Positions 1 to 64,000 of a stretch of 64,000 bases of DNA are shown here, in pieces; the stretch's first letter is position 1; every line of letters starts with the position of its first letter. Under the pieces are notes generated by a model. It ran no database searches, had not been told where the DNA came from, and worked only from the letters and a program-made list of their open reading frames with translations. The position numbers were made by a program, and so were the translations under genes. Origin of the DNA: Clostridium sp. 'deep sea' (GTDB lineage: Bacteria > Bacillota > UBA994 > PWPR01); the NCBI RefSeq assembly GCF_014931565.1, contig NZ_CP063353.1, positions 1,488,001-1,552,000 of the forward strand. Reading direction: 5' to 3'.

Positions 1-483
1 CTGGTGTTTATTCCATAAAATAAGGGTGAACTCATCTCTTTTATTTTCTTGATAACTTAAGGCGTTATCAAAACCCTCGTATTGAAATAAATCACTGTTA
101 TTTGTGGTTTTAAGCTCAATTCTTAAACTATAATCGTTGCTTATTAAATCTTGTTTAGGCTTTAACTTATGTAATACTAAGTAAGGACCACTTAGCATTT
201 TATCAAACTCTCTAACCAAGCTCTCTAATAAGCTTAAATTATTGGCCTCAAAAAAATCTAGTTTGTTGTATCCCTCATAAATATTTTTTAATTCTTGACA
301 ATACACTGAATCTGCCTGAATAATGACTCCAGCACTTGTTGAAACTGCTAATAAACCTTGTTGGCCACACGCTGATTTGGTACTATCATTTTTTACACAA
401 ACAACACTTACATTTTGTTTTTCAAACAGACTTTCAGCACAAGCGAGATAACTACTAAGACTCTTAATAAGCTGTTTATTCAC
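1..483 (-). CDS. N-terminal part of a probable GNAT acetyltransferase, cut by the window edge
   Basis: A minus-strand frame stays open for 161 codons from a GTG at 483 to the left edge. An AGAGGTG ribosome binding site lies six bases upstream of the GTG. The visible part resembles the non-catalytic N-terminal region of a Clostridia GNAT family. It has a segment like VSTSAGVIIQAD, then a region ending in LHKLKP, then a short element like FDNALSYQ that in that family leads into the acetyl-CoA-binding domain. The catalytic domain itself would lie outside the window, so the family call rests on remembered similarity. It is transcribed away from the M81 gene. Confidence 0.5.
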   Translation of the reverse strand, partial: MNKQLIKSLSSYLACAESLFEKQNVSVVCVKNDSTKSACGQQGLLAVSTSAGVIIQADSVYCQELKNIYEGYNKLDFFEANNLSLLESLVREFDKMLSGPYLVLHKLKPKQDLISNDYSLRIELKTTNNSDLFQYEGFDNALSYQENKRDEFTLILWNKHQ

Positions 484-587
484 AGCAAACACCTCTATAC
501 ATTTAAATTAAACCACTTTTCTGTATCTTATCATACAAAGGTAAAAATTTAATTAAAATAATTAAAGGGTTTTTTGAACCAAGCCAG

Positions 588-600
588 AACTAGTCTAGTT
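588..600. promoter_or_regulatory. Small palindrome in the divergent promoter region
   Basis: AACTAG and CTAGTT flank a single T, about 33 bases before the M81 start codon and between two divergent genes. It could be an operator half-site pair. Nothing else supports a regulatory role. Confidence 0.2.
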
Positions 601-632
601 AGTTTACATATCTACTACAAGGGGTGTATAAA

Positions 633-2117
633 ATGAGAATAGCTATTGCGGAATTTGCCCATGAAACCTGTACTTTTTGTCCTGATAGAACAACATATAA
701 TACGCTTAATCCTTACGCCTCACGAGGCAGTAATGTTATTTACAAAAACAAGGGTTTACCCAACTATATTAATGGATTTTTAAATGTACTAGAGCAACAC
801 AATAGTGTTGAAATAGTACCTATTATTAGTGTGGGCATGGCTCCTGGACCCTATACAAGCTGGTTCACTGAGAACTGTTTTAATAAGTTTTGTACCGAAA
901 TTCAAGACCGACTAGTTAATTCTTTAGAGTTAGATGGAGTTTTACTGGCCCTACATGGTGCTATGGCTGTAGAGGGTATCGCTAAACCCGAGGCAGAGAT
1001 TGTGCGCAGGGTAAGACAGGTTGTTGGTGATATACCTATTATGGTAACCCTCGATCTCCATGCTAATGAAGATGCTGAATTAACAGATGTTACAGATGCT
1101 GTTTTTGTACTTAAAACATATCCTCATCTTGATTCCCAAGAAATAGGTGAAACTGCTGCCCAGTGTATGTTAGATACCCTAGCAGGAAAGCTAAAACCTA
1201 CTCAAGCATTAGTAAAACCAAATATTGTTTCTGCTAGTATTTTTCAGGCATCAGACTACTACCCAATGAAAGAGTTATATGATTTATGCCGAGAATGGGA
1301 GAAACAACAAGAGGTAATTTGTGTAAGTGTGGCTCCTGGCTTCGCTTATGCTGATGTTCCTGATATTGGCATGTCAGTAATTGCCGTTACAAATAATAAC
1401 CAAGCTTTAGCTCAAAAAATAAGCCAAGAAATTGCAGCTAAGGCCTGGCAATTACGTGATGCTTTAAATCAAAAATTACCTAAAACAAAAGAGGCTGTAA
1501 ATCAAGTGATAGAGTTAGTTAAGCAAGGCAAAGGGCCTGTATTAATGGCCGATGGTGCAGACCGAACTGGTGATAGTACCCATGTTCTTAAAGAACTATT
1601 ACTACAAGGTGCTAAAAACTTTGCAATGCCAGGTATAGCTGACCCTGTTGCCACTGCTTATTTAGCAAAGAATCATAAAATTGGAGATACTGTAACTGTA
1701 AAAATAGGTGGCTGGGCAAGTGAGTTTTCGGGAGATCCAGTAGAAGTTACGGGAGAGATAATCTATATTGGCAGACCAGAATACCGCCTTATTGGACCTA
1801 TGGGTAAAGGCAGTTTAGTTAAAAGTTGTTTAATTGTTACCCTTAGTTTAGGAAACGGCAGTTATGTAGTTGTTTCGGAGAACATGAGAGGTGCCATAGA
1901 CAGCGGTGGTTTTACATCTGCTAAAATAGACTATAAAAAACTAGACATAGTAGTACTAAAAGACCGCGTACATCACCGTGCTTTTTGGGATAGCTACTGC
2001 AACGTAGATTTTAAAGTAGATGCCCCTGGTATTGGAGCAGTTGATTTAAAATCATTACACTACGATAATGTACCAGCTGAGGCGTACCCTATTGGTAAAA
2101 ATTATTGTAAACAATAA
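633..2117 (+). CDS. M81 family metallopeptidase (MlrC-like)
   Basis: A 494-aa cytoplasmic protein of the MlrC/microcystinase family. This family holds zinc and hydrolyses linear peptides and related amides. The N-terminal domain carries HETCTF near the start, then ALHGAM, LDLHAN and TYPHLD. As I recall the family, the His of ALHGAM, the Asp and His of LDLH and the His of YPH, 22 residues after the LDLH His, are the metal ligands. The C-terminal half matches the MlrC C-terminal domain. The ATG at 633 is preferred because AAGGGG lies eight bases upstream; the in-frame GTG at 624 is part of that binding site. No signal peptide is visible. It stands alone, with repeats behind it. A role in peptide catabolism is inferred from the many other peptidases in the window. 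Confidence 0.88.
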   Translation: MRIAIAEFAHETCTFCPDRTTYNTLNPYASRGSNVIYKNKGLPNYINGFLNVLEQHNSVEIVPIISVGMAPGPYTSWFTENCFNKFCTEIQDRLVNSLELDGVLLALHGAMAVEGIAKPEAEIVRRVRQVVGDIPIMVTLDLHANEDAELTDVTDAVFVLKTYPHLDSQEIGETAAQCMLDTLAGKLKPTQALVKPNIVSASIFQASDYYPMKELYDLCREWEKQQEVICVSVAPGFAYADVPDIGMSVIAVTNNNQALAQKISQEIAAKAWQLRDALNQKLPKTKEAVNQVIELVKQGKGPVLMADGADRTGDSTHVLKELLLQGAKNFAMPGIADPVATAYLAKNHKIGDTVTVKIGGWASEFSGDPVEVTGEIIYIGRPEYRLIGPMGKGSLVKSCLIVTLSLGNGSYVVVSENMRGAIDSGGFTSAKIDYKKLDIVVLKDRVHHRAFWDSYCNVDFKVDAPGIGAVDLKSLHYDNVPAEAYPIGKNYCKQ

Positions 2118-2127
2118 TTTTTAGGTA

Positions 2128-2212
2128 TGGGCTTACGCTTTGCGTTACGCGGGATGGGTATTTCACTTTGTGAAATACGGGATGGGCAAGCCTTTGGCTT
2201 GCGGTTTTTTAG
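2128..2212 (+). repeat. Three tandem family II hairpins with shared flanks
   Basis: Three short inverted repeats follow one another, joined by GGGATGGG-type linkers. Stem one is ACGC/GCGT, stem two TATTTCAC/GTGAAATA, and stem three GCAAGCC/GGCTTGC. Each has a TTT loop, GGG before it and CGG after it. The last is followed by TTTTTT, so it may also end the M81 transcript. Confidence 0.7.
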
Positions 2213-2337
2213 CTCGCTTAGCGTGACATTATTATAAGTTTTTAATTGAATAGCATAGAGGATAAAGCAACTCTACTTATTATAAAGTGTGTTATCCTCT
2301 TTTTATTTTAGCCAAAAAATTTTATCCCCACATCAAC

Positions 2338-2558
2338 CACCAAAGCAGGCATGGAAACCTGCCACTACAACTATTAAGACGAGTCTCATTTTAAGACCTA
2401 TAATGATAAATAAACCCGCGCCAGCCTAAACCGTAGCGAAGCTACCCACACCGAATGCCCAACAGGCATTCCCACTCCGCAATGCCAATACGTTTTATGG
2501 AATATAATGGATTAAAATCGTTACATTATAAAACCAACAAATATTAAAGGCGAGCCCT
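2338..2558. repeat. Composite hairpin module, copy 1 of a direct tandem repeat
   Basis: A 221-bp unit repeated at once by copy 2. It holds a hairpin GCAGG/CCTGC, then family II hairpins read on the minus strand: GTAGC/GCTAC with a GAA loop and GAATGCC/GGCATTC with a CAACA loop. A shared tail ends in AAAGGCGAGCCC. No open frame crosses it. Confidence 0.8.
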
Positions 2559-2783
2559 CACCAAAGCAGGCATGGAAACCTGCCACTACAACTATTAAGA
2601 CGAGTCTCATTTTAAGACCTATAATGATAAATAAACCCGCGCCAGCCCAAACCGTAACCCACAGGGTTACCCAAACCGAATGCCCAACAGGCATTCCCAC
2701 CCCGCGATGCCAATACGTTTTATGGAAACATAGTAGAATAAAATCGTTACATTATAAAACCAACAAATATTAAAGGCGAGCCC
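2559..2783. repeat. Composite hairpin module, copy 2
   Basis: Nearly identical to copy 1, except that the first inner hairpin is replaced by GTAACCC/GGGTTAC. The GAATGCC/GGCATTC hairpin and the tail are kept. A third, shortened copy lies at 24511-24603. Copy 2 runs straight into the terminator of the small membrane protein gene. Confidence 0.8.
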
Positions 2784-2789
2784 ACCCCC

Positions 2790-2825
2790 AAATAAAAAAG
2801 CTTAGGCTTTTTTATTTGCCTAAGC
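2790..2825 (-). terminator. Rho-independent terminator of the 46-aa gene
   Basis: Read on the minus strand, GCTTAGGC and GCCTAAGC form an 8-bp stem around an A-rich 10-base loop, followed by TTTTTTATT. The same terminator recurs at 24606-24638, there too beside a family II module. Confidence 0.85.
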
Positions 2826-2827
2826 TA

Positions 2828-2968
2828 TTACTCAATTGTGGTATATGTTCTTTCTGTAATTTCTTCTCTATGCTGGGTTTTGCAGCAACGTACTACTATT
2901 GAAGCAACTACAGATAATACAGCTGAAATTCCAATTATTACTCCTATTGTTTTCCAAAGCTTTTTCAT
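2828..2968 (-). CDS. Small single-pass membrane protein, 46 aa
   Basis: ATG at 2968 has an AGGGGG ribosome binding site six to seven bases upstream. The frame encodes a Lys-rich start, one hydrophobic helix at about residues 8-26, a Cys-Cys pair just after it and a charged C-terminal tail rich in Glu and Thr. A clear terminator follows the stop. The binding site, hydrophobic pattern and terminator together argue for a real gene. I do not recognise the family. It is transcribed alone, upstream of and in the same direction as no close partner. Confidence 0.65.
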   Translation of the reverse strand: MKKLWKTIGVIIGISAVLSVVASIVVRCCKTQHREEITERTYTTIE

Positions 2969-3115
2969 AAGTAATCCCCCTTAGCTTTTCCTCTTTGGTT
3001 AATTATAACAGTATTTAATATTAAACATCAGTTTAAATTACATTTTTAGTAAAGTCAACTGTTACGTTGGTGTATATTAGAGTTTTTCTCTTATATTATA
3101 TGTGATTATTTTTTT

Positions 3116-6100
3116 TTAATTATAGTTTTTGCATAATATTTTATATTTGCACTGGGCGCATAACTCTTCCTGCTTTTCAAATTTGTTGTTTTTAATAGCT
3201 TTGTCAATTTTAAGTATTACATTATTTAAGAGATTTATGCAACTTATTTCATCTTTTAATTCATTTATATAGTTATATTGATTTCCAGACATCATAAAGT
3301 ATATGATTAGTGATTGCGGATATTTTTTAAACTGTTTTTTTATGGCTAAAGCATAAAGAGCTATTTGCACTTTGTATTTATTGATTGCACTTTTGGTTTT
3401 TGAACCAGATTTAAAGTCTATTATTTTTAAGTTATTGTCGTTTAATACTTTATCTATTACCCCACTCAGTACATAAGACTCGTGTAGCATTGAAAATGGT
3501 ATCTCAGAGCTAGTATTAATGGTTTGAGATATTTCTGCTAGTAGCTCAGAGTTATGGTACTTTTGCAGTATTTTTTCACTCTCTAATCGGCATATAGGTT
3601 TAAGGGCTTGAGGCAACTGTTGCTGTGCTACCACCTTGTTTAATATCTCAAAAAGGCTCTCTTTATTATTGGTTATTTCACATACTTTATGAACTATATC
3701 ACCTAATAATACATTATCTACTTCTAACTGAAGATCTAGACTCTGCATAGTGGGTATCTTTAAGATATTTTTAAAATAAAATAGCTTAGGACAGCTACTA
3801 AAATCAATTAATGCTGAGGCCGAAATTACCGGTTTATTGTTAAATGTTTGGGCTACTTTATTTATTAAGCTAACACCAGTTTCTGTATTGCTACTAACAT
3901 TTACCACCGAGTTGTTGTGGTAATTATAGGTTTCACCTAACGCCTGCTGTATTATAACTAAGTCTTTTACAGCTGTGTTTTGCTGTGGATAATTTGTTAT
4001 ATCTAAGTAATCTACTAATAGTTTAAGCCAAGATTTTTGCTCTTGCATTGGTAGATTATCGGGAGCAGCTGAAAATATTAATTTATGCTCTGCTCGAGTT
4101 GCCGCTACATATAACAATCTATATGATTCTTCGAGCTCCTTGCGTTTTTCGAAGTCTTTCATTTGGTTATAATAGATATTTTTTTGTAGTTTATCTTGCC
4201 AGTTCCTTCTGCGAACAACTAAGCCATACTCTTTGCTATACTCTAACATGCTATTTTGATTACCTTTAGATTCACGCTCACATTGGGCAATTATTACAGT
4301 GTTAAATTCTAGTCCTTTAGACTGATGAACTGTCATTATTTGCACCGCATTTTTGTTTTCAGTATTTAATGTTGCTTCTCCAAATTGAGCATCACTATCC
4401 TTTAATGCCTCTAGGTATCTTAAGATATTTACTTTTGTAATTATATTATTTTGCTCTAAGTTTATTATTGTATTAATAAGCTTCTCTACATTAGCCACTG
4501 CCTGTAAACCATAACCTAAAGAGCCCAACAACACGCTAAGATAGTTTGTATCATCTATAGCCATTTGCATAACCTCAGATACAGGTTTAAGGGTTAACAT
4601 AGTGCGCCATTTTTTAAGCAGAATAAGGCTATTTAACCAAAGCTGCTGCTCTGTTTTGCTTAGTGCGTTACAGGGGGTTAGATTTAATAAGGCTTTTTCA
4701 CTAGCTAAATAGTAAAGTGACTCATCACTCAAACCAAACAACGGCGATCTTAATATTCCAACTAAAGCCAAAGTGTTTTTGTTGTATACAAAATAGTTGA
4801 GCAGGTTTAAAATATCAAGTACTTCTTGTTTGGCAAAAAAACCTCTGCTACCTACCACAACATAAGGTATATTTTGTTTTTGCAACTGCCTCTCGTATAT
4901 TTTTACATCCGATAAGGCTCTAAATAGTATAGCTATATCTCCAAAGTTAATGTTTTCACTTTGCTGCATTTTAACTATATTGTTGGCAATTATTTTTGCC
5001 TCAATCTCATGTCTTTCTTTTGATTTATTATTTTTCACATCTTTTTCTTCTGGCAGCCATAATTCTATTAACTGTTGATTTTCTTGTTCTTGTTTGCCAG
5101 CAACTACGATATCGTAGGTAATAGCGGTTTTAGCAAATACTTGTGCAAAAAAGCTATTAAAAAAATTAATTAATTGAGGTTCACTTCTAAAGTTTTCAGC
5201 TAAAACTATTCTTTCACCGCTAGCATTTTTAATACTCTCTTCCATTTCCATAAAACCCTCTACCTCTGCGGCTCTAAATCTATAGATAGACTGACGGGCA
5301 TCACCCACTATAAATAGTTTTTGCTGATGGTAGGGAGCCAAGTATTTTATTAGTGTTTGCTGTAAGGGACTGGTATCTTGAAATTCATCTACCATAAGGT
5401 ATTTAAATTTTGTTTGATACTCTTGTCTTATTCTTTCATTACTGGCTAAAAGGTTTAACAGCTGCCATTCTAAATCACTATAATCTAATAACCGTCTTTG
5501 TCTTTTAATACTGCTATACTGATAGTGTATTTTTGCTATTAAATCGCTTATTTTATGCCAAATAGGCAGGGCATCAAAGTATGCCAACACTGCCTCAAAA
5601 TCATAAACTAAGCCGGTGTTTTTACTTTTGTTGCTTATTGATTTAACTAAATCTGCCAGTTCTTTTGGCGGTCTACTACAGTCTTCTTTAAGCTGTAAAA
5701 GCAGCTCATTCACTTCATAGTTCAAGAGACTATCTGCTTGCTTTATGGTATTAATATGATTATCTACATTTATATTTTGCCACTTTTTTACAAACTTAGT
5801 TTTACTTTTTGATTGCTTAACTTCTTCTTTTACTTCTCTTAAACTCTCTACTAATTCAAAGCGTATTGTATCTAAGAGGGTAACTGCTATAGAGTTAAAG
5901 TTTAGGGCTTGTTTTGCAACCGCTGTAGGCTCACCACCCAATGATCTTGACTTTAAGTAAACCTTTAATAAGGCATCTATAACAGCGTTACTGCTACCTA
6001 ATAAAGAGACTAATTGTTTAATTTCATTGTTTTGTTTAAACTCGGTTGCTAAAATAGCTTTAATTACATCTTGTAAAGCCATATGTGACTGTATTTCATC

Positions 6101-6476
6101 CATTAAGCCAGACTCAGGATGAATTTGCGCCTCTAAGGGATAGTTTTTTAATACATTTAAACCAAAGCTATGAATTGTTGTTATATGGGCAGTATCAAGC
6201 TGGTTTTTTACTGATTTCCAATAGTTTTGCTCTGGTATTGTTTTTGCATGATCTACCTTACTATTAATAAGCTCTCTTACTCGCCTTTGCATATCTAATG
6301 CGGCTTTATTGGTAAAAGTTATTGCTAATATTTCACTTAATAAGGCTTTTTTTTGCTCTATTAACTGACTATATTTATTTACAAGTACGGTAGTTTTGCC
6401 CGATCCTGCCCCTGCGCTTACTGAGAGATTTTTGCCAAATGTCTTTATTGCTTTACTCTGATTCTTGGTAAATTTC
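3116..6476 (-). CDS. addA: AddA-type ATP-dependent helicase/nuclease subunit
   Basis: A protein of about 1120 aa, the helicase/nuclease partner of AddB in double-strand-break end processing for recombination. UvrD-type helicase motifs run in order: SAGAGSGKTT (Walker A) near residue 20, AITFTNKAA, DEFQDTS (Walker B), TVHQSKGLEF and VAATRAEHKL. The C-terminal nuclease domain has GVIDKV, IIDFKSG and a Gln-Ile-Ala-Leu-Tyr element typical of the RecB/AddA PD-(D/E)XK fold. It also has Cys896 and a terminal CxxCxxxxxC (Cys1107, 1110, 1116), a pattern expected for a 4Fe-4S cluster. The start codon occupies 6476-6478 with GGAGG nine bases upstream. The gene overlaps the end of addB by about 26 bases, so translation is probably coupled. 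Confidence 0.93.
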
Positions 6477-9400
6477 ATTTCTCTTAGCCTCCACTATGGC
6501 ATGTAATAAAGGGGTCATTCTACAGATGTTTTTATAAGGGCAGAATGATGGACACGGTCTTTGAGGTGTTAGTTTAAAATTGCCATTAATGATATTATGT
6601 TGGTAGTTTAGCGCTAGTTCTTCTACATGGTTTTGCAAATCAAGCCAATCATCGGGTTTGACTTTATCGCTAATTCTATTACTAAGGTTCACCCTTGTTA
6701 AATAATCAGCATGCCACATGCCACTTTTGCGGTTGAAGTCTGCCCCAATGCGATAATATCCTCCCCCAATTATTTTTTTGTGGGGGTATTTAAAAGCAGC
6801 GGCTTTGCAGTAAAATGGTATCTGAAAAGCTACACCATCTTTAATGTCCTGCAGCTTAGCGGCAAGCCCAGATTTGTAATCATAAACAACTATTATTTCA
6901 TCACCAATATCAATACGGTCAATAAAGCCCTCTACTTTTAGTTTATTAGTAGCTGACTTTAGCACTACGGCATGCTGTTTATTGAAGCTGTATTCAAAAT
7001 CACTGGGTAACAGATTGGTACATTCTTGCAGTTTTATTTCATTTCTTAGCCATAATCTTAATAGGTACAGTATTCTATCACTCTCTATTAAAACCCAAGT
7101 TTCACCCTCATCGGTTAATAAGTTTTTCATTTTAACTATTTGTTTGTTTAATAAGTCTTTTAATTGCTGCTCATAGTTTTCGATTTCAGCCAGTTTTAAT
7201 TGGCTATTACTCTTTAAAAAACTAGCTAAAACACTATGAATAATATTGCCTCTAATAAGTGGGTTAACTTCTATAGATAGTTGCTCGAGTTCTTTAACTT
7301 TTAACACCCTGTGCAAATAAAACGAAAAAGGACATTTTCCGTATTGCTCTAACATAGTTGTACTATAAATGGCGTTATCGCCAAACTTGCTACTAAGCTT
7401 AGTTTTTATTTTAGTATCACTAATTACCCCGTTATAGGCACTATACTCATTATTGTAACGTAGTTTTTCAATTAAAATTCTGTTATCTATATAGCTATTG
7501 TTTGCTAACCCTTTTATTAATACATTACGCAGTAATAACTCTTGTTCATTGTAAGCCAGCCTATGACTTTTATTTATTAAATCAATGCTTTTAGTAATTA
7601 AAGTACATTTATTATTTGTTAGCATTAATTCCGAAACATACTGGGATGCAAGCATTTCTTTTTCTTCGTTATTGCGAAGCAAATAAGAGATATTTAATAC
7701 TTGAGTTGCGCTTTCTAACACTCTTATAAAACTAAGTTTTTCACTCTTGCGATAATCTTTAATGGCCTGAAGGGGTAGCTTTATTTCGTCATTACTAATA
7801 TTTTGCAACCAAGACTCTTTACCACGCTGAGGCCATTTACCATCATTAAAGCCTACAATAAATAAATACCTATATTTGTTTCCGGCTACTTTGTGGGCAT
7901 TAAGAAGTTCAACACAGTCACAAACTTCATTGTGATAGGCTACATTTTGCTGTTTTATTACATCTTGTAAGATTATAAAAAAACTATTCAGGCTCATTAC
8001 CTCAGGCCACAGATAGCTGAACTGACTATGGGTTTTGAGCATGTTAATAAATAAAGACCAGCTTTTTATTAGGTTACTTGCCTCTATTTGAGATACTTCA
8101 TTACACAGTAACAAAATGCTCTCATGCACACCAAAATTTTTAATAAGATTTAGCAGAGCATTGGCATGCTCTTGATAACTACCTTGTTGAGGTAAACTGC
8201 TATATAGTTTTTTTATTGAAAGCAAACTAGCTTCAATCTCTGCAAGTTGTTCATAACTTAATATTGTTGAATCTTCGCTGGTTAATTGCTCTAAGGAGCA
8301 TAAATTCTTTTGTCTTCTACAGGCATTTATCCAGTTATGTAAAGGCCCTGGGCTAGGTGTTATTCTAATAAAGTCTGCTAGTAAGCTGGCATTAATACTA
8401 CTAGGAAACTGATAGTTATTTGTTAAAAGGCTTAAAAATTCATCTGCAGACCAGTTGCTTAACTGCACCTTTAATAGCTGTAGGCTAAGTTTTATAGGCA
8501 TACTATGGATTGCTACATTTAACACATTGGTTTTTAATTTTACTTGAGCCTGCTCAGCATAATAGCTTAATAAATTACTGTATTCATTGGTGTTTTTAGC
8601 TACTATCACTATATCTTTAGCAGCAATATTATTATTAAGTTGAATACTTTTTATTTTGCGAATAATATGCTTTGCCTCTAGTCTTTTGGAGTTATAACCC
8701 TGAATATTAACCGTTTGCCTATACTCATTTTTCTCATTAGTAAACAGGTACTGAGCTAAATCATGTTTGTTGTTATTTAAAAGCTTTCGTTTTGTAAAAC
8801 CAAGATTTATAAAATGCTTAATTAGGCTAAACTCTCGCTCAAAAAAATCTTGTTTTTCATTTGCTTGCATAATTACTATTATGTTTGTAAACTTTTTTAC
8901 CAATTGCTCAACTAAATCAAGTTGCAATTTATTATACTGTAAACCAGCTAAAACTAATAAATCTCCACCAAAACTTACTTCATCACTTTTACATAAATTT
9001 ACAGCTAAACTAGTAGCCTGTTCAAAATCTATTAAATTATTTTTTAATAACTCTTGGTAATACAAATGATACACCAGCATAATATCATGGTACCTTAAAG
9101 GCATATCTGGCAGTAAAGTTAGTTGATTTGCTTTATTACTGTAGTAGTGTTTTATTTCTTTTATAGTTGTTAGTATTGCTGGGGCCATATCCTCGATATT
9201 GCTAAAATGATTATAGTATTTAAGCTTTTGTTGTTCTAAAAGCCGAAGCAGTATTTTAGCCACCAATACAGAAGCCATAGCTTTATCTATAATAGTGTAG
9301 TTAATATTATGTTTTTTTAATATTCTTTGCACTAATACCGTTAGTGATATAAAACCGCCGTTATAGGTTATATTACTATTGTTTACTAAATACTGTTTTG

Positions 9401-9536
9401 AAGCACGTTTAACAAGCCTAGCATTAGGTAAAACATAATAGGCAAGATTATTTGAATTAAGACTATTTTGTAGTTTTAGTAGCAGCTCATTGTTGATGGG
9501 TTCATAAGACCTTGTAAGCCAAATTTGTTTAGTCAT
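6453..9536 (-). CDS. addB: AddB-like PD-(D/E)XK nuclease subunit
   Basis: A 1027-aa protein, the second subunit of the AddAB helicase-nuclease. The N-terminal region lacks a visible Walker A motif, as in RexB-like members. The C-terminal nuclease domain has YGKCPFSFYLHR, RGNIIHSVL, GFIDRIDI and YDYKSG. It ends with CPSFCPYKNIC, so the four Cys of an AddB-type 4Fe-4S cluster are present. The ATG at 9536 is chosen because TTGGAGGT lies eight bases upstream; 38 codons of open frame further up have no binding site and look like leader. It is the first gene of the addB-addA operon and diverges from the AEC carrier. Confidence 0.9.
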   Translation of the reverse strand: MTKQIWLTRSYEPINNELLLKLQNSLNSNNLAYYVLPNARLVKRASKQYLVNNSNITYNGGFISLTVLVQRILKKHNINYTIIDKAMASVLVAKILLRLLEQQKLKYYNHFSNIEDMAPAILTTIKEIKHYYSNKANQLTLLPDMPLRYHDIMLVYHLYYQELLKNNLIDFEQATSLAVNLCKSDEVSFGGDLLVLAGLQYNKLQLDLVEQLVKKFTNIIVIMQANEKQDFFEREFSLIKHFINLGFTKRKLLNNNKHDLAQYLFTNEKNEYRQTVNIQGYNSKRLEAKHIIRKIKSIQLNNNIAAKDIVIVAKNTNEYSNLLSYYAEQAQVKLKTNVLNVAIHSMPIKLSLQLLKVQLSNWSADEFLSLLTNNYQFPSSINASLLADFIRITPSPGPLHNWINACRRQKNLCSLEQLTSEDSTILSYEQLAEIEASLLSIKKLYSSLPQQGSYQEHANALLNLIKNFGVHESILLLCNEVSQIEASNLIKSWSLFINMLKTHSQFSYLWPEVMSLNSFFIILQDVIKQQNVAYHNEVCDCVELLNAHKVAGNKYRYLFIVGFNDGKWPQRGKESWLQNISNDEIKLPLQAIKDYRKSEKLSFIRVLESATQVLNISYLLRNNEEKEMLASQYVSELMLTNNKCTLITKSIDLINKSHRLAYNEQELLLRNVLIKGLANNSYIDNRILIEKLRYNNEYSAYNGVISDTKIKTKLSSKFGDNAIYSTTMLEQYGKCPFSFYLHRVLKVKELEQLSIEVNPLIRGNIIHSVLASFLKSNSQLKLAEIENYEQQLKDLLNKQIVKMKNLLTDEGETWVLIESDRILYLLRLWLRNEIKLQECTNLLPSDFEYSFNKQHAVVLKSATNKLKVEGFIDRIDIGDEIIVVYDYKSGLAAKLQDIKDGVAFQIPFYCKAAAFKYPHKKIIGGGYYRIGADFNRKSGMWHADYLTRVNLSNRISDKVKPDDWLDLQNHVEELALNYQHNIINGNFKLTPQRPCPSFCPYKNICRMTPLLHAIVEAKRNEIYQESE

Positions 9537-9684
9537 TACTAAACTACCTCCAAAATTGTTGACTTTATTTATTATTTTGCATACTATAATAGTTGTTTTT
9601 AATAACCCTAAACTATTCATAAACATTGTTAAAATAACAAAAATTAGCAAAGTATCATAAACCTAGATAACGGAGTGATTATTA

Positions 9685-10590
9685 ATGGCAATATTTAAAC
9701 TAACCATACCAATATACACTATAGTATTTTTAGGGTGGTGGCTACAATACAAAGGTTATTATAATAAAGAGGTTAATAGTTTTATTTCGTTTATTACTTA
9801 CAGAATAATGTTACCTTTATCAATATTTATGAAAATCAGTACTTCGGATATGGAAATTACAAATCAAACATTATTGTTCTTTAGTATACTGCTTGTTCAG
9901 TTATTTATTTTTTATATTTTCTTTAAAAAACTTTTTCAAAAACAGGGTTTTGAAAGCTTTGTTAACTCTATTCGCGGAAACTCAATTTATTTAGGTTTTC
10001 CGGTTATGATGCAGTTACTGCCAGCTAAAATTCTACCTTTAGGTATGGTTATTGCCAGTGCCTTTTCACCTATCACTATCTTTGGCATTGAAATAGTGTA
10101 TAGATTAAACAGCAGAAAAAACGGCAAACAAATGCGTAAAGCCAGTTTTATAAAAAATCCGTTAATTCAGGGTCTTGTGCTTGGAGTAGTATTTAACTAC
10201 TTTAATATTTGGAACCCTTTGTTAGGAGATTTAATTTCTCAAATAACTAAACCCGTAATGTTCTTATCGCTAATAATTGTAGGTGCTAACTTTAACACTA
10301 AATCTCTTAAAATGGCAAAACTAGGCATTCAAATGGTGGTAATCTTATTGGTTAAGTTAATTGCTTTACCAGTAATATTTATGGTCACCGCTCGATTATT
10401 AAATTTTGATATAAGCTACACTGCTATTGGCTTAATTTTATTTTCAACACCAGGGGGCGTTTCTAACTACGTTATCTTGGCAGAATTAGAGGAAGCCTCA
10501 GATTTAACTATTAACTGTACCTTAATAGGAACAGCTATTTATTTAGTTATGTTGCCTTTAATAGGTTACTTTGTTAGTTTAATAGTGTGA
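9685..10590 (+). CDS. AEC family transporter (auxin efflux carrier type)
   Basis: A 301-aa integral membrane protein with about ten hydrophobic segments arranged as two similar halves, as in the AEC/PIN-like family. Members move small organic acids and similar anions across the cytoplasmic membrane. The conserved asparagine-rich crossing region is seen as SIRGNSIYLGFPV in the first half, and STPGGVSNYVILA lies in the second. The start has GGAGTG upstream. It stands alone and diverges from addB. The substrate cannot be told from sequence. A family I repeat array begins directly downstream. Confidence 0.85.
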   Translation: MAIFKLTIPIYTIVFLGWWLQYKGYYNKEVNSFISFITYRIMLPLSIFMKISTSDMEITNQTLLFFSILLVQLFIFYIFFKKLFQKQGFESFVNSIRGNSIYLGFPVMMQLLPAKILPLGMVIASAFSPITIFGIEIVYRLNSRKNGKQMRKASFIKNPLIQGLVLGVVFNYFNIWNPLLGDLISQITKPVMFLSLIIVGANFNTKSLKMAKLGIQMVVILLVKLIALPVIFMVTARLLNFDISYTAIGLILFSTPGGVSNYVILAELEEASDLTINCTLIGTAIYLVMLPLIGYFVSLIV

Positions 10591-10606
10591 TATGGTAATT
10601 AGGTTA

Positions 10607-11110
10607 AAATATTAATTACACGTTTCCTAAATATCTACTACGGAATCACACAGAGGTGATTCCCTACAGTTGTTCAATTATAATATATTGGTAGTGAACG
10701 TGCCTCCGTGCCGTTCATAATCTTGTTTTATTAGCTATTTATCTTTATTTAAAATAATAATTACACGTTTCCTTGGTATCTTCTACGGAATCACACAGAG
10801 GTGATTCCCTACAGTTGTACAATTACAATATATTGGTAGTGAACGTGCCTCTGTGCCGTTCATAATCTTGTTTTTTTAGGTGTTTATCTTTATTTAAATA
10901 ATAATTACACGTTTCCTAAATATCTACAACGGAATCACACAGAGGTGATTCGCTACAGTTATACAATTACAATATATTGGTAGTGAACGTACCTCCGTGC
11001 CGTTGATATTCTTGTTTTATTAGCTATTTATCTTTATTTAAAATATTAACTATACGTTACCTCTGTATCTACTACGGAATCACACAGAGGTACTTCCCTA
11101 CACTGAGAAT
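10607..11110. repeat. Family I array: four units of about 145 bp
   Basis: The core GGAATCAC starts at 10642, 10787, 10931 and 11076, a period of 144-145 bases. Units 1-3 each hold hairpin A (GGAATCA, loop CACAGAGG, TGATTCC, then CTAC) and, about 50 bases on and inverted, hairpin B. Hairpin B, read on the minus strand, has arms related to TGAACG/CGTTCA around GGCACRGAGGCA, followed by CACTAC. Unit 4 has only a damaged hairpin A. AT-rich sequence separates the hairpins. A relative lies at 48285-48790. No open frame crosses the array. Confidence 0.9.
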
Positions 11111-11184
11111 TTTAATGAATATTGAGGTAGAATTCATAACTTAATTATACATTACTTTTATATTATTTGTATGAGTAAACAGTT

Positions 11185-11345
11185 AATTAGCGTGTTAATC
11201 ATCCTAATTGCACAGCAATTACCTAACCATAAGAGCTAAAGCTCGAACCCACCCCGATTATCCAAGGGATAATACCAAACCCTATGCTAAAAGCATAGCC
11301 AAATCAGGACCACCCCTAAGAGGGGTGGTTTGGACAAGCCCTATA
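11185..11345. repeat. String of family II hairpins beside the IS200 element
   Basis: At least six inverted repeats follow one another: AATTGC/GCAATT, GAGCT/AGCTC, ATTATCC/GGATAAT, CTATGCT/AGCATAG, ACCACCCCT/AGGGGTGGT and GCCC/GGGC. Loops are 3-4 bases and linkers are CC- or ACC-rich. All stems differ in sequence while spacing and flanks stay alike. Confidence 0.7.
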
Positions 11346-12005
11346 AGGGCCTACTACTTACCAGCGCCTAAATGACGCCCAGCTTGTACTTCGTTCAAGC
11401 CTAGTGGACTGATTACTTGCTACCCTTAAAAGGGTTTACGTACTCTTTGGTATATAATTTATCTTCTATTTGATCATGTTTATCTTGTTCTCTAATATAT
11501 TTCTGTACTGTTGCAGTTCTTATACCTACAGTACTTACATAGTATCCTGTTGCCCAAAAATTTCTCTTCCCAAACTTATACTTTAAATTTGCATGCCTCT
11601 CAAATATCATCATTGCACTTTTCCCTTTAAGATATCCCATTACTTGTGATACACTCAACTTTGGAGGTATTGATAGCAACAGATGTACATGATCTGCTTT
11701 CATATATCCCTCTATGATTTCGATACCTTTCCATTTACATAAATCTTTTATTATATTTTGTATATCTTTTCTTAACTTATAGTATATTATTTTCCTTCTA
11801 TACTTCGGGGTGAATACTATATGATATTTGCATACCCACTTTGTATGTGCTAAACTTTTTGCCATAAAAGCATCTCCTTATGTGTGTATAATCTAGGCTT
11901 GAACAACCATATTATACTTTAAGGTGATGCTTTTGCTTAAGCTTAAATCTCACCCGCGTAGCAGGTGGTTTTTGAAGGACTCTCCGAGTCCTTACACGTG
12001 CTAAA
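11346..12005 (-). mobile_element. IS200/IS605-type insertion sequence, ends approximate
   Basis: The element holds tnpA with non-coding flanks that contain small imperfect hairpins, such as GCTTG/CAAGC to the left and AAGGACTC/GAGTCCTT to the right, as expected for subterminal hairpins of single-strand transposons. The exact left and right ends cannot be set by eye because family II hairpins adjoin. No tnpB is present. Confidence 0.55.
11413..11865 (-). CDS. tnpA: IS200/IS605 family transposase TnpA (HUH, Y1)
   Basis: A 150-aa protein, full length for IS200-type TnpA, which cuts and joins single-stranded DNA as a dimer. The HUH motif is seen as DHVHLLLSI. The catalytic tyrosine is expected in VQKYIREQ, and the family signature GYYVSTVG precedes it. 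The start has GGAGATG upstream. No frameshift is seen, so it could be active. Its position between hairpin strings recalls REP-associated Y1 transposases, though its length and motifs are those of ordinary IS200. Confidence 0.93.
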   Translation of the reverse strand: MAKSLAHTKWVCKYHIVFTPKYRRKIIYYKLRKDIQNIIKDLCKWKGIEIIEGYMKADHVHLLLSIPPKLSVSQVMGYLKGKSAMMIFERHANLKYKFGKRNFWATGYYVSTVGIRTATVQKYIREQDKHDQIEDKLYTKEYVNPFKGSK

Positions 12006-12013
12006 GCATAAAC

Positions 12014-12048
12014 CAAAAAAAGGTCACTTCTTAAAAAGCGACCTTTTT
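12014..12048 (-). terminator. Terminator of the Na/Pi cotransporter gene
   Basis: On the minus strand GGTCGCTT pairs with AAGTGACC (one G-U pair) around a 6-base loop and is followed by seven T. It lies about 50 bases after the stop codon. Confidence 0.8.
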
Positions 12049-12099
12049 GATATTATTGTAGATTTGTAAGGTAACGATTTGCTTTTGCAGATCGTATTA

Positions 12100-13713
12100 T
12101 TATGAACTTCGCACACACACATTATTTGCGTGATCAGCAATTCTCTCAAAATTTGAAATTATGTCTAAATATACAATTCCAGACTGTGGGTGACAGGTTC
12201 CATCACTTAATCGTTTTATATGATGTTTACGAAGCTGAGCTTCAAGCAAATCAATTTCTTGCTCTTTCTCACCTACTCGTTTAATTAGTGGTTCGTTATG
12301 CTTTTTAAGAACATCTAAGCTATCTTCAACCATAGTTCTTATTTCATTATACATATTATTTAATTCATTATAGGCTGTTTTAGAGAATGGTAGCTTTTTA
12401 TCTACTTTGTTTTCAGCTAACTCAGCAATGTTTTCAGTGTGGTCTCCAATACGCTCTATATCATTTACACACTCAAACAAGTAGTTAAGGCGTACAGATT
12501 GATCCTCTGTTAAACTACTTTGGGATACATCTACAAGGTAATCCATAACCTCTCGCTCTAACTGATTAATTGTTTGCTCTAATTCATATGCATGTTTTAT
12601 TAGTTTTATATCATCGCTTAAAAACGCCTTTTCTGTTGAGTTTAACATATCTAGTGCTATTTCACCCATACGATAAATTTCTCGAGTAGCTTGACCTAAA
12701 GCTATAGATGGGTTACTTAATAACATTCTATCGAGATAAAGGTTTATATTACTACCTTCATCGACTTTATCTTTACTTTTTTCAGGAACGATTTTTTCAA
12801 TAAACCTTACATAGTAAGTTATAAATGGTACAAGCATTAAGGTATTTGCTATGTTAAATATTGTATGCGCATTGGCAATTTGTCTCTCTGGTATCGTTGA
12901 TGTTGACATGGCTAATACGGAGAAGGGTTTTAGTATTAACATAAAAATAACTACCCCTCCAACATTAAAAATAGCATGTGCTATGGCCGCCCTTCGAGAA
13001 GTAAGAGAGGTATTAATTGAAGCTATTAAAGCTGTAATTGTTGTGCCTATATTACTACCTAAAATAAGTGGTAAGGCCGCCTCAAAATCTAATAATCCTT
13101 GTGATGCTAAGGCTACTACTATTGCCGTTGTAGCACTACTACTCTGAATAATTGCGGTAAATACTGTTGCAATTGCTACTCCTAAGAGAGGATTTTGAGC
13201 CACACTCGCCATTAAATCTATAAATGGCTGATATGTTCTAAGTGGCTTCATTGCTTCGCTCATAGTATCCATACCAAAAAATAGGATACCAAAACCTAAA
13301 AAGATCTCGCCAACGTCTTTAGTACTTCTCTTTTTACCAAACATTAATAAGATAATGCCAATGCCAATGGCAACTGGAGCAAAGTGTGTGAGCTTAAAAG
13401 AAACCATTTGAGTTGTAATGGTTGTACCAATATTAGCACCTAAAATAACCCCTACTGCTTGCTTTAGAGTCATTAATCCTGCATTTACAAAACCAATAAC
13501 CATAACCGATGTTGCACTACTGCTCTGCACAATTGCTGTAGTTACGGTTCCTACTAAAACCGCTAAAAGTGAGTTAGAAGTTAAAACCTCTAATAACCTC
13601 CTCATGCGATCTCCAGCAGCTTTTTGTAATCCACCAGCCATTAATTGCATTCCGTAAAGAAATAAACCTAAACCTGCGACTAGACTCAAACCAATCGCCT
13701 GAAAATCTAACAT
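12100..13713 (-). CDS. Na/Pi cotransporter family protein with C-terminal PhoU-like domain
   Basis: A 537-aa inner membrane protein. The first half is a sodium/phosphate cotransporter domain with two inverted repeats, each carrying the QSSSAT signature and a GANIGTT/GSNIGTT element. The last 200 residues form a charged helical PhoU-like domain with ELEQTINQLEREV and CVNDIERIGDHTENI. Such proteins move phosphate, and the PhoU part is thought to tune it. The ATG at 13713 has GGGGAG ten bases upstream; an in-frame ATG 18 bases earlier lacks a site. The gene is monocistronic with its own terminator. Confidence 0.9.
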   Translation of the reverse strand: MLDFQAIGLSLVAGLGLFLYGMQLMAGGLQKAAGDRMRRLLEVLTSNSLLAVLVGTVTTAIVQSSSATSVMVIGFVNAGLMTLKQAVGVILGANIGTTITTQMVSFKLTHFAPVAIGIGIILLMFGKKRSTKDVGEIFLGFGILFFGMDTMSEAMKPLRTYQPFIDLMASVAQNPLLGVAIATVFTAIIQSSSATTAIVVALASQGLLDFEAALPLILGSNIGTTITALIASINTSLTSRRAAIAHAIFNVGGVVIFMLILKPFSVLAMSTSTIPERQIANAHTIFNIANTLMLVPFITYYVRFIEKIVPEKSKDKVDEGSNINLYLDRMLLSNPSIALGQATREIYRMGEIALDMLNSTEKAFLSDDIKLIKHAYELEQTINQLEREVMDYLVDVSQSSLTEDQSVRLNYLFECVNDIERIGDHTENIAELAENKVDKKLPFSKTAYNELNNMYNEIRTMVEDSLDVLKKHNEPLIKRVGEKEQEIDLLEAQLRKHHIKRLSDGTCHPQSGIVYLDIISNFERIADHANNVCVRSS

Positions 13714-14087
13714 ATTAGTTACGCTCCCCATTGAGTTTATTGTTAACTAAAATAAGATATTTATGTGCAACACTGGGTTAAAACACGATTACTATTATAA
13801 TAAAAATTACACAAATAATCACTATTATTTATAAATATTTTAACATAATTTCAATACAATTTTAACAAAGTAGTGGACTATGTATATTTATAGCTTTATA
13901 ATTTAAGAGTTGGACTAAATAAGTAACATGATTTACTGGCTTTATATACATTATATACTAACTTTACAATCTCTTTTCATTAAGAGCTAACTAGTTTAAG
14001 ATGTTCCAATATTTATTAATTGAATTCTTATTTAAATCAACTATACTGGATTTAGATAGATAAATAGAAGCACGAAAGGATAATAAT
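13714..14087. other. Divergent intergenic region, 374 bp
   Basis: AT-rich, no open frame with a ribosome binding site, no clear hairpin. It must hold the promoters of the Na/Pi gene (minus) and the deacetylase gene (plus), but no strong -35/-10 pair stands out. Confidence 0.4.
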
Positions 14088-14984
14088 ATGTACTTAGCAA
14101 GGGAGAAAAAGAGAAGAAAGGCTAAATATAATTTTGTTGTGTTTGTTATTGTGATTCTTGCTCTGGCAGTAACTTTAAATGTGTTTTTTATTCGCTCATT
14201 TGAAAAAAGACTACAGACAGAAATAGACTCATTAAAGGCTGAATTAGAGCAAAAACAACAAGAGAATGATAACCTTAAAACAGAGAACGAAAAACTAAAC
14301 ACAGACTTAGATGATTACAAAGCAAGGGTAGACAGGTTGAATGGGGTAGCAGTACCCCATCCCCCTGAAAAAACTGTTTACCTAACAATTGATGATGGTC
14401 CTAGTTCTCACACGGAACCAATATTAGATATCTTAAAAAAATATAATGTTAAAGCAACATTTTTTGTAATTGGTCATAATACTGACAATGCAAAAAGACT
14501 ATATAAAAAAATAATTGATGAAGGTCATGCTTTAGGAAACCACACCTATAGTCACAACTATGGTCAAATATATAAATCGGTAGATGCTTTTATGGAGGAT
14601 GTCTATAAGTTAGATAAATTTATCTACGAAATAACAGGCACTAAAATGACTGTAGTGCGTTACCCTGGAGGTTCTTCAAATAGATTAACAAACTTAGCAA
14701 GGATAAAAAGTATCGCAAAAAGATTATTGAGTGAAGGATATCAATACTTCGATTGGAACGTTGACAGTCAGGATGGAACAAGAAATCCCCCAGCAGCCGA
14801 AGTAATGACAAAGAAGATAGTAGATCAAGTTAAAAGAACCAAAACCTCAATAGTACTAATGCATGATTTAGGCAGCAAAAAATCTACCGTAGAGGCGTTA
14901 CCTAAGATTATTGAACAACTAAGCGCCTTAGGTTATAAATTTGGCACACTTAATGAAAAATCATATTATGTTCATCATCGCTAA
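14088..14984 (+). CDS. Membrane-anchored polysaccharide deacetylase (NodB domain)
   Basis: A 298-aa protein with a basic start, one membrane helix at about residues 15-36, a coiled coil at about 37-85, and an extracellular NodB deacetylase domain. Metal-binding and catalytic motifs are present: TIDDGPS, HTYSH, RYPGGSS, the DWNVDSQD region and LMHD. Enzymes of this type remove acetyl groups from N-acetylglucosamine or N-acetylmuramic acid in the wall, often to block lysozyme. The start has AAAGGA eight bases upstream. It precedes a DUF1540 gene after a 72-bp gap. Confidence 0.92.
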   Translation: MYLAREKKRRKAKYNFVVFVIVILALAVTLNVFFIRSFEKRLQTEIDSLKAELEQKQQENDNLKTENEKLNTDLDDYKARVDRLNGVAVPHPPEKTVYLTIDDGPSSHTEPILDILKKYNVKATFFVIGHNTDNAKRLYKKIIDEGHALGNHTYSHNYGQIYKSVDAFMEDVYKLDKFIYEITGTKMTVVRYPGGSSNRLTNLARIKSIAKRLLSEGYQYFDWNVDSQDGTRNPPAAEVMTKKIVDQVKRTKTSIVLMHDLGSKKSTVEALPKIIEQLSALGYKFGTLNEKSYYVHHR

Positions 14985-15056
14985 TTTAGCTATAAAGTAT
15001 TTTAAATAAATATTTTTGCCATATAAAGTCAATACTTTTATTAAAGGAGGGTTTAT

Positions 15057-15410
15057 ATGGATCCAAAAGTTAGATGCGATATTAAAAAATGTGTTCATAA
15101 TTTGGGTGGAACAAATTGCGGGGCACAAACTTTAGAAATTCAATATAATAATAGTGCAGGGTCACAAGCTACCATCTGCAACACCTATCAGTCATATTAT
15201 GAAGGTGCTGACAATGTAGTTTTAAACACTAATGCGAGCTATACAACCCAGTCCACTGCTAATATTAATTCTGTAAAAGTTAACCCTATTGCAAAATGTC
15301 AGGTCACAGACTGTAAATATAATGCGAATAATGGTTATTGTAATGCTAAATCTATTAGTGTTACCTTAAATAAAACTAGTGAATGTACTACTTATAATCC
15401 TAAAAAATAA
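15057..15410 (+). CDS. Protein with two DUF1540 Cys motifs
   Basis: A 117-aa soluble protein with two copies of the short DUF1540 module at about residues 7-45 and 80-113. Each module has the CxxxxCxxN spacing, then Cys-x-Ala and a final Cys-x-Thr-Tyr. Such Cys-rich modules are common in spore-forming Bacillota and probably bind metal; their function is unknown. AAAGGAGGG lies just upstream of the ATG. A Ser/Thr/Asn-rich linker joins the modules. A terminator follows at once. Confidence 0.85.
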   Translation: MDPKVRCDIKKCVHNLGGTNCGAQTLEIQYNNSAGSQATICNTYQSYYEGADNVVLNTNASYTTQSTANINSVKVNPIAKCQVTDCKYNANNGYCNAKSISVTLNKTSECTTYNPKK

Positions 15411-15447
15411 AAAACACAGCTCGCTTTAAGCGGGCTGTGTTTTTTGT
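15411..15447. terminator. Bidirectional terminator between DUF1540 and PAP2 genes
   Basis: AACACAGC(T)CGC and GCG(G)GCTGTGTT pair around a short loop, with A-tract before and T-tract after. Both converging genes end within a few bases of it. Confidence 0.85.
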
Positions 15448-15450
15448 ATT

Positions 15451-16053
15451 TTAAAAGCAATATTTTAATTTAAGTAATTTATATAAGCTATAACCAAGAG
15501 TTAGGCCTGCAATAATATCAGAAAAATAATGTACATGAAGTATCACTCTACTCACTGCAATTAATATTGCTAACAAGATTAAGGCTATTTTTATAGCTTT
15601 AATGTTTTTAAAATTCATTTTATTTAAAATTAAAGCTAAAGTTAAATAAAAACACATACTTATCATGGCGTGCCCACTTGGAAAACTAGGTGTGTGTTCA
15701 ACAACCAAATGAGGTAATGGTGGGCGAGGTCTTTGGATAAGGTTTTTTATTATAGAGTTTAACAAATAACAACCCACTGACGAAAAAAATAGTATAGACA
15801 ACACTCTAAAATTATTAAGCTTATTGTAAGTATAAAAAAGTGTTAAAATGCAAATAGCTCCAATAACTTTACCAGATCCTAAATTAGTTATAATAATAAA
15901 AAACTTATGAACTGTAGTATTGGTTATGGTACGTGATTTTAAATCTATAACATCATCAACTTGTTTCAATAACCCTGCTTGCATTAAGATGAATATTGCC
16001 ATATAAATTAAGGTAAACACAATAGGAATGCGATATTTTTTTATAATAGCCAT
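15451..16053 (-). CDS. PAP2 family phosphatase
   Basis: A 200-aa polytopic membrane protein with about six helices. The three phosphatase signatures are intact: KNLIQRPRP, PSGHAM and SRVILHVHYFSD. Enzymes of this type remove phosphate from lipid carriers such as undecaprenyl diphosphate, or from phosphatidic acid. The active site faces outward in known members. GAGG lies upstream of the ATG. It converges on the DUF1540 gene and has no operon partner. Recycling of the wall lipid carrier is the likeliest job, but the substrate is inferred. Confidence 0.88.
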   Translation of the reverse strand: MAIIKKYRIPIVFTLIYMAIFILMQAGLLKQVDDVIDLKSRTITNTTVHKFFIIITNLGSGKVIGAICILTLFYTYNKLNNFRVLSILFFSSVGCYLLNSIIKNLIQRPRPPLPHLVVEHTPSFPSGHAMISMCFYLTLALILNKMNFKNIKAIKIALILLAILIAVSRVILHVHYFSDIIAGLTLGYSLYKLLKLKYCF

Positions 16054-16311
16054 ATATAAACCTCAAATTTTGTTTTTTATTATTATAAACTCATTTGCTA
16101 TAAATAAAAATGTAATTTTTGTAAATGTGTTTCTTTTAAAAGAAAACACTCAAAATATTATTAATGTAATATTCTTTAGAAACCACAAATCACACTAAGA
16201 TTAAAACTGTTCTTGCTGTGCTTTGTGGTATCAAAAACAAAAATTTTATTTCTAGCTATAAAGTATCATTATAAAATACTAGATTAGCTGTAATACATAA
16301 ACATAACAATA

Positions 16312-17709
16312 CTATGCTTTACGCGATAAACCCTTTTTATTTTTAGTAATTGGCAACTCGATAATAACCATGGCACCTAACTCTGGTAAATTATCTGCAC
16401 TTATTGTGCCATGATGTTTTTGCACTATATCAGCAACTATTGCCATACCTAATCCCGTATTGCCACTATCTCCTTTATAAAAACGCTCAAAAATATGAGG
16501 TAGATCTTCTTCATTAAATCCTTGGCCATTATCAGCTACACTAATTATTATTGAATCTTCTTCTCTTACATCTATTCTAATAAAAGACCTTGTATGTCGT
16601 ACAGCATTATCTAAAATATTGGCAACTGCTCTTACCAAAAAGGCATAGTTTCCATCAACAACTATTTCCTCGTTAATATTAACCTGTAAATCTATGTTAC
16701 TTTGTTTAATACGGGTATAAACAGTTCTTATGGCATCGTTTACTACATCTGAAATACGTATTGTTTGAAACTCTAATTTCGCTTTATCATCATCTATTTT
16801 GCTAATATACAATAATTCTTCTATTAAATTTTTTAATCGCTGACATTCCTCAGAAATTATTTCATAAGCATTTTCTTCTTCTTCGTCATTAAATATTTCT
16901 TCTTGCAATCCCTCAGCGTAACCCTGTATATTCATCAAAGGACTTTTTAGCTCATGTGATGCATTTTGAATAAAACGAACCTGAGCTTGATTATATTGAA
17001 CCAATTGTTTACTCATTTTATTAAAAGCTTTGGTTACATCACCAATTTCATCATCAATTTCAACCTCTAGCTTGCCCTCAAATTCACCACTAGCTATTTC
17101 TTTAATTCTTACCTCAAGTTTTTGCAGTGGCTGGATTAATCTTCTGGTTATATATCCTGAAAACACAATACCTAGTAATACCGCAACAAATATTATTCTT
17201 AAAACCGACGATAAAATGCTGTTTCTTATTATTATTGTTTCTTGATGATTGCTAAGTGCTAAAACGTAACCTAAGGTTAAACCAACACCACTGGTAGTAA
17301 TAGGTTTTACTGCATAAAGATAACCTTTATATGCCCCTTTTTCTTTTCCTGATAGTATTTGACTTTGAAAATCAATAGGCAATCTTAAATAGCCTCCAAA
17401 AAGCTCATTATTGGAACTATTTATTTTAATGTTAAAGTGGTTGTCCAAAATAATAACTTTGGCATCTCTTTGTAACACTGGTTCATCATTAAGCCACTCT
17501 TCAAATGAACTAAAATCTCTTAATCCAAAGTTTTTAACTACATTAACAATAGCACTGGCCGTTGTTGTAAGCTCATAATGAGATCTTTGCATGATATAAT
17601 TACTAAGGGTTAATGTAACAGACAATACAACAGAAACACTTACTAAGATTATTATAGCAACATGTACAATAGTTATTCTTATAACTATTGATTGACTATT
17701 TCTTTTCAA
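16312..17709 (-). CDS. Sensor histidine kinase of the GlcNAc/cutC operon
   Basis: A 465-aa membrane kinase. It has an N-terminal helix at about 10-32, an outside domain of roughly 130 residues, a second helix near 165-187, HAMP, and HisKA with the phospho-acceptor His252 in NASHELKSPL. The ATPase domain has the N box ILDNAVRH and G boxes DNGQGF and GNTGLGMAI. The start is TTG, lying inside the end of the regulator gene (14-base overlap), so translation is probably coupled. The paired regulator lies directly upstream. The signal is unknown; the operon suggests a link to amino sugar or wall turnover. It is the last gene of a six-gene minus-strand run. Confidence 0.9.
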   Translation of the reverse strand: MKRNSQSIVIRITIVHVAIIILVSVSVVLSVTLTLSNYIMQRSHYELTTTASAIVNVVKNFGLRDFSSFEEWLNDEPVLQRDAKVIILDNHFNIKINSSNNELFGGYLRLPIDFQSQILSGKEKGAYKGYLYAVKPITTSGVGLTLGYVLALSNHQETIIIRNSILSSVLRIIFVAVLLGIVFSGYITRRLIQPLQKLEVRIKEIASGEFEGKLEVEIDDEIGDVTKAFNKMSKQLVQYNQAQVRFIQNASHELKSPLMNIQGYAEGLQEEIFNDEEEENAYEIISEECQRLKNLIEELLYISKIDDDKAKLEFQTIRISDVVNDAIRTVYTRIKQSNIDLQVNINEEIVVDGNYAFLVRAVANILDNAVRHTRSFIRIDVREEDSIIISVADNGQGFNEEDLPHIFERFYKGDSGNTGLGMAIVADIVQKHHGTISADNLPELGAMVIIELPITKNKKGLSRKA

Positions 17710-18382
17710 GTTTGTATCCGTAGCCCCATACAGTTTCTATTGTTACATTAGCGTTTCCTGTTTTTAGTTTTTTTCTTAATCTTCTTACTAAATCGTCTAC
17801 TGATCTCATTTCACCTATATAATCATAACCCCAAATGGTATCAATAATTTGTTCACGGGACATAGCTTTGTGGGCATTTTCAACCAAATAGGTTATTAGT
17901 TCAAACTCTTTATTAGTTAGGTTAATATCATTATCATCAATACTAAAAATACGGGCATCTTTATTTATAAATAAGTTACCAATTGATACTCTATGAGATT
18001 TTAGCGATTTATTTTGAATAACTGATCTTCTCAATAAGGCTTTAATTCTCACCACTAACTCTCTAGGGCTAAATGGCTTAACTAAATAGTCATCTCCTCC
18101 TAGCTCTATTCCTAGTATTCGGTCTATCTCTTCACCCTTAGCTGACAAAAAAATTATTGGTGTATTAAATTCTCTTCTAATATTACGACATAAATCTAAA
18201 CCATTTTCACCAGGCATCATTATATCTAATACCAAACAATCGGGTTGCAGGGCATGCATATTTTTTATTACATCTTTGCTGCTGGCAAAGGTAAGAACAT
18301 CATAACCCTCTTTTACTAAAAACTTTCTAATAAGCTCTCTTATATTGGTATCATCATCAACAATGAAAACTCTATGTTTCAT
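17696..18382 (-). CDS. OmpR/PhoB-type response regulator
   Basis: A 228-aa regulator with a receiver domain at 1-120 and a winged-helix DNA-binding domain at about 130-226. The acidic pocket is Asp9-Asp11, the phosphorylated residue is Asp53 in LDIMMPG, and Lys is found in the LVKPFSP loop. The ATG has GGGGTGG four bases upstream. It follows cutC by 18 bases and overlaps the kinase gene, so it belongs to both the operon and the two-component pair. Confidence 0.93.
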   Translation of the reverse strand: MKHRVFIVDDDTNIRELIRKFLVKEGYDVLTFASSKDVIKNMHALQPDCLVLDIMMPGENGLDLCRNIRREFNTPIIFLSAKGEEIDRILGIELGGDDYLVKPFSPRELVVRIKALLRRSVIQNKSLKSHRVSIGNLFINKDARIFSIDDNDINLTNKEFELITYLVENAHKAMSREQIIDTIWGYDYIGEMRSVDDLVRRLRKKLKTGNANVTIETVWGYGYKLEKK

Positions 18383-18400
18383 TAAACCACCCCAAAATAT

Positions 18401-19141
18401 TTAATCGATTATTGCATTGTTTGCTTCTTTTATCATTTCTTGTACTCTTTGTTGACTAGTTAGGTACCTTGTTGTAGCTTCTTCTTTAACTCTATTGTTA
18501 GTATTAAACATAACATTTTGTACATTTATTTTTCCAGAAGAGTGAATCTCACTGACCCCTGTTGTTTTAACTATATCATAAATATTATTCTCGGAGACTC
18601 CAGCACCTGGCATTATTATTATTTTATTTTGAGAATATTTTACTAACTGTTTTATTAGATGTCTACCAGCAAAAGCATTTTGAGCTAAACCTGAGGTAAG
18701 CACTCTATCAACCCCTAATTCTATTAAGGTATTTAGGGCTTGCTGAGGCGCTTTTACTAAATCAAAGGCCCTATGAAAGGTAATACTTAGAGGTTTAGCA
18801 GCATTAATCATTTTTAATACATTTTTTTTAGCTATAGTTGCATCTTGGGTTAATGCCCCAATTACAACACCATCAACTCCAAGTTTTTTAAGCTCTAAAA
18901 TGTCATTTACCATTATTTCTATGTCATTATCATTAAAGCAAAAGTCTCCTGATCTGGCCCTTATTAATACATTAAGTTTAATATCTGTTATTTTACGGAC
19001 TTGTTTTACTAAACCAAAAGAGGGTGTTAGTCCACCTACACTTAGCTCGCTACATAGCTCTAGTCTGTCTGCTCCGGCATTTTTGGCGTTTAGGGCTGAT
19101 TCATAACAATCTACACAGGCCTCAAATATTATTTTTTTCAT
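18401..19141 (-). CDS. cutC: CutC family protein
   Basis: A 246-aa protein with the CutC TIM-barrel signature: FEACVDCYESA, GADRLELCS, GGLTPS, VLIRARSGDF, DGVVIGAL and THFRAFD-like FHRAFD. The name comes from copper tolerance in E. coli, but that role has been questioned. In this window the gene sits in an operon with a ROK sugar kinase, nagA and a dipeptidase, which fits an amino sugar or wall-recycling role better. The ATG directly follows the stop of the dipeptidase frame, with AAAGGAC upstream. Length is normal for the family. Confidence 0.92.
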   Translation of the reverse strand: MKKIIFEACVDCYESALNAKNAGADRLELCSELSVGGLTPSFGLVKQVRKITDIKLNVLIRARSGDFCFNDNDIEIMVNDILELKKLGVDGVVIGALTQDATIAKKNVLKMINAAKPLSITFHRAFDLVKAPQQALNTLIELGVDRVLTSGLAQNAFAGRHLIKQLVKYSQNKIIIMPGAGVSENNIYDIVKTTGVSEIHSSGKINVQNVMFNTNNRVKEEATTRYLTSQQRVQEMIKEANNAIID

Positions 19142-20566
19142 TTAATTGTCCTTTAATAACTGCATGGCCACTAATTCTGCTACAGCAGACCTTTCCTCAG
19201 AGTATTGAGTAATCATTTCTAAACACAATTTTTTATTACTATTGTATAGGGTCGAAAACATATCCTCCATAACCTGCTGTTTGTTAAATTGCTGATCTTC
19301 AATTTTAGCAAAAGTTTGTTTAATATGTTCTTGCTGCTCTTTACTAAGCCTATCAGCATACCATGCTAAGTTATAGAAACTCCAAAATGCCATGTTTTCA
19401 TCTTTAAAGATTTCATTAGGTGGATTATAGTGTTTATCTCTTGCTATATCTACATGGTGTCTTGCTGGCACCTCTTTTATACCACAATACCATGGGGTAT
19501 AAACACTGAGGCAAGGAACCGATAATGCTCTCCATGCCAAACAACCAAATTCTACAGGATAATTACTTCTTAACTGAAAAATAGAACTCTCTTGGGTAGC
19601 TATATTACAGGCCATTCGTATTAAACAATGGTCTATATCAGCCTCATATCTGTGAGGGTTACCATCTGTGAAGTTAGTTAATTGTGGTATGTTTTCTAAA
19701 TGACTTCTCAACAAACCCATTACCCACTTTACATTTACTTTTTGCTTTGGCTTTACTGCAAAAGGTAGTGCTGTTTTAGGTGGATATTCCGCAGTTTTAC
19801 CAGAAATTAAACTCTGAACATACCACTGACGTGAATCTACCCCATATTTATTACGCAATGTTTCAGCATTTGCATTACTGCTATAGGCCTTGGTAAAGTT
19901 AAATTGCTCGTTTTTGTTATGCCATCCTCTGGCTATAGCATACTCTATTAAACCCTTAGAATAAATTGTTTTACTGGGGTCGTTTAAATGTATTTCCTGA
20001 TTAATGATATGGGTGTTAGGAACAACTACTACCTTGTCATCTGGTACTCTATTGGCAATATAGTGTTTTCCTCTTACAATCGACATTATCCAGGCCTCAT
20101 TGGCATCGGCAATAGTTAGAGTTCTGCCTGTACCTGTGTAACCAAATTGCTCTATTATTTTAGCAGCAACTAACACACCTTCTTTAGCAGTTTTAGCTAA
20201 CATAGCAATGAGTTGGGGCAACATATAGCCAACCCCACCATCTACAATATCGCCTCTTTTGCTTACAATCTCTATGTCATCTTCTTTTGTGGGACAACCA
20301 TTGCCTGCAACTGCTACCCCATGTTCATTAAAGCAATTATCGCTAAACTCTAAACCAGGGCTTTCCAGCCACAGGTAAGAGTATGTTTCACCGTTATATC
20401 TATATAGCCCACCATTATTCAATTTAATTCCAGATAGCCCACCATTATTCTCAATTTAATTCCAGATTCAGAGCTATACTTTTCTACCATAGTTTTGCTC
20501 ATTATGACCAAATATTACTGATCCATCTGTGGTAGTTAGTTTGCCAGCAATTATTGCAAAACACAT
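19142..20566 (-). pseudogene. C69 family dipeptidase, broken near its N-terminus
   Basis: The 5' end at 20566 encodes MCFAIIAGKLTTTDGS and FGHNEQN, the classic C69 start whose Cys2 becomes the nucleophile. GAGGGTGAG lies just upstream. That frame ends at a TAG after about 30 codons. A second frame continues with VEKYSSESGIKL, then breaks at a near-perfect tandem duplication of 30-32 bases (about 20409-20470). The remaining 426 codons (from 20422) match the family body, with TYSYLWLESPG, GTGRTLTIAD and CLSVYTPWY. Thus two shifts separate the catalytic Cys from the rest. The intact protein would be a cytoplasmic dipeptidase. Unless frameshifting or assembly error is involved, the product is inactive. 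It lies between nagA and cutC with almost no gaps. Confidence 0.85.
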
Positions 20567-20567
20567 T

Positions 20568-21728
20568 TTACTCACCCTCATTCTTGTTATTATTGTATAC
20601 TGTTATACCAGCAAGGATTGTTGTATGTACGGTTAACTCTTCATTACACAAAGCTATATCGGCAACCTTAAGTTCTTCTAAAGAGCCATAATCTTTATTT
20701 ATGTTTAATAGTGTTGCAGGGTTTAAGCTTGCCATATTAACTACTTCACAGATACTTAAGTTGCTATTTTTCATAATATTTAGTATGGCCTTATTAAGGG
20801 TTAAGGTACTGCCTGCAAGGCTATTATTGTGTTTTAATCTGGCTATGTTATTTTTTACAACCACTGTTTGTCCGGCAAAATCATACTCTCCATCAGATAA
20901 ACCAGTGGCCTTCATGGAGTCGGATATTAAAACAAGTTTGTTTAGCTTTTTTACGTTTGAGATAATTCTGTACCATGCAGGGTGAACATGAATATTGTCA
21001 GCAATTAACTCACAATAAATATCTTTTTCTAATACTGCCCCTACAATGCCTGGTTCACGATGATGCAGTGATGTCATGCCATTAAATAAATGGGTTGCAC
21101 TTTTAACACCCCGCTCTAAAGCATAACAGGCAATATCATAACTAGCTAAACTATGCCCCATAGATAACACTATATTGGGGTAATGTTGGGTAAGATATTC
21201 TGTAAATATAAAATCATTATCTTGCTCGGGAGCATAAGTTATTATTTTAATTACATCACTAAATTCATCTATTAAAGTAGAGTTTGGCTTTACGATATAC
21301 TGCTCGTTTTGAGCCCCTTTTTTTAGTTTATTTATAAAGGGTCCCTCTAGGTGCGCACCCAAAATCCTACTATTTAAAGCTAGTTTTTTACAATTTCTTA
21401 TATTTATCAAAGCATTCTTAATATTATTTAATGAGTCAGTCATAGTTGTAGGTAAAAAACTTGTTATACCATTTTGACTATTAAAATCACAGATTGTTTT
21501 AAGAGATTTAGCACAACTATCCATGCTATCTGCACCACAATTACCATGGGTATGAATATCTATTAATCCTGGCAAAGCATAACCACCTTCAGCATCTATT
21601 TCCTGTTCATACTGACCAATGGGTAAAGGCATAGTGCCTATTTCTATTATTCTGTTGGTATATAAAAGGTATCCATTTGTTATAACCTTTTTGGGGGTTA
21701 TTATCTTTGCATTATAAATTGCTTTCAT
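20568..21728 (-). CDS. nagA: N-acetylglucosamine-6-phosphate deacetylase
   Basis: A 386-aa amidohydrolase-fold enzyme that converts GlcNAc-6-phosphate to glucosamine-6-phosphate and acetate in the cytoplasm. It shows PGLIDIHTHG, LGAHLEGPF, a GHS metal ligand, ATHLFNGMTSLHHREPG and the catalytic Asp in LISDSMKATG. The ATG has GGAGG seven bases upstream, within the end of the ROK gene; the intergenic gap is one base. The next gene, the C69 dipeptidase, begins one base after its stop. Together with the upstream kinase this forms the two first steps of GlcNAc catabolism. No nagB is visible here. Confidence 0.94.
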   Translation of the reverse strand: MKAIYNAKIITPKKVITNGYLLYTNRIIEIGTMPLPIGQYEQEIDAEGGYALPGLIDIHTHGNCGADSMDSCAKSLKTICDFNSQNGITSFLPTTMTDSLNNIKNALINIRNCKKLALNSRILGAHLEGPFINKLKKGAQNEQYIVKPNSTLIDEFSDVIKIITYAPEQDNDFIFTEYLTQHYPNIVLSMGHSLASYDIACYALERGVKSATHLFNGMTSLHHREPGIVGAVLEKDIYCELIADNIHVHPAWYRIISNVKKLNKLVLISDSMKATGLSDGEYDFAGQTVVVKNNIARLKHNNSLAGSTLTLNKAILNIMKNSNLSICEVVNMASLNPATLLNINKDYGSLEELKVADIALCNEELTVHTTILAGITVYNNNKNEGE

Positions 21729-21729
21729 T

Positions 21730-22638
21730 TTATTCCTCCAATAAGTCTAATGCTAACTTGGCACTACCTAAAGCACCCGCATCATTTAATAGTTTAGCAG
21801 GCAAAATTTTAACGGCTACACCTTTATTGCTTTTTAGGTTTAAGAGACTATTGAGCTCCTGCCACCAATGTTGTTTAGTATGAATTAAACCTCCACTTAT
21901 AATAAAGGCTTGGGGATCTAAAATATTTTGAATACTAACTAAAAGAGTTGCAAGGTCATTGGCAAAGTTCATCATTACCTTTACTGCCTTAGGGTCTTTT
22001 TGCTTTAAGGCTACAAAAACATCTTCTCCACTTTTAGCCTCTCCACCTAAATCATTAAAATTGCTTACTAAGGCTGTTCCTGATAAGTAGAGCTCTGCAC
22101 AACCCCGTTGACCACATAAACAGGCTTTACCATTAGGGTATAAAATACTATGCCCAATCTCTCCCCCTCGCCAACTATGGCCTGATAATACTCCAAATTT
22201 TTTATTAACATAGGCTCCTCCAACACTGGTGCCTAAAGTCACTACCATATAATCGCTCAGGTTTTGCCCTGCTCCTAACCAGCCTTCACCAATTGCGGCT
22301 GCATTGGCATCATTCTCTACAACAATAGGTAGATTAAAATGTTTACCTACATGTTCTCTTAGCTTGATGTTAACCCAGTCCTTAATTACTCCCATTGAGT
22401 ATACTACAATACCCTCACTTGCATTCACATAGCCAGGTGTGCCTATGCCAATAGATTCTATATTTTTTTGTGATATTAAAGTATTTCTTATTAAATTAAT
22501 TAATAGAGATAACACATGTTGTTGTCCTAAATACCCCTCTGTTTTAGCTGTTTCTTTATGTAAAATTATGCCCTTTTCATTGGTAACTATTGCACTAATT
22601 TTAGTTCCACCAATATCTATTCCTAGCACCTTAGCCAT
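21730..22638 (-). CDS. ROK family sugar kinase, probably for N-acetylglucosamine
   Basis: A 302-aa kinase with the ATP-binding start VLGIDIGGTKISA, a central VENDANAAAIGE, and the ROK zinc motif in GKACLCGQRGCAELYLSG. ROK enzymes phosphorylate glucose, GlcNAc or ManNAc; being first in an operon with nagA points to GlcNAc. No N-terminal HTH is present, so it is an enzyme and not a ROK repressor. The ribosome binding site is weak (GTTGG). It heads a minus-strand operon running to the histidine kinase. Confidence 0.9.
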   Translation of the reverse strand: MAKVLGIDIGGTKISAIVTNEKGIILHKETAKTEGYLGQQHVLSLLINLIRNTLISQKNIESIGIGTPGYVNASEGIVVYSMGVIKDWVNIKLREHVGKHFNLPIVVENDANAAAIGEGWLGAGQNLSDYMVVTLGTSVGGAYVNKKFGVLSGHSWRGGEIGHSILYPNGKACLCGQRGCAELYLSGTALVSNFNDLGGEAKSGEDVFVALKQKDPKAVKVMMNFANDLATLLVSIQNILDPQAFIISGGLIHTKQHWWQELNSLLNLKSNKGVAVKILPAKLLNDAGALGSAKLALDLLEE

Positions 22639-22761
22639 CTTATATCCAACTCTCTATTTTGTATAGCAATATTATAGCATTATGTTTGCTTGCAGCAAAC
22701 GGGTGAACTCGTTTTGTTTTATAAATGATTCTTATTAATTAGGTATTTTTCTTATCTACAT

Positions 22762-22788
22762 AAAAATGGTGGACATAAAGTCCACCAC
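22762..22788 (-). terminator. Terminator after the S41-like gene
   Basis: GGTGGAC/GTCCACC with a 5-base loop, followed on the minus strand by ATTTTTA. It also insulates the ROK operon promoter. Confidence 0.75.
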
Positions 22789-22865
22789 TAGCCTATTCAC
22801 AAAACATTTTACTAATATTATTACCATGTTTAATTGTTCATACTAAGAATCCAATTTATAGCTAC

Positions 22866-24254
22866 TTAATTTTCTTGAGTTATCATTTTTAGCAATGCCT
22901 CAATTTGGGCGTCTCTATTTTCTTTTATATCTTCTGCTACGGTATAAACTATTTCATGGGGTGTTAAGCAGGTTGCTGGGTCATTATTTTTATTTGGTCT
23001 AGTTAATTTTTTATATGATACTGTAAACATATATCCAGAGTTAGGCAACTGAAAACTTAAACAATCTCCATACCTTGTTGCAGAATTTCCTGTAGGCTCA
23101 CCAATAATGGTGGCTATTTTATTGTCGTAGCTTATAACTGCAAACTGACAAGCAGTACCAAAGGTATGGTTTGAGGTTAATATATAAAATTTACCTTTAA
23201 ATAAAAGGCTTTCTGCTTGATGTTTATTAATATTTAAGACATTTTTATATTGTTTGTAACCCCTTGTTTTGGCTATATTAGATTTTTGCTTAGCGGCATC
23301 TTTAGAGTATCTAACATATGAGTCATAGTATTTTAACTCATTTACAAAACCTAAATAAGAAAACAGCTCCGTTATAACGCTAAAATCTGCTTCCGTATTT
23401 TTTCTTATATCAATAGCTACATGCTGTATTTTTTTCGCTGCTACTTGTTTAAAAAATTTATGCAGCTTAGTTCTAAACTCATTATTATAGTTACCTGTAT
23501 TAAGTTGAAATACCGCTAAGGACATCTCATCATAAAATATAGTAGTAATATTCTCAAGCTTTTGATTATTTACTTTAGCCAACTCCCTAGTACTTATAAG
23601 GGGCAAATTAGCAGTAAATTCTTGGTTTTCTCTTTTATAGGTTACGGTAACAGTGTTATCTAAATTAATGAGTCCTAAATGCCTTAGTATTACTTCTTTT
23701 TTTAACTCAGCTGGAGCTTTTGCTCGAATCCAACCTTTATTTTCGGCAGGAATAAAGTGAGCTAAGCTGTCAAAAATATTTGGTAAAGTATTATTGCCAA
23801 TTTTTATTATTTGGTCACCTTGTTTTAATATATCTGTATCTTTAGTAACTACCACGCTTCTTTTTAACCAAGTTATAGGTAAATTGAGTGCTAGGCTTTG
23901 CTTTGTATTTTCACAATTGATATAAGTGTGGGAGTCTTGTAAAGAGCCAGCTATTTGGGTTACTTTAAAATAAAAATCACCCGCAGTTAAAGGTGTGGTA
24001 ATTTGTTTATTTACAGCTTCTATTGCTTGCTCTAAATATTGAGGAATACCAGCTTGGGTAACTGGATGCACAGATTTTAACTTAGAAATTAAGTAATTAA
24101 TATCTTCTTGCATTTGGCTAAGGCTCATTTCGGCTGAGGGTGATAATTGAGCTATAGTATTCAAATTGGTTTGACTAGTTATATTTAACCTTGAGGCTAT
24201 AAATATTATTAATAGTAATCCTACTATAGCCAGACCTGTTTTTTTAGAATTCAT
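22866..24254 (-). CDS. S41 family peptidase-like protein, catalytic Ser apparently missing
   Basis: A 462-aa protein with an N-terminal signal or anchor helix (about 7-23), so it acts outside the membrane. The C-terminal half matches the S41 (C-terminal processing peptidase) fold, with YILTSNHTFGTACQFA, a GEPTGN loop and a following GDCLSFQLPNSG. In active relatives I recall TFSSxxxFA at that place, with Ser as nucleophile; here the position is Gly366, followed by Thr. The protein may be a pseudoenzyme or may use another residue. GGAGGG lies upstream of the ATG. It stands alone with its own terminator. Confidence 0.8.
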   Translation of the reverse strand: MNSKKTGLAIVGLLLIIFIASRLNITSQTNLNTIAQLSPSAEMSLSQMQEDINYLISKLKSVHPVTQAGIPQYLEQAIEAVNKQITTPLTAGDFYFKVTQIAGSLQDSHTYINCENTKQSLALNLPITWLKRSVVVTKDTDILKQGDQIIKIGNNTLPNIFDSLAHFIPAENKGWIRAKAPAELKKEVILRHLGLINLDNTVTVTYKRENQEFTANLPLISTRELAKVNNQKLENITTIFYDEMSLAVFQLNTGNYNNEFRTKLHKFFKQVAAKKIQHVAIDIRKNTEADFSVITELFSYLGFVNELKYYDSYVRYSKDAAKQKSNIAKTRGYKQYKNVLNINKHQAESLLFKGKFYILTSNHTFGTACQFAVISYDNKIATIIGEPTGNSATRYGDCLSFQLPNSGYMFTVSYKKLTRPNKNNDPATCLTPHEIVYTVAEDIKENRDAQIEALLKMITQEN

Positions 24255-24349
24255 AATAAGCCCTCCAAATTTATATGCTATTAATAAATAAACTAAATAG
24301 TACTATAAGTTAATTATATCAATGTTTATTGTTACAATTAGTCGAAACA

Positions 24350-24380
24350 TGGTTGGGGCTTACACTTTGTGTTTCGCGGG
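24350..24380 (+). repeat. Family II hairpin with ACAC/GTGT stem
   Basis: GGGG, then CTTACAC, TTT, GTGT, then CGGGG. The layout matches the hairpins at 2128-2212. Confidence 0.5.
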
Positions 24381-24397
24381 GTGGAGATTGCGTTGGG

Positions 24398-24456
24398 AAC
24401 GCTAGGGACGGGTGATTTTGTTCGGAAAACGAACAAAATCACCCGTCCCTAGCGTT
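24398..24456. repeat. Perfect 27-bp inverted repeat with a 5-base loop
   Basis: Arms 24398-24424 and 24430-24456 are exact reverse complements around GAAAA. The arm starts AACGCTAGGGACGGGTG. It is flanked by GGG on the left and CGG on the right, as are the short family II hairpins. There is no T-tract, so it is not a plain terminator. Confidence 0.95.
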
Positions 24457-24510
24457 CGGCAATTCTTACTTAAAGCTTCTCATTTTTAAACCAATAATTG
24501 TTTTTTAATC

Positions 24511-24603
24511 CGCGCCAGCCCAAACCGTGAACGAAGTGAACCTACCCCGAATACCCAACAGGTATTCCCAAACCGCGACGTTTCCCCAAACGAGCCCACC
24601 CCA
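24511..24603. repeat. Composite hairpin module, copy 3 (shortened)
   Basis: Shares CGCGCCAGCCCAAACCG, the CAACA-loop hairpin and the CGAGCCCACCCC tail with the modules at 2338-2783. Its hairpin stem is GAATACC/GGTATTC instead of GAATGCC/GGCATTC: both arms changed together. The first inner hairpin is replaced by an unpaired GTGAAC direct repeat. It ends in the same terminator as copy 2. Confidence 0.75.
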
Positions 24604-24605
24604 AA

Positions 24606-24638
24606 TAAAAAAGCTTAGGCTTTTTTATTCGCCTAAGC
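24606..24638 (-). terminator. Terminator overlapping the CAP gene stop codon
   Basis: GCTTAGGC/GCCTAAGC stem, then TTTTTT on the minus strand. The TAA of the CAP gene at 24625-24627 lies in the loop, and the 5' arm encodes the last residues. Confidence 0.85.
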
Positions 24639-25782
24639 TTGGTGTTATAAAATTTTGCGTATAATAAGCTTTTTTATCTCCATCATAATAAAACACGCCT
24701 ACTCCTAATTTGCTGTAATTGCCTAATATATTATCTCGGTGACTCTTTGAATTCATTAAAGCTTCAAATGCAAAGATAGAATTTCTTTGTCCTTTTGCGA
24801 TATTTTCCGAGGCTAATACATATTTTAATCCATGCTCTGTCAATCTATCAAAAGGTGTTTTGCCTTTCTTGTTTGTGTGATCAAAATATTTATTTTTAGC
24901 CATGTCACAGCTATGACTATAGGCCACAGATGCTATGTTATTATCCCACTCAAAACAGTTTAAACTATTTCTTATGCGAATAGTATTATTTAAGTCAAAC
25001 ATTTGTTTACTCATTGCTTTTTGCCATTCTACTGAATCAAAATCATCATAATTACCTATATAAATATCATTAAAAGGCAGTTTTTTATCCCACATCATCA
25101 TTCCTGTAACTGTATTATTATGATAAATGTCATAAAAGATATAGGCATATAATTGTTTGTTAAATTTGTATAGTGCCATACCATCATTATTAGTTACAGT
25201 GTATGTTTTATTACCCTCTTCAAAAGTGGGTAAAGGGCTTCCTAGTTTTCTATCAATTATACTTTTTTCTAAACCTAATTTAACAGAGTGTTCTAAATCC
25301 CAGTCGCCAATATTACTATATACGGCGATTACCTCGTTATCTTTAACCCCTGCCTGCACATACTTTTCTAAATTTTTATTATATACATACCAAGTAAATC
25401 CATGTATTGATGTATCCACTCTATTTGGTAATCCTAAAGCATCTATCAACTCATCTTTACTCATACCTACATTTACACCATTAATACCTGCACTATTAAT
25501 ACTTTTTAACTCACTAAATAAATCTTTTTTATCATTTATATGGGCTATCTTGTTTTTACTATCGTAAACGACCTCTTTGTTTAGTAGTTGAGAGACCTCT
25601 CTCAATGGCACATACAAAGTACCTTCATATGTCATGCTATTAACAGCAATAGGTTTATTATTAACATAAACCTGAGAATCATTAAACAAGACAGCTATGC
25701 GTTGATGCACTGAAGATGCCATAGCCGGTATTGTTAGTAGTACAAATAGTAATATACAAATATACTTTTTTTTAATACGCAT
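24625..25782 (-). CDS. Secreted CAP-domain protein (YkwD-like) with copper amine oxidase-type N-domain
   Basis: A 385-aa exported protein. A signal peptide covers about residues 1-23. Residues 35-70 form a stalk domain like the copper amine oxidase N-terminal repeat (YVNNKPIAV, LYVPLREVSQLL). A CAP-associated region follows at about 95-235 with GMSKDELIDALG. The CAP/SCP domain at about 255-380 has YSHSCDMAKNKYFDH, ASENIA and MNSKSHRDNIL. Such proteins occur on spore-former surfaces; function is unclear. Its ATG overlaps the stop of the glycosylase gene by one base (TAATG). Its C-terminus is encoded inside the terminator hairpin. Confidence 0.88.
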   Translation of the reverse strand: MRIKKKYICILLFVLLTIPAMASSVHQRIAVLFNDSQVYVNNKPIAVNSMTYEGTLYVPLREVSQLLNKEVVYDSKNKIAHINDKKDLFSELKSINSAGINGVNVGMSKDELIDALGLPNRVDTSIHGFTWYVYNKNLEKYVQAGVKDNEVIAVYSNIGDWDLEHSVKLGLEKSIIDRKLGSPLPTFEEGNKTYTVTNNDGMALYKFNKQLYAYIFYDIYHNNTVTGMMMWDKKLPFNDIYIGNYDDFDSVEWQKAMSKQMFDLNNTIRIRNSLNCFEWDNNIASVAYSHSCDMAKNKYFDHTNKKGKTPFDRLTEHGLKYVLASENIAKGQRNSIFAFEALMNSKSHRDNILGNYSKLGVGVFYYDGDKKAYYTQNFITPSLGE

Positions 25783-26294
25783 TATTTAACTCCCCTATTT
25801 ATATAAGACTTATTTATAATGGCCTTTTGCCACTCAACTAACTTCTTAGCATAAGCCATTGTGTATGCTGGACTAGAAGACGGTAATTTAATTAGTGTTT
25901 TATTTTCATACCATCTTTCATTAACATAACGTAAAAATAATTGTCTTGATTTTGCGCCATTAAACACAATTGTTTTAATATTAGGGAATGTAACAAATAA
26001 CCACTGAAAGTTATTTACTAATGGCTTTTTAATGTCTGTATCTAAACTACCTTCTCTTACACATGACTTTACAACATCCCAAAGTGCAATTTTATTACTA
26101 AGCAAAAACTTTACTCTTTGCTCATAGTTATTTATGTATTCTGTATTAAATAAATCACATACTAAACGCCAAAACTGATTTCGTGAAAAAGCGTAATAGC
26201 GATGTTCGCTTAAAGACGTAACACTGGGCATTGAACCTAATATTAAAGTATTACACTGCTTATTAACTATTGGTCCAAAACCACTTATAAACAT
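25782..26294 (-). CDS. DNA-deoxyinosine glycosylase (UDG superfamily)
   Basis: A 170-aa protein of the hypoxanthine-DNA glycosylase branch of the uracil-DNA glycosylase fold. Seen motifs are LILGSMPSVTSL near the start, then YYAFSRNQFWRL, IALWDVV, and the late LPSSSPAYT. Members excise deoxyinosine, made by deamination of adenine, and start base excision repair. It is co-transcribed with an HTH regulator 18 bases upstream and overlaps the CAP gene by one base. Length is as usual. Confidence 0.87.
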   Translation of the reverse strand: MFISGFGPIVNKQCNTLILGSMPSVTSLSEHRYYAFSRNQFWRLVCDLFNTEYINNYEQRVKFLLSNKIALWDVVKSCVREGSLDTDIKKPLVNNFQWLFVTFPNIKTIVFNGAKSRQLFLRYVNERWYENKTLIKLPSSSPAYTMAYAKKLVEWQKAIINKSYINRGVK

Positions 26295-26312
26295 CTATTA
26301 CATCCTTTCCTC

Positions 26313-26591
26313 TTACTGTTTTCGATAAACTACATCTATCTCTTTAATCTCTCTGCTGTCTAAGTACTTTAACCAATAAGATCTATAAAAGAGGTCTTCT
26401 ATAGTTGTATCAAAGTATCTTGCCATTTTAATAGCTACATCCATCGATGGTTCCCTTAAACCTGTTTCAATTAGTCCGTAAAAACTTCTAGACATACCAA
26501 GCTCTTGCGCCAATTCTTTTTGAGTAAGTCCTTTTTTCTTACGCCTAATTCTGAGACCCTCTCTAATTTTCTTTTGCGAAACTTCTACCAT
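26313..26591 (-). CDS. XRE-family helix-turn-helix regulator
   Basis: A 92-aa protein almost wholly made of an XRE/Cro HTH domain (about residues 7-65), with LRIRRKKKGLTQKELAQELG and SRSFYGLIETGLREPS, then a short charged tail. AAGGAGG lies seven bases upstream of the ATG. It sits between a DUF3048 lipoprotein gene (52-base gap) and the glycosylase gene, and could control this operon. The target is unknown. Confidence 0.85.
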   Translation of the reverse strand: MVEVSQKKIREGLRIRRKKKGLTQKELAQELGMSRSFYGLIETGLREPSMDVAIKMARYFDTTIEDLFYRSYWLKYLDSREIKEIDVVYRKQ

Positions 26592-26643
26592 GTGTTCTCC
26601 TCCTTGTTAATAGTTAAACATAATTATTTCACTCTCAACAATG

Positions 26644-27651
26644 TTATTGAGAATTAACTAATGAAATAGTTGTGTTTTTATCAAGGCAGTGTACTTGTTG
26701 AATCCATACATTGCCCTTATCATAAATCCACACGCGCCCATCATCAAGTCGGTATGTAAAGTGGTCATTTACACTGTCTTTTTTCCATATACCACTGTAC
26801 ATTTTTCCATTACGCAAAAATATGGCTTTACCTTTTCCTATTATGTTCATTTCGCTCTGTTTGTAATCTACAGGAACATTCACTAATTTTGTTGGCGCTT
26901 CAATTATTATTAAGTTATCTGCATATATGTTATTACCAGATGCAGTGATAAATACATCTCCATTTAAATACCTTAAATACTGATCTTTATCCTCTTGGTA
27001 AATCCATGTTACATCATGAGGATACTTATCAGTGCCATATATTATATCTAGTTTATTTATATCTCTACCGCCTGTTAATTTACCACGTATTAATTTAGGC
27101 AGTGGTTTAAGTTCGTAATTTCTTTTAGCGGCATATTTCAAAAGAGATTTAGTTGTTATGTAGGCATTATGGGGTGCTTCACGACTTTTATCTCTTACAT
27201 AATAGCCACTTGCATTTGTTATGTCGCACATATCTTTAAGTCTTAAGTTTTTAATCATTGCCATCGCATCCATATTTCCACCAACATGTATGTAAAGAGT
27301 ATCATATGGTTTAATAGCCTGAGCATAGTAATATCTTGCACTTCTTACAGGCCCAACTCTAACCGGATCTTTAGTATAAAACCCAGCCATGTATCTTGTT
27401 ATAGTCCACTCGCAAATCATTTCATATACTATATCGGCTTTTTCTAAGTTTTGTTGAGGTCTAGCATTGGGGTGATCATCTACCATAACAAAAAAGGCAC
27501 CTGGTAACTCCGGCTTAATTCTAATGATAGGATTAGCAGCTACATCTGGCATTGGGCTAGCAGATATAACGGGAGCAAAGTTGTCATTTTGGCACCCTAC
27601 AAGAAACAAGAGTGTAACTAAAAAAAGAAATAACTTTTTTATAGGTTGCAT
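26644..27651 (-). CDS. DUF3048 (YerB-like) lipoprotein
   Basis: A 335-aa exported lipoprotein. The signal peptide ends in a lipobox LFLVGC, so the Cys would be lipid-modified. The mature part matches DUF3048: AFFVMVDDHPNARPQ, EKADIVYE, RVGPVRSARYY, HVGGNMDA and a C-terminal YRLDDGRVWIYDKGNVWIQ. Its role is unknown; B. subtilis YerB is the reference. The ATG at 27651 is chosen because TTGGAG precedes it; an in-frame ATG 18 bases upstream has no site. It heads the operon with the HTH, glycosylase and CAP genes. Confidence 0.88.
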   Translation of the reverse strand: MQPIKKLFLFLVTLLFLVGCQNDNFAPVISASPMPDVAANPIIRIKPELPGAFFVMVDDHPNARPQQNLEKADIVYEMICEWTITRYMAGFYTKDPVRVGPVRSARYYYAQAIKPYDTLYIHVGGNMDAMAMIKNLRLKDMCDITNASGYYVRDKSREAPHNAYITTKSLLKYAAKRNYELKPLPKLIRGKLTGGRDINKLDIIYGTDKYPHDVTWIYQEDKDQYLRYLNGDVFITASGNNIYADNLIIIEAPTKLVNVPVDYKQSEMNIIGKGKAIFLRNGKMYSGIWKKDSVNDHFTYRLDDGRVWIYDKGNVWIQQVHCLDKNTTISLVNSQ

Positions 27652-28095
27652 TGTTTTTCTCCAATTCACTTATTTATGGCTAATATTCTATCAGTATAAA
27701 CAGTTTTGTAAAAGGGCTAATTAAAATAAGTATAATAAACATTTAGTAAATTATCTATATTATTAATTTATTTATGTTTTTTTAGCTTTATTATTGTTTA
27801 TTTTAACCAATTATGACATATATAAAAGAAATGACTTTACTAATTAATGTTTTATTTAATTTTTGATACATTCAAAAGACATTATGTTTAAAAATATTTA
27901 AACTATTTTTATTATAATACTCTAATTATACATATAAACATACTTGAAATTTTATATAGATCATAAACATATACATTTATATTGCCTATTTTACTAATAA
28001 AATTAAAACTTATGGTAATTTTGCATTCTATTTTAATCCATATTTTTCTTAAACACAATTATACAAAATTTTTAGATAACAATAAATAATGAATT
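27652..28095. other. AT-rich intergenic region, 444 bp
   Basis: Very AT-rich, with no supported open frame or strong hairpin. It holds the promoter of the DUF3048 operon and the 3' end of the hydrolase gene. Confidence 0.4.
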
Positions 28096-28911
28096 TTATA
28101 AGAGCTTTTTACAAAACCAAGCTACTAGTGTATCTTTCATATAAAACTCGTAGTGATGGCCTGCTTTTTCATAAAACTTATACTCTAAGTCAATATTACC
28201 TTCTCTTTGCTGTAGTAGATTCACAAATTTAAAACTTCCATTATAGGAAACTGTTTCATCGTCTTTTGCATGCTGAATAAGCCAACTTATTTTACTTAGT
28301 TTAGCTATAAATTGAGAAGGCTCTGGAATATCATTCATAGCTTTAAGTATTTTTTCATTCATATTAATGTTAAAGTGTTCTTGAGCTTTAACATCATAAT
28401 GATATGGTGAACCACTAACTGGAGCAGCCACTGAAAAGCGGTTGTCCAACAGAGGCAATATGTAGCTTATATACCCTCCCATAGAAAAGCCACTAATACC
28501 AACTGGGGTTTTGCAAGCTATATGTTTATTTTGCAAATAAGTAGTTAATTCACTTATTCCTTTTATGGTATCTTTGAATACCTTAAACATAGAGTAAATA
28601 AAGCTATCACTTGCAAATAACTCTTTAAAATTAGCTGGTTTTTCAAAGCCATGCCACTTGGCTTCTGGTAGAACTGCTACAAATCCAGCATTTGCTAAAT
28701 CTAAAGCTGTAGTTAAACCCAAAAGTGGAGTATCTGTATAACCGTGAATAAACATTACCAGTGGTTTTTCACCCTTTTGATTATTGTTAAATATATAATA
28801 TGGTAAGTTTTTATGGTATTTTCTTTTTGCAATTATATAGCCGCTTGTTAGTTCAACTTGTTTAAAACCTGTTTTTTTTAAGCTACTCCATATCTCCTTT
28901 ATCTTCCACAT
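28096..28911 (-). CDS. Alpha/beta hydrolase
   Basis: A 271-aa serine hydrolase. It shows the oxyanion region VMFIHGYTDT, the nucleophile elbow GISGFSMGGY, the acid-residue region HAKDDETV and the catalytic His in AGHHYEFY. No signal peptide is present. The ATG at 28911 has GAGGGTGAG five bases upstream, while an in-frame ATG 15 bases earlier does not. It resembles the prolyl-oligopeptidase-like esterase group, but the substrate is not evident. It stands alone. Confidence 0.83.
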   Translation of the reverse strand: MWKIKEIWSSLKKTGFKQVELTSGYIIAKRKYHKNLPYYIFNNNQKGEKPLVMFIHGYTDTPLLGLTTALDLANAGFVAVLPEAKWHGFEKPANFKELFASDSFIYSMFKVFKDTIKGISELTTYLQNKHIACKTPVGISGFSMGGYISYILPLLDNRFSVAAPVSGSPYHYDVKAQEHFNINMNEKILKAMNDIPEPSQFIAKLSKISWLIQHAKDDETVSYNGSFKFVNLLQQREGNIDLEYKFYEKAGHHYEFYMKDTLVAWFCKKLL

Positions 28912-29108
28912 TAAACTCACCCTCATCTCTTTTAGGTTGATATTAAGTTGATTAATGTTTAGTTTTTCACTAATTTAACCAATAAACTTGTTAGTATAAT
29001 AACACGAATTATTATATCATGTTTATCTTATACAAACATCTCTACTCCAAGCTTAATTACAAAATCTGAGTAATCTACTGTAACAAATTTTATTAATAAA
29101 GTCACATA

Positions 29109-29138
29109 AAAAATAACTCGCATACACGAGTTATTTTT
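29109..29138. terminator. Terminator after the second histidine kinase gene
   Basis: AAAAATAACTCG/CGAGTTATTTTT, a perfect 12-bp stem with a 6-base loop; A/T ends make it work either way. Confidence 0.85.
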
Positions 29139-29153
29139 GTATATTTGCAATAT

Positions 29154-30638
29154 CTATAGTACTTTGCTAACCTCAAACCAAAATGTAATACCCTCATTTT
29201 CAAGCTTCACTCCGTAATCATTTTGATCTGCTTCCATGATGGCTTTTACTATTGATAATCCTAAACCATGGCTACCCTCGCGGTAGGTTCTGGCTTCATC
29301 TCTTTTATAGAAGCTGTTCCACATTTTTTCTAGCTCATCTTCCTTTATACCACTACATGTGTTATAAACCTCAATACGTACATGTTTGTTTTTATCAACC
29401 ATCTTTATTTTTAGGATTTTACGTTCATCTACATAATAAATGGCATTACTAATGTAGTTATTTAATACCTGCTCTACCTTAAGCATGTCTGCGTATACGT
29501 CAATAGGGTAAAGGCCATTAAATGTTACATCTATACCTTTGTTAGAAATTTTTTGCTGAAATTTCTTAATGCAATAGTCTACTAAGTCTACTATCTCAAA
29601 CTCTGTTTTTCTTAGGGCTTTATCTCCAAATTCGAGCTGATTAATATTCAGTAAATTCTGTACTAAATAGTTCATCTTTTTGGTTTCATCAACTATTACA
29701 TCACAATAAAAATCTGCTCTCTCCTGATCTTTAGCAATGTTAAGCTTCAACCCTTCGGCATAGCCCTGCATTAATGCTAGCGGAGTTTTTAGCTCATGTG
29801 ATACATTATTCAATAGCTCTTTTCGTTTTTTATCAATTTTAATTTTTTCTTGTATTTGCTTTTGTAAGTTTTTATTACTACTGTTTAAGGATTTAATGGT
29901 ACTTGCTAACTCCACCGACATTTCATTAATGCCTTGTGCTAGTTGCCCAATTTCATCATTAGAGTTTATTGTACAACAAATATTAAAATTTAAGTTTTTC
30001 ATGTTCGCTGTGGCATTATTCATTAATACAATTGGTTTGGTAAAGTGTTTAGCTAAAAAATAAGCAGAAACTAAGCCTATAAAAAATAGTGGTATGCCGG
30101 TAATTAATAAAAATCTATTTGCTAAAGCAGTACTTGTTTTAATTGCTAATAATGAGGTAGTTAAATCTATGCCTAACCCATTATCTAATAGACCTGTTAA
30201 AATTAATACTCTGGTATGACTTCGCTGATCTTGGGCCCACATAAAGCTCACTTGTTTATTAACACTTTCTATTTTAACCACAGTAAGCGGGGGTCTGGGT
30301 GGTACAACATCCTTATTAAGTTTTGGGGGAATATTTTTCTTTTCAGTATTGTATTTTAAGGTTTGAGACTTTGAAGCATATATTACTTTACCATCTGCTG
30401 AGTACACAAGAATATCTGTATTAGACTGATTTTCAATAATAACAAAATCTTTTAAATAAGCTTGATAGTCTGTTGATTGATAGTCATTTATTTTTTTATA
30501 GTAATCCAAAAGCTGATTTTTCTCTCTGCTTAAATAATATCTTGGCAACAAATAGGTATTCGCTAATATTAATACAATAATAAGTATTATTATTATTGAA
30601 CCTATCTGCGCAAAAAGCTTTTGCCTTATTGAATTCAT
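29154..30638 (-). CDS. Sensor histidine kinase next to the VTC/CotH operon
   Basis: A 494-aa membrane kinase. It has a helix at about 11-32, an outside domain of about 140 residues, a second helix near 174-194, HAMP, a short coiled coil, and HisKA with His281 in NVSHELKTPL. The ATPase domain has NYISNAIYY and the G box SHGLGLSIV. ATG at 30638 is part of an ATGA overlap with the regulator stop, and AGAGGTG lies five bases upstream. The gene pair diverges from the VTC/DUF4956/CotH operon, which it may control; this is inferred from position only. Confidence 0.9.
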   Translation of the reverse strand: MNSIRQKLFAQIGSIIIILIIVLILANTYLLPRYYLSREKNQLLDYYKKINDYQSTDYQAYLKDFVIIENQSNTDILVYSADGKVIYASKSQTLKYNTEKKNIPPKLNKDVVPPRPPLTVVKIESVNKQVSFMWAQDQRSHTRVLILTGLLDNGLGIDLTTSLLAIKTSTALANRFLLITGIPLFFIGLVSAYFLAKHFTKPIVLMNNATANMKNLNFNICCTINSNDEIGQLAQGINEMSVELASTIKSLNSSNKNLQKQIQEKIKIDKKRKELLNNVSHELKTPLALMQGYAEGLKLNIAKDQERADFYCDVIVDETKKMNYLVQNLLNINQLEFGDKALRKTEFEIVDLVDYCIKKFQQKISNKGIDVTFNGLYPIDVYADMLKVEQVLNNYISNAIYYVDERKILKIKMVDKNKHVRIEVYNTCSGIKEDELEKMWNSFYKRDEARTYREGSHGLGLSIVKAIMEADQNDYGVKLENEGITFWFEVSKVL

Positions 30639-31312
30639 GAACACACCTCTATTTTATAGCCATAACCTCTTACCGTTTGAATATAATAGCCACACTCTCT
30701 TAACTTTACCCTTAAACGATTTATATGGGTATCTACCGTTCTATCTGTTCCTTGATAATCAAATCCCCATACTTTATTTAGTAGTTGTTCTCGCGATAAT
30801 ACTATACCTTTATTTTCTAACAAAAACAATAACAAACTGTATTCAGTTTGACTAAGGTCTATTACTTCGTTTTTACACCATACCTTGTGTTTAAGCGTAT
30901 TAATTGTTAAATCTCCAATAGCTACTTCAACCATATCTTTTTGATTGTAGGTTCGTGAATATAGAGCATTAACTCTTGCCACAAAAATTGAAGGACTAAA
31001 GGGTTTAGTTATGTACTCATCAACACCTTTAGTAAACCCCCGTAGTTCATCTGGTTCTGTATTTTTAGCTGTTAACATAATAATTGGAATTGTGCTAGTT
31101 TTTCTAACCTCTTGGCATACCTGCCAGCCATTAAGAAAAGGCATCATCACATCTAATACTATTAGTTTTATGTCCTTAACCTCTTTAAGCTTTACGAGAG
31201 CATCCTTGCCATTTGAAGCAACTATAACCTCATAACCTTCATGGATAAGAAAATCGCTTACTAACATTTGCATTCGCTGGTCATCTTCAGCAATAAGTAC
31301 TTTTTTGCTCAT
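30635..31312 (-). CDS. OmpR-type response regulator
   Basis: A 225-aa regulator with a receiver domain (acidic residues 9-11, phospho-acceptor Asp54 in VLDVMMPF, Lys in YITKPFSP) and a C-terminal winged helix with DRTVDTHINRLRVKL. It is transcribed together with the kinase gene (4-base overlap). The 214-bp gap to the divergent VTC gene is the likely control region. Confidence 0.93.
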   Translation of the reverse strand: MSKKVLIAEDDQRMQMLVSDFLIHEGYEVIVASNGKDALVKLKEVKDIKLIVLDVMMPFLNGWQVCQEVRKTSTIPIIMLTAKNTEPDELRGFTKGVDEYITKPFSPSIFVARVNALYSRTYNQKDMVEVAIGDLTINTLKHKVWCKNEVIDLSQTEYSLLLFLLENKGIVLSREQLLNKVWGFDYQGTDRTVDTHINRLRVKLRECGYYIQTVRGYGYKIEVCS

Positions 31313-31526
31313 AAATAATCACCACAATTCTTTTTTAAATCATTAAACTAATTGTGAGCTCTAGTTACTAAGCATTATGTAACAGTATTGTTACAGTTTT
31401 ATAACAATTTAAAGTAGCTATAGTTATATTTTAACATTTTCTACCTGTAATACAACTGTGACATTTAAAGCTTAGTCTATTTGTATAGTTATTGTAATAA
31501 CAAATCTTAAGAAAGGAAGTGTATAT

Positions 31527-32213
31527 ATGATTAATAAAAGGCATGAACTTAAGTATATGATTAACAAAATGGAATACCACATTATTGTTAATAAGCTAAG
31601 CAAAATATTAAACCGTGATAACAATAGTATAAATAATAATTACACTGTTTCAAGCTTGTATTTTGATAATTTTAATAATAAGGCTTATCATGACAAGCTA
31701 AATGGCGAAGCTATAAGGCATAAGTTTAGAGTTAGATATTACAACAATAACACTGAGCGTTTAAAGCTAGAGCAAAAATCTAAAATTAACCAAATAACCA
31801 TTAAGCAGTCAGTTTTACTAACTAAGCTAGAGCTTACACAAATTTTTAAGAGCAATTTTAACTTTTTATTAGCAAAAAATCACTTGCTCTATTATAAATT
31901 TTATCAGCAACTACAACACGAGTTATTAAAACCTAAGGTAATTGTTAAATACCAAAGAGAAGCCTTTATTCATAAGGCCGGCAGGTTAAGAATTACCTTT
32001 GATAAACAAGTTAAAACAGCAAATAATCAAACAAATATTTTTGCAAAAAACCTTAAGTTTATTGATGCTATTGACCCAAGTATTATTATTATGGAAATTA
32101 AATTTAATGAGGTATTGCCTAGCTTTATAAAAGGTATACTTGAGTGCGCACATACAAGACAAATAGCAGCCTCAAAGTATGTTTTTTCACGAAAATATAA
32201 TGCAATATTTTAA
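31527..32213 (+). CDS. VTC-domain polyphosphate polymerase-like protein
   Basis: A 228-aa cytoplasmic protein with the VTC triphosphate-tunnel fold. Basic and acidic tunnel residues are seen in order: RHELKYMI, SLYFDN, KFRVRYY, LKLEQKSK, KYQREAF, RITFD, MEIKFNE and a final ASKYVFSR. In eukaryotes this fold makes polyphosphate from ATP; bacterial versions are found with DUF4956 and CotH genes. GAAAGGAAG precedes the ATG. The next gene begins 16 bases on. Confidence 0.88.
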   Translation: MINKRHELKYMINKMEYHIIVNKLSKILNRDNNSINNNYTVSSLYFDNFNNKAYHDKLNGEAIRHKFRVRYYNNNTERLKLEQKSKINQITIKQSVLLTKLELTQIFKSNFNFLLAKNHLLYYKFYQQLQHELLKPKVIVKYQREAFIHKAGRLRITFDKQVKTANNQTNIFAKNLKFIDAIDPSIIIMEIKFNEVLPSFIKGILECAHTRQIAASKYVFSRKYNAIF

Positions 32214-32229
32214 TTTTTGGAGGATTATC

Positions 32230-32901
32230 ATGACAACAATTAAAGATATTTTAGAGAATGGTTTATTTCAAAACACCGCCAGCATTTCAGCTGTACAAAT
32301 TGCGATAACCTTATTTTTATCATTTATAGCGGGGATTTTTATCTATCAAATATATAAAAAGACATACCAAAGTGTTATTTACACCAAGAGCTTTAATATT
32401 GCCTTAGTAATGATGACTATGGTTACTTCATTTGTAATTTTGGCTGTAACCTCAAATGTTGTTTTATCACTTGGTATGGTTGGTGCCTTAAGTATAGTAC
32501 GTTTTAGAAGCGCCATAAAAGACCCAATTGATATTGTTTTTATGTTTTGGTCTATTGCCTCAGGCATAGTTATTGGAGCAGGATTTTATTCATTGGCAGT
32601 TATAGGCTGTTTAGTAGTTGGGGTTATTTTATATGCATTAACTAATATGGTAACCAAAGATAATCCATTTTTATTATTGATTAACTTAACTGAATGTGGA
32701 GTAGAAGAAGAGGTGCTTAAAAAAGTAAAATCAACAGCTTCTAGGTACTTTGTAAGGTCAAAAACTATAAGTACAGATGGTGTAGAATTAACTCTTGAGT
32801 TAAGAATAAAAGACAACGAAACTAGCTTTATTAATGATTTAAAGTCATTAAGCAGTGTAAACAATGTTATGTTAATTAGTAATAACGAGTTTTCAAGTTA
32901 G
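32230..32901 (+). CDS. DUF4956 membrane protein
   Basis: A 223-aa protein with about four membrane helices in its first 140 residues and a soluble tail of about 80. LSLGMVGALSIVRFRSAIKDP, at about residues 79-99, is typical of DUF4956. ATG at 32230 has TTGGAGG upstream; an earlier in-frame ATG lies in the end of the VTC gene and has no site. DUF4956 is a regular partner of VTC and CotH proteins. Function is unknown. Confidence 0.88.
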   Translation: MTTIKDILENGLFQNTASISAVQIAITLFLSFIAGIFIYQIYKKTYQSVIYTKSFNIALVMMTMVTSFVILAVTSNVVLSLGMVGALSIVRFRSAIKDPIDIVFMFWSIASGIVIGAGFYSLAVIGCLVVGVILYALTNMVTKDNPFLLLINLTECGVEEEVLKKVKSTASRYFVRSKTISTDGVELTLELRIKDNETSFINDLKSLSSVNNVMLISNNEFSS

Positions 32902-32912
32902 GGTCAACTACT

Positions 32913-34628
32913 ATGAAATTGCTTAAAACCTGTTTATGTATTGTAATAGTTTTAGCATTAACTATATTAGTTGATATGGTTACACTTTTTAGCATAAGTA
33001 ATCTAAATACTGATTTAAGCTTAGTTGACACAAATGTTTTTCCTCATCATAAGGTAATAAACGTATCTATTACTATTGCAGAAGAAGATTATCAAAAGAT
33101 GCTTGATACGCCCCTAAATGAAGAGTACTTTAAGGCCAATGTTGATTATAATGGTTACACCTTTAATAGTGTAGCCATAAGAACCAAAGGCAACTCAAGT
33201 CTTAAATCTGTAGCTAATACAAATAGTGATCGTTATAGTTTAAAGCTTGATTTAGACTACTATATTAGTGAGCAAAATCTATTTGGGATAAAGAACATTA
33301 ACCTGAATAATTTATTTGCAGACAATACCATGATGGCAGAATATTTGGCTTACGAAATGTTAAGTGAACTAGAGACAGCTGTCCCACGAACTACCTATAC
33401 AGCCCTTTATATTAATGATAAATATGTAGGACTCTATTTAAGCGTAGAACAGGTTGATGAGAGCTTTTTATTAAATAATTATGGTAATGCTAATGGTGAG
33501 CTATATAAGCCATATCAAGGTGAAGGATGTAATTTAGAGTATACTACTGATAATGGTAAAAGCTACTCAGGGTTACAGATTAAAAACAAGGTAAATAGCG
33601 CAAATAATAAGTTAGTTGAGCTATTAAAAGCTATTGAGTCACCAGAAAAGCTAGATAATATTTTTAATGTTGACTCATTTTTAAAATACCTAGCCATGAG
33701 TGTGGCTACTATTCATTTAGATTGTTACCAAGGTGGTATGTTTCATAACTACTATATTTATAATAATAATGATAGTTTTGAGTGGATAGCCTGGGATTTA
33801 AACATGGCTTTTAATGGTTTTCCCAAAGGCCCTAATGAACCAGAAGCTTTTGATTTTTATATAGATGAACCAGTAATTGGTAACATGAGTAACTACCCAC
33901 TTATTGAAGCTATTTTTAGTAAAGATGAGTATGTTGATAAATATCATAATTATTTACAGCAAATAGCTAGTGGCTATTTTAACTATACTACTTTTAACGA
34001 TAGGGTGTTAGAGATTTATAATATGATAAAAGGATATGTGAAAGCTGACCCCACTGCTTTTTACTCTTATGATGAATTTGAAGAGGCTCTGTTTGCAGAT
34101 AGTGAAAACCATGTTAGTCTACTAAACTTTGCCAAGCTAAGTAGCACTAATATAAAACAACAACTAGCTGGAGATAAACAAAGCACTAACAATGGTAATG
34201 GCAATGTTTCTGGTACTAATAATAGAAACATAAATAAAAACAAACCACCTAATAATGGTGAACAAAAAGAGAAACCTACAGGAACTAAAAATGATAAAAA
34301 CATGCCTTTTAAATTCAATGAAAACGGGCAGGTTATTCTTCCTAAAGATGTTAGTTTAAACGATTTGCCCTCTAGTTTACAGCAATATTTAATAAAAGGT
34401 GAACTACCACCCAGGCAAGAGTTTGAAAACATTTTAGAGCAATTTTCACCCGAACTTAAACAAAAATTAGGTTTAAATAAACAAATAGGTTTTGAGGGTG
34501 AACGACAGGTTCAAGATAAACAGCCCAAGCAATCATCTTTTTATGGGCTAATACCTAATTTAATATTGTTAATTCTAGGTACCTTAGGCTTAATAGTTTT
34601 TACATTATTTATTAAGCATAAATTTTAG
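32913..34628 (+). CDS. CotH family kinase-like protein with C-terminal anchor
   Basis: A 571-aa exported protein. An N-terminal hydrophobic segment (about 5-28) acts as signal or anchor. The CotH domain at about 45-360 has RTKGNSSL, FGIKNINLNNLF, YVGLYLSVEQVDESF, a GELYKPYQG loop and the metal-binding IAWDLNMAFNG. B. subtilis CotH is a spore-coat protein kinase. A low-complexity linker rich in Asn, Lys and Pro follows, then a Gln-rich region, and a final membrane helix at about 546-566. It follows DUF4956 by 11 bases. The extra anchor suggests it sits in the membrane and not free in a spore coat. Confidence 0.88.
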   Translation: MKLLKTCLCIVIVLALTILVDMVTLFSISNLNTDLSLVDTNVFPHHKVINVSITIAEEDYQKMLDTPLNEEYFKANVDYNGYTFNSVAIRTKGNSSLKSVANTNSDRYSLKLDLDYYISEQNLFGIKNINLNNLFADNTMMAEYLAYEMLSELETAVPRTTYTALYINDKYVGLYLSVEQVDESFLLNNYGNANGELYKPYQGEGCNLEYTTDNGKSYSGLQIKNKVNSANNKLVELLKAIESPEKLDNIFNVDSFLKYLAMSVATIHLDCYQGGMFHNYYIYNNNDSFEWIAWDLNMAFNGFPKGPNEPEAFDFYIDEPVIGNMSNYPLIEAIFSKDEYVDKYHNYLQQIASGYFNYTTFNDRVLEIYNMIKGYVKADPTAFYSYDEFEEALFADSENHVSLLNFAKLSSTNIKQQLAGDKQSTNNGNGNVSGTNNRNINKNKPPNNGEQKEKPTGTKNDKNMPFKFNENGQVILPKDVSLNDLPSSLQQYLIKGELPPRQEFENILEQFSPELKQKLGLNKQIGFEGERQVQDKQPKQSSFYGLIPNLILLILGTLGLIVFTLFIKHKF

Positions 34629-34705
34629 ACTATAATATGATATTCTTATTGACAAAATTCCTTATTTATTGTTAATGTTAATATATATTATATGAAAAGG
34701 ATTTG

Positions 34706-35023
34706 TTATACATTAAAAGAAAAGCAATCATAACATATACTCATGTTTTTGCCATTGTAATATCATTAATTTTAGCTAACGTTTTCATTAAAGTAACCTA
34801 TATTTACGTATATGCTCGAAATCAAAATTTGGCCATTGGTGAGAAGTTGAGCAAATATCTGCAAGATATTCTATACAAATCTCAGAATTTTAACTTAACT
34901 GTTTATTTTGTGGCATGCATACTAGCTATTGTAGCTGTAGAACTGTTAGTTTTTAATAAAAAGAATAGTGGAGAAAGTTTAGATTTATTGCCACAAGAAA
35001 GAGATATGAAAGCTGACAAATAG
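34706..35023 (+). CDS. Small two-helix membrane protein, start uncertain
   Basis: About 103-106 aa, with hydrophobic segments at about residues 12-30 and 65-85 and a charged tail. AAAGGA lies at 34696-34701. No ATG follows at a workable distance: TTG at 34703 is only one base away and ATT at 34712 is ten bases away. The frame is closed upstream by a TAA at 34679. A TTGACA at 34649 may be part of its promoter. It follows cotH by about 75 bases. I do not recognise the family. Confidence 0.55.
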   Translation, partial: LYIKRKAIITYTHVFAIVISLILANVFIKVTYIYVYARNQNLAIGEKLSKYLQDILYKSQNFNLTVYFVACILAIVAVELLVFNKKNSGESLDLLPQERDMKADK

Positions 35024-35073
35024 CTATAAATTGAACCTAAAAACGTTTAATAAGTGTTCTTATTAAATAAATT

Positions 35074-35112
35074 GGCATGATTACTTTATTACCTAAACAA
35101 AGTAATCATGCC
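35074..35112. terminator. Bidirectional terminator between the small membrane gene and cotE
   Basis: A 14-bp perfect stem, GGCATGATTACTTT and its complement, with an 11-base loop and T-rich sequence after it. Confidence 0.85.
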
Positions 35113-35131
35113 TTTATAATATTATTTAAGC

Positions 35132-35692
35132 TTATACGGGATCATCTTCAAGTTGAATAGCTTCTATTTCGTGAAACTCAAATTCTAAATTTTGATCTTC
35201 CGGAATTGGGGTTTGCTCGGTGTTTTCATCTAAATTAGTAAAAACCTTAATCCAAAGCCTTGCTTCTCCTACAATTTGAGCATTATAGCTCATTTCTACA
35301 ATAACACAAATTTCATTATCGCCTCTAATATAGGCATCTACAGCTGCAGGGGCTTTATTTAACTGAACTTCAGCGTATTCATTACTTCCCATACGGCTAT
35401 AACCAATGTTTTTAACAGGAATATAATCGGTATAATGAATGCTCTCTTTCATTACAGCTGTTTGAGCTCCCCCACCAAATGCATACCAAATATGTACATC
35501 ATATTTGCCCTTAACTTCTACCGCTCCCGGACCTGGTGCTGAGGTATGCATATGATTTTTGCAGGTATATCCTAGTATAATTTCTGGTTCATAATCGGCA
35601 ATGAGAATATGCTTTTGACGATATTTTTTAGTACCTCTTGCTACAGTTGCCCTTGTCATTATTTCTCTTAAACCAGACTCCTGAAAGTTCAT
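35132..35692 (-). CDS. cotE: CotE family outer spore coat protein
   Basis: A 186-aa protein matching CotE, the morphogenetic protein that directs outer coat assembly on the developing spore. Seen features are REIMTRATVARGTKKYRQ, a central NHMHTSA, VEVKGKYDVHIWYAFGGG and YTDYIPVKNIGY, then an acidic C-terminal tail. The order and spacing match B. subtilis CotE as I recall it. AGGGGG precedes the ATG. It is monocistronic and converges on the VTC/CotH operon. It is the clearest sign that the host makes endospores. Confidence 0.87.
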   Translation of the reverse strand: MNFQESGLREIMTRATVARGTKKYRQKHILIADYEPEIILGYTCKNHMHTSAPGPGAVEVKGKYDVHIWYAFGGGAQTAVMKESIHYTDYIPVKNIGYSRMGSNEYAEVQLNKAPAAVDAYIRGDNEICVIVEMSYNAQIVGEARLWIKVFTNLDENTEQTPIPEDQNLEFEFHEIEAIQLEDDPV

Positions 35693-35874
35693 TTAAATCC
35701 CCCTTAATACTAACAATCTCTAACTCATAATTAGCAGGCATACTTATGTTTATGCTAAACACTATTTTATTAATACCATTTAGTTAATAAAGTGTTGTTT
35801 AAATTATTAAATAATATCTCTGCTTAAATATACGTATAGAATTAAGGGATTATTACTAGTAAACAAATTAACAA

Positions 35875-36879
35875 CTACATTATAAGCTTTATTCCTTGGT
35901 TTAAACACTCTTTTACTACACTCTTAGGCCATATAGAAGATTGAACCTCTCCAATGTGTTTTTTACCTAACAAAAACATACATAACCTTGATTGACCAAT
36001 ACCACCACCTATTGTATAAGGCAACGATTTATTCAATACAGCTTGATGATATGGCAACACTAACTTATGGGTTACTTGGTTTAAAACACATTGATTTACA
36101 ATTGATTGTTCACTCACTCTTATGCCCATAGAAGATAACTCCAGGGCATCTTTTAGTCTCTCATTCCAAACTAAAATATCGCCATTTAGTTGCCAGTCAT
36201 CATAATCTGGAGCCCTAAAATCATGTCTTTCTCCAGACTGAAGCTTATGCCCTATTTGCATTAAAAAAACAGCACCTTTTTCTTTACAAATTGCTTGTTC
36301 TCTTTCTTTAGCTGTTAAGTGGCAATACTTATTCTCTAGTTCTTGACTCGTTATAAAATAAATTTTTTGAGGTAATATGTTGTTAAAATTTCCATAGTTT
36401 TTTACAACCATTTGCTGAGTACTATATAGGGCACTATAAATTTTACTTACTACCTGTTGCAAAAACTGTTTATTACGTTGTTTTTTGTTTATTACCAACT
36501 CCCAGTCCCATTGATCTACGTAAAACGAATGGGTGTTATCTACCTCTTCATCTTTTCTTATGGCATTCATATTGGTATACAGCCCCTCACCAACAGCAAA
36601 GCCAAACTGTGCCAGGGCTTGTCTTTTCCATTTGGCAAGTGACTGTACTATTTCTAAGTTTTTTTCTATAGATTTAGGTTTGAAACAAACTGGCTTTTCA
36701 ATACCACTAAGGTTATCGTTTAGTCCTGAGCTTTGGCTAACAAATAACGGTGCGGTAACATTTATTAGGTTTAATTTACTCTCTAGCTGGTTTTTAAAAT
36801 GCTCTTTAATACTCGTAATTGCTTTTTGAGTTGTAATTAAATCTGCCTTACCTACTTTTGGGGTTTGTTGTTTAATCAT
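35875..36879 (-). CDS. asnA: Aspartate-ammonia ligase
   Basis: A 334-aa cytoplasmic enzyme that makes asparagine from aspartate, ammonia and ATP. It belongs to the class II aminoacyl-tRNA synthetase fold. It shows VTAPLFV, GLNDNLSG, FYVDQWDWE, QIGHKLQSGERHDFRAPDY (19 residues) and the late TIGGGIGQSRLCMFLL. ATG at 36879 has AAAGGAGA six bases upstream; a longer open frame runs back into the leader but has no site. A T-box leader precedes it, so expression should rise when its cognate tRNA is uncharged. Confidence 0.94.
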   Translation of the reverse strand: MIKQQTPKVGKADLITTQKAITSIKEHFKNQLESKLNLINVTAPLFVSQSSGLNDNLSGIEKPVCFKPKSIEKNLEIVQSLAKWKRQALAQFGFAVGEGLYTNMNAIRKDEEVDNTHSFYVDQWDWELVINKKQRNKQFLQQVVSKIYSALYSTQQMVVKNYGNFNNILPQKIYFITSQELENKYCHLTAKEREQAICKEKGAVFLMQIGHKLQSGERHDFRAPDYDDWQLNGDILVWNERLKDALELSSMGIRVSEQSIVNQCVLNQVTHKLVLPYHQAVLNKSLPYTIGGGIGQSRLCMFLLGKKHIGEVQSSIWPKSVVKECLNQGIKLIM

Positions 36880-36931
36880 TTTGGTCTCCTTTACACCTAA
36901 CAGATTTAAAAACAGAGAATTTATTATTTTT

Positions 36932-37230
36932 AAACTAAAAAACCTTCCGTTCCTTAAATAAAAGGGACGAAAGGTTATATTCCGCGGTACCACCCAAATT
37001 AGCATTGGCTCACTTAATCAGTACGGATATTATAATCGATACTGTCCATTCTGTAACGGTATGGTTCCGTCTAAGTCTACTACCTAAACTATCTGCAAAA
37101 ACAGATAGCGGGTTCGGTTAGAAACTCCGAGATGTTCTTCAAAGTAGCTCTCATATTGACCTTCCACCAACGTCAATTCGCTATAATTACCTGCTACTTT
37201 TACTCTTCTCATCATAGTTTTTAAAATTGT
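36932..37230 (-). promoter_or_regulatory. T-box riboswitch upstream of asnA
   Basis: Read on the minus strand, the leader has a stem I region with AGAAGAGTA, a long middle part, the T-box core GGGTGGTACCGCGG at about 36982-36995, and then the terminator. The T-box bulge pairs with the free 3' end of an uncharged tRNA and forms an antiterminator. The 3' side of the specifier loop contains GAACATC; AAC would be an Asn codon, which fits asnA, though I cannot fix the register by eye. Confidence 0.92.
36935..36978 (-). terminator. T-box terminator hairpin
   Basis: AACCTTTCGTCCC pairs with GGAACGGAAGGTT around an A/T-rich loop and is followed by TTTTTT on the minus strand. It competes with the antiterminator of the T-box. 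Confidence 0.85.
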
Positions 37231-37307
37231 CTATTAGGTTTTAATAATTTTTGCTAGTTTACTACATTTTAATGTTTGTGTCAACAAAAAAATATAAGTA
37301 GCTACTA

Positions 37308-38108
37308 TTAAATTTCTAGGTATTGTTTTTTACGTTTAGTAAAGGTTACTAGTTTTTTATAACCAACCTCTTTAAGTTTAGGTATTATAAGCTCATTTAG
37401 TTTATAACCTGTATGTTTAGGATCATGGGCATCCGATGATACTGTTACCTCTATACCACACTCTTTTAACAAAGATAGATATTTAAGATTAGGAAACACT
37501 ACCCCCGCAGGTCTATATAAACCACCCGAATTTATTTCAAAAACTATATCATACTTACTGGCTTCTTCAATAAAATTACTATACATTTTTTCTTCTTGTT
37601 TTATACTTAAACGATGTTTGTGATATGCTATATTACCACAGTGACCAAGGATATCAAAAATACCACTTTTAACATTGGCTAATAGTGTTTTAAAGTACTG
37701 TTGATACACCTCTAAAATATCTCTGTTTTGCCAATTAGGGTTGGTATCAAAACTCCAGTCATTAAGATAATGAACTGAACCTATTAAAAAATCTACTGGC
37801 AAATCCTTTACAAATTCTCTTATAAGATTTTCTTTATTTATAACATAATCCACCTCAAAACCCAGTTTAATAGGTTTGCCTTGTTGTATCATTGTATTTA
37901 TAAAACTTAGATAATCTTGCATAACTCTATTTTGTTTAGCTTTAACATGTTCGTCTTGAAATAGTAAACCTTTGGCTTCTTTAAACATGTATAGATGCTC
38001 TACAATTCCAAATTGACTTATTCCTAAATTCTCTCCTACTGTTAAAAACTCATTTAACCATTCAGCGCTATAAGGACCTCTCTCTAAATGTACATGGTAA
38101 TCTATCAT
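37308..38108 (-). CDS. PHP-domain phosphatase, HisJ-like
   Basis: A 266-aa enzyme with the PHP metal-binding pattern: IDYHVHLERG, GIVEHLY, GSVHYL, LGHCGNIA, EINSGG and VSSDAHDP. The family includes histidinol-phosphatase HisJ. No other his gene is near, so another phosphoester may be its target. Its start overlaps the end of the metallophosphoesterase gene by four bases. It is the last gene of a three-gene operon. Confidence 0.85.
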   Translation of the reverse strand: MIDYHVHLERGPYSAEWLNEFLTVGENLGISQFGIVEHLYMFKEAKGLLFQDEHVKAKQNRVMQDYLSFINTMIQQGKPIKLGFEVDYVINKENLIREFVKDLPVDFLIGSVHYLNDWSFDTNPNWQNRDILEVYQQYFKTLLANVKSGIFDILGHCGNIAYHKHRLSIKQEEKMYSNFIEEASKYDIVFEINSGGLYRPAGVVFPNLKYLSLLKECGIEVTVSSDAHDPKHTGYKLNELIIPKLKEVGYKKLVTFTKRKKQYLEI

Positions 38109-38800
38109 AGTTTCATTATAAGCAAGGGATTAAAGTTGATATAATCAGCACTTACAAGGCTATACTCTATTCCTTGCCACCCTCCTATTATTGCGTTGTT
38201 AAAAGATTTTTGATCATGTAAATGACCATAAATAACTCTTTTTACATTGTATTGTTTAAACAAATCCATAAAACCAGAATGCTCCCTTTTTTCATTAAAG
38301 GGCGGAAAATGCATTAATACTATTATAGCTTGTCCTGGTTTTAATTTACAGCTTTTTAGGGATAATTCTAAGCGCTGCAACTCACGTAAATATATTTTTT
38401 CATCAGCTGTTTTATAATATAAACTACCGGGACAAAGCCAACCTCTACTGCCCGCTATATGTACGTTATTAATTAAGGTTGAGTTATTCTGTAAAAAAAT
38501 CATATTATCATAAAGTGAGTTTAAGTACTTTATTTTTTTCCACCAATAATCATGGTTGCCTCTTAACATTATTTTAGTACCTGGCAAAGTGTGAAGCCAA
38601 TGTAAATCTTCACTGACTTCATCTAAGCTCATAGCCCAGCTTATATCACCAGGAACTGCAATAATATCTTTTTCAGTTATCTTATTTACCCAGTTTTTTT
38701 CAATGTTAAATTGATGGTTATCCCAATGATCACCAAACTTACTCATAGGCTTATTTTGATTTCCATTTAAATGTAAATCACCTATTGCAAATAATTTCAT
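38105..38800 (-). CDS. Metallophosphoesterase
   Basis: A 231-aa cytoplasmic calcineurin-like phosphoesterase. Metal and catalytic motifs: FAIGDLHLNG, VPGDISWAM, LRGNHDYWW, LMHFPPF and IYGHLHD. The substrate is not known. It follows the GNAT gene by 13 bases and overlaps the PHP gene, so two phosphoester hydrolases are made together. Confidence 0.9.
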   Translation of the reverse strand: MKLFAIGDLHLNGNQNKPMSKFGDHWDNHQFNIEKNWVNKITEKDIIAVPGDISWAMSLDEVSEDLHWLHTLPGTKIMLRGNHDYWWKKIKYLNSLYDNMIFLQNNSTLINNVHIAGSRGWLCPGSLYYKTADEKIYLRELQRLELSLKSCKLKPGQAIIVLMHFPPFNEKREHSGFMDLFKQYNVKRVIYGHLHDQKSFNNAIIGGWQGIEYSLVSADYINFNPLLIMKL

Positions 38801-38813
38801 TCATACACTCCTA

Positions 38814-39680
38814 TTACAACTGCTTTTCCATAACAACCCATTTATTAAGGGATATTTTTTTTACACTCGCCTCTTTTTTTAGTTTGTTAACTACAGGTAA
38901 TGGGTCTTTTGATACAGATAAAAAAACAGTATTATTGGTAGTTAATAACTTTCTTATCATTTGTTCTAATGCTATATTACTACTTGTAAAAGACTGCAAT
39001 ACAGTTAAACTATTAAAGTTCATTGCTCTAGTTTTTTTTACTAATAATAGTCCTTTAATCTTTTTTTCACTTACATATGCTAGTGACTGTTCACTATTTA
39101 AGATGTCCGACAAAACTTTTGGGTCTAAACCTGTCCACCAACAGTTATCTTGCGGAGAGGTAATTAAACCACCTGCACTGTTGTTATCGTGATGATTTTT
39201 TATATATGACCAACATTCATAAACCTTGTCTGGGCGTATTTTTATTACTGATGGCACAGTATTATTGGGATTTTTAGTTGTCAGCTTTAATCTGTGCCAA
39301 AGATTCGGTTTTGAAAACCCAAATTTATCAATCATTAAGTGTTGTACTCTACTATTTTTATGCCCTGTTGCAACTCTTAGGGTTTTGATAGACATCATTT
39401 TAGCTTGTGATATTTGGTATTTTGCAAACGCTGATCCTACACCTCGGCCTCGATGAGATGGCATGATATAAGCTGATTCTAACCATCCCTCATTAGAACT
39501 CGTTTTAGTTATATGCACCATACCTACTACCTTATTATAACAGGATATAACGTGAACACCAGCAGAATAGTTAGATACCACATACATGCTTCGCCATTTT
39601 AACGGTACATCTCTATATTTGTTAATAATGGCATAAAGTATAGGCTTATCTTTTTCTCTAAGTGGTCGGAATCTATACAA
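38814..39680 (-). CDS. Two-part GNAT acetyltransferase
   Basis: A 288-aa protein. Residues about 1-140 form a GNAT domain with the acetyl-CoA loop HRGRGVGSAF and a KNSRVQHLMIDKFGF end. Residues 145-288 look like a second, weaker GNAT-type domain with a NIALEQMIRKLL helix. The start is TTG, ten bases after AAAGGAG; no ATG is available near. It heads the operon with the two phosphoesterases. The acceptor is unknown. Confidence 0.8.
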   Translation of the reverse strand: MYRFRPLREKDKPILYAIINKYRDVPLKWRSMYVVSNYSAGVHVISCYNKVVGMVHITKTSSNEGWLESAYIMPSHRGRGVGSAFAKYQISQAKMMSIKTLRVATGHKNSRVQHLMIDKFGFSKPNLWHRLKLTTKNPNNTVPSVIKIRPDKVYECWSYIKNHHDNNSAGGLITSPQDNCWWTGLDPKVLSDILNSEQSLAYVSEKKIKGLLLVKKTRAMNFNSLTVLQSFTSSNIALEQMIRKLLTTNNTVFLSVSKDPLPVVNKLKKEASVKKISLNKWVVMEKQL

Positions 39681-39790
39681 GAATACCAGACTCCTTTCAT
39701 CTTCTCTAATTCATTATACGTAATTAAATACAATATGTTAGTTGTTCGTTTTTATTACAACTAGTTTTTATATCTTGCTGTGTTTAAGAC

Positions 39791-39832
39791 AATAAAAAAG
39801 AGTAGAGTCTCTTTTATGACTCTACTCTTTGG
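39791..39832. terminator. Terminator after the first MATE gene
   Basis: AAAGAGTAGAGTC/GACTCTACTCTTT, a 13-bp stem with an 8-base loop, T-tract on the minus strand. Confidence 0.85.
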
Positions 39833-39875
39833 GGTTCATTGTTGATATATAATATTATTTAATGTTTATATTCTC

Positions 39876-41270
39876 TTAGCTTGCTTTTTTTTCTTTTGCT
39901 ATTTTTCTTATTAAGCTTCTTTTCCACTTATTACTTAAATAATAGTAAAGCACAATTGAACCTTCACTAACTGTATAAAAAATAAAACTCCAAGCTACCC
40001 AAATAAAAGATAATTTCCATACCCTTGTAGCAAAATAAACAAAAGGTAGCTGAATAAGCCATTGCCCAACAAAACCAGAAATCAAAAGTGGTAATGTATA
40101 TCCTGAACCTATAAATATGGTGGCTAAACCAAAGTAAAAGCCAATTGGTATTAAACTAACAGACACAATTCTTAATGCAGGTGCCCCTATTTCTATTACT
40201 TTAAGATCATCAATAAATAATTTCATGATATTTGGAGCAAATAAACAAGTAAAGATGCCTAAAATAAGCATAGACAAGCCCCCTAAAACAGCAGAAGCTT
40301 TAGCGGTTTTATTAGCTCTGTCAATCTCTCCACTTCCTATGTTTTGACCTATCATAGCACTTCCACCATTAAGTAAGCCCTCAATTGGCATAAATAATAA
40401 GCCAAATAATCTGGTTAAGATACCCCAGGTTGCTATTGCGGCTGTTCCATATATAGTGGTAAATCTTAGTATAATTAAGTAAGCTATATTTCTTACAACC
40501 CCAGCACAGGCTGGAGGTGTACCCACTCTAAAAATTTCTTTTACTAAAGGAAAGTTTGGTTTATGTAAATCCTTAAACTTTAAACTCAAACTACTTTTAG
40601 ATCCAAATAATATTTTATAACCAACTATAAATGAAAATGTATTAGATATTATGGTAGCTAATGCTACCCCAAATAAACCTAAACCAAGCCCCTTTATTCC
40701 TAAAAATGGAATAGTCTCAAACATAAAAATAGGGTCTAAAACCATATTAATAATTGAAGCAATAATTGTTATAAACATAGGACTTTTTGAATCACCGCTA
40801 CACCTTAAAGCAGACTGTATAGTTAAAGATGAAAACACAACAGGCATAAATAGTGTTCGTAATAATCCATATCTCATAGCACCTTGTAATACTACTGCTT
40901 CATCTGTAAATAAACCCATTACGGGTTTCATAATTAATAAAGTAAAAATTGCAGCCCCTGTACCAACCATAAGCTTTAGTACAAACGAACTAGCTATAGC
41001 TTTCTCTGTTCTATTTTTGTTTCCTGAGCCAAAACTCTGTGAGATTATAGGCACTGAACCATAGCCAATAATATTATTCACAACATAAATGATAAAGTAC
41101 AAAGAACTAAAAATGGTAATAGATGCTACTGCTTCGGCAGATAACCTACCGACCCATACCATATCTACTAAACTATAAAAGTTTTGGGCCATAGCACCCA
41201 ACATTGCTGGTAGAGACATATATATTAAGTTATTATAAATACTACCCTTTGTTAAGTCACGCTTTCTCAT
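39876..41270 (-). CDS. MATE family efflux transporter, paralog 1
   Basis: A 464-aa inner membrane protein with 12 predicted helices in two halves. MATE features: an N-terminal RDLTKGSI before helix 1, MVWVGRLSAEAVA, the GYGSVPIISQSFGSG loop, ALRCSGDSKSPMF, and IGQNIGSG in the second half. MATE proteins export drugs or metabolites in exchange for sodium or protons. GTGGAGG lies upstream. Two close paralogs follow upstream on the same strand, each with its own terminator, so they are probably separate transcripts. Confidence 0.92.
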   Translation of the reverse strand: MRKRDLTKGSIYNNLIYMSLPAMLGAMAQNFYSLVDMVWVGRLSAEAVASITIFSSLYFIIYVVNNIIGYGSVPIISQSFGSGNKNRTEKAIASSFVLKLMVGTGAAIFTLLIMKPVMGLFTDEAVVLQGAMRYGLLRTLFMPVVFSSLTIQSALRCSGDSKSPMFITIIASIINMVLDPIFMFETIPFLGIKGLGLGLFGVALATIISNTFSFIVGYKILFGSKSSLSLKFKDLHKPNFPLVKEIFRVGTPPACAGVVRNIAYLIILRFTTIYGTAAIATWGILTRLFGLLFMPIEGLLNGGSAMIGQNIGSGEIDRANKTAKASAVLGGLSMLILGIFTCLFAPNIMKLFIDDLKVIEIGAPALRIVSVSLIPIGFYFGLATIFIGSGYTLPLLISGFVGQWLIQLPFVYFATRVWKLSFIWVAWSFIFYTVSEGSIVLYYYLSNKWKRSLIRKIAKEKKAS

Positions 41271-41480
41271 CGCTAAACCTCCACAGCTAAGAGAGATATA
41301 TTATACCATACCTTTAGCATAAATGAGAAAGCACTGAAATATACAGAATAAAGTGATTTATTTTATTTACATACATTTTCATTATAATAATTGAAGTTTA
41401 TATTTGTTTTTACTCGTAAATTATTATTCTATAATTTAAATATTATCTTAAACAAAAACATACATAGCTAACTAATATAA

Positions 41481-41514
41481 AATAGGAGTTACCTAAACAG
41501 TAGCTCCTATTATT
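41481..41514 (-). terminator. Terminator after the second MATE gene
   Basis: AATAGGAG(C/T)TAC arms with a 7-base loop and T-rich sequence following on the minus strand. Confidence 0.75.
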
Positions 41515-41567
41515 TTCTTTATTAAACTGTATATACACTTCGAGGCAACATAACCCTAATTACAATA

Positions 41568-42968
41568 TTAATCTGCTGGTACAGGAGCGTTTTGATAGGC
41601 TGCTTCTTCTGCTTTTTTACGCCATGTACCTTTTTTGTAAAAACCCCAAATAACTATTCCCTCACATAAAGCAAATCCTAAATAAGATAAAGGTATAAAT
41701 TGGAATGGTAATTTTAACACCTTAGAGAATAAGAAAATAAGTGGAATTTGTACGCCCCATTGACTTACTATACCTGCAACCAAAAAAGGTAAAGTATAGC
41801 CCGAGCCAGCAAATACTGTGGCTCTACCCATATAAGCTGCTATTATTGGCATACACATAATTCCATAACGTAATCCAGATACACCTAGCTTAATAACCTC
41901 TTTTTCATCATTAAAGATGCCAATAATTTGAGGTGTAAATAGATATGCTAAGGCACATATTGCTAACATGGAAATAAAACCAAACTTACCAGCTACAAAA
42001 CCAGCTTTTTCAGCCCGGTCTAACCGACCTCCACCAATGTTTTGACCAACAACGGTACTGCCACCTTGTACTAAGCCATTAACAGGCATAAATAATAAGC
42101 CAAATAATCTACCAATAATACCCCATGCTGCTATAGCATAGGTTCCAAAAGCAGTTACAAAACCAAGTATAATTACATTAGCTAAGTTCCTAATTAAACC
42201 ACTTACAGCTTGTGGCAAACCTATTTTTACAATTCGCCCAATTATATTCCAATCAAAAGTGAACAAATCTGTAAGTTTTAAGCTATAGGAACTTTTTGGT
42301 CCAAACATTATCCAATATGCAATAATAAATGATAGTGTTGTTGAAATTACCGTAGCCAAAGCTGCACCAAATACTCCTAGCCCAAACCCTGGTAATCCTA
42401 TACCTGGTATTGTTTCAAAAATAAAAATGGGATCTAATACTATATTTAAACCCGCAGTAATCATAGTTATAATCATAGGACTTTTGGAATCACCACTACA
42501 ACGTAAAGCAGTTGTAACCGTAAATGATGAGAACATCACAGGTAAAAATAGCACCCTAATTCTACCATACTGTAAGGCATCTCTTAGTGTTTGTGCGTCT
42601 TTTGCAAATACTCCCAATAATGGCTCCAATACTATATACAGAATTATAGAAGCTATTATACCGGCCATTAATTTAAAGGCAAAGGTATTTGCTATTCCTT
42701 TACGTGCTTCTTCATGATTACCAGAGCCAAAGCTTTGGGACAATACGGCAACTGATCCATTTCCAATAACATTATTCAATACAAATACCAAAAAATATAT
42801 TGAACTAAAAACTGTTACACCTGCCATAGCTCCTGCAGAAATTTTTCCTATCCATATCATATCAACTAAATCGTACAATGTTTGGGTAACCATACTAAAC
42901 ATTACTGGAATTGACATATACATAATATTTTTAACTATACTACCTTGTGTTAAATCTCTACTTTTCAT
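41568..42968 (-). CDS. MATE family efflux transporter, paralog 2
   Basis: A 466-aa 12-helix membrane protein. It opens with KSRDLTQGSIVKNI and carries MIWIGKISAGAMAG, GNGSVAVLSQSFGSGN, ALRCSGDSKSPMI and VGQNIGGG. It is more like paralog 3 than paralog 1 by eye. ATG start is normal. The substrate is unknown. Confidence 0.92.
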   Translation of the reverse strand: MKSRDLTQGSIVKNIMYMSIPVMFSMVTQTLYDLVDMIWIGKISAGAMAGVTVFSSIYFLVFVLNNVIGNGSVAVLSQSFGSGNHEEARKGIANTFAFKLMAGIIASIILYIVLEPLLGVFAKDAQTLRDALQYGRIRVLFLPVMFSSFTVTTALRCSGDSKSPMIITMITAGLNIVLDPIFIFETIPGIGLPGFGLGVFGAALATVISTTLSFIIAYWIMFGPKSSYSLKLTDLFTFDWNIIGRIVKIGLPQAVSGLIRNLANVIILGFVTAFGTYAIAAWGIIGRLFGLLFMPVNGLVQGGSTVVGQNIGGGRLDRAEKAGFVAGKFGFISMLAICALAYLFTPQIIGIFNDEKEVIKLGVSGLRYGIMCMPIIAAYMGRATVFAGSGYTLPFLVAGIVSQWGVQIPLIFLFSKVLKLPFQFIPLSYLGFALCEGIVIWGFYKKGTWRKKAEEAAYQNAPVPAD

Positions 42969-43129
42969 TTTTTCACCTTCTCACCTATTCTTAACAATAA
43001 TAAAGTATCATGAAAAAATAATAATGTCAACTATAAATTTAATGTTTTTAAGGGTTAATCTTAAATTTATTAAAGTACAACTTGTCATTTTTAATATTAT
43101 AGTGAAATGGAGAGAGATTAATTATTCAT

Positions 43130-43164
43130 AAAAAGAGCCACTTAATAGTTAAGTAGCTCTTATA
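43130..43164 (-). terminator. Terminator after the third MATE gene
   Basis: AAGAGC-ACTTAA and TTAAGT-GCTCTT pair with one mismatch or G-U, then TTTTTA on the minus strand. Confidence 0.75.
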
Positions 43165-43218
43165 TGTTGTAAAATCATTATTTTTTAGAATAAATGAAAA
43201 TTTTAACTTAATAGCAAA

Positions 43219-44598
43219 CTACTCAACAGCTTTTTCTTGAACTTTAGCTTTCCAGTTTCCTCTTGCAAAGAAATAGAAAATTAAAACTCCTTCTACCACG
43301 GTGTAAGCAATATTAGAAGCTGCCAAATAAACAAATGGTAAATTCCATAACTTTGTGATTAAATACATAACAGGTATTTGAACTATCCACTGACCAACAA
43401 CTCCAGATATTAAAAACGGCAAGGTGTAACCTGTACCTGTAAATATAGTTGCTTTACCCATATATAAAGCCACAAAAGGCATGCTAATTATAATGATACG
43501 TAATACCTCTCCGCCCATTTTAGTAACCTCCCCATTATCTGTAAATAAATTTACAACTTGGGGAGCCACTTTATAGCCAAGTATAGCAACTACCATCATT
43601 ACTAAAAATCCAATTTTACTTGCAATATTACTAGATTCTACTGCCCTATCATATTGTTTGGCACCAATATTTTGACCAACAACAGTACCTGAACCTTGCA
43701 TTAATCCAAAAATAGGCATAAATAACAGGTTTAAAATCCTACTGACAATACCCCAGGCAGCTAAAGCTAGTGTTCCATAAGACGTTATAAATCCTAACAT
43801 TATTACATTTGCCAAATTTCGTAGCATTTGCGATGTTGCTTGTGGTATACCTATTTTTACAATACGATAAACAATACTCCAGTCGATATTCCAAAAATCA
43901 CTTAATTTAAGTTTATAAACACTTTTGGGACCAAACATTAGCCAATAAGAAATAATAAAAGAAAGCGTAACAGATATTACTGTAGCTAAAGCAGCTCCAA
44001 AAACACCTAAACCAAGGCCAGGTATTCCAATATAAGGGACTTTATCAAAAATAAAAATGGGATCTAAAACGATATTTAATACTGCAGATAAAAGTGTAAT
44101 ATACATAGGACTACGAGAATCTCCACTACAACGAAGGGCTGTAGTGACAGTAAATGAAGAAAACATAATAGGCATGAAAATTGCTCGAATTCTGCCGTAA
44201 GCTAAGGCATCATTTAATACCTGAGGATCATCTGTGAAGTGGTTTAATAAAGGCTCTAAAGCTAAGGATAAAACTATTGCCGCAATTATTCCCACTAACA
44301 ACTTAAAAGCAAAGGTATTTGCTATAGCCGTTCGTGCTTTTTCCTTGTCTCCTGATCCAAAGCTCTGAGAGAGAACAGTAACCGAGCCCCCTCCAATAAT
44401 ACTATTTAGTGAACCCACTAAAAAATACAATGAGCTAAAAACTGTAACACCTGCTACTGCTACTGCAGATATTCGACCTATCCAAATCATATCTACAAGA
44501 CTATAAAATGTTTGCATAACCATACTAAGCATTACAGGCAACGACATATAAAGAATATTAGATGTTAAATTGCCTTTGGTTAAGTCTCTTGTTCTTAT
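43219..44598 (-). CDS. MATE family efflux transporter, paralog 3, with apparent AUA start
   Basis: A 459-aa protein if translation starts at ATA (44598-44596). The first residues would be (I/M)RTRDLTKGNLTSNILY, aligning residue for residue with MRKRDLTKGSIYNNLIY of paralog 1. AGGGAGGG lies about six bases upstream of the ATA. The first ATG (44547) is 17 codons further in, inside the segment leading to helix 1, and lacks a binding site. The body is an intact 12-helix MATE with GGGSVTVLSQSFGSGD, ALRCSGDSRSPMY and VGQNIGAK. It may be poorly translated, or use AUA as does a very small set of genes. Confidence 0.85.
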   Translation of the reverse strand: MRTRDLTKGNLTSNILYMSLPVMLSMVMQTFYSLVDMIWIGRISAVAVAGVTVFSSLYFLVGSLNSIIGGGSVTVLSQSFGSGDKEKARTAIANTFAFKLLVGIIAAIVLSLALEPLLNHFTDDPQVLNDALAYGRIRAIFMPIMFSSFTVTTALRCSGDSRSPMYITLLSAVLNIVLDPIFIFDKVPYIGIPGLGLGVFGAALATVISVTLSFIISYWLMFGPKSVYKLKLSDFWNIDWSIVYRIVKIGIPQATSQMLRNLANVIMLGFITSYGTLALAAWGIVSRILNLLFMPIFGLMQGSGTVVGQNIGAKQYDRAVESSNIASKIGFLVMMVVAILGYKVAPQVVNLFTDNGEVTKMGGEVLRIIIISMPFVALYMGKATIFTGTGYTLPFLISGVVGQWIVQIPVMYLITKLWNLPFVYLAASNIAYTVVEGVLIFYFFARGNWKAKVQEKAVE

Positions 44599-44769
44599 TT
44601 TAATCCCTCCCTTACCATACCCTGTTTTTAGGGTGTTTTAGAAATATACCAATAAAGATATATTTAGTCAACTAAATTATTTCAATTTTTAAAGCATTGG
44701 TTATATATATTTTTTATAAAAAAAAAGAACATTTGTTTTTACTAAAACCAAAATACTATAAAACTGCTA

Positions 44770-44813
44770 TAAAAAAAATAATTGCATCTATAATAATTAT
44801 ACATGCAATTATT
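44770..44813 (-). terminator. Terminator after the first M20 gene
   Basis: AATAATTGCAT/ATGCAATTATT with a 15-base loop, then eight T on the minus strand. Confidence 0.75.
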
Positions 44814-44859
44814 TTAGTAGTTATACAGCTAATAATATATTACCTAAATTAGCTTGCAC

Positions 44860-46026
44860 TTAGTTTTTATTATGGAAATGAAGTAAGCCAGCAAACATTT
44901 TAATGCCGTATGTTAGGGCATCTTCTTCTATTGTAAACTTAGAGTGATGAAGTGGATATTGCTCACCTTGTTTTAACTTGGTACCAAGCCTAAAGAAAGA
45001 TCCAGGTTTATCCTGAACATAATAAGCAAAGTCCTCACCAAGCATTGAAGCAAAGGGAATCTCTATAACCTTACCTTCACCCAATAATTTATTACCAACA
45101 TTTCTTAGTACATCAACACTCTCTTTATGATTGATTAATGGTGGATAGCCATTGGTATAGGTAAACTGATAGTCTCCCCCTTGAGCTTTAACTGTGTTAG
45201 CAATTACTTCTTCAATTCTAGATTTCACTAACTCACGAACTTCGGGTAACAGTGTTCTTACTGTGCCAGCTAGCTCTACTTTTTCAGCAATAACATTAAA
45301 TCGAAAGCCACCATTAATTTGTCCTATAGTTAATACTGCTGCATGTTGAGGATTAACGTTTCTACTCACTATTGTTTGCAAGTTATTTATTACTTGCGCA
45401 GCTAATACAACAGCATCAACTGTTTGATGAGGAGAGGCTCCATGCCCACCTTTACCTATAATAGTTGCCTCAAACTTATCTGCTGCCGCCATCATTGGCC
45501 CATCTATAACTGAAATACTGCCAACTGGCACCTCTGGGCTACAATGTAGTCCATAAACATAGTCTACCCCTTGTAGCGCTGCATCATCAATTAATTGAAT
45601 AGCTCCACCAGGAGGAGTTTCTTCGGCCGGTTGAAACAAAAACCTAAAACAACCATTGTATTCATGTAAATGGTCTTTTACAAACTTAATAGTTGTCATC
45701 AACATTGCCGTATGTGAGTCATGACCACAGGCATGCATAAAACCTTCATTTTGTGATTTAAAAGGCAATTTAGTTTCTTCTATAACTGGTAAGGCATCTA
45801 TATCCGCTCTTAAAGCTATTGTTTTACCTGGTCTACCCGTATTAAGCTCTGCAATAATGCCTGTTGCTCCAGATTTTGTATACTTAATGTTTAATTCATT
45901 TAAGTAGCTAACTATAAACTCACTTGTTTTAAACTCATTAAATCCTTTTTCGGGATGTTGATGTAACCATCTTCTTAACTTTATTGCTTCATCAAGATAA
46001 TTATTAGCGTTGTTAATGAAATCCAT
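44860..46026 (-). CDS. M20 family amidohydrolase, paralog A
   Basis: A 388-aa metal-dependent amidohydrolase of the aminoacylase/hippurate hydrolase group. Metal ligands are in MHACGHDSHTAM, FLFQPAEETPPGGA and LHCS; the late MLGEDFAYYV carries the last. A lid domain lies at about 180-290. Such enzymes release amino acids from N-acyl or peptide-like substrates in the cytoplasm. The ATG at 46026 has AGGGAGTG eight bases upstream; a GTG three codons earlier is part of that site. It diverges from the S9 peptidase gene. Confidence 0.9.
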   Translation of the reverse strand: MDFINNANNYLDEAIKLRRWLHQHPEKGFNEFKTSEFIVSYLNELNIKYTKSGATGIIAELNTGRPGKTIALRADIDALPVIEETKLPFKSQNEGFMHACGHDSHTAMLMTTIKFVKDHLHEYNGCFRFLFQPAEETPPGGAIQLIDDAALQGVDYVYGLHCSPEVPVGSISVIDGPMMAAADKFEATIIGKGGHGASPHQTVDAVVLAAQVINNLQTIVSRNVNPQHAAVLTIGQINGGFRFNVIAEKVELAGTVRTLLPEVRELVKSRIEEVIANTVKAQGGDYQFTYTNGYPPLINHKESVDVLRNVGNKLLGEGKVIEIPFASMLGEDFAYYVQDKPGSFFRLGTKLKQGEQYPLHHSKFTIEEDALTYGIKMFAGLLHFHNKN

Positions 46027-46232
46027 GTATTTCACTCCCTATACTCATTAGTTATTAAAGCATTACAAAAAAAATGTAGTACCCACTACCAGTGATTATA
46101 ACAAAATTATTTAAAGTAGGCTTACTAAAATTACGATTATCTAAAAATAGCTTTTGCATTAAGTTACTTTAGCAGGATAACAATATAATATGCCGAATTT
46201 ATACTTGGAAAATATAATTTAGGAGGAGAGCA

Positions 46233-48227
46233 ATGACTAATAAACGTAGAATTACAGTTGAAGATTTATACAACATGAAATGGATTAGCGACCCTCAAAT
46301 TTCACCAGACGGAAGCCTTATTGCTTACGTTTTAAAAACAGTTGATCCTAAAGATAAAATGAAATACCAAAACCATATTTGGATGGTGCCTACTGATGGT
46401 AGCAGAGAGGCCTATCAATTTACTAACCTGTGTAGTAGTGAAACAAATCCACGCTGGTCTCCAGACAGCAAAACCTTGATCTTTACAGCTAAACGAGATG
46501 AGTTTACCCAGGCTTGGTCTATTCCTGTAGCTGGAGGAGCTCCTCTGGAGGTAACTGATAATAGATTTAATACAGGAGCACCAGTATGGTCACCAGATGG
46601 TACTAAAATAGCTTATACAGCTAAAGTGAAACCTGAAAGTGATTGCAATGAAGCAGAAAAATCAGATGTAAAATATATAGATAAATTATTTTACAAACTA
46701 AATGGTACTGGCTTTTTAGATAACAAAGTTAGTCAGTTATTTGTTACTGACATAAATAGTGGTGATACTACACAACTAACCAAGAGTGAATTTGCAGTTG
46801 CTGCCCCTAGTTGGTCACCATGCAGTAAGTTTTTAGCCTTTAGCTCCAATAGAACTGAAGATGCAGAATACAATAATTTAACAGATATATGGACTATAGA
46901 TTTAAAAGCAGAGAACCTAACTAAAATTACCACTACTGGGGGACGAGCTAGTTCACCATCATGGTCTCCTAATGGCAAATATATTGCCTATATTGGCGAT
47001 AAAATGGAGCATGGCAGTGCAACTATTTCTACAATTTACTTAATTAATTTAGCAAGTAAAGAAGAAATTAATTTATTACCAAACTTAGAAACAGCTCCTC
47101 GACATGCCGTAGGTGGAGACAGTGTTTCATCTCCATCTAATGGCTTAATATGGAGTAAAAACAACAAACATATTTATTTCAACGCCAGTATGTACGGAAA
47201 AACTGCCTTATATAAAGTAGAGACTACTAAAGAAGCGAAACTCACCAAGTTAACAGAGGGTGATGAAGTTTTATATGGCATGAGTTATTCAGATGAATCT
47301 AAAACATTTGCTGTAACTCGATCTAGCTTTATTACAATAGGTGATTTATTTGTTATTGATGACAATAATAATAGGCGTCAATTAACAGATGTTAATAGTG
47401 CTTTATTAGCTGAAGTTGAATTATCTCAACCAGAACAGTTTAAGTATAACTATGATAGATTTGAAATTGAAGGTTGGATAATGAAACCTTACGGTTTTAA
47501 AGAGGGCGAAACATACCCCACAATACTAGAGATTCATGGTGGTCCACACGCTGCTTACGGCCATATTTTCTTCCATGAATTTCAATTGCTTGCTGCCAAA
47601 GGTTATACAGTTGTGTTCACTAATCCACCAGGAAGCAGTAACTATGGTCAAGATTTTTATACCCAAACCCACCATGATTGGGGTGGCTTAGATTACCGAT
47701 CATTAATGGCCGCGGTAGATTATGTGAATGAAAACTATAATTACGTAGCCAAAGATAATTGGGGTGTAACAGGCGGAAGTTACGGTGGCTATATGGTTAA
47801 CTGGATGATTGGTCAAACAGATTTCTTTAAAGCTGGTGTAAGTTTACGAAGCACTTGTAACCGCTATAGCCAATTTGGCACTAGTGATGTAGGCTTCTTT
47901 AACGGTAATTACGAGCAAAAAGGAAACCCTTGGGATAATGCAGAGTTTTACTTAAAGGTTTCACCTCTCACTTATGTAAACAACGTAAAAACTCCACTTA
48001 TGTTAATTCACAGCGAAAACGATTTACGTTGTCCAATTAGCCAAGCAGAAGAGTTTTTCAGTGCCTTAAAATGGTTAAAAAAAGAGGTAGTTATGGTAAG
48101 ATTCCCCAATGAAACCCATGAGCTTTCAAGGGCAGGAAAACCAAAACATCGCATAGAAAGATTAAACTATTTATTAGGCTGGTTTACAGACCATATTAAA
48201 ATAAGTAATGATATGTACAGCAACTAA
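46233..48227 (+). CDS. S9 family peptidase (acylaminoacyl-peptidase type)
   Basis: A 664-aa cytoplasmic serine peptidase. The first 390 residues form a beta-propeller with repeated WSPDGxxIAY-like blades. The C-terminal alpha/beta hydrolase domain has the nucleophile Ser516 in GGSYGGY, the acid Asp597 in HSENDLRCP and the base His629 in NETHELSR. It cleaves short peptides or removes acylated N-terminal residues. AGGAGG lies upstream of the ATG. It has its own terminator. It is one of several peptide-degrading enzymes clustered in this half of the window. Confidence 0.94.
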   Translation: MTNKRRITVEDLYNMKWISDPQISPDGSLIAYVLKTVDPKDKMKYQNHIWMVPTDGSREAYQFTNLCSSETNPRWSPDSKTLIFTAKRDEFTQAWSIPVAGGAPLEVTDNRFNTGAPVWSPDGTKIAYTAKVKPESDCNEAEKSDVKYIDKLFYKLNGTGFLDNKVSQLFVTDINSGDTTQLTKSEFAVAAPSWSPCSKFLAFSSNRTEDAEYNNLTDIWTIDLKAENLTKITTTGGRASSPSWSPNGKYIAYIGDKMEHGSATISTIYLINLASKEEINLLPNLETAPRHAVGGDSVSSPSNGLIWSKNNKHIYFNASMYGKTALYKVETTKEAKLTKLTEGDEVLYGMSYSDESKTFAVTRSSFITIGDLFVIDDNNNRRQLTDVNSALLAEVELSQPEQFKYNYDRFEIEGWIMKPYGFKEGETYPTILEIHGGPHAAYGHIFFHEFQLLAAKGYTVVFTNPPGSSNYGQDFYTQTHHDWGGLDYRSLMAAVDYVNENYNYVAKDNWGVTGGSYGGYMVNWMIGQTDFFKAGVSLRSTCNRYSQFGTSDVGFFNGNYEQKGNPWDNAEFYLKVSPLTYVNNVKTPLMLIHSENDLRCPISQAEEFFSALKWLKKEVVMVRFPNETHELSRAGKPKHRIERLNYLLGWFTDHIKISNDMYSN

Positions 48228-48235
48228 AAAATAAC

Positions 48236-48269
48236 AAAAAATGAACGACTAAAGTCGTTCATTTTTTAT
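48236..48269 (+). terminator. Terminator after the S9 peptidase gene
   Basis: ATGAACGAC/GTCGTTCAT with a 4-base loop, A-tract before and TTTTTT after. Confidence 0.85.
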
Positions 48270-48284
48270 TGCCTTAAATTTTAA

Positions 48285-48790
48285 CGACAATTTAAATATA
48301 GGCTTCCTTAACACCCACAACGGAATCACACTGAGGTGATTGCCTACCAATTCAGTTTTTTTATGTATTTACCTTAGTGAACAACCTCTGTGTTGTTCAA
48401 CTGTTTGTTATTACCTTATACTTTGATAATTAAATATAACATTACTTAATACCCACAATGGAATCACACTGAGGTGATTGCCTACCAGTTCAGTTTTTTT
48501 ATGTATTTACCGTAGTGAACTACCTCTGTGTTGTTCAACTGTTTGTTATTACCTTATACTTTGATAATTAAATATAACATTCCTTAATACCCACAATGGA
48601 ATCACACTGAGGTGATTGCCTACCAATTCAGTTTTTTTATGTATTTACCGTAGTGAACAACCTCTGTGTTGTTCAACTGTTTGTTATTACCTTATACTTA
48701 ATTGACAATTTAAATATAGTATTCCTTAATACCCACAATGGAATCACACTGAGGTGATTGCCTACCAGTTCAGTTTTTTTATGTATTCGC
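48285..48790. repeat. Family I array, second locus: four units of about 140 bp
   Basis: GGAATCAC cores start at 48322, 48460, 48598 and 48740. Each unit has hairpin A (GGAATCA, loop CACTGAGG, TGATTGC, CTAC). The first three also have an inverted hairpin B, read on the minus strand as TTGAACAA, loop CACAGAGG, TTGTTCA, CTA; the middle one has one mismatch. The stems differ from those at 10607-11110 while loop and CTA(C) flank are kept. No gene lies inside. Confidence 0.9.
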
Positions 48791-48802
48791 CCATTACGTG
48801 AA

Positions 48803-48839
48803 AGATAAAAAGACCATTTAGAATAATCTAAATGGCCTT
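48803..48839 (-). terminator. Terminator after the second M20 gene
   Basis: GGCCATTTAGA pairs with TCTAAATGGTC (one G-U), then TTTTTA on the minus strand. Confidence 0.8.
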
Positions 48840-48855
48840 ACAAAGCATAAAACTA

Positions 48856-50019
48856 TTATTTAGAAGCCTCAAAAACTAAAGCAACCATCATTTCAACACC
48901 TGTAGCTAAACAATCATCAGAGGCATTGTAACGAGGATTATGTCCTGGGTAATCATCAACTTTAGCTCCTAAGTAGAAAAATGCACCCGGAACTTCTTTG
49001 GCAAAGTAAGCAAAGTCTTCGCCACCCATACCAGGTAATTCTCTATTATATATTTTGTCTGCTGGTAAGTGTTTTTCAGCAGTAGCTTTTACTATCTCTA
49101 CAGCCTTTTTATCATTATAAACAGATGGGTATCCATACCAATAGTCTACAGTTGCTGTGGCACCATGAGCTAATGCTGTATGTTCAGCTACCTCAATAAT
49201 TCTCTTTTTAAGTAACTCACGAGTTTCGGGTGTAAGTGTTCTCACAGTCAACTTCATTTCAGCTGTTTCCGCTATAATATTATTAACTGTACCACTATGC
49301 ATACTACCAACTGTAACAACACCACTATCAATAGGGTTAACTGATCTACTAACAATAGAATGTAAACCTACTATTACATGACCAGCTACTGCCACAGCAT
49401 CTACTCCTAAGTGAGGATAAGCACCATGAGCACCTTTGGCGTTAATTGTTATAGTGCAGCCATCTGTGTTAGCATGGCTATAGCCATTGTTAATCTCTAC
49501 TGTGCCTATTGGTTTAGAAACACTAGTATGCAAAGCAAATACATACTCTGCATCAGGATTTTTAAGAACATTATTGGCTACCATACCTAATGCTCCTCCT
49601 GGTGGAACCTCCTCAGCTGGTTGAAACAAGAATTTTACTGTGCCAGGTACTTCGTCACGATATTTTGCCAAGGCTGTAGCAGCACCCATTAAAACTGTGG
49701 TATGAATATCATGTCCACAGGCATGCATTACGCCTTCATTTTGAGATTTATAAGAAACATCGGTTAATTCTTTAATAGGAAGAGCATCCATATCTGCTCT
49801 TAAAGCAATAGTTTTACCGGGTTTACCACCTTTAAGTACCCCCATTACCGCAGTAGAGTTAGGAAAACGAGTAACCTCAATTCCTGCTTCTGTTAAAGCC
49901 TTTTCTACTAATGCAGATGTTTTAAACTCCTCATTAGCTAATTCAGGGTTTTGATGTACAATGTGACGCCATTCTGTTACTTGTGCAATAACTTCATTTA
50001 CAGCTTTTTTAATATCCAC
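48856..50019 (-). CDS. M20 family amidohydrolase, paralog B
   Basis: A 387-aa paralog of the gene at 44860-46026. Motifs: RADMDALPI, MHACGHDIHTTV, FLFQPAEEVPPGGA, ALHTS and MGGEDFAYF. It follows two MFS transporter genes on the same strand after a gap of about 100 bases, so it may act on what they bring in, such as N-acyl amino acids or short peptides. GGAGG lies upstream. The substrate is inferred. Confidence 0.9.
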   Translation of the reverse strand: MDIKKAVNEVIAQVTEWRHIVHQNPELANEEFKTSALVEKALTEAGIEVTRFPNSTAVMGVLKGGKPGKTIALRADMDALPIKELTDVSYKSQNEGVMHACGHDIHTTVLMGAATALAKYRDEVPGTVKFLFQPAEEVPPGGALGMVANNVLKNPDAEYVFALHTSVSKPIGTVEINNGYSHANTDGCTITINAKGAHGAYPHLGVDAVAVAGHVIVGLHSIVSRSVNPIDSGVVTVGSMHSGTVNNIIAETAEMKLTVRTLTPETRELLKKRIIEVAEHTALAHGATATVDYWYGYPSVYNDKKAVEIVKATAEKHLPADKIYNRELPGMGGEDFAYFAKEVPGAFFYLGAKVDDYPGHNPRYNASDDCLATGVEMMVALVFEASK

Positions 50020-50117
50020 AACATTTCCTCCCTTTTTATTTATATATTGAGTTTCCTCAATGCACTGCTAGTATTATCTATTTGTTAAAAGGCTATAACA
50101 AATAGCCTAAATTAAAC

Positions 50118-51290
50118 TTACCCACTAATAACTTGTTCACTTTTTTGCTTTTTAATTATAAATACCACAATTAATGATGCTAAGGCACTTATAAACATAC
50201 TTATAGGTAAAACATAAAAGGTTTTAACAACTCCATAAGCATCGTTCAAAATACCAATAATATTATTGCCCACTAAAAAAATCATATGAGAAATTGCGGT
50301 TATATTAGCAGTTGCTCTAGCCTGATTGCCTTTAAACAATACAGCAATAGTTAACATGAGAGTTGGATAAATAATCGACTGAAAAAATCCTGCAATCGAG
50401 ATAAACAGCAAACCATCTACTCCCCTTATTATACCAAATAAATATATAAACGCAGAGATTAAAGTTGTACCAATAATTGCTGTTAAATATGGCATCTTTT
50501 CAACTATAAAACCACCAACTAATCTGCCACCGGTAAACAACATAAAGAAAAGAGATAAGTAAAATGAGCTATCATTAGAATTTATGGCCCTACCCTCAAC
50601 TGCATAACTAACAAACCAATTTGAGGTACCTATTTCACCAATTAGATAAAAACCAAGCATAATAATTAGACCTACATAGATTGAAAGATTATTTTTAACA
50701 CTCTTTGATTTACTGTTAGCTCTTTTTTCTGCTTGCGGCAACTCTGTAAAAAATACAAATATAGCAAGTATAAAAGAAATACTAGCTAGTACTGGAAAAA
50801 ATACTCTCCATGAAACATTTTTATATAAAAAATAACCACTCAGTCTTTGTGAAGTAGCTAACCCTAGTCCAAAGCAAAAATGCACTAAATTCATTAATAC
50901 AGCTTTACGCGTTACTTTAAAATTAGGTACCGTTATATTAATAGCTAAAGTAACTAAACCCAAAGCAATACCCTGCCCTAACATACCTAAACACAAAACA
51001 AAATAGGTTTGGGAGCTAAAAATAATCAATAAAAACAGTGTTAAAGTAGCTAATGCCCCAGCTAAAACCTTTGAACTACCTATTTTCTCAACTAATCTGC
51101 CACCAAAATATATAGCCAATAAGTAGGATACGCTTTCAAAAGTAAATAACAAGGCAATAGCCTTACTATCAATAACAAAGGTACTCTTCCATACTGGAAC
51201 TAAAACTCCTTTTAAACCAGCCGTTAAAGACATTATTAACATTGAAGCAAAAATAAGCACTATTGCTCTTATATTATTTTTTGATTTCAT
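50118..51290 (-). CDS. MFS transporter, second of a pair
   Basis: A 390-aa protein with 12 predicted helices and a charged linker after helix 6. The MFS loop 2-3 motif appears as YFGGRLVEKIGSSKV. Its ATG shares one base with the stop of the upstream MFS gene (TAATG), with GGAGG in the end of that gene. The two are paralogs and may form a pair or a heterodimer. The substrate is unknown. Confidence 0.87.
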   Translation of the reverse strand: MKSKNNIRAIVLIFASMLIMSLTAGLKGVLVPVWKSTFVIDSKAIALLFTFESVSYLLAIYFGGRLVEKIGSSKVLAGALATLTLFLLIIFSSQTYFVLCLGMLGQGIALGLVTLAINITVPNFKVTRKAVLMNLVHFCFGLGLATSQRLSGYFLYKNVSWRVFFPVLASISFILAIFVFFTELPQAEKRANSKSKSVKNNLSIYVGLIIMLGFYLIGEIGTSNWFVSYAVEGRAINSNDSSFYLSLFFMLFTGGRLVGGFIVEKMPYLTAIIGTTLISAFIYLFGIIRGVDGLLFISIAGFFQSIIYPTLMLTIAVLFKGNQARATANITAISHMIFLVGNNIIGILNDAYGVVKTFYVLPISMFISALASLIVVFIIKKQKSEQVISG

Positions 51291-52486
51291 TAGATTTCCT
51301 CCAAGGCTGGTTTATTAACATCTGTATTCTTTGACATTTTGAAGATAATACCTGCTGTTATAGCCGAAATTAATACCCAAAACGGTACAATATAAAAGGT
51401 TTTAACAACACCAAAACTTACATTTAAATAGCCAATAACCATATGGCTTACATTGTTTATAATTGATACACCAATTGACACAAAAGACATTGCCCGTGCT
51501 GTATTATTTGGAAAATAACGTGGAATTGTAATCATAACAGTAGGATAAATAATAGCCTGAATTAAACCAGAAGCAGTAATTAAAATGAGTCCTTTTGTAC
51601 CCATTAAAATTCCAAGTGTGAAGGTAAAGGCACTTATTACTTGAACCCAAAATACCCCACGTATGTAACCAAACTTTTCTAACACAAAACCTCCCGTAAA
51701 CCTACCAATAGTAAACAACACAAAGAACAGCGATAAATAAATTGAACCAATATTTTCATTTATATTAAAGCCTCCTTTCATGTAATTCACAAACCAGTTA
51801 TTAACACCATGCTCACCCATTAAACCAAAGCCAAGGGTAATAATAAGTAAGTAGAGCATTTTATTTGTTAGTAACTTATCCTTAGGTTTATTAAGCTCAT
51901 TTTTAACCTTTGTTTTCTTTTCCTGTTGCCAAGGGTAAGACGAAAAGCTAACATATAGTAATACCAAAATGTGAAAAATAATAAAACCCAAAAACATATA
52001 TCTCCAACTAATATTATTAGCTATAAAATATCCTGTAACTCTTTGAATAATTGCTGATCCTAAACCATAACATCCATGAATTATATTTAATAAAGCAGCC
52101 TGAAACGCTATTGCATATAAAGGGGTAGTGATATTAACACCCATAATTAAAAAGGCATTACCAATACCATTAATAAAATATCCTATAGTAAACCACATAA
52201 AACTGGGGCTCCAAAACATAATAGCTAAAGAACCAACAACTATTAAAACCCCTAGTTGCATTAAACGTTTATTGCCTAGTTTATAGATTAATGAACCAGC
52301 AACATAGGTAAATGCCATATAACCAAAAGTACTTATTAATAACATGGTACCAATACTACTATCGTCTATTAAAAAGTCTTTTTTTAGCACTGGAACCATT
52401 ACTCCCCGAGAACCTCCCAAAAGTGCCATACCTAGCATAATACTAAGCAACGATGCTATAGATAAATACTGTTTCCTTTTGCTCAT
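51290..52486 (-). CDS. MFS transporter, first of a pair
   Basis: A 398-aa 12-helix membrane protein. Loop 2-3 reads YVAGSLIYKLGNKRLMQ, and FTIGRFTGGFVLEKFG lies in the second half. It heads the run MFS-MFS-M20. Both MFS proteins keep a GExGxxNWFVxY segment near the middle (GEHGVNNWFVNY here, GEIGTSNWFVSY in the next). Substrate specificity cannot be read from sequence. Confidence 0.87.
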   Translation of the reverse strand: MSKRKQYLSIASLLSIMLGMALLGGSRGVMVPVLKKDFLIDDSSIGTMLLISTFGYMAFTYVAGSLIYKLGNKRLMQLGVLIVVGSLAIMFWSPSFMWFTIGYFINGIGNAFLIMGVNITTPLYAIAFQAALLNIIHGCYGLGSAIIQRVTGYFIANNISWRYMFLGFIIFHILVLLYVSFSSYPWQQEKKTKVKNELNKPKDKLLTNKMLYLLIITLGFGLMGEHGVNNWFVNYMKGGFNINENIGSIYLSLFFVLFTIGRFTGGFVLEKFGYIRGVFWVQVISAFTFTLGILMGTKGLILITASGLIQAIIYPTVMITIPRYFPNNTARAMSFVSIGVSIINNVSHMVIGYLNVSFGVVKTFYIVPFWVLISAITAGIIFKMSKNTDVNKPALEEI

Positions 52487-52607
52487 ACTCTTTTTCCCCT
52501 TTTTATATCACCTGCAATTATAAACGGCTGTAAGCATAATAGCAATAGTTATACTATGTTATAGAGGAGTTGACTAATTACAGAAATTAACATACACTAT
52601 TCCGCAA

Positions 52608-52776
52608 AACCTACACTTGCTAATTTTTGGGTAAGCAACAGTTGCGAGTGCCAGTTGTTAAGGCAGGACACATCATTCGGGTTTAGCCACCTACCACGAT
52701 TCAAATTAATAGATATATTAAAGCTGTAAATTTACTTAAAGCAAATGCGTCAAGAAATATCCCTTGTGGGAGGTTA
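52608..52776. repeat. Dispersed repeat of about 170 bp, copy A
   Basis: Begins near TTGCTAATTTTTGGGTAAGC and ends near CTTGTGGGAGGTT. It is about 95% identical, by eye, to 54110-54275. It holds small inverted repeats (TTGCT/AGCAA, TGCC/GGCA, TCCC/GGGA). No long open frame crosses it. Confidence 0.85.
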
Positions 52777-52786
52777 TTGATACTTT

Positions 52787-52826
52787 TTTAGGTTCAGTTT
52801 GTAACAAACTAACCTAAAGCGTATAA
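52787..52826. repeat. Inverted repeat ahead of the small membrane gene
   Basis: TTAGGTTCAGTTTGT pairs with ACAAACTAACCTAA with one bulge. No T-tract follows on either strand, so it is not a standard terminator. Confidence 0.55.
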
Positions 52827-52910
52827 TTTAATTAAAGTCTATACCTTACGGCAACTTAAGCTCACAATATACATATTAGCTAATCTAGAGTTATTACAAA
52901 ATACATTAAT

Positions 52911-52935
52911 AGGAGGAATAAAGAGGAGGAATAAA
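52911..52935 (+). promoter_or_regulatory. Duplicated ribosome binding site
   Basis: AGGAGGAATAAA occurs at 52911 and again at 52924, a 13-base tandem duplication. Only the second copy is at working distance from the ATG at 52935. Confidence 0.8.
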
Positions 52936-53366
52936 TGAAAAAAAACACTAAACTTTTATTATTTAGTTTACTTTTTTGGTTTACATTAGATATTACAGGC
53001 TTTTCATTAGGAAATTTCACGCTAGTTGAGAGTCCTGGCATAAAAAGCATAGATTTTATTTGGTGGCTATTTTTTATTATGTTTTCAATCTTATATTTAC
53101 TTAAAAAGAGAATAGGTAAATATATATTATCTATATTTTTAGTTATTTGGACTGCTATTCAATACACCTCACACTGGCATTACACAATTTTTGGTGTTAG
53201 TGAAAGAAAACTAAGTAGCTATAACAGTTACTTTAGAAATACATATCACATTATACCCGCATCTACCAATATACTTATACCGGACTTATACCACATTATT
53301 TTGCATGTTTTAATAATTTCTTCACTTATTTCATTAGTAGTTAGTATAGTTAAAAAAAGGATTTAA
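52935..53366 (+). CDS. Small membrane protein with four helices
   Basis: A 143-aa protein with hydrophobic segments at about 7-30, 40-57, 64-82 and 115-138. A loop between helices 3 and 4 is rich in Ser, Tyr and His (SHWHYTIFG). I do not recognise the family. The ATG has a strong ribosome binding site, duplicated. The NUDIX pseudogene follows after 29 bases and could be co-transcribed. Confidence 0.7.
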   Translation: MKKNTKLLLFSLLFWFTLDITGFSLGNFTLVESPGIKSIDFIWWLFFIMFSILYLLKKRIGKYILSIFLVIWTAIQYTSHWHYTIFGVSERKLSSYNSYFRNTYHIIPASTNILIPDLYHIILHVLIISSLISLVVSIVKKRI

Positions 53367-53395
53367 AAAACAACTAAAACTTAGGGAGGTACAGC

Positions 53396-53886
53396 ATGGC
53401 AGATTATATCGGAGATCTACGCAAGCTAATTGGAACTAAACCAATTATTATGTGTGGAGCAAATGTGATTTTAGTTAATGAGAAAAAGCAAATACTTTTG
53501 CACCATCGTACAGACAGAGATTGGTGGGGGTTACCTGGGGAGCTATGGAACTAGGTGAGAGTCTTGAAGAAACAGCTAAAAGAGAGGTTTGCGAAGAGGT
53601 TAATTTAATATGTAATAGCCTTCAGCTATTTAATGTTTACTCCGGTAAAGAACTATATTATAAATACCCCGATGGTAATGAAGTATACAATGTCACAGTC
53701 ACTTATTTATGCAATGACTTTAATGGAAATATAAAAGTTGAACTAACAGAAGGCAGAGATGCAAAGTTTTTTAATTTAGACAAAATACCTAAAAATTTAA
53801 GTTCTACTATAAGATGCATCGTTGAGGATTATATAAAACTTGCGCATAAACCTAAAACATCTGTCCTACCTCACTGTAGGGTCTGA
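53396..53886 (+). pseudogene. NUDIX hydrolase with a one-base frameshift inside the NUDIX box
   Basis: ATG at 53396 has AGGGAGG upstream and opens MADYIGDLRKLIG, then a strand CGANVILVNEKKQILLHHR and RDWWGLPGE, and stops at TAG. The +1 frame then continues from 53521 as AMELGESLEETAKREVCEEVNL (given in two parts: AMELGESLEE and TAKREVCEEVNL), the rest of the NUDIX box. Restoring one G in the run at 53537-53540 gives LPGGAMELGE, the expected sequence. The intact protein would be about 163 aa and hydrolyse a nucleoside diphosphate derivative. Either the gene is broken, the run varies in phase, or the assembly has lost a base. Confidence 0.85.
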
Positions 53887-54432
53887 CCTCCTTTACACTA
53901 GCTTGAACTTGATAATCTTTTAATAATATTTACAAAGGCAGATTTGACATAAGCAAGAGGCCTGACCCTTGTTGTAATTAAAGCTTATAGCTTTACCTTA
54001 CAGCTCGTTATAAAGATGTTTGATTAACGCAGAGTTTATGAAAATTTATTGGTAGTTGGTGTTTGACCCATTACAGATTACAGTAACTTTATTCGCAGAT
54101 CCTACGGCTTGCTAATTTTTGGGTAAGCAACGGTTGCGAGTACCAGTTGTTAAGGCAGGACACATCATTCGGGTCAGCCACCCACCACGATTCAAATTAA
54201 TAGATATATTAAAGCTGTAAATTTACTTAAAGCAAATGCGTCAAGAAATGTCCCTTGTGGGAGGTTTTATGTAGAGTTTGGGTTGAGGTTATTAACAAAC
54301 ATAAACCAAAAACGTCTAGCTGACCTCACAGTAGCTGTTTCAATAATTGCAGCTATTCCCCTCCTTTAATTAAAGGTTTTCTAACTTTAACAGAGAATAT
54401 TAGACTATGAAAATAAATGGAGGTGCTTAATT
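53887..54432. other. Intergenic region, 546 bp, with repeat copy B
   Basis: Apart from the repeat at 54110-54275, it holds TCTGACC/GGTC-like fragments near 53880 and a CCTGACCC near 53970. There is no supported gene. The DppA promoter should lie in the last 100 bases. Confidence 0.4.
54110..54275. repeat. Dispersed repeat of about 170 bp, copy B
   Basis: The second copy of the element at 52608-52776, in the same orientation 1.5 kb away. Differences are mostly single transitions. A TGCC/GGCA stem becomes TGCC/GGTA read on the minus strand, which keeps pairing as G-U. Confidence 0.85.
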
Positions 54433-55245
54433 ATGCGTATTTATCTGTCTGTAGATATAGAAGGAATTTGTGATGTAGTTAATAGTGAGCACACTAGCAA
54501 TAAAGGCTTTTTATATAACTCAGCTCGTGAGCAAATGACTCGTGAAGCTAATGCGGCTATTGAGGGCGCTATAAGAGCGGGTGCTACAGAATTTGTAGTG
54601 AATGATTCACATGGCCCTATGGTTAATCTAATTCCGGGTTTGTTACATAAAAAAGCCGAGTTAATTACTGGCACTACTAAACCCTTAGGTATGATGCAGG
54701 GTTTTGATGGCAGTTTTGATGCAGCTATGTTTATTGGCTACCATGCTCGTAATAATACTCAGGGTGTTTTAAGCCATACCATTAGTGGTGGGGCTGTAGA
54801 TAATATTTGGATAAACGACATTATTGTGGGTGAATCTGGCTTTAATGCTGCCATTGCGGGTGCTTATGATGTACCTGTGATTTTAGTGACAGGAGACAAT
54901 GTAGTTAGTGCCGAGGTTAAAGAATTGCTTGGAGAAGATTTGGTTACAGCAGAAGTTAAAGAAGCTATTACTCGCTACAGTGCTAAGTGTTTACACCCAG
55001 AGCTTGCCTGCGAGCGTATTGAAGAAGCGGCTTTTAGAGCAGTAAATAGTATTAGTACCCGTAAACCATATAAATTACAAGGCCCTTATACCGCCAAGCT
55101 ACAGCTACACAACTCGGGCTTAGCAGACAATGCTTCTCGTTTACCAAATTGTGTTAGGGTAAATGGAGATACCGTTAGTTATTCTGGAGATAATATTGTT
55201 GATGTATTAACTGCTATTAGAGTTATGATTTCTTTAAGTAGATAA
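54433..55245 (+). CDS. dppA: M55 D-aminopeptidase
   Basis: A 270-aa zinc peptidase like B. subtilis DppA, which removes N-terminal D-amino acids and forms a decameric ring. Metal-binding motifs: LSVDIEGICDV at the start, FVVNDSHGPM, and FIGYHARNN. A late segment, SAEVKELLGEDLVTAEVKEA, is typical. TGGAGG lies upstream of the ATG. It would help recycle D-Ala-containing peptides from the wall or use D-amino acid peptides. It stands alone with a terminator after it. Confidence 0.92.
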   Translation: MRIYLSVDIEGICDVVNSEHTSNKGFLYNSAREQMTREANAAIEGAIRAGATEFVVNDSHGPMVNLIPGLLHKKAELITGTTKPLGMMQGFDGSFDAAMFIGYHARNNTQGVLSHTISGGAVDNIWINDIIVGESGFNAAIAGAYDVPVILVTGDNVVSAEVKELLGEDLVTAEVKEAITRYSAKCLHPELACERIEEAAFRAVNSISTRKPYKLQGPYTAKLQLHNSGLADNASRLPNCVRVNGDTVSYSGDNIVDVLTAIRVMISLSR

Positions 55246-55265
55246 TTAAATTATATATATTAATT

Positions 55266-55318
55266 AAAGCGACAGTCGGGGAAATAGATTTTTTTCTATT
55301 TTGCTGGCTGTCTTTTGT
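55266..55318 (+). terminator. Terminator after dppA
   Basis: GACAG and CTGTC outer arms, inner AAATAG/CTATTT, and TTTTG after the stem. Confidence 0.6.
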
Positions 55319-55480
55319 TATATAGTACATGTTCAATATACTGTAAAAATACACGTTATGTTTTAATCCTACCAACTTAGTGAACGTGACTTCGCGCTTT
55401 TCTTTACCTTTACAATGAATTAAAATAACAATTTATATCATAAAAGTTCTGCTCAATAGCTTACCCATAATATAGTATTA

Positions 55481-55681
55481 TTAATCAGTAGGGAGTATCC
55501 CTGCAAACAGCCCATTTTTTCTTAACCATGGGTTATAATCTATAACGATTAATATAGTAATAATTAAACATAGCCAATCATAATAATTGGGAGGTACTAT
55601 TTTTTTTATCAAAATACCAGTTAGCTCTGATATCAAACCAATTAACAAATAACAGCAAAAGTACGTATTCTTTTGTAACAT
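55481..55681 (-). CDS. Possible small membrane protein, 66 aa
   Basis: Two hydrophobic segments (about 8-27 and 36-50) and a WLRKNGLFAG end. There is no clear ribosome binding site before the ATG, and the composition is ordinary for AT-rich intergenic DNA. It may be a remnant of a longer gene. Confidence 0.3.
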   Translation of the reverse strand: MLQKNTYFCCYLLIGLISELTGILIKKIVPPNYYDWLCLIITILIVIDYNPWLRKNGLFAGILPTD

Positions 55682-55832
55682 ATTTGCTTAAGCTATATAT
55701 AATAGTTGAGGAATGGTTAAAATCTAATTAGCTAAGTCGAAAAAAATATGTAGTAAAAAGTAGATAATTAACAAAATTAAATATATTTATTAATATAATT
55801 AATGTAACCATTAAATATCACAAACTAATGCC

Positions 55833-55862
55833 TTGACATAGTGGATAAATATATGATATATT
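55833..55862 (+). promoter_or_regulatory. Sigma-A type promoter of the 55-aa gene
   Basis: TTGACA at 55833-55838, an 18-base spacer and TATATT at 55857-55862. Transcription would start near 55869, about 29 bases before the ATG. Confidence 0.7.
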
Positions 55863-55897
55863 ATGGTTGGTTTAACGTTTATAGGGAGGTAAATAGA

Positions 55898-56065
55898 ATG
55901 CGAAACTTTTTATCTATGCTAATTTATAACATTGGCAAAAAAAATAAAGAAAATAAAAATAGCATTTGCGATTCGCAAATGACATGCACTATAGATAAAG
56001 ACTCAGATTATAATAATGGTAAGTTTAATCAATTTATTAATGTAGAATGTTTTTGGATAGTGTAA
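55898..56065 (+). CDS. Orphan 55-aa peptide gene with its own promoter and terminator
   Basis: ATG at 55898 has AGGGAGG eight bases upstream and a consensus promoter before that. The peptide has a short hydrophobic start (MRNFLSMLIYNIG), a Lys/Asn-rich middle, an acidic DKDSDYNN stretch, three Cys (24, 30, 51) and a hydrophobic CFWIV end. An in-frame ATG further up lacks a site. No transporter or modifying enzyme gene is adjacent. I do not recognise it; a secreted or modified peptide, a small regulator, or an unknown structural protein are all possible. Confidence 0.6.
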   Translation: MRNFLSMLIYNIGKKNKENKNSICDSQMTCTIDKDSDYNNGKFNQFINVECFWIV

Positions 56066-56070
56066 CAAGA

Positions 56071-56090
56071 GGGGTTGTTTTTTCAACCCC
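56071..56090 (+). repeat. GGGGTTG/CAACCCC hairpin after the 55-aa gene
   Basis: A 7-bp stem with a TTTTTT loop, right behind the stop codon. No T-tract follows, so it may protect the mRNA end more than stop transcription. Confidence 0.6.
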
Positions 56091-56156
56091 CTAATAAACT
56101 AGATATTCATTTATAATGTATCTTAATATCTTTACATATTACTAGCATAAATTATC

Positions 56157-56196
56157 AGAATCTGTAGCTCAAAAAAGCTACAGATTCTTTTTTTTT
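56157..56196 (+). terminator. Strong terminator of the 55-aa gene transcript
   Basis: AGAATCTGTAGCT/AGCTACAGATTCT with a 6-base loop, followed by eight or more T. With the promoter at 55833 it defines a transcript of about 330 bases. Confidence 0.9.
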
Positions 56197-56588
56197 GTCC
56201 TACCATACAACCCTTTTATAATACCTATTCTAAAACTTCGTAAATCATTTATCTTAATCTTTACTGAACAAACTCTTAATTTTAGCTTAATTATTATAGT
56301 AATATTTGTAATAAATTATATATATACGGGCAACCCCCTTATTTTTAGGGCTAGGAATATTGCTAATTTTGGATATATTACTTACATAATTCGGAAATTA
56401 TGTTAAATAGCTGGTTTCTCAGTAAAACATCTACCTATAGAACAATATATTTTACATTGTGTTAACTATGAGAATCATCATATAATAAATTTAGCTTTAT
56501 CCGGAACTTACATTGTTTTTATATTAAACATGTAATTGTTATTAATTTTAAAGAGATATTAGATTCACTGATTAAGAAGGGAGTTTTT
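56197..56588. other. Intergenic region before the NlpC/P60 gene
   Basis: AT-rich, about 390 bp. It has small palindromes such as ATAATTCGGAAATTAT near 56388. No riboswitch class could be recognised, although c-di-AMP leaders are often found before such genes. Confidence 0.4.
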
Positions 56589-57542
56589 ATGATTAAGTTC
56601 TGGAAAAAATCATTTTATGTTGTTTTATTACTATCTGTATGTTTTCTAACTGCTATGCCTTTAAAAGCTGAAGCGGCTTCTTTAGTTACCACATCACAAG
56701 GTGAAGCAATTGCGAAAACAGCTTTGAGTTATGCTGGAAACGTAGAGTATAAGTACGGTGGATACTCAAGCGCAAGTCAAGGCCTAGATAATAAGGGTTT
56801 TGTAAAGTATGTATTAGCTAAACATGGCATTAATGTATCTTATTCAATGAGTAGTTTAGCTGCTGCTGGTTCAAAAGTTACCTCCTTAAAAGCTGGCGAT
56901 GTAGTATTCTTTAGCAATCGCTCAGGTAGCAGCTTAAGTGCTGTTGGTATTTATGTTGGTAACGGATACTTTGTAGGATCATCATCTTATTTTGGTGGAG
57001 TTGTGAAAAAGAAGCTAAGCGCTTACGCTAGTGTTTACTATGGTGCTAGAAGAATGTCTACCACCGGAGAATCTTCTAATAACATAACAACACCTACTAC
57101 ACCAAGCCAAAGCAGTAAATATGGTTCATCAATCGTGGATAAAGCAAAAAGATATTTAGGTGTTCCATATGTGTTTGGATCTAGTGCAACTAGCTCAAGT
57201 AGTTTCGATTGTTCAAGCTTTGTTCAAAGAAGTGTATATGATGCTGGCTTAGGTAAATTACCTAGAACAGCTCGTTCACAAGCTTCTTATTTAGCATCAT
57301 CAAGCAATGCTAAAACAATAACAAGCAAATCACAATTACAACCTGGAGATTTAATTTACTTTAAAAATATGGGTAGCCATGTAGCTGCTGGTACAGTATC
57401 ACATGTAGCTATTTATATTGGCAACAACAAAATTATTCAGGCTATGCCTAACAAAGGTGTAATTATTTCTTACATGACAAGCTACTACACTGATTCAAGC
57501 AAATTTGCAGGAGCTTATCGTTTGGTAAAACCTATTAAATAG
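56589..57542 (+). CDS. Secreted NlpC/P60 endopeptidase with one degenerate and one intact domain
   Basis: A 317-aa exported protein with a signal peptide ending near AEA-ASL (29-30). Residues 36-156 form an NlpC/P60-like domain that lacks the catalytic Cys (GLDNKGFV with Asn68 in place of Cys) and His (LSAVGIYVGN with Ala118 in place of His). A Ser/Thr linker (157-178) follows. Residues 178-314 form a second domain with Cys208 in FDCSSFV and His272 in VSHVAIYIGN, so this one should cut peptide bonds in wall stem peptides. GAAGGGAG lies upstream. The first domain may bind wall substrate or guide the second. Confidence 0.88.
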   Translation: MIKFWKKSFYVVLLLSVCFLTAMPLKAEAASLVTTSQGEAIAKTALSYAGNVEYKYGGYSSASQGLDNKGFVKYVLAKHGINVSYSMSSLAAAGSKVTSLKAGDVVFFSNRSGSSLSAVGIYVGNGYFVGSSSYFGGVVKKKLSAYASVYYGARRMSTTGESSNNITTPTTPSQSSKYGSSIVDKAKRYLGVPYVFGSSATSSSSFDCSSFVQRSVYDAGLGKLPRTARSQASYLASSSNAKTITSKSQLQPGDLIYFKNMGSHVAAGTVSHVAIYIGNNKIIQAMPNKGVIISYMTSYYTDSSKFAGAYRLVKPIK

Positions 57543-57579
57543 CAGTTTTTTATAAAGAGACTGATGAGAAAGTCAGCAT

Positions 57580-57616
57580 AAGGAAACGATTTGCTAAGGC
57601 AAATCGTTTCCTTAAA
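57580..57616. repeat. Long stem after the NlpC/P60 gene
   Basis: AAGGAAACGATTTGC/GCAAATCGTTTCCTT, a 15-bp perfect stem with a 4-base loop. The T-tract after it is weak. Confidence 0.75.
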
Positions 57617-57630
57617 ACTTTTAAATAACT

Positions 57631-57664
57631 AAAAAACGAGGGTCATATGACTCTCGTTTTTTAG
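57631..57664. terminator. Bidirectional terminator between NlpC/P60 and GNAT genes
   Basis: AAAAAACGAGGGTC pairs with GACTCTCGTTTTTT (one G-U), loop ATAT. Confidence 0.85.
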
Positions 57665-57671
57665 TTTTAAC

Positions 57672-58109
57672 TTAAGAAAGTGCTTTCATTCTCATAATAA
57701 CCTTGCCTTTACGTATAAAGGCATCTGTGGCAACCATATTACAGCTGAAACAGGTTTTTAAGCTAGGTAGGTTATCTGAGGCTACCTCACAATAAAAACC
57801 CTCACATTCCTTAATTGCTTTTTTTAATAATGCTTTTGCAATACCATGTTGACGGTAGTCTTTATGCACAACAGTAATAGCAAAACTACGACCTTGATCA
57901 CCACAGGCCAACATGCCAACCACTTTATTATTATGCAAAGCAATTAATATGGTGTTTTGTTTATTAAGAATACTCTCTTTGGTGATTAAAGAGAACTGTT
58001 TAAAACCTTTAGCGGTTATATGACCATCTTTATAGCCTCTTATAAGCCTTGTTGCGAGGGCTTTATAATGAACATAATTACTGCCATTAACAATTATAAT
58101 ATTTATCAA
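57672..58109 (-). CDS. GNAT family acetyltransferase, last gene of the YheC/YheD run
   Basis: A 145-aa single-domain GNAT protein with ILIALHNNKVVGML, the acetyl-CoA region AITVVHKDYRQHGIAKALL and a Cys-rich ETSxNLPSLKTCF-like end (SDNLPSLKTCFSC). The start is TTG, eight bases after GAGGTG, and that site lies within the end of the upstream ATP-grasp gene. It is thus coupled to the YheC/YheD genes. The acceptor is unknown. Confidence 0.83.
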   Translation of the reverse strand: MINIIIVNGSNYVHYKALATRLIRGYKDGHITAKGFKQFSLITKESILNKQNTILIALHNNKVVGMLACGDQGRSFAITVVHKDYRQHGIAKALLKKAIKECEGFYCEVASDNLPSLKTCFSCNMVATDAFIRKGKVIMRMKALS

Positions 58110-58116
58110 TTACCCC

Positions 58117-59439
58117 TCACCTCTTATTTGTTAAATATTTGCTATACTCAAATAAGGTTTGCATAGATTTATTTTGGGTGTCTTCTTCATCAAATTCCAT
58201 TGGCTTTGAATTTGCCTCAAACAGCCACAGCCTTCCGCTTTTATCTATACCGATATCCATAGACATTATTCCAAAGCTGTAACCATAATACTGTTCAATT
58301 AAAGCTGGTACATCGGTTGTAATTTTAGTAATACTTCGATTTATCATTTCATCTTGTTGCATAAATGTTTGATTTAAGACTTTGCTTATAGGGGCTATCC
58401 GTCCACCGTTAGGTACATGGGTAGTTATTCTGCCTTCACCTGCAACTCTACAACCCATACCCATTAACTGCCACTCTCCAGAACTGTCTCGCTGAGATAA
58501 TGCCCTAACATCAAATATATTATTGTTATACTCTGCTAAGTCTACTCCTTGCTGTATTATCATAGCCCTCTTTTTACGTCTTTTAAGCATACTCCACATA
58601 TCATCATAGCTTTTAAAGACATGGGGTTTATTCTTTTTCTCGTCTCTACTTTGTACTATATATCCGTTTTTACTTCTGCTTATTTTTTGTATGCCATGAC
58701 CTGCAAAACTATGAACAGGCTTTAAATATATCATTCCGTAGTCTTTAATGGCTTCAGCTAAGGATTTTTTATCGCCTGCCCATTTTAGAGTTTTGGGTAT
58801 TAAATCAGCTAAATGGGTTTTAGAAAAGATTTTATGCAGCTCACTTTTATTTAAAAAATGCCTATTAAAAAAAGGTATATTTTGAGTAAGTATATAGCTT
58901 TTTGCCCATCTAACTTTTTTTTGTTGCTCATATAGACGTGATGGCACTCTATTGTAAACTACATCTGGCAATGGAGTGCTAACCTTATACCATTTTTTAT
59001 GTTTATATGTGAAGCCGGTGAAAACTTTTGAGATAGGATTAATTCCATTTGGGGTAACAACAAACATATAAACACCAAATTTTTGAGCATGACTAATTAG
59101 CTGAGCAAAAAACTTGGGTCTACCAGCAAATGGCTTTGATCCATTACCCGACTGTGAGGTTAATATAGCTATTACAGGACCAAGTCGATAACTATTATTA
59201 CCAGTACTCCACATATGCAGATGGGTAGATTTTGGAACCAAGGCCGAGACCGGAACTACCATAGTATTATAAGCTAAGTTTGGGTTTACAGAGAGTTTAA
59301 AACGCGCTGAATAAGAGCCAAAGCTCAATTTTAAGTTGTTTTTCAATTGATACTGATTAGAAATGTCACTAGAAACAATTATCAAATTTTGCGAGCCAGT
59401 GTTACTGGCTCTAACATTAATTATAGTTTGTTTATTCAT
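58117..59439 (-). CDS. YheC/YheD family ATP-grasp protein, paralog 3
   Basis: A 440-aa protein of the endospore coat-associated YheC/YheD family. The first 130 residues are a beta-rich N-domain with GPVIAILTSQS. The ATP-grasp part has PDVVYNRVPSR, PKTLKWAG, MIYLKPVHSFAGHGIQKI, IQQGVDLA and a late MSMDIGIDKSGRLWLFEANSKP carrying metal ligands. ATP-grasp enzymes join a carboxylate to an amine or thiol through an acyl phosphate; the substrate here is unknown. AGGAGT lies upstream. Confidence 0.87.
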   Translation of the reverse strand: MNKQTIINVRASNTGSQNLIIVSSDISNQYQLKNNLKLSFGSYSARFKLSVNPNLAYNTMVVPVSALVPKSTHLHMWSTGNNSYRLGPVIAILTSQSGNGSKPFAGRPKFFAQLISHAQKFGVYMFVVTPNGINPISKVFTGFTYKHKKWYKVSTPLPDVVYNRVPSRLYEQQKKVRWAKSYILTQNIPFFNRHFLNKSELHKIFSKTHLADLIPKTLKWAGDKKSLAEAIKDYGMIYLKPVHSFAGHGIQKISRSKNGYIVQSRDEKKNKPHVFKSYDDMWSMLKRRKKRAMIIQQGVDLAEYNNNIFDVRALSQRDSSGEWQLMGMGCRVAGEGRITTHVPNGGRIAPISKVLNQTFMQQDEMINRSITKITTDVPALIEQYYGYSFGIMSMDIGIDKSGRLWLFEANSKPMEFDEEDTQNKSMQTLFEYSKYLTNKR

Positions 59440-59448
59440 TATTTACTC

Positions 59449-60819
59449 CTATACATCGCCAAATCCAGATAAATGTTGCATGTAATCAACAAGCATCTTA
59501 TATGAAGCATATCTTTCTTTTGCTGCCCATTCTGGAGCGAATACAATTCTACCTGGCTTTGTATTAACCTCAAATAACCATAGATGTCCTAATTTATCTA
59601 TAGCTATGTCCATTCCCAATTCTCCTAACATCCAACCCGACGCTCGTTCTGATGCTTTAGCTACTTTTATTGCAAAGGCATTTACTTCATTTAGCTTGGC
59701 TCCGCCATCTTTATATAACTTTTTTAAAAGCCAGTTTCCTGGCACAACTTTACCACCATTGCAAACATGAGTAGTTACTCCATTATTTCCTGCTAACTTT
59801 GCAGAAAGCCCTACTACTTGCCACTCACCTTTAATATTTTTTTGCACTGTTGCTCTTAAATCAAATGGTCTGTTTTCAAACTCTGCCAACTGTAAACCCT
59901 GTTGAACTATGCTTGTTTTCTTTTGGGTTGCTTTAAAAATAAAGCGCTCCAACTCACCCCTGTTATACACTGTACCTTTATTTAAACGCCCACTTTTTAA
60001 GTGATAAGAATACACAATATTTTTATCTGGTTTTTGAAACTTAATTACACCATGACCATGACTGCCTGAACATACTTTAATAAAAACTTCGGGATGTTTT
60101 CTCAGCATTTGATTAAGACTTTCTACCCCTCGATACTGAATTGTTTCAGGTAGATGTTGGGAGATACTGCCCTCTCGAGTAAGCACCTCGTGCATTTCCC
60201 ATTTATAAAAATAATCATCAGGGCTTACTAACACATTTGTAACTGTTTTAAATAATTGTTTTGTTCTTAAAACATCAGCCCTTACCTCTGCACCTCTATG
60301 TGGCACTCTGTTCCATACTGCATCGGGTAAAGGATACCACTTTCTGACCCATGATCCTTGACCCTGCGGTAAATATGTTAAACCATAAACGGCTCTCTTT
60401 TGCCAGTCTATGCAATTAGGCGTAAATAAAAAAAGTGTCATATTACGTTTTGCTGCTATCTCCATAAATCGTGAGAAAAAAACTCTACGTTTTTTACCTA
60501 TTTGAAATTGAAAGTGACTCCCCTTGTAAGGGGGAGCTGTGGTCATTATCCCAACTATAGGGCCTAATACTACCCTACCCTGACTAGCCAGAATATGAAG
60601 GTCTATAGCTTGAGGTAAATACAATTTTTCTGTAATATTTTTAGATACAATAACAGTATTATTTGGCGATACTTTTACATTTGCTTGAATCTTTTTTTGT
60701 CCATATTTAACTTTCACTTTACTAAAGGATTCATCTTTTACTTGGTTATATAGTTGTTTAGGAAGCAAAATTAGTGGTTTATCTGTTCCTAATCGACATT
60801 CTACTTTATAAACCCCCAC
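59449..60819 (-). CDS. YheC/YheD family ATP-grasp protein, paralog 2
   Basis: A 456-aa paralog with the same N-domain (GPIVGIMTTAP) and ATP-grasp motifs: DAVWNRVPHRG, FIKVCSGSHGHGVIKF, VQQGLQLAEF and GELGMDIAIDKLG. The GTG at 60819 is preferred because AGGAGG lies seven bases upstream; an ATG ten codons earlier overlaps the previous gene more deeply. The overlap with the upstream paralog is then 14 bases. The stop is ten bases before the next paralog. Confidence 0.87.
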   Translation of the reverse strand: MGVYKVECRLGTDKPLILLPKQLYNQVKDESFSKVKVKYGQKKIQANVKVSPNNTVIVSKNITEKLYLPQAIDLHILASQGRVVLGPIVGIMTTAPPYKGSHFQFQIGKKRRVFFSRFMEIAAKRNMTLFLFTPNCIDWQKRAVYGLTYLPQGQGSWVRKWYPLPDAVWNRVPHRGAEVRADVLRTKQLFKTVTNVLVSPDDYFYKWEMHEVLTREGSISQHLPETIQYRGVESLNQMLRKHPEVFIKVCSGSHGHGVIKFQKPDKNIVYSYHLKSGRLNKGTVYNRGELERFIFKATQKKTSIVQQGLQLAEFENRPFDLRATVQKNIKGEWQVVGLSAKLAGNNGVTTHVCNGGKVVPGNWLLKKLYKDGGAKLNEVNAFAIKVAKASERASGWMLGELGMDIAIDKLGHLWLFEVNTKPGRIVFAPEWAAKERYASYKMLVDYMQHLSGFGDV

Positions 60820-61966
60820 TAAATCCCCTCCTATCATAAATTTTTTCATACCTAGAGTACTTTTTAGCTAATAAATACTGCCCATAATGCAAAGGATTAA
60901 CTATAGAGTTATGCCTTGCCTCGTAGTCGCCTGTGTGCAAAAAGACTTTTCTGCCGGGTTTAGAGTTGACCTCAATTAGCCAAACTCTTTTTTTAGTATC
61001 AAGGCCAACATCTAAACCAAACTCGGCAAACTTATTGCTCTCTCTATCTAACTCCCTAGCAACCTTAATTGCTAAATCCTCAATTTCTGCTATTATGAAC
61101 TGCGCGTTAAAATCTGTTTCGCCAATTTCTCTTAAAACTCTAATAAGCTTTTTGGCTGTTCCTCCGCCATGTAAATTAGAGGTAACACCCTCGGTTGGAC
61201 CTACCCTTACAGCATGGCCAGTAATAACCCACTTGCCATTAACCCCTTTTTGCACAACAACTCTTACATCACATGGGGCATTGTGATACACACGTAGTGA
61301 TAGACCTTGTTGAATTAAAAACTTTCTCTCACCCATAAAGGCACGTAGAATTAGTATTAGCTCATCTAAACTTCCAGCAACACCAGCAACACTTCTACCA
61401 CCCCGTGTTCTGCCTTTATATCTTACAACCCTACTGGGGGAAATCTGTAGCCTCATTACTCCCTTGCCTTGAGTTCCCATATTGGGCTTAATAAACACAG
61501 TTTCATATTTTTGAAGCATTTTAAGCAGGGCATCTATATCTGAAAAAATTATTGTCTCAGGTATATACGGACGAATCTCTTTCTTTAAGGCTAATGTTTT
61601 GTAAACATCCCATTTACCATGCAAAGAACTATTCATCCAAATTACTTCACCACTATCTCTTAGACTTTTGGCGTATCTCCAAAGAGCAGCATTTACATCA
61701 CCCTTACCAGGAAATAAACGGTCATAAACTACATCTGGAAAAGGATAAAAATTTCTCTGCCATGTTTTAATACTATTATTTGGGGTCCACCCTATTACCC
61801 TTTGATGAGCCCAATTTATTTCTAAAGGAGAAAACACAAAAACTTTTACTCCTAGTACTTTACCTTCGTTAATTAAATTCGCAAAAAAGCCTGCTTCTGC
61901 AAACGGCAATTTGGCACTTTTTCTCCTGTGTGCCATAACCCCTATTAAAGGAATACGCTCAGGCAC
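60806..61966 (-). CDS. YheC/YheD family ATP-grasp protein, paralog 1 (short form)
   Basis: A 387-aa form that lacks the 60-80 residue beta domain of its neighbours and begins with PERIPLIGVMAHRRK. ATP-grasp motifs: DVVYDRLFPG, VFIKPNMGTQGKGVMRL, IQQGLSLRVY and FGLDVGLDTKKRVWLIEVNSKPG (in parts: FGLDVGLD, VWLIEVNSKPG). GTG at 61966 is chosen with AGAGGG eight bases upstream; a GTG at 61975 sits inside that site. It is upstream of and translationally coupled to paralog 2. Confidence 0.85.
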   Translation of the reverse strand: MPERIPLIGVMAHRRKSAKLPFAEAGFFANLINEGKVLGVKVFVFSPLEINWAHQRVIGWTPNNSIKTWQRNFYPFPDVVYDRLFPGKGDVNAALWRYAKSLRDSGEVIWMNSSLHGKWDVYKTLALKKEIRPYIPETIIFSDIDALLKMLQKYETVFIKPNMGTQGKGVMRLQISPSRVVRYKGRTRGGRSVAGVAGSLDELILILRAFMGERKFLIQQGLSLRVYHNAPCDVRVVVQKGVNGKWVITGHAVRVGPTEGVTSNLHGGGTAKKLIRVLREIGETDFNAQFIIAEIEDLAIKVARELDRESNKFAEFGLDVGLDTKKRVWLIEVNSKPGRKVFLHTGDYEARHNSIVNPLHYGQYLLAKKYSRYEKIYDRRGFSGGL

Positions 61967-61987
61967 ATAATGCACCCTCTTTCATAA

Positions 61988-62521
61988 TTAAAGTTTATTG
62001 CACATGTGTTTTGGAATATTTACTCTCCAATATCTTCTTAAATCCACCGACTCTTTCCACACCTGATTATTTAAAATCATAGACTCAATTTTTCTAATAT
62101 ATTTATAATTTTCACTAAAGGCTGGGCACTCTCTTAAGTCGTCCCATAATACCTTTACTATTGGTCTAAAATAATTCTTGTCACATCTATAATATGCATT
62201 TCTTGCCACAGTTGAGTCTAAAAAATTTTTTGTTAATATAGGATAACTGATTGCAATAATATAACCTAGCGTAATAACACCAAGGGCAATATCTTCACTT
62301 ATTAACCAGCTGGCTGGTGTTCGATATTCAAAACCACCATGGCTCTTAACTCTAAAATCTCCTAACCTGCCATACTTTTTGCGCCTATTCATTGCAGGTA
62401 TAGGTTTTTCAACCATTAACAATGGCAGAGATAAATAGTTATCGAATGCCCGTAACATTCTACTATTGGGTAAAATACTATAATGAATATGACCACCAAT
62501 AGGAAACCCCATTGGTGTATT
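61988..62521 (-). pseudogene. COOH-NH2 ligase type 2 (phiEco32-like amidoligase), N-terminal part lost
   Basis: The frame encodes about 174 residues matching the C-terminal half of this amidoligase family: GGHIHYS, NSRMLRAFDNYLSLPLL, YGRLGDFRVK, GFEYRTPASWL. Homology continues a few codons before the first ATG (SVYYNTP) but an in-frame TAA lies just upstream and no ribosome binding site is found. The N-terminal half is absent from the 240 bases before it. Family members form amide bonds and are often found beside YheC/YheD genes in spore formers. It is 13-22 bases from paralog 1, so it was once the first gene of that operon. Confidence 0.7.
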
Positions 62522-62628
62522 GTAATAAACTGAGATAATGAGTTATTCTCTCTTACTATTCTATGTATATGTGTTCATAAAAGGACTCAAATTTTACCTT
62601 GCACCCACAATAACAACTAACGCTATGT

Positions 62629-62656
62629 AGGGGATGTCCTTGTGTCATCCCGTGTT
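62629..62656 (-). repeat. Solo family I hairpin
   Basis: On the minus strand: ACGG, GGGATG-type arm, ACACAAGGA loop, CATCCC arm, CTAC. It fits the S-CACARAGG-S'-CTAC layout with yet another stem. Confidence 0.7.
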
Positions 62657-62756
62657 TATTTATAAGGAATCGTTAATAAACCACGTACCAATTTATTTAA
62701 TTCAGTTTATGCTTTATAATGAAATATATTGATATACATAAATTGGGAGGGTTAAT

Positions 62757-63737
62757 ATGAAACTACTTATTATTGGTGGTAAAAAGTTTTTAGGATACCA
62801 TGTAGCACAAGAGGCTGTAAAAAGAGGCCACCAAGTAACACTATTTAACAGAGGTAAAACTTACCCTGAGTTATTACCAGAGTTACCTACAATTATTGGA
62901 GACCGTAATACAGATATCGACCGTTTAGCAAATATGCAGTTTGATGCCGTTATAGATACCTGTGCTTATTTTCCTAAGCAGGTAGAACAGGCCGTAAAAG
63001 TGTTAGGTGATAACATAAAAAAATACCAGTTAGTATCAACTATTTCAGCCTGTGATAATACCGTAGTTGGCATAGATGAAGACGGTCCTATTTGTGGTTT
63101 AGATTTTGAATCAACTGAAATTACTGGCGAAACCTATGGACCATTAAAGGCTGCCTGTGAAAAACAGCTTACAGATATGTTAGGTGATAAAGGGCTATTA
63201 ATAAGACCAGGCTTTATAGTTGGTGACCGTGACCATACCGACCGATTTAGTTACTGGCCAGTAATGATGCATAACCATAATGAAATGATAGTTCCTGAAA
63301 CAAACGATTTAAAAATTCAATTTATTGATGTAAGAGATTTAGCTATATTTATGATAGATGCTCTTGAAAAAGACCTTAGTGGAATATACCATTTAACAGG
63401 CCCTGTAGAGCCACTTAATTTTTCTAACTTTATAGAAGCCTGTCATAAAACCATAAATGAGAATTGTAAGCTAATAAAGGTTAGTGATGAATGGCTTGAT
63501 AATAATAAAATAGTAAAGCATGCTGCTTTTCCACTCTGCATTGAACTAAAAGAATTTGCGGGACTCCATAAGGTAAATATTAATAAAGCTATAAATGCAG
63601 GACTAAAAACACGAGCAATTGAAGATACCCTTAAATCAACATTAGCTTGGTATCAAGAGTATAAAGGCGATGTAAGCAAATTAGCAGCAGGAATGAAACC
63701 TAGTGACATGAAAGAGCTTATTGAAAAACTTAATTAG
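62757..63737 (+). CDS. NAD-dependent epimerase/dehydratase (extended SDR)
   Basis: A 326-aa Rossmann-fold protein. The nucleotide loop is LIIGGKKFLGYH, the catalytic pair is Tyr127 and Lys131 in YGPLK, and STISACD precedes it. RPGFIVGDRD and FIDVRDLAIFM are typical of the extended group that acts on nucleotide sugars or related isoprenoid-like substrates. GGGAGG lies upstream. It stands alone. The substrate cannot be read from sequence. Confidence 0.85.
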   Translation: MKLLIIGGKKFLGYHVAQEAVKRGHQVTLFNRGKTYPELLPELPTIIGDRNTDIDRLANMQFDAVIDTCAYFPKQVEQAVKVLGDNIKKYQLVSTISACDNTVVGIDEDGPICGLDFESTEITGETYGPLKAACEKQLTDMLGDKGLLIRPGFIVGDRDHTDRFSYWPVMMHNHNEMIVPETNDLKIQFIDVRDLAIFMIDALEKDLSGIYHLTGPVEPLNFSNFIEACHKTINENCKLIKVSDEWLDNNKIVKHAAFPLCIELKEFAGLHKVNINKAINAGLKTRAIEDTLKSTLAWYQEYKGDVSKLAAGMKPSDMKELIEKLN

Positions 63738-63740
63738 TAA

Positions 63741-63773
63741 AAAAAGCTAGCTCGCAAGAGTTAGCTTTTTTGT
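63741..63773 (+). terminator. Terminator after the epimerase gene
   Basis: AAAAAAGCTAGCTC pairs with GAGTTAGCTTTTTT (one G-U) around GCAA. Confidence 0.85.
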
Positions 63774-63930
63774 GGTATACTTGCATTTTATTAACCTGTT
63801 TAAATTCTACTTTGGGGTCAGGCTCGAAACTAGTATTTTTGCTGTGGTTTGAGGTTGCTCCCTCGCTTACAACAATGTGTTTAATTTTCATTAAATATTT
63901 TTATAAGCTTAAGTTTTCGTCATACCATAC

Positions 63931-63957
63931 AACGGTACGCATACACTGCGTACCCTA
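63931..63957 (+). repeat. Solo family I-like hairpin
   Basis: ACGGTACGC, loop ATACACT, GCGTACC, then CTAC. The outer frame (ACGG before, CCCTAC after) matches family I but the loop has drifted. Confidence 0.6.
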
Positions 63958-64000
63958 CATAAGTACATTATTAGTCATACAGTTCAGTTATGCTTAAATA

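Follow-up and report, generated by a model that had tools for sequence, protein, structure and literature searches.

The repeats most similar to the arrays that we describe are REP and REPIN sequences with their RAYT partners: these are short intergenic palindromes with a tag beside the stem, and they show compensatory changes in the stem, inverted doublets, and tandem clusters that include flanking DNA (PMC3116915, PMC3733652). The arrays are similar in all of these respects. In contrast to REP/REPIN sequences, the arrays are chains of two to five unlike hairpins, joined head-to-tail by GGNNTGG; they have no adjacent RAYT, and their stems differ between the modules of a single array. We looked for the GTAG (or CGTC) tetranucleotide at the end of the palindrome and found GTGG or TTGG as the foot instead. 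Because we found neither the GTAG tag nor adjacency to RAYT, we did not classify the arrays as REPs.

BOX elements of Streptococcus are arranged as boxA-boxB(n)-boxC and are thought to be parasitic; they are composites in which the end modules are distinct and the number of middle modules varies (PMC3049150), a plan that the arrays may share. However, copies of boxB share their sequence, while the middle modules of the arrays share the linker alone; the likeness is architectural only. The double-hairpin elements of Allomyces are organellar and have two hairpins only, unlike the arrays. As far as these mitochondrial elements are named in PMC7218506, they resemble the arrays in that adjacent hairpins are optional between relatives and are proposed to be mobile. 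Finally, clustered-hairpin intrinsic terminators have several hairpins soon after the stop codon (PMC8355165), as the arrays do. These terminators have no conserved linker, whereas the arrays lack a consistent T-tract and include antisense halves.

In the papers that we searched, we did not find a described family with a GGNNTGG linker. By analogy, the arrays would work like REP/REPIN and BOX repeats. On balance, we believe that they are a genus-restricted, non-autonomous, REP/BOX-like palindromic repeat whose linkers are recognized and whose stems are kept as structure.

Arrays in the window

The window is the entire stretch of DNA that we analyzed (64,000 nucleotides from Clostridium sp. 'deep sea'). 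An initial annotation had described three tandem hairpins with unlike stems at 2128-2212, and we found these at 2131-2150, 2158-2178, and 2186-2202. It had also reported the same plan farther along, which proved to be real at 2.45-2.7 kb (minus strand), 11.2 kb (minus strand), and 24.4-24.6 kb (both strands). We distinguish two types of module: P modules are perfect hairpins whose stems have 6-9 bp and whose loops have a length of 3-5, and K modules follow the scheme RC-TY-[hairpin]-NTC-GY, in which a 2x3 internal loop is conserved. The features are:

2124..2130, plus strand: linker GGTATGG, the outer end of the array, starting 7 nt past the stop codon of the M81-peptidase gene (624-2117)
2131..2150, plus strand: K-like module GC-TT-ACGC-TTT-GCGT-TAC-GC (closing pairs, 2x3 internal loop, and inner stem, from folding)
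2151..2157, plus strand: linker GGGATGG
2158..2178, plus strand: P module, a 9-bp perfect hairpin, GTATTTCAC-TTT-GTGAAATAC
2179..2185, plus strand: linker GGGATGG
2186..2210, plus strand: P module GCAAGCC-TTT-GGCTTGC (2186-2202), then GGTTTTTT; terminator-like
2415..2557, minus strand: array with inner end GGCTGGCGCGGG, hairpins GTAGC..GCTAC and GAATGCC..GGCATTC, and an outer K module
2636..2783, minus strand: second copy of the minus-strand array, within a tandem duplication with a period of 221-226
11249..11316, minus strand: degenerate array, 96 nt past the stop codon of an IS200-type transposase gene
24350..24470, plus strand: left half of a composite element, with a K module and then the P hairpin AGATTGC..GCAATTCT
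24520..24602, minus strand: right half of the composite element of 24.4-24.6 kb

The first hairpin (2131-2150) is imperfect (GCTTACGC-TTT-GCGTTACGC), and with TAC as its 3' loop it was left unclassed when modules were typed as P or K. The stem of the second recurs in the genome with other loops. The third is followed by T6 and scores as terminator-like; when we checked for a GC-rich hairpin with an immediate T-tract, as in intrinsic terminators, this last window hairpin was the only one that had both.

The loops of the hairpins host other palindromes. The loop of the outer K module of the 2415..2557 array holds a palindromic insert, ACGTTTTATGGA...TAAAATCGTTAC, which is found inside module loops at several loci, including both minus-strand copies in the window. 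Similarly, the P-hairpin loop of the 24350..24470 half holds a REP palindrome of a resident RAYT family (24397-24457). The 2636..2783 copy has GTAACCC..GGGTTAC in place of the first hairpin.

The window contains other repeats as well. A perfect 13-bp palindrome (TAAAAATTATTGT-AA-ACAATAATTTTTA, 2096-2123) covers the M81 stop codon, and the array starts directly after its last base. At 10604-11102, a 145-bp unit is repeated 3.4 times in tandem; each unit contains two palindromes (GGAATCAC-ACAGAG-GTGATTCC next to CTAC, and GTAGTGAACG.../CGTTCA), and this tandem array resembles a REP family with a GTAG tag. A related tandem array at 48292-48787 repeats a 138-bp unit 3.6 times and contains the palindromes GGAATCACACTGAGGTGATT and GTAGTGAACAACC. 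At Rfam's gathering score, no array in the window had a match, and the only hit was a T-box at 36960-37224.

Linkers and modules

The initial annotation had the hairpins sharing GGG before the stem, a TTT loop, and CGG after it. GGG and CGG are real, but TTT is just one of many loops. Also, these flanks are not constant as such: the last G of GGG and the C of CGG form a base pair. Each of these hairpins therefore has GG, a closing G-C pair, and GG, and in other modules the closing pair beside the linker is A-T. What is invariant is the 7-base linker GG-NN-TGG, where NN is mostly GG, TT, AG, or TG. GGGGTGG is the usual form, GGTTTGG, GGAGTGG, and GGTGTGG are also found, and a GTAGTG variant occurs but is rare. 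The exact linker GGGATGGG is rare as well (4 CGGGATGGG in the whole genome). Searching the window for the pattern as proposed, GGG-S-N3..5-S'-CGG with S perfect and no shorter than 5, gave 6 matches, versus a mean of 0.03 across 60 dinucleotide shuffles.

To avoid selecting on pairing, we searched for linkers without any criterion for the stem. The genome is 3.83 Mb (33% GC), and about 27% of it was read as stretches (1.03 Mb), which were partly chosen around matches. In this 1.03 Mb, we found 157 pairs of linkers that were 10-40 bases apart, versus 2 in shuffled sequence. Among the 157 enclosed stretches, 67 have at least 6 contiguous outer pairs (0.13 were expected if the stretch was shuffled), and another 52 have exactly two outer pairs, most of which are K modules.

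As a control, we examined 83 unrelated hits to a three-linker string in viral contigs. There the enclosed stem never exceeded 3 bp, whereas in this genome it is nearly always a P or a K module. A loose-pattern scan of genome contigs was too unspecific to use as a search for the family, so we kept it as another control: just 1 of its 117 hits had a 6-bp stem, and none had a longer one.

The order of the modules is K-P-K-P, and neighboring modules are K-P or P-K in 38 cases, P-P in 14, and K-K in 1; K modules are found inside arrays and not just at the ends. The closing pairs of K modules covary (GC/GC, AC/GT, GT/AC, AT/AT). There is also a recurrent inner end, TGGGCTNGCGCGG, with 15 exact matches in the genome (27 if one mismatch is allowed) and 0 for the reversed control. 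Across 120 relatives, a 13-position exact tail pattern gave scattered single matches with no array context. The linker-only counts, the linkers of the sister species (see below), the controls, and the P and K modules strongly support the modular structure that was originally suggested.

Stem sequences and folding

The roughly 150 modules are nearly all different (there are 15 identical pairs), yet they are complementary: the sequences of the stems are nearly free, and complementarity is kept. In an alignment of 39 P modules, all seven pairs have changed on both sides, in 87 cells versus 19.5 in shuffles, and double changes dominate. Because these 39 rows were preselected for pairing, the linker-only count is the proper test of complementarity.

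Mismatches are rare, and they are of one kind. On the G-rich strand we found 7 A.C mismatches (these are G.T or G.U on the C-rich strand) and 0 G.T, from about 5 independent events. In 490 stem pairs, there is no G.U on the sense strand.

We also predicted the folding of 40 arrays. The mean probability of the drawn pairs is 0.91 for G-rich single-stranded DNA, 0.94 for C-rich single-stranded DNA, and 0.94 for C-rich RNA, but only 0.69 for G-rich RNA, which is the sense of the upstream gene (paired p=3e-8). The folding and the mismatch bias make the sense mRNA less likely as the main substrate and favor single-stranded DNA or a C-rich transcript; these predictions are suggestive, not decisive.

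For some composites, pairing of the two halves via their linkers into a single trunk is predicted. We rejected this as a requirement, as many single halves exist. Also, the linkers in the left half of the composite at 3688 kb seem to be GTAGTG-like, which counts against a required trunk.

Distribution across the genome and its relatives

Genome-wide counts are from a covariance model of the P module, with at most 150 candidates scored per genome, which makes them lower bounds. Clostridium sp. 'deep sea' (G000) has at least 99 matches, at a minimum of about 47 loci. The one other species of the genus in the comparison (G001, a 160-contig draft) has at least 42. With this model we found 0 matches in a genome from the same family and one chance-level match among 14 others, and across 398 genomes of the phylum, only G000 and G001 score. 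The exact K-module pattern, searched in the 398 genomes, is found 9 times in G000, with one stray match elsewhere. As judged by these searches, the family appears to be restricted to the genus.

The second species has the same linkers but other stems (GTTTAC, AATTGC, GCTTGCC), in a rather fixed order and in different places. A syntenic gap contains an array in G001 (L359), while in G000 (L299) it is 133 bp without an array. The array at 2124 of the window follows the M81 gene, whereas the M81 gene in G001 is not followed by an array. The sister species is too distant (AddA is 50% identical) for the G000-G001 comparison to demonstrate a target-site duplication or a clean empty site. Within G000 there are local tandem amplifications at 2338-2783 of the window, 643.7-644.5 kb, and 1568.4-1569.2 kb, sometimes with a REP-like palindrome.

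Most of the model-detected loci (38/47) lie between 0.33 and 1.7 Mb, or about 36% of the chromosome. GC skew places the origin at about 2.45 Mb and the terminus at about 0.54 Mb, so that the loci are concentrated regionally rather than simply by distance to the origin. They are asymmetric about the terminus. By eye, single arrays did not favor either the leading or the lagging strand.

G001 also contains a repeat with steps of 12-13 bases (TTGAACGATTGCTGGAACAATTGC, GGCAATAGTTTGGCAGTTG), at L365:13585-14740 and at other loci. It has alternating short palindromes and is often found beside arrays.

Gene context

The arrays lie between genes, usually 0-100 nt past a stop codon. Using simple (crude) ORF calls, we placed 59 arrays outside ORFs. 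Of these, 42 come after a gene that has the same sense as their G-rich strand, mostly within 100 nt of its stop codon, and just 5 are in divergent contexts. At 23 of the 47 model-detected loci there are two facing arrays, always plus and then minus; many single arrays are found as well.

This orientation towards the upstream gene could instead indicate a role in transcripts. The arrays might be RNA elements of the 3' UTR, that is, clusters of hairpins past stop codons that terminate transcription or protect the 3' ends of mRNAs, with facing halves serving one convergent gene each. Clusters of hairpins can act as intrinsic terminators if they lie within 80 nt of a stop codon (PMC8355165), and the third hairpin in the window with its T6 would fit. 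However, a run of at least 5 T within 45 nt follows just 10 of 82 arrays (and precedes 26 of 82), the sense (G-rich) RNA folds the hairpins worst and has no G.U in 490 stem pairs, and termination requires neither a conserved linker nor the K loop. Also, in composites between co-oriented genes, the second half is antisense and near the start of the next gene. We consider this explanation possible but not probable. The initial annotation had argued that ordinary terminators do not explain the structure. We agree: they leave unexplained the linkers, the internal loop of K modules, the halves that face each other in pairs, and the restriction to one genus. The terminator and 3'-UTR readings explain less than a REP/BOX-like repeat does.

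Candidate mobilizing genes

G000 has eight RAYT-like Y1 transposase genes, at 0.86, 1.41, 2.02, 2.62, 3.41, 3.56, 3.67, and 3.81 Mb (L055-L062), and one IS200-type gene, which is the only complete one (11413-11865 of the window, minus strand). G001 has 4 Y1 genes. None of the eight RAYT-like genes has a pair of linkers within 1.5 kb, and the array by the IS200-type gene is positioned as it would be after an ordinary gene. Among the Y1 genes, which were the genes compared, there was no transposon with terminal inverted repeats that match the arrays. The lack of a mobilizing gene that is linked to the arrays weakens our preferred explanation.

Several of the RAYT genes are bracketed by inverted palindromes of their own (for example, GGGGTCAGGC...GCCTGACCCC; CGAACGTTGGGGACGGGTG...), which implies several REP families in one Firmicutes-like genome, although PMC3733652 did not report GTAG/CGTC repeats from Firmicutes. 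Directly downstream of one RAYT gene (L062:1860-2920), there are about ten tandem units of GGCAGACACAAGGCCTGCCACTAC / GTAGTGGAGGGCTTTATGTCCTCC.

Could the arrays be REPs in the strict sense, mobilized in trans by one of the resident RAYTs, with GTGG as a variant of the GTAG tag? Their 6-9 bp palindromes do have very short loops and GTGG or TTGG as the foot, the GTAGTG variant of the linker exists, Y1 genes are present in both species, and in some REP families the tag is degenerate or GTGG (PMC3733652). On the other hand, no RAYT gene is flanked by arrays even though several are flanked by other palindromes, a head-to-tail arrangement is rare in REPs (PMC3733652), and arrays are absent from two relatives of the same class, G003 and G005, which do have Y1 genes. 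We think that this explanation is unlikely.

A proposed mechanism

A host-selected structural or DNA-binding element, such as a nucleoid- or protein-binding array whose linkers might form two-layer G-quadruplexes with the hairpins as loops, seems very improbable: GG tracts do flank every hairpin on both sides, and the loci are regionally concentrated, but the NN of the linker varies (GG, TT, AG, TG) and arrays are present or absent between two species of one genus.

If the arrays are instead REP/BOX-like repeats, then the unit would be a string of head-to-tail hairpins joined by GGNNTGG, and some factor would recognize the linker and, in K modules, the internal loop. The stems would serve only as secondary structure, so they could drift by paired changes or be re-made complementary by template switching. 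Rather than in the 3' UTR of the mRNA upstream, this structure would probably be kept as single-stranded DNA or as a C-rich transcript. Arrays would spread by copying and would be tolerated mainly where they land shortly after a stop codon; local tandem amplification would follow.

More tentatively, we suggest that the arrays may represent a class of element whose identity resides only in the 7-base linker and the small internal loop. The hairpins would then be sequence-free tokens, which can be exchanged, diverge, and host insertions of palindromes, and a putative dedicated enzyme would copy the element on folded single strands.

The arrays resemble the repetitive palindromes of other bacteria and look like a new relative of them that is probably mobile. 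With them, the REP/BOX-like repeats would gain a form with several hairpins joined head-to-tail, in the phylum to which this host belongs. If the linkers are recognized and the stems are free, then the arrays are a natural and internally replicated experiment on what palindromic repeats need to persist, with more than 150 linker-bounded modules and two species with different sets of stems.
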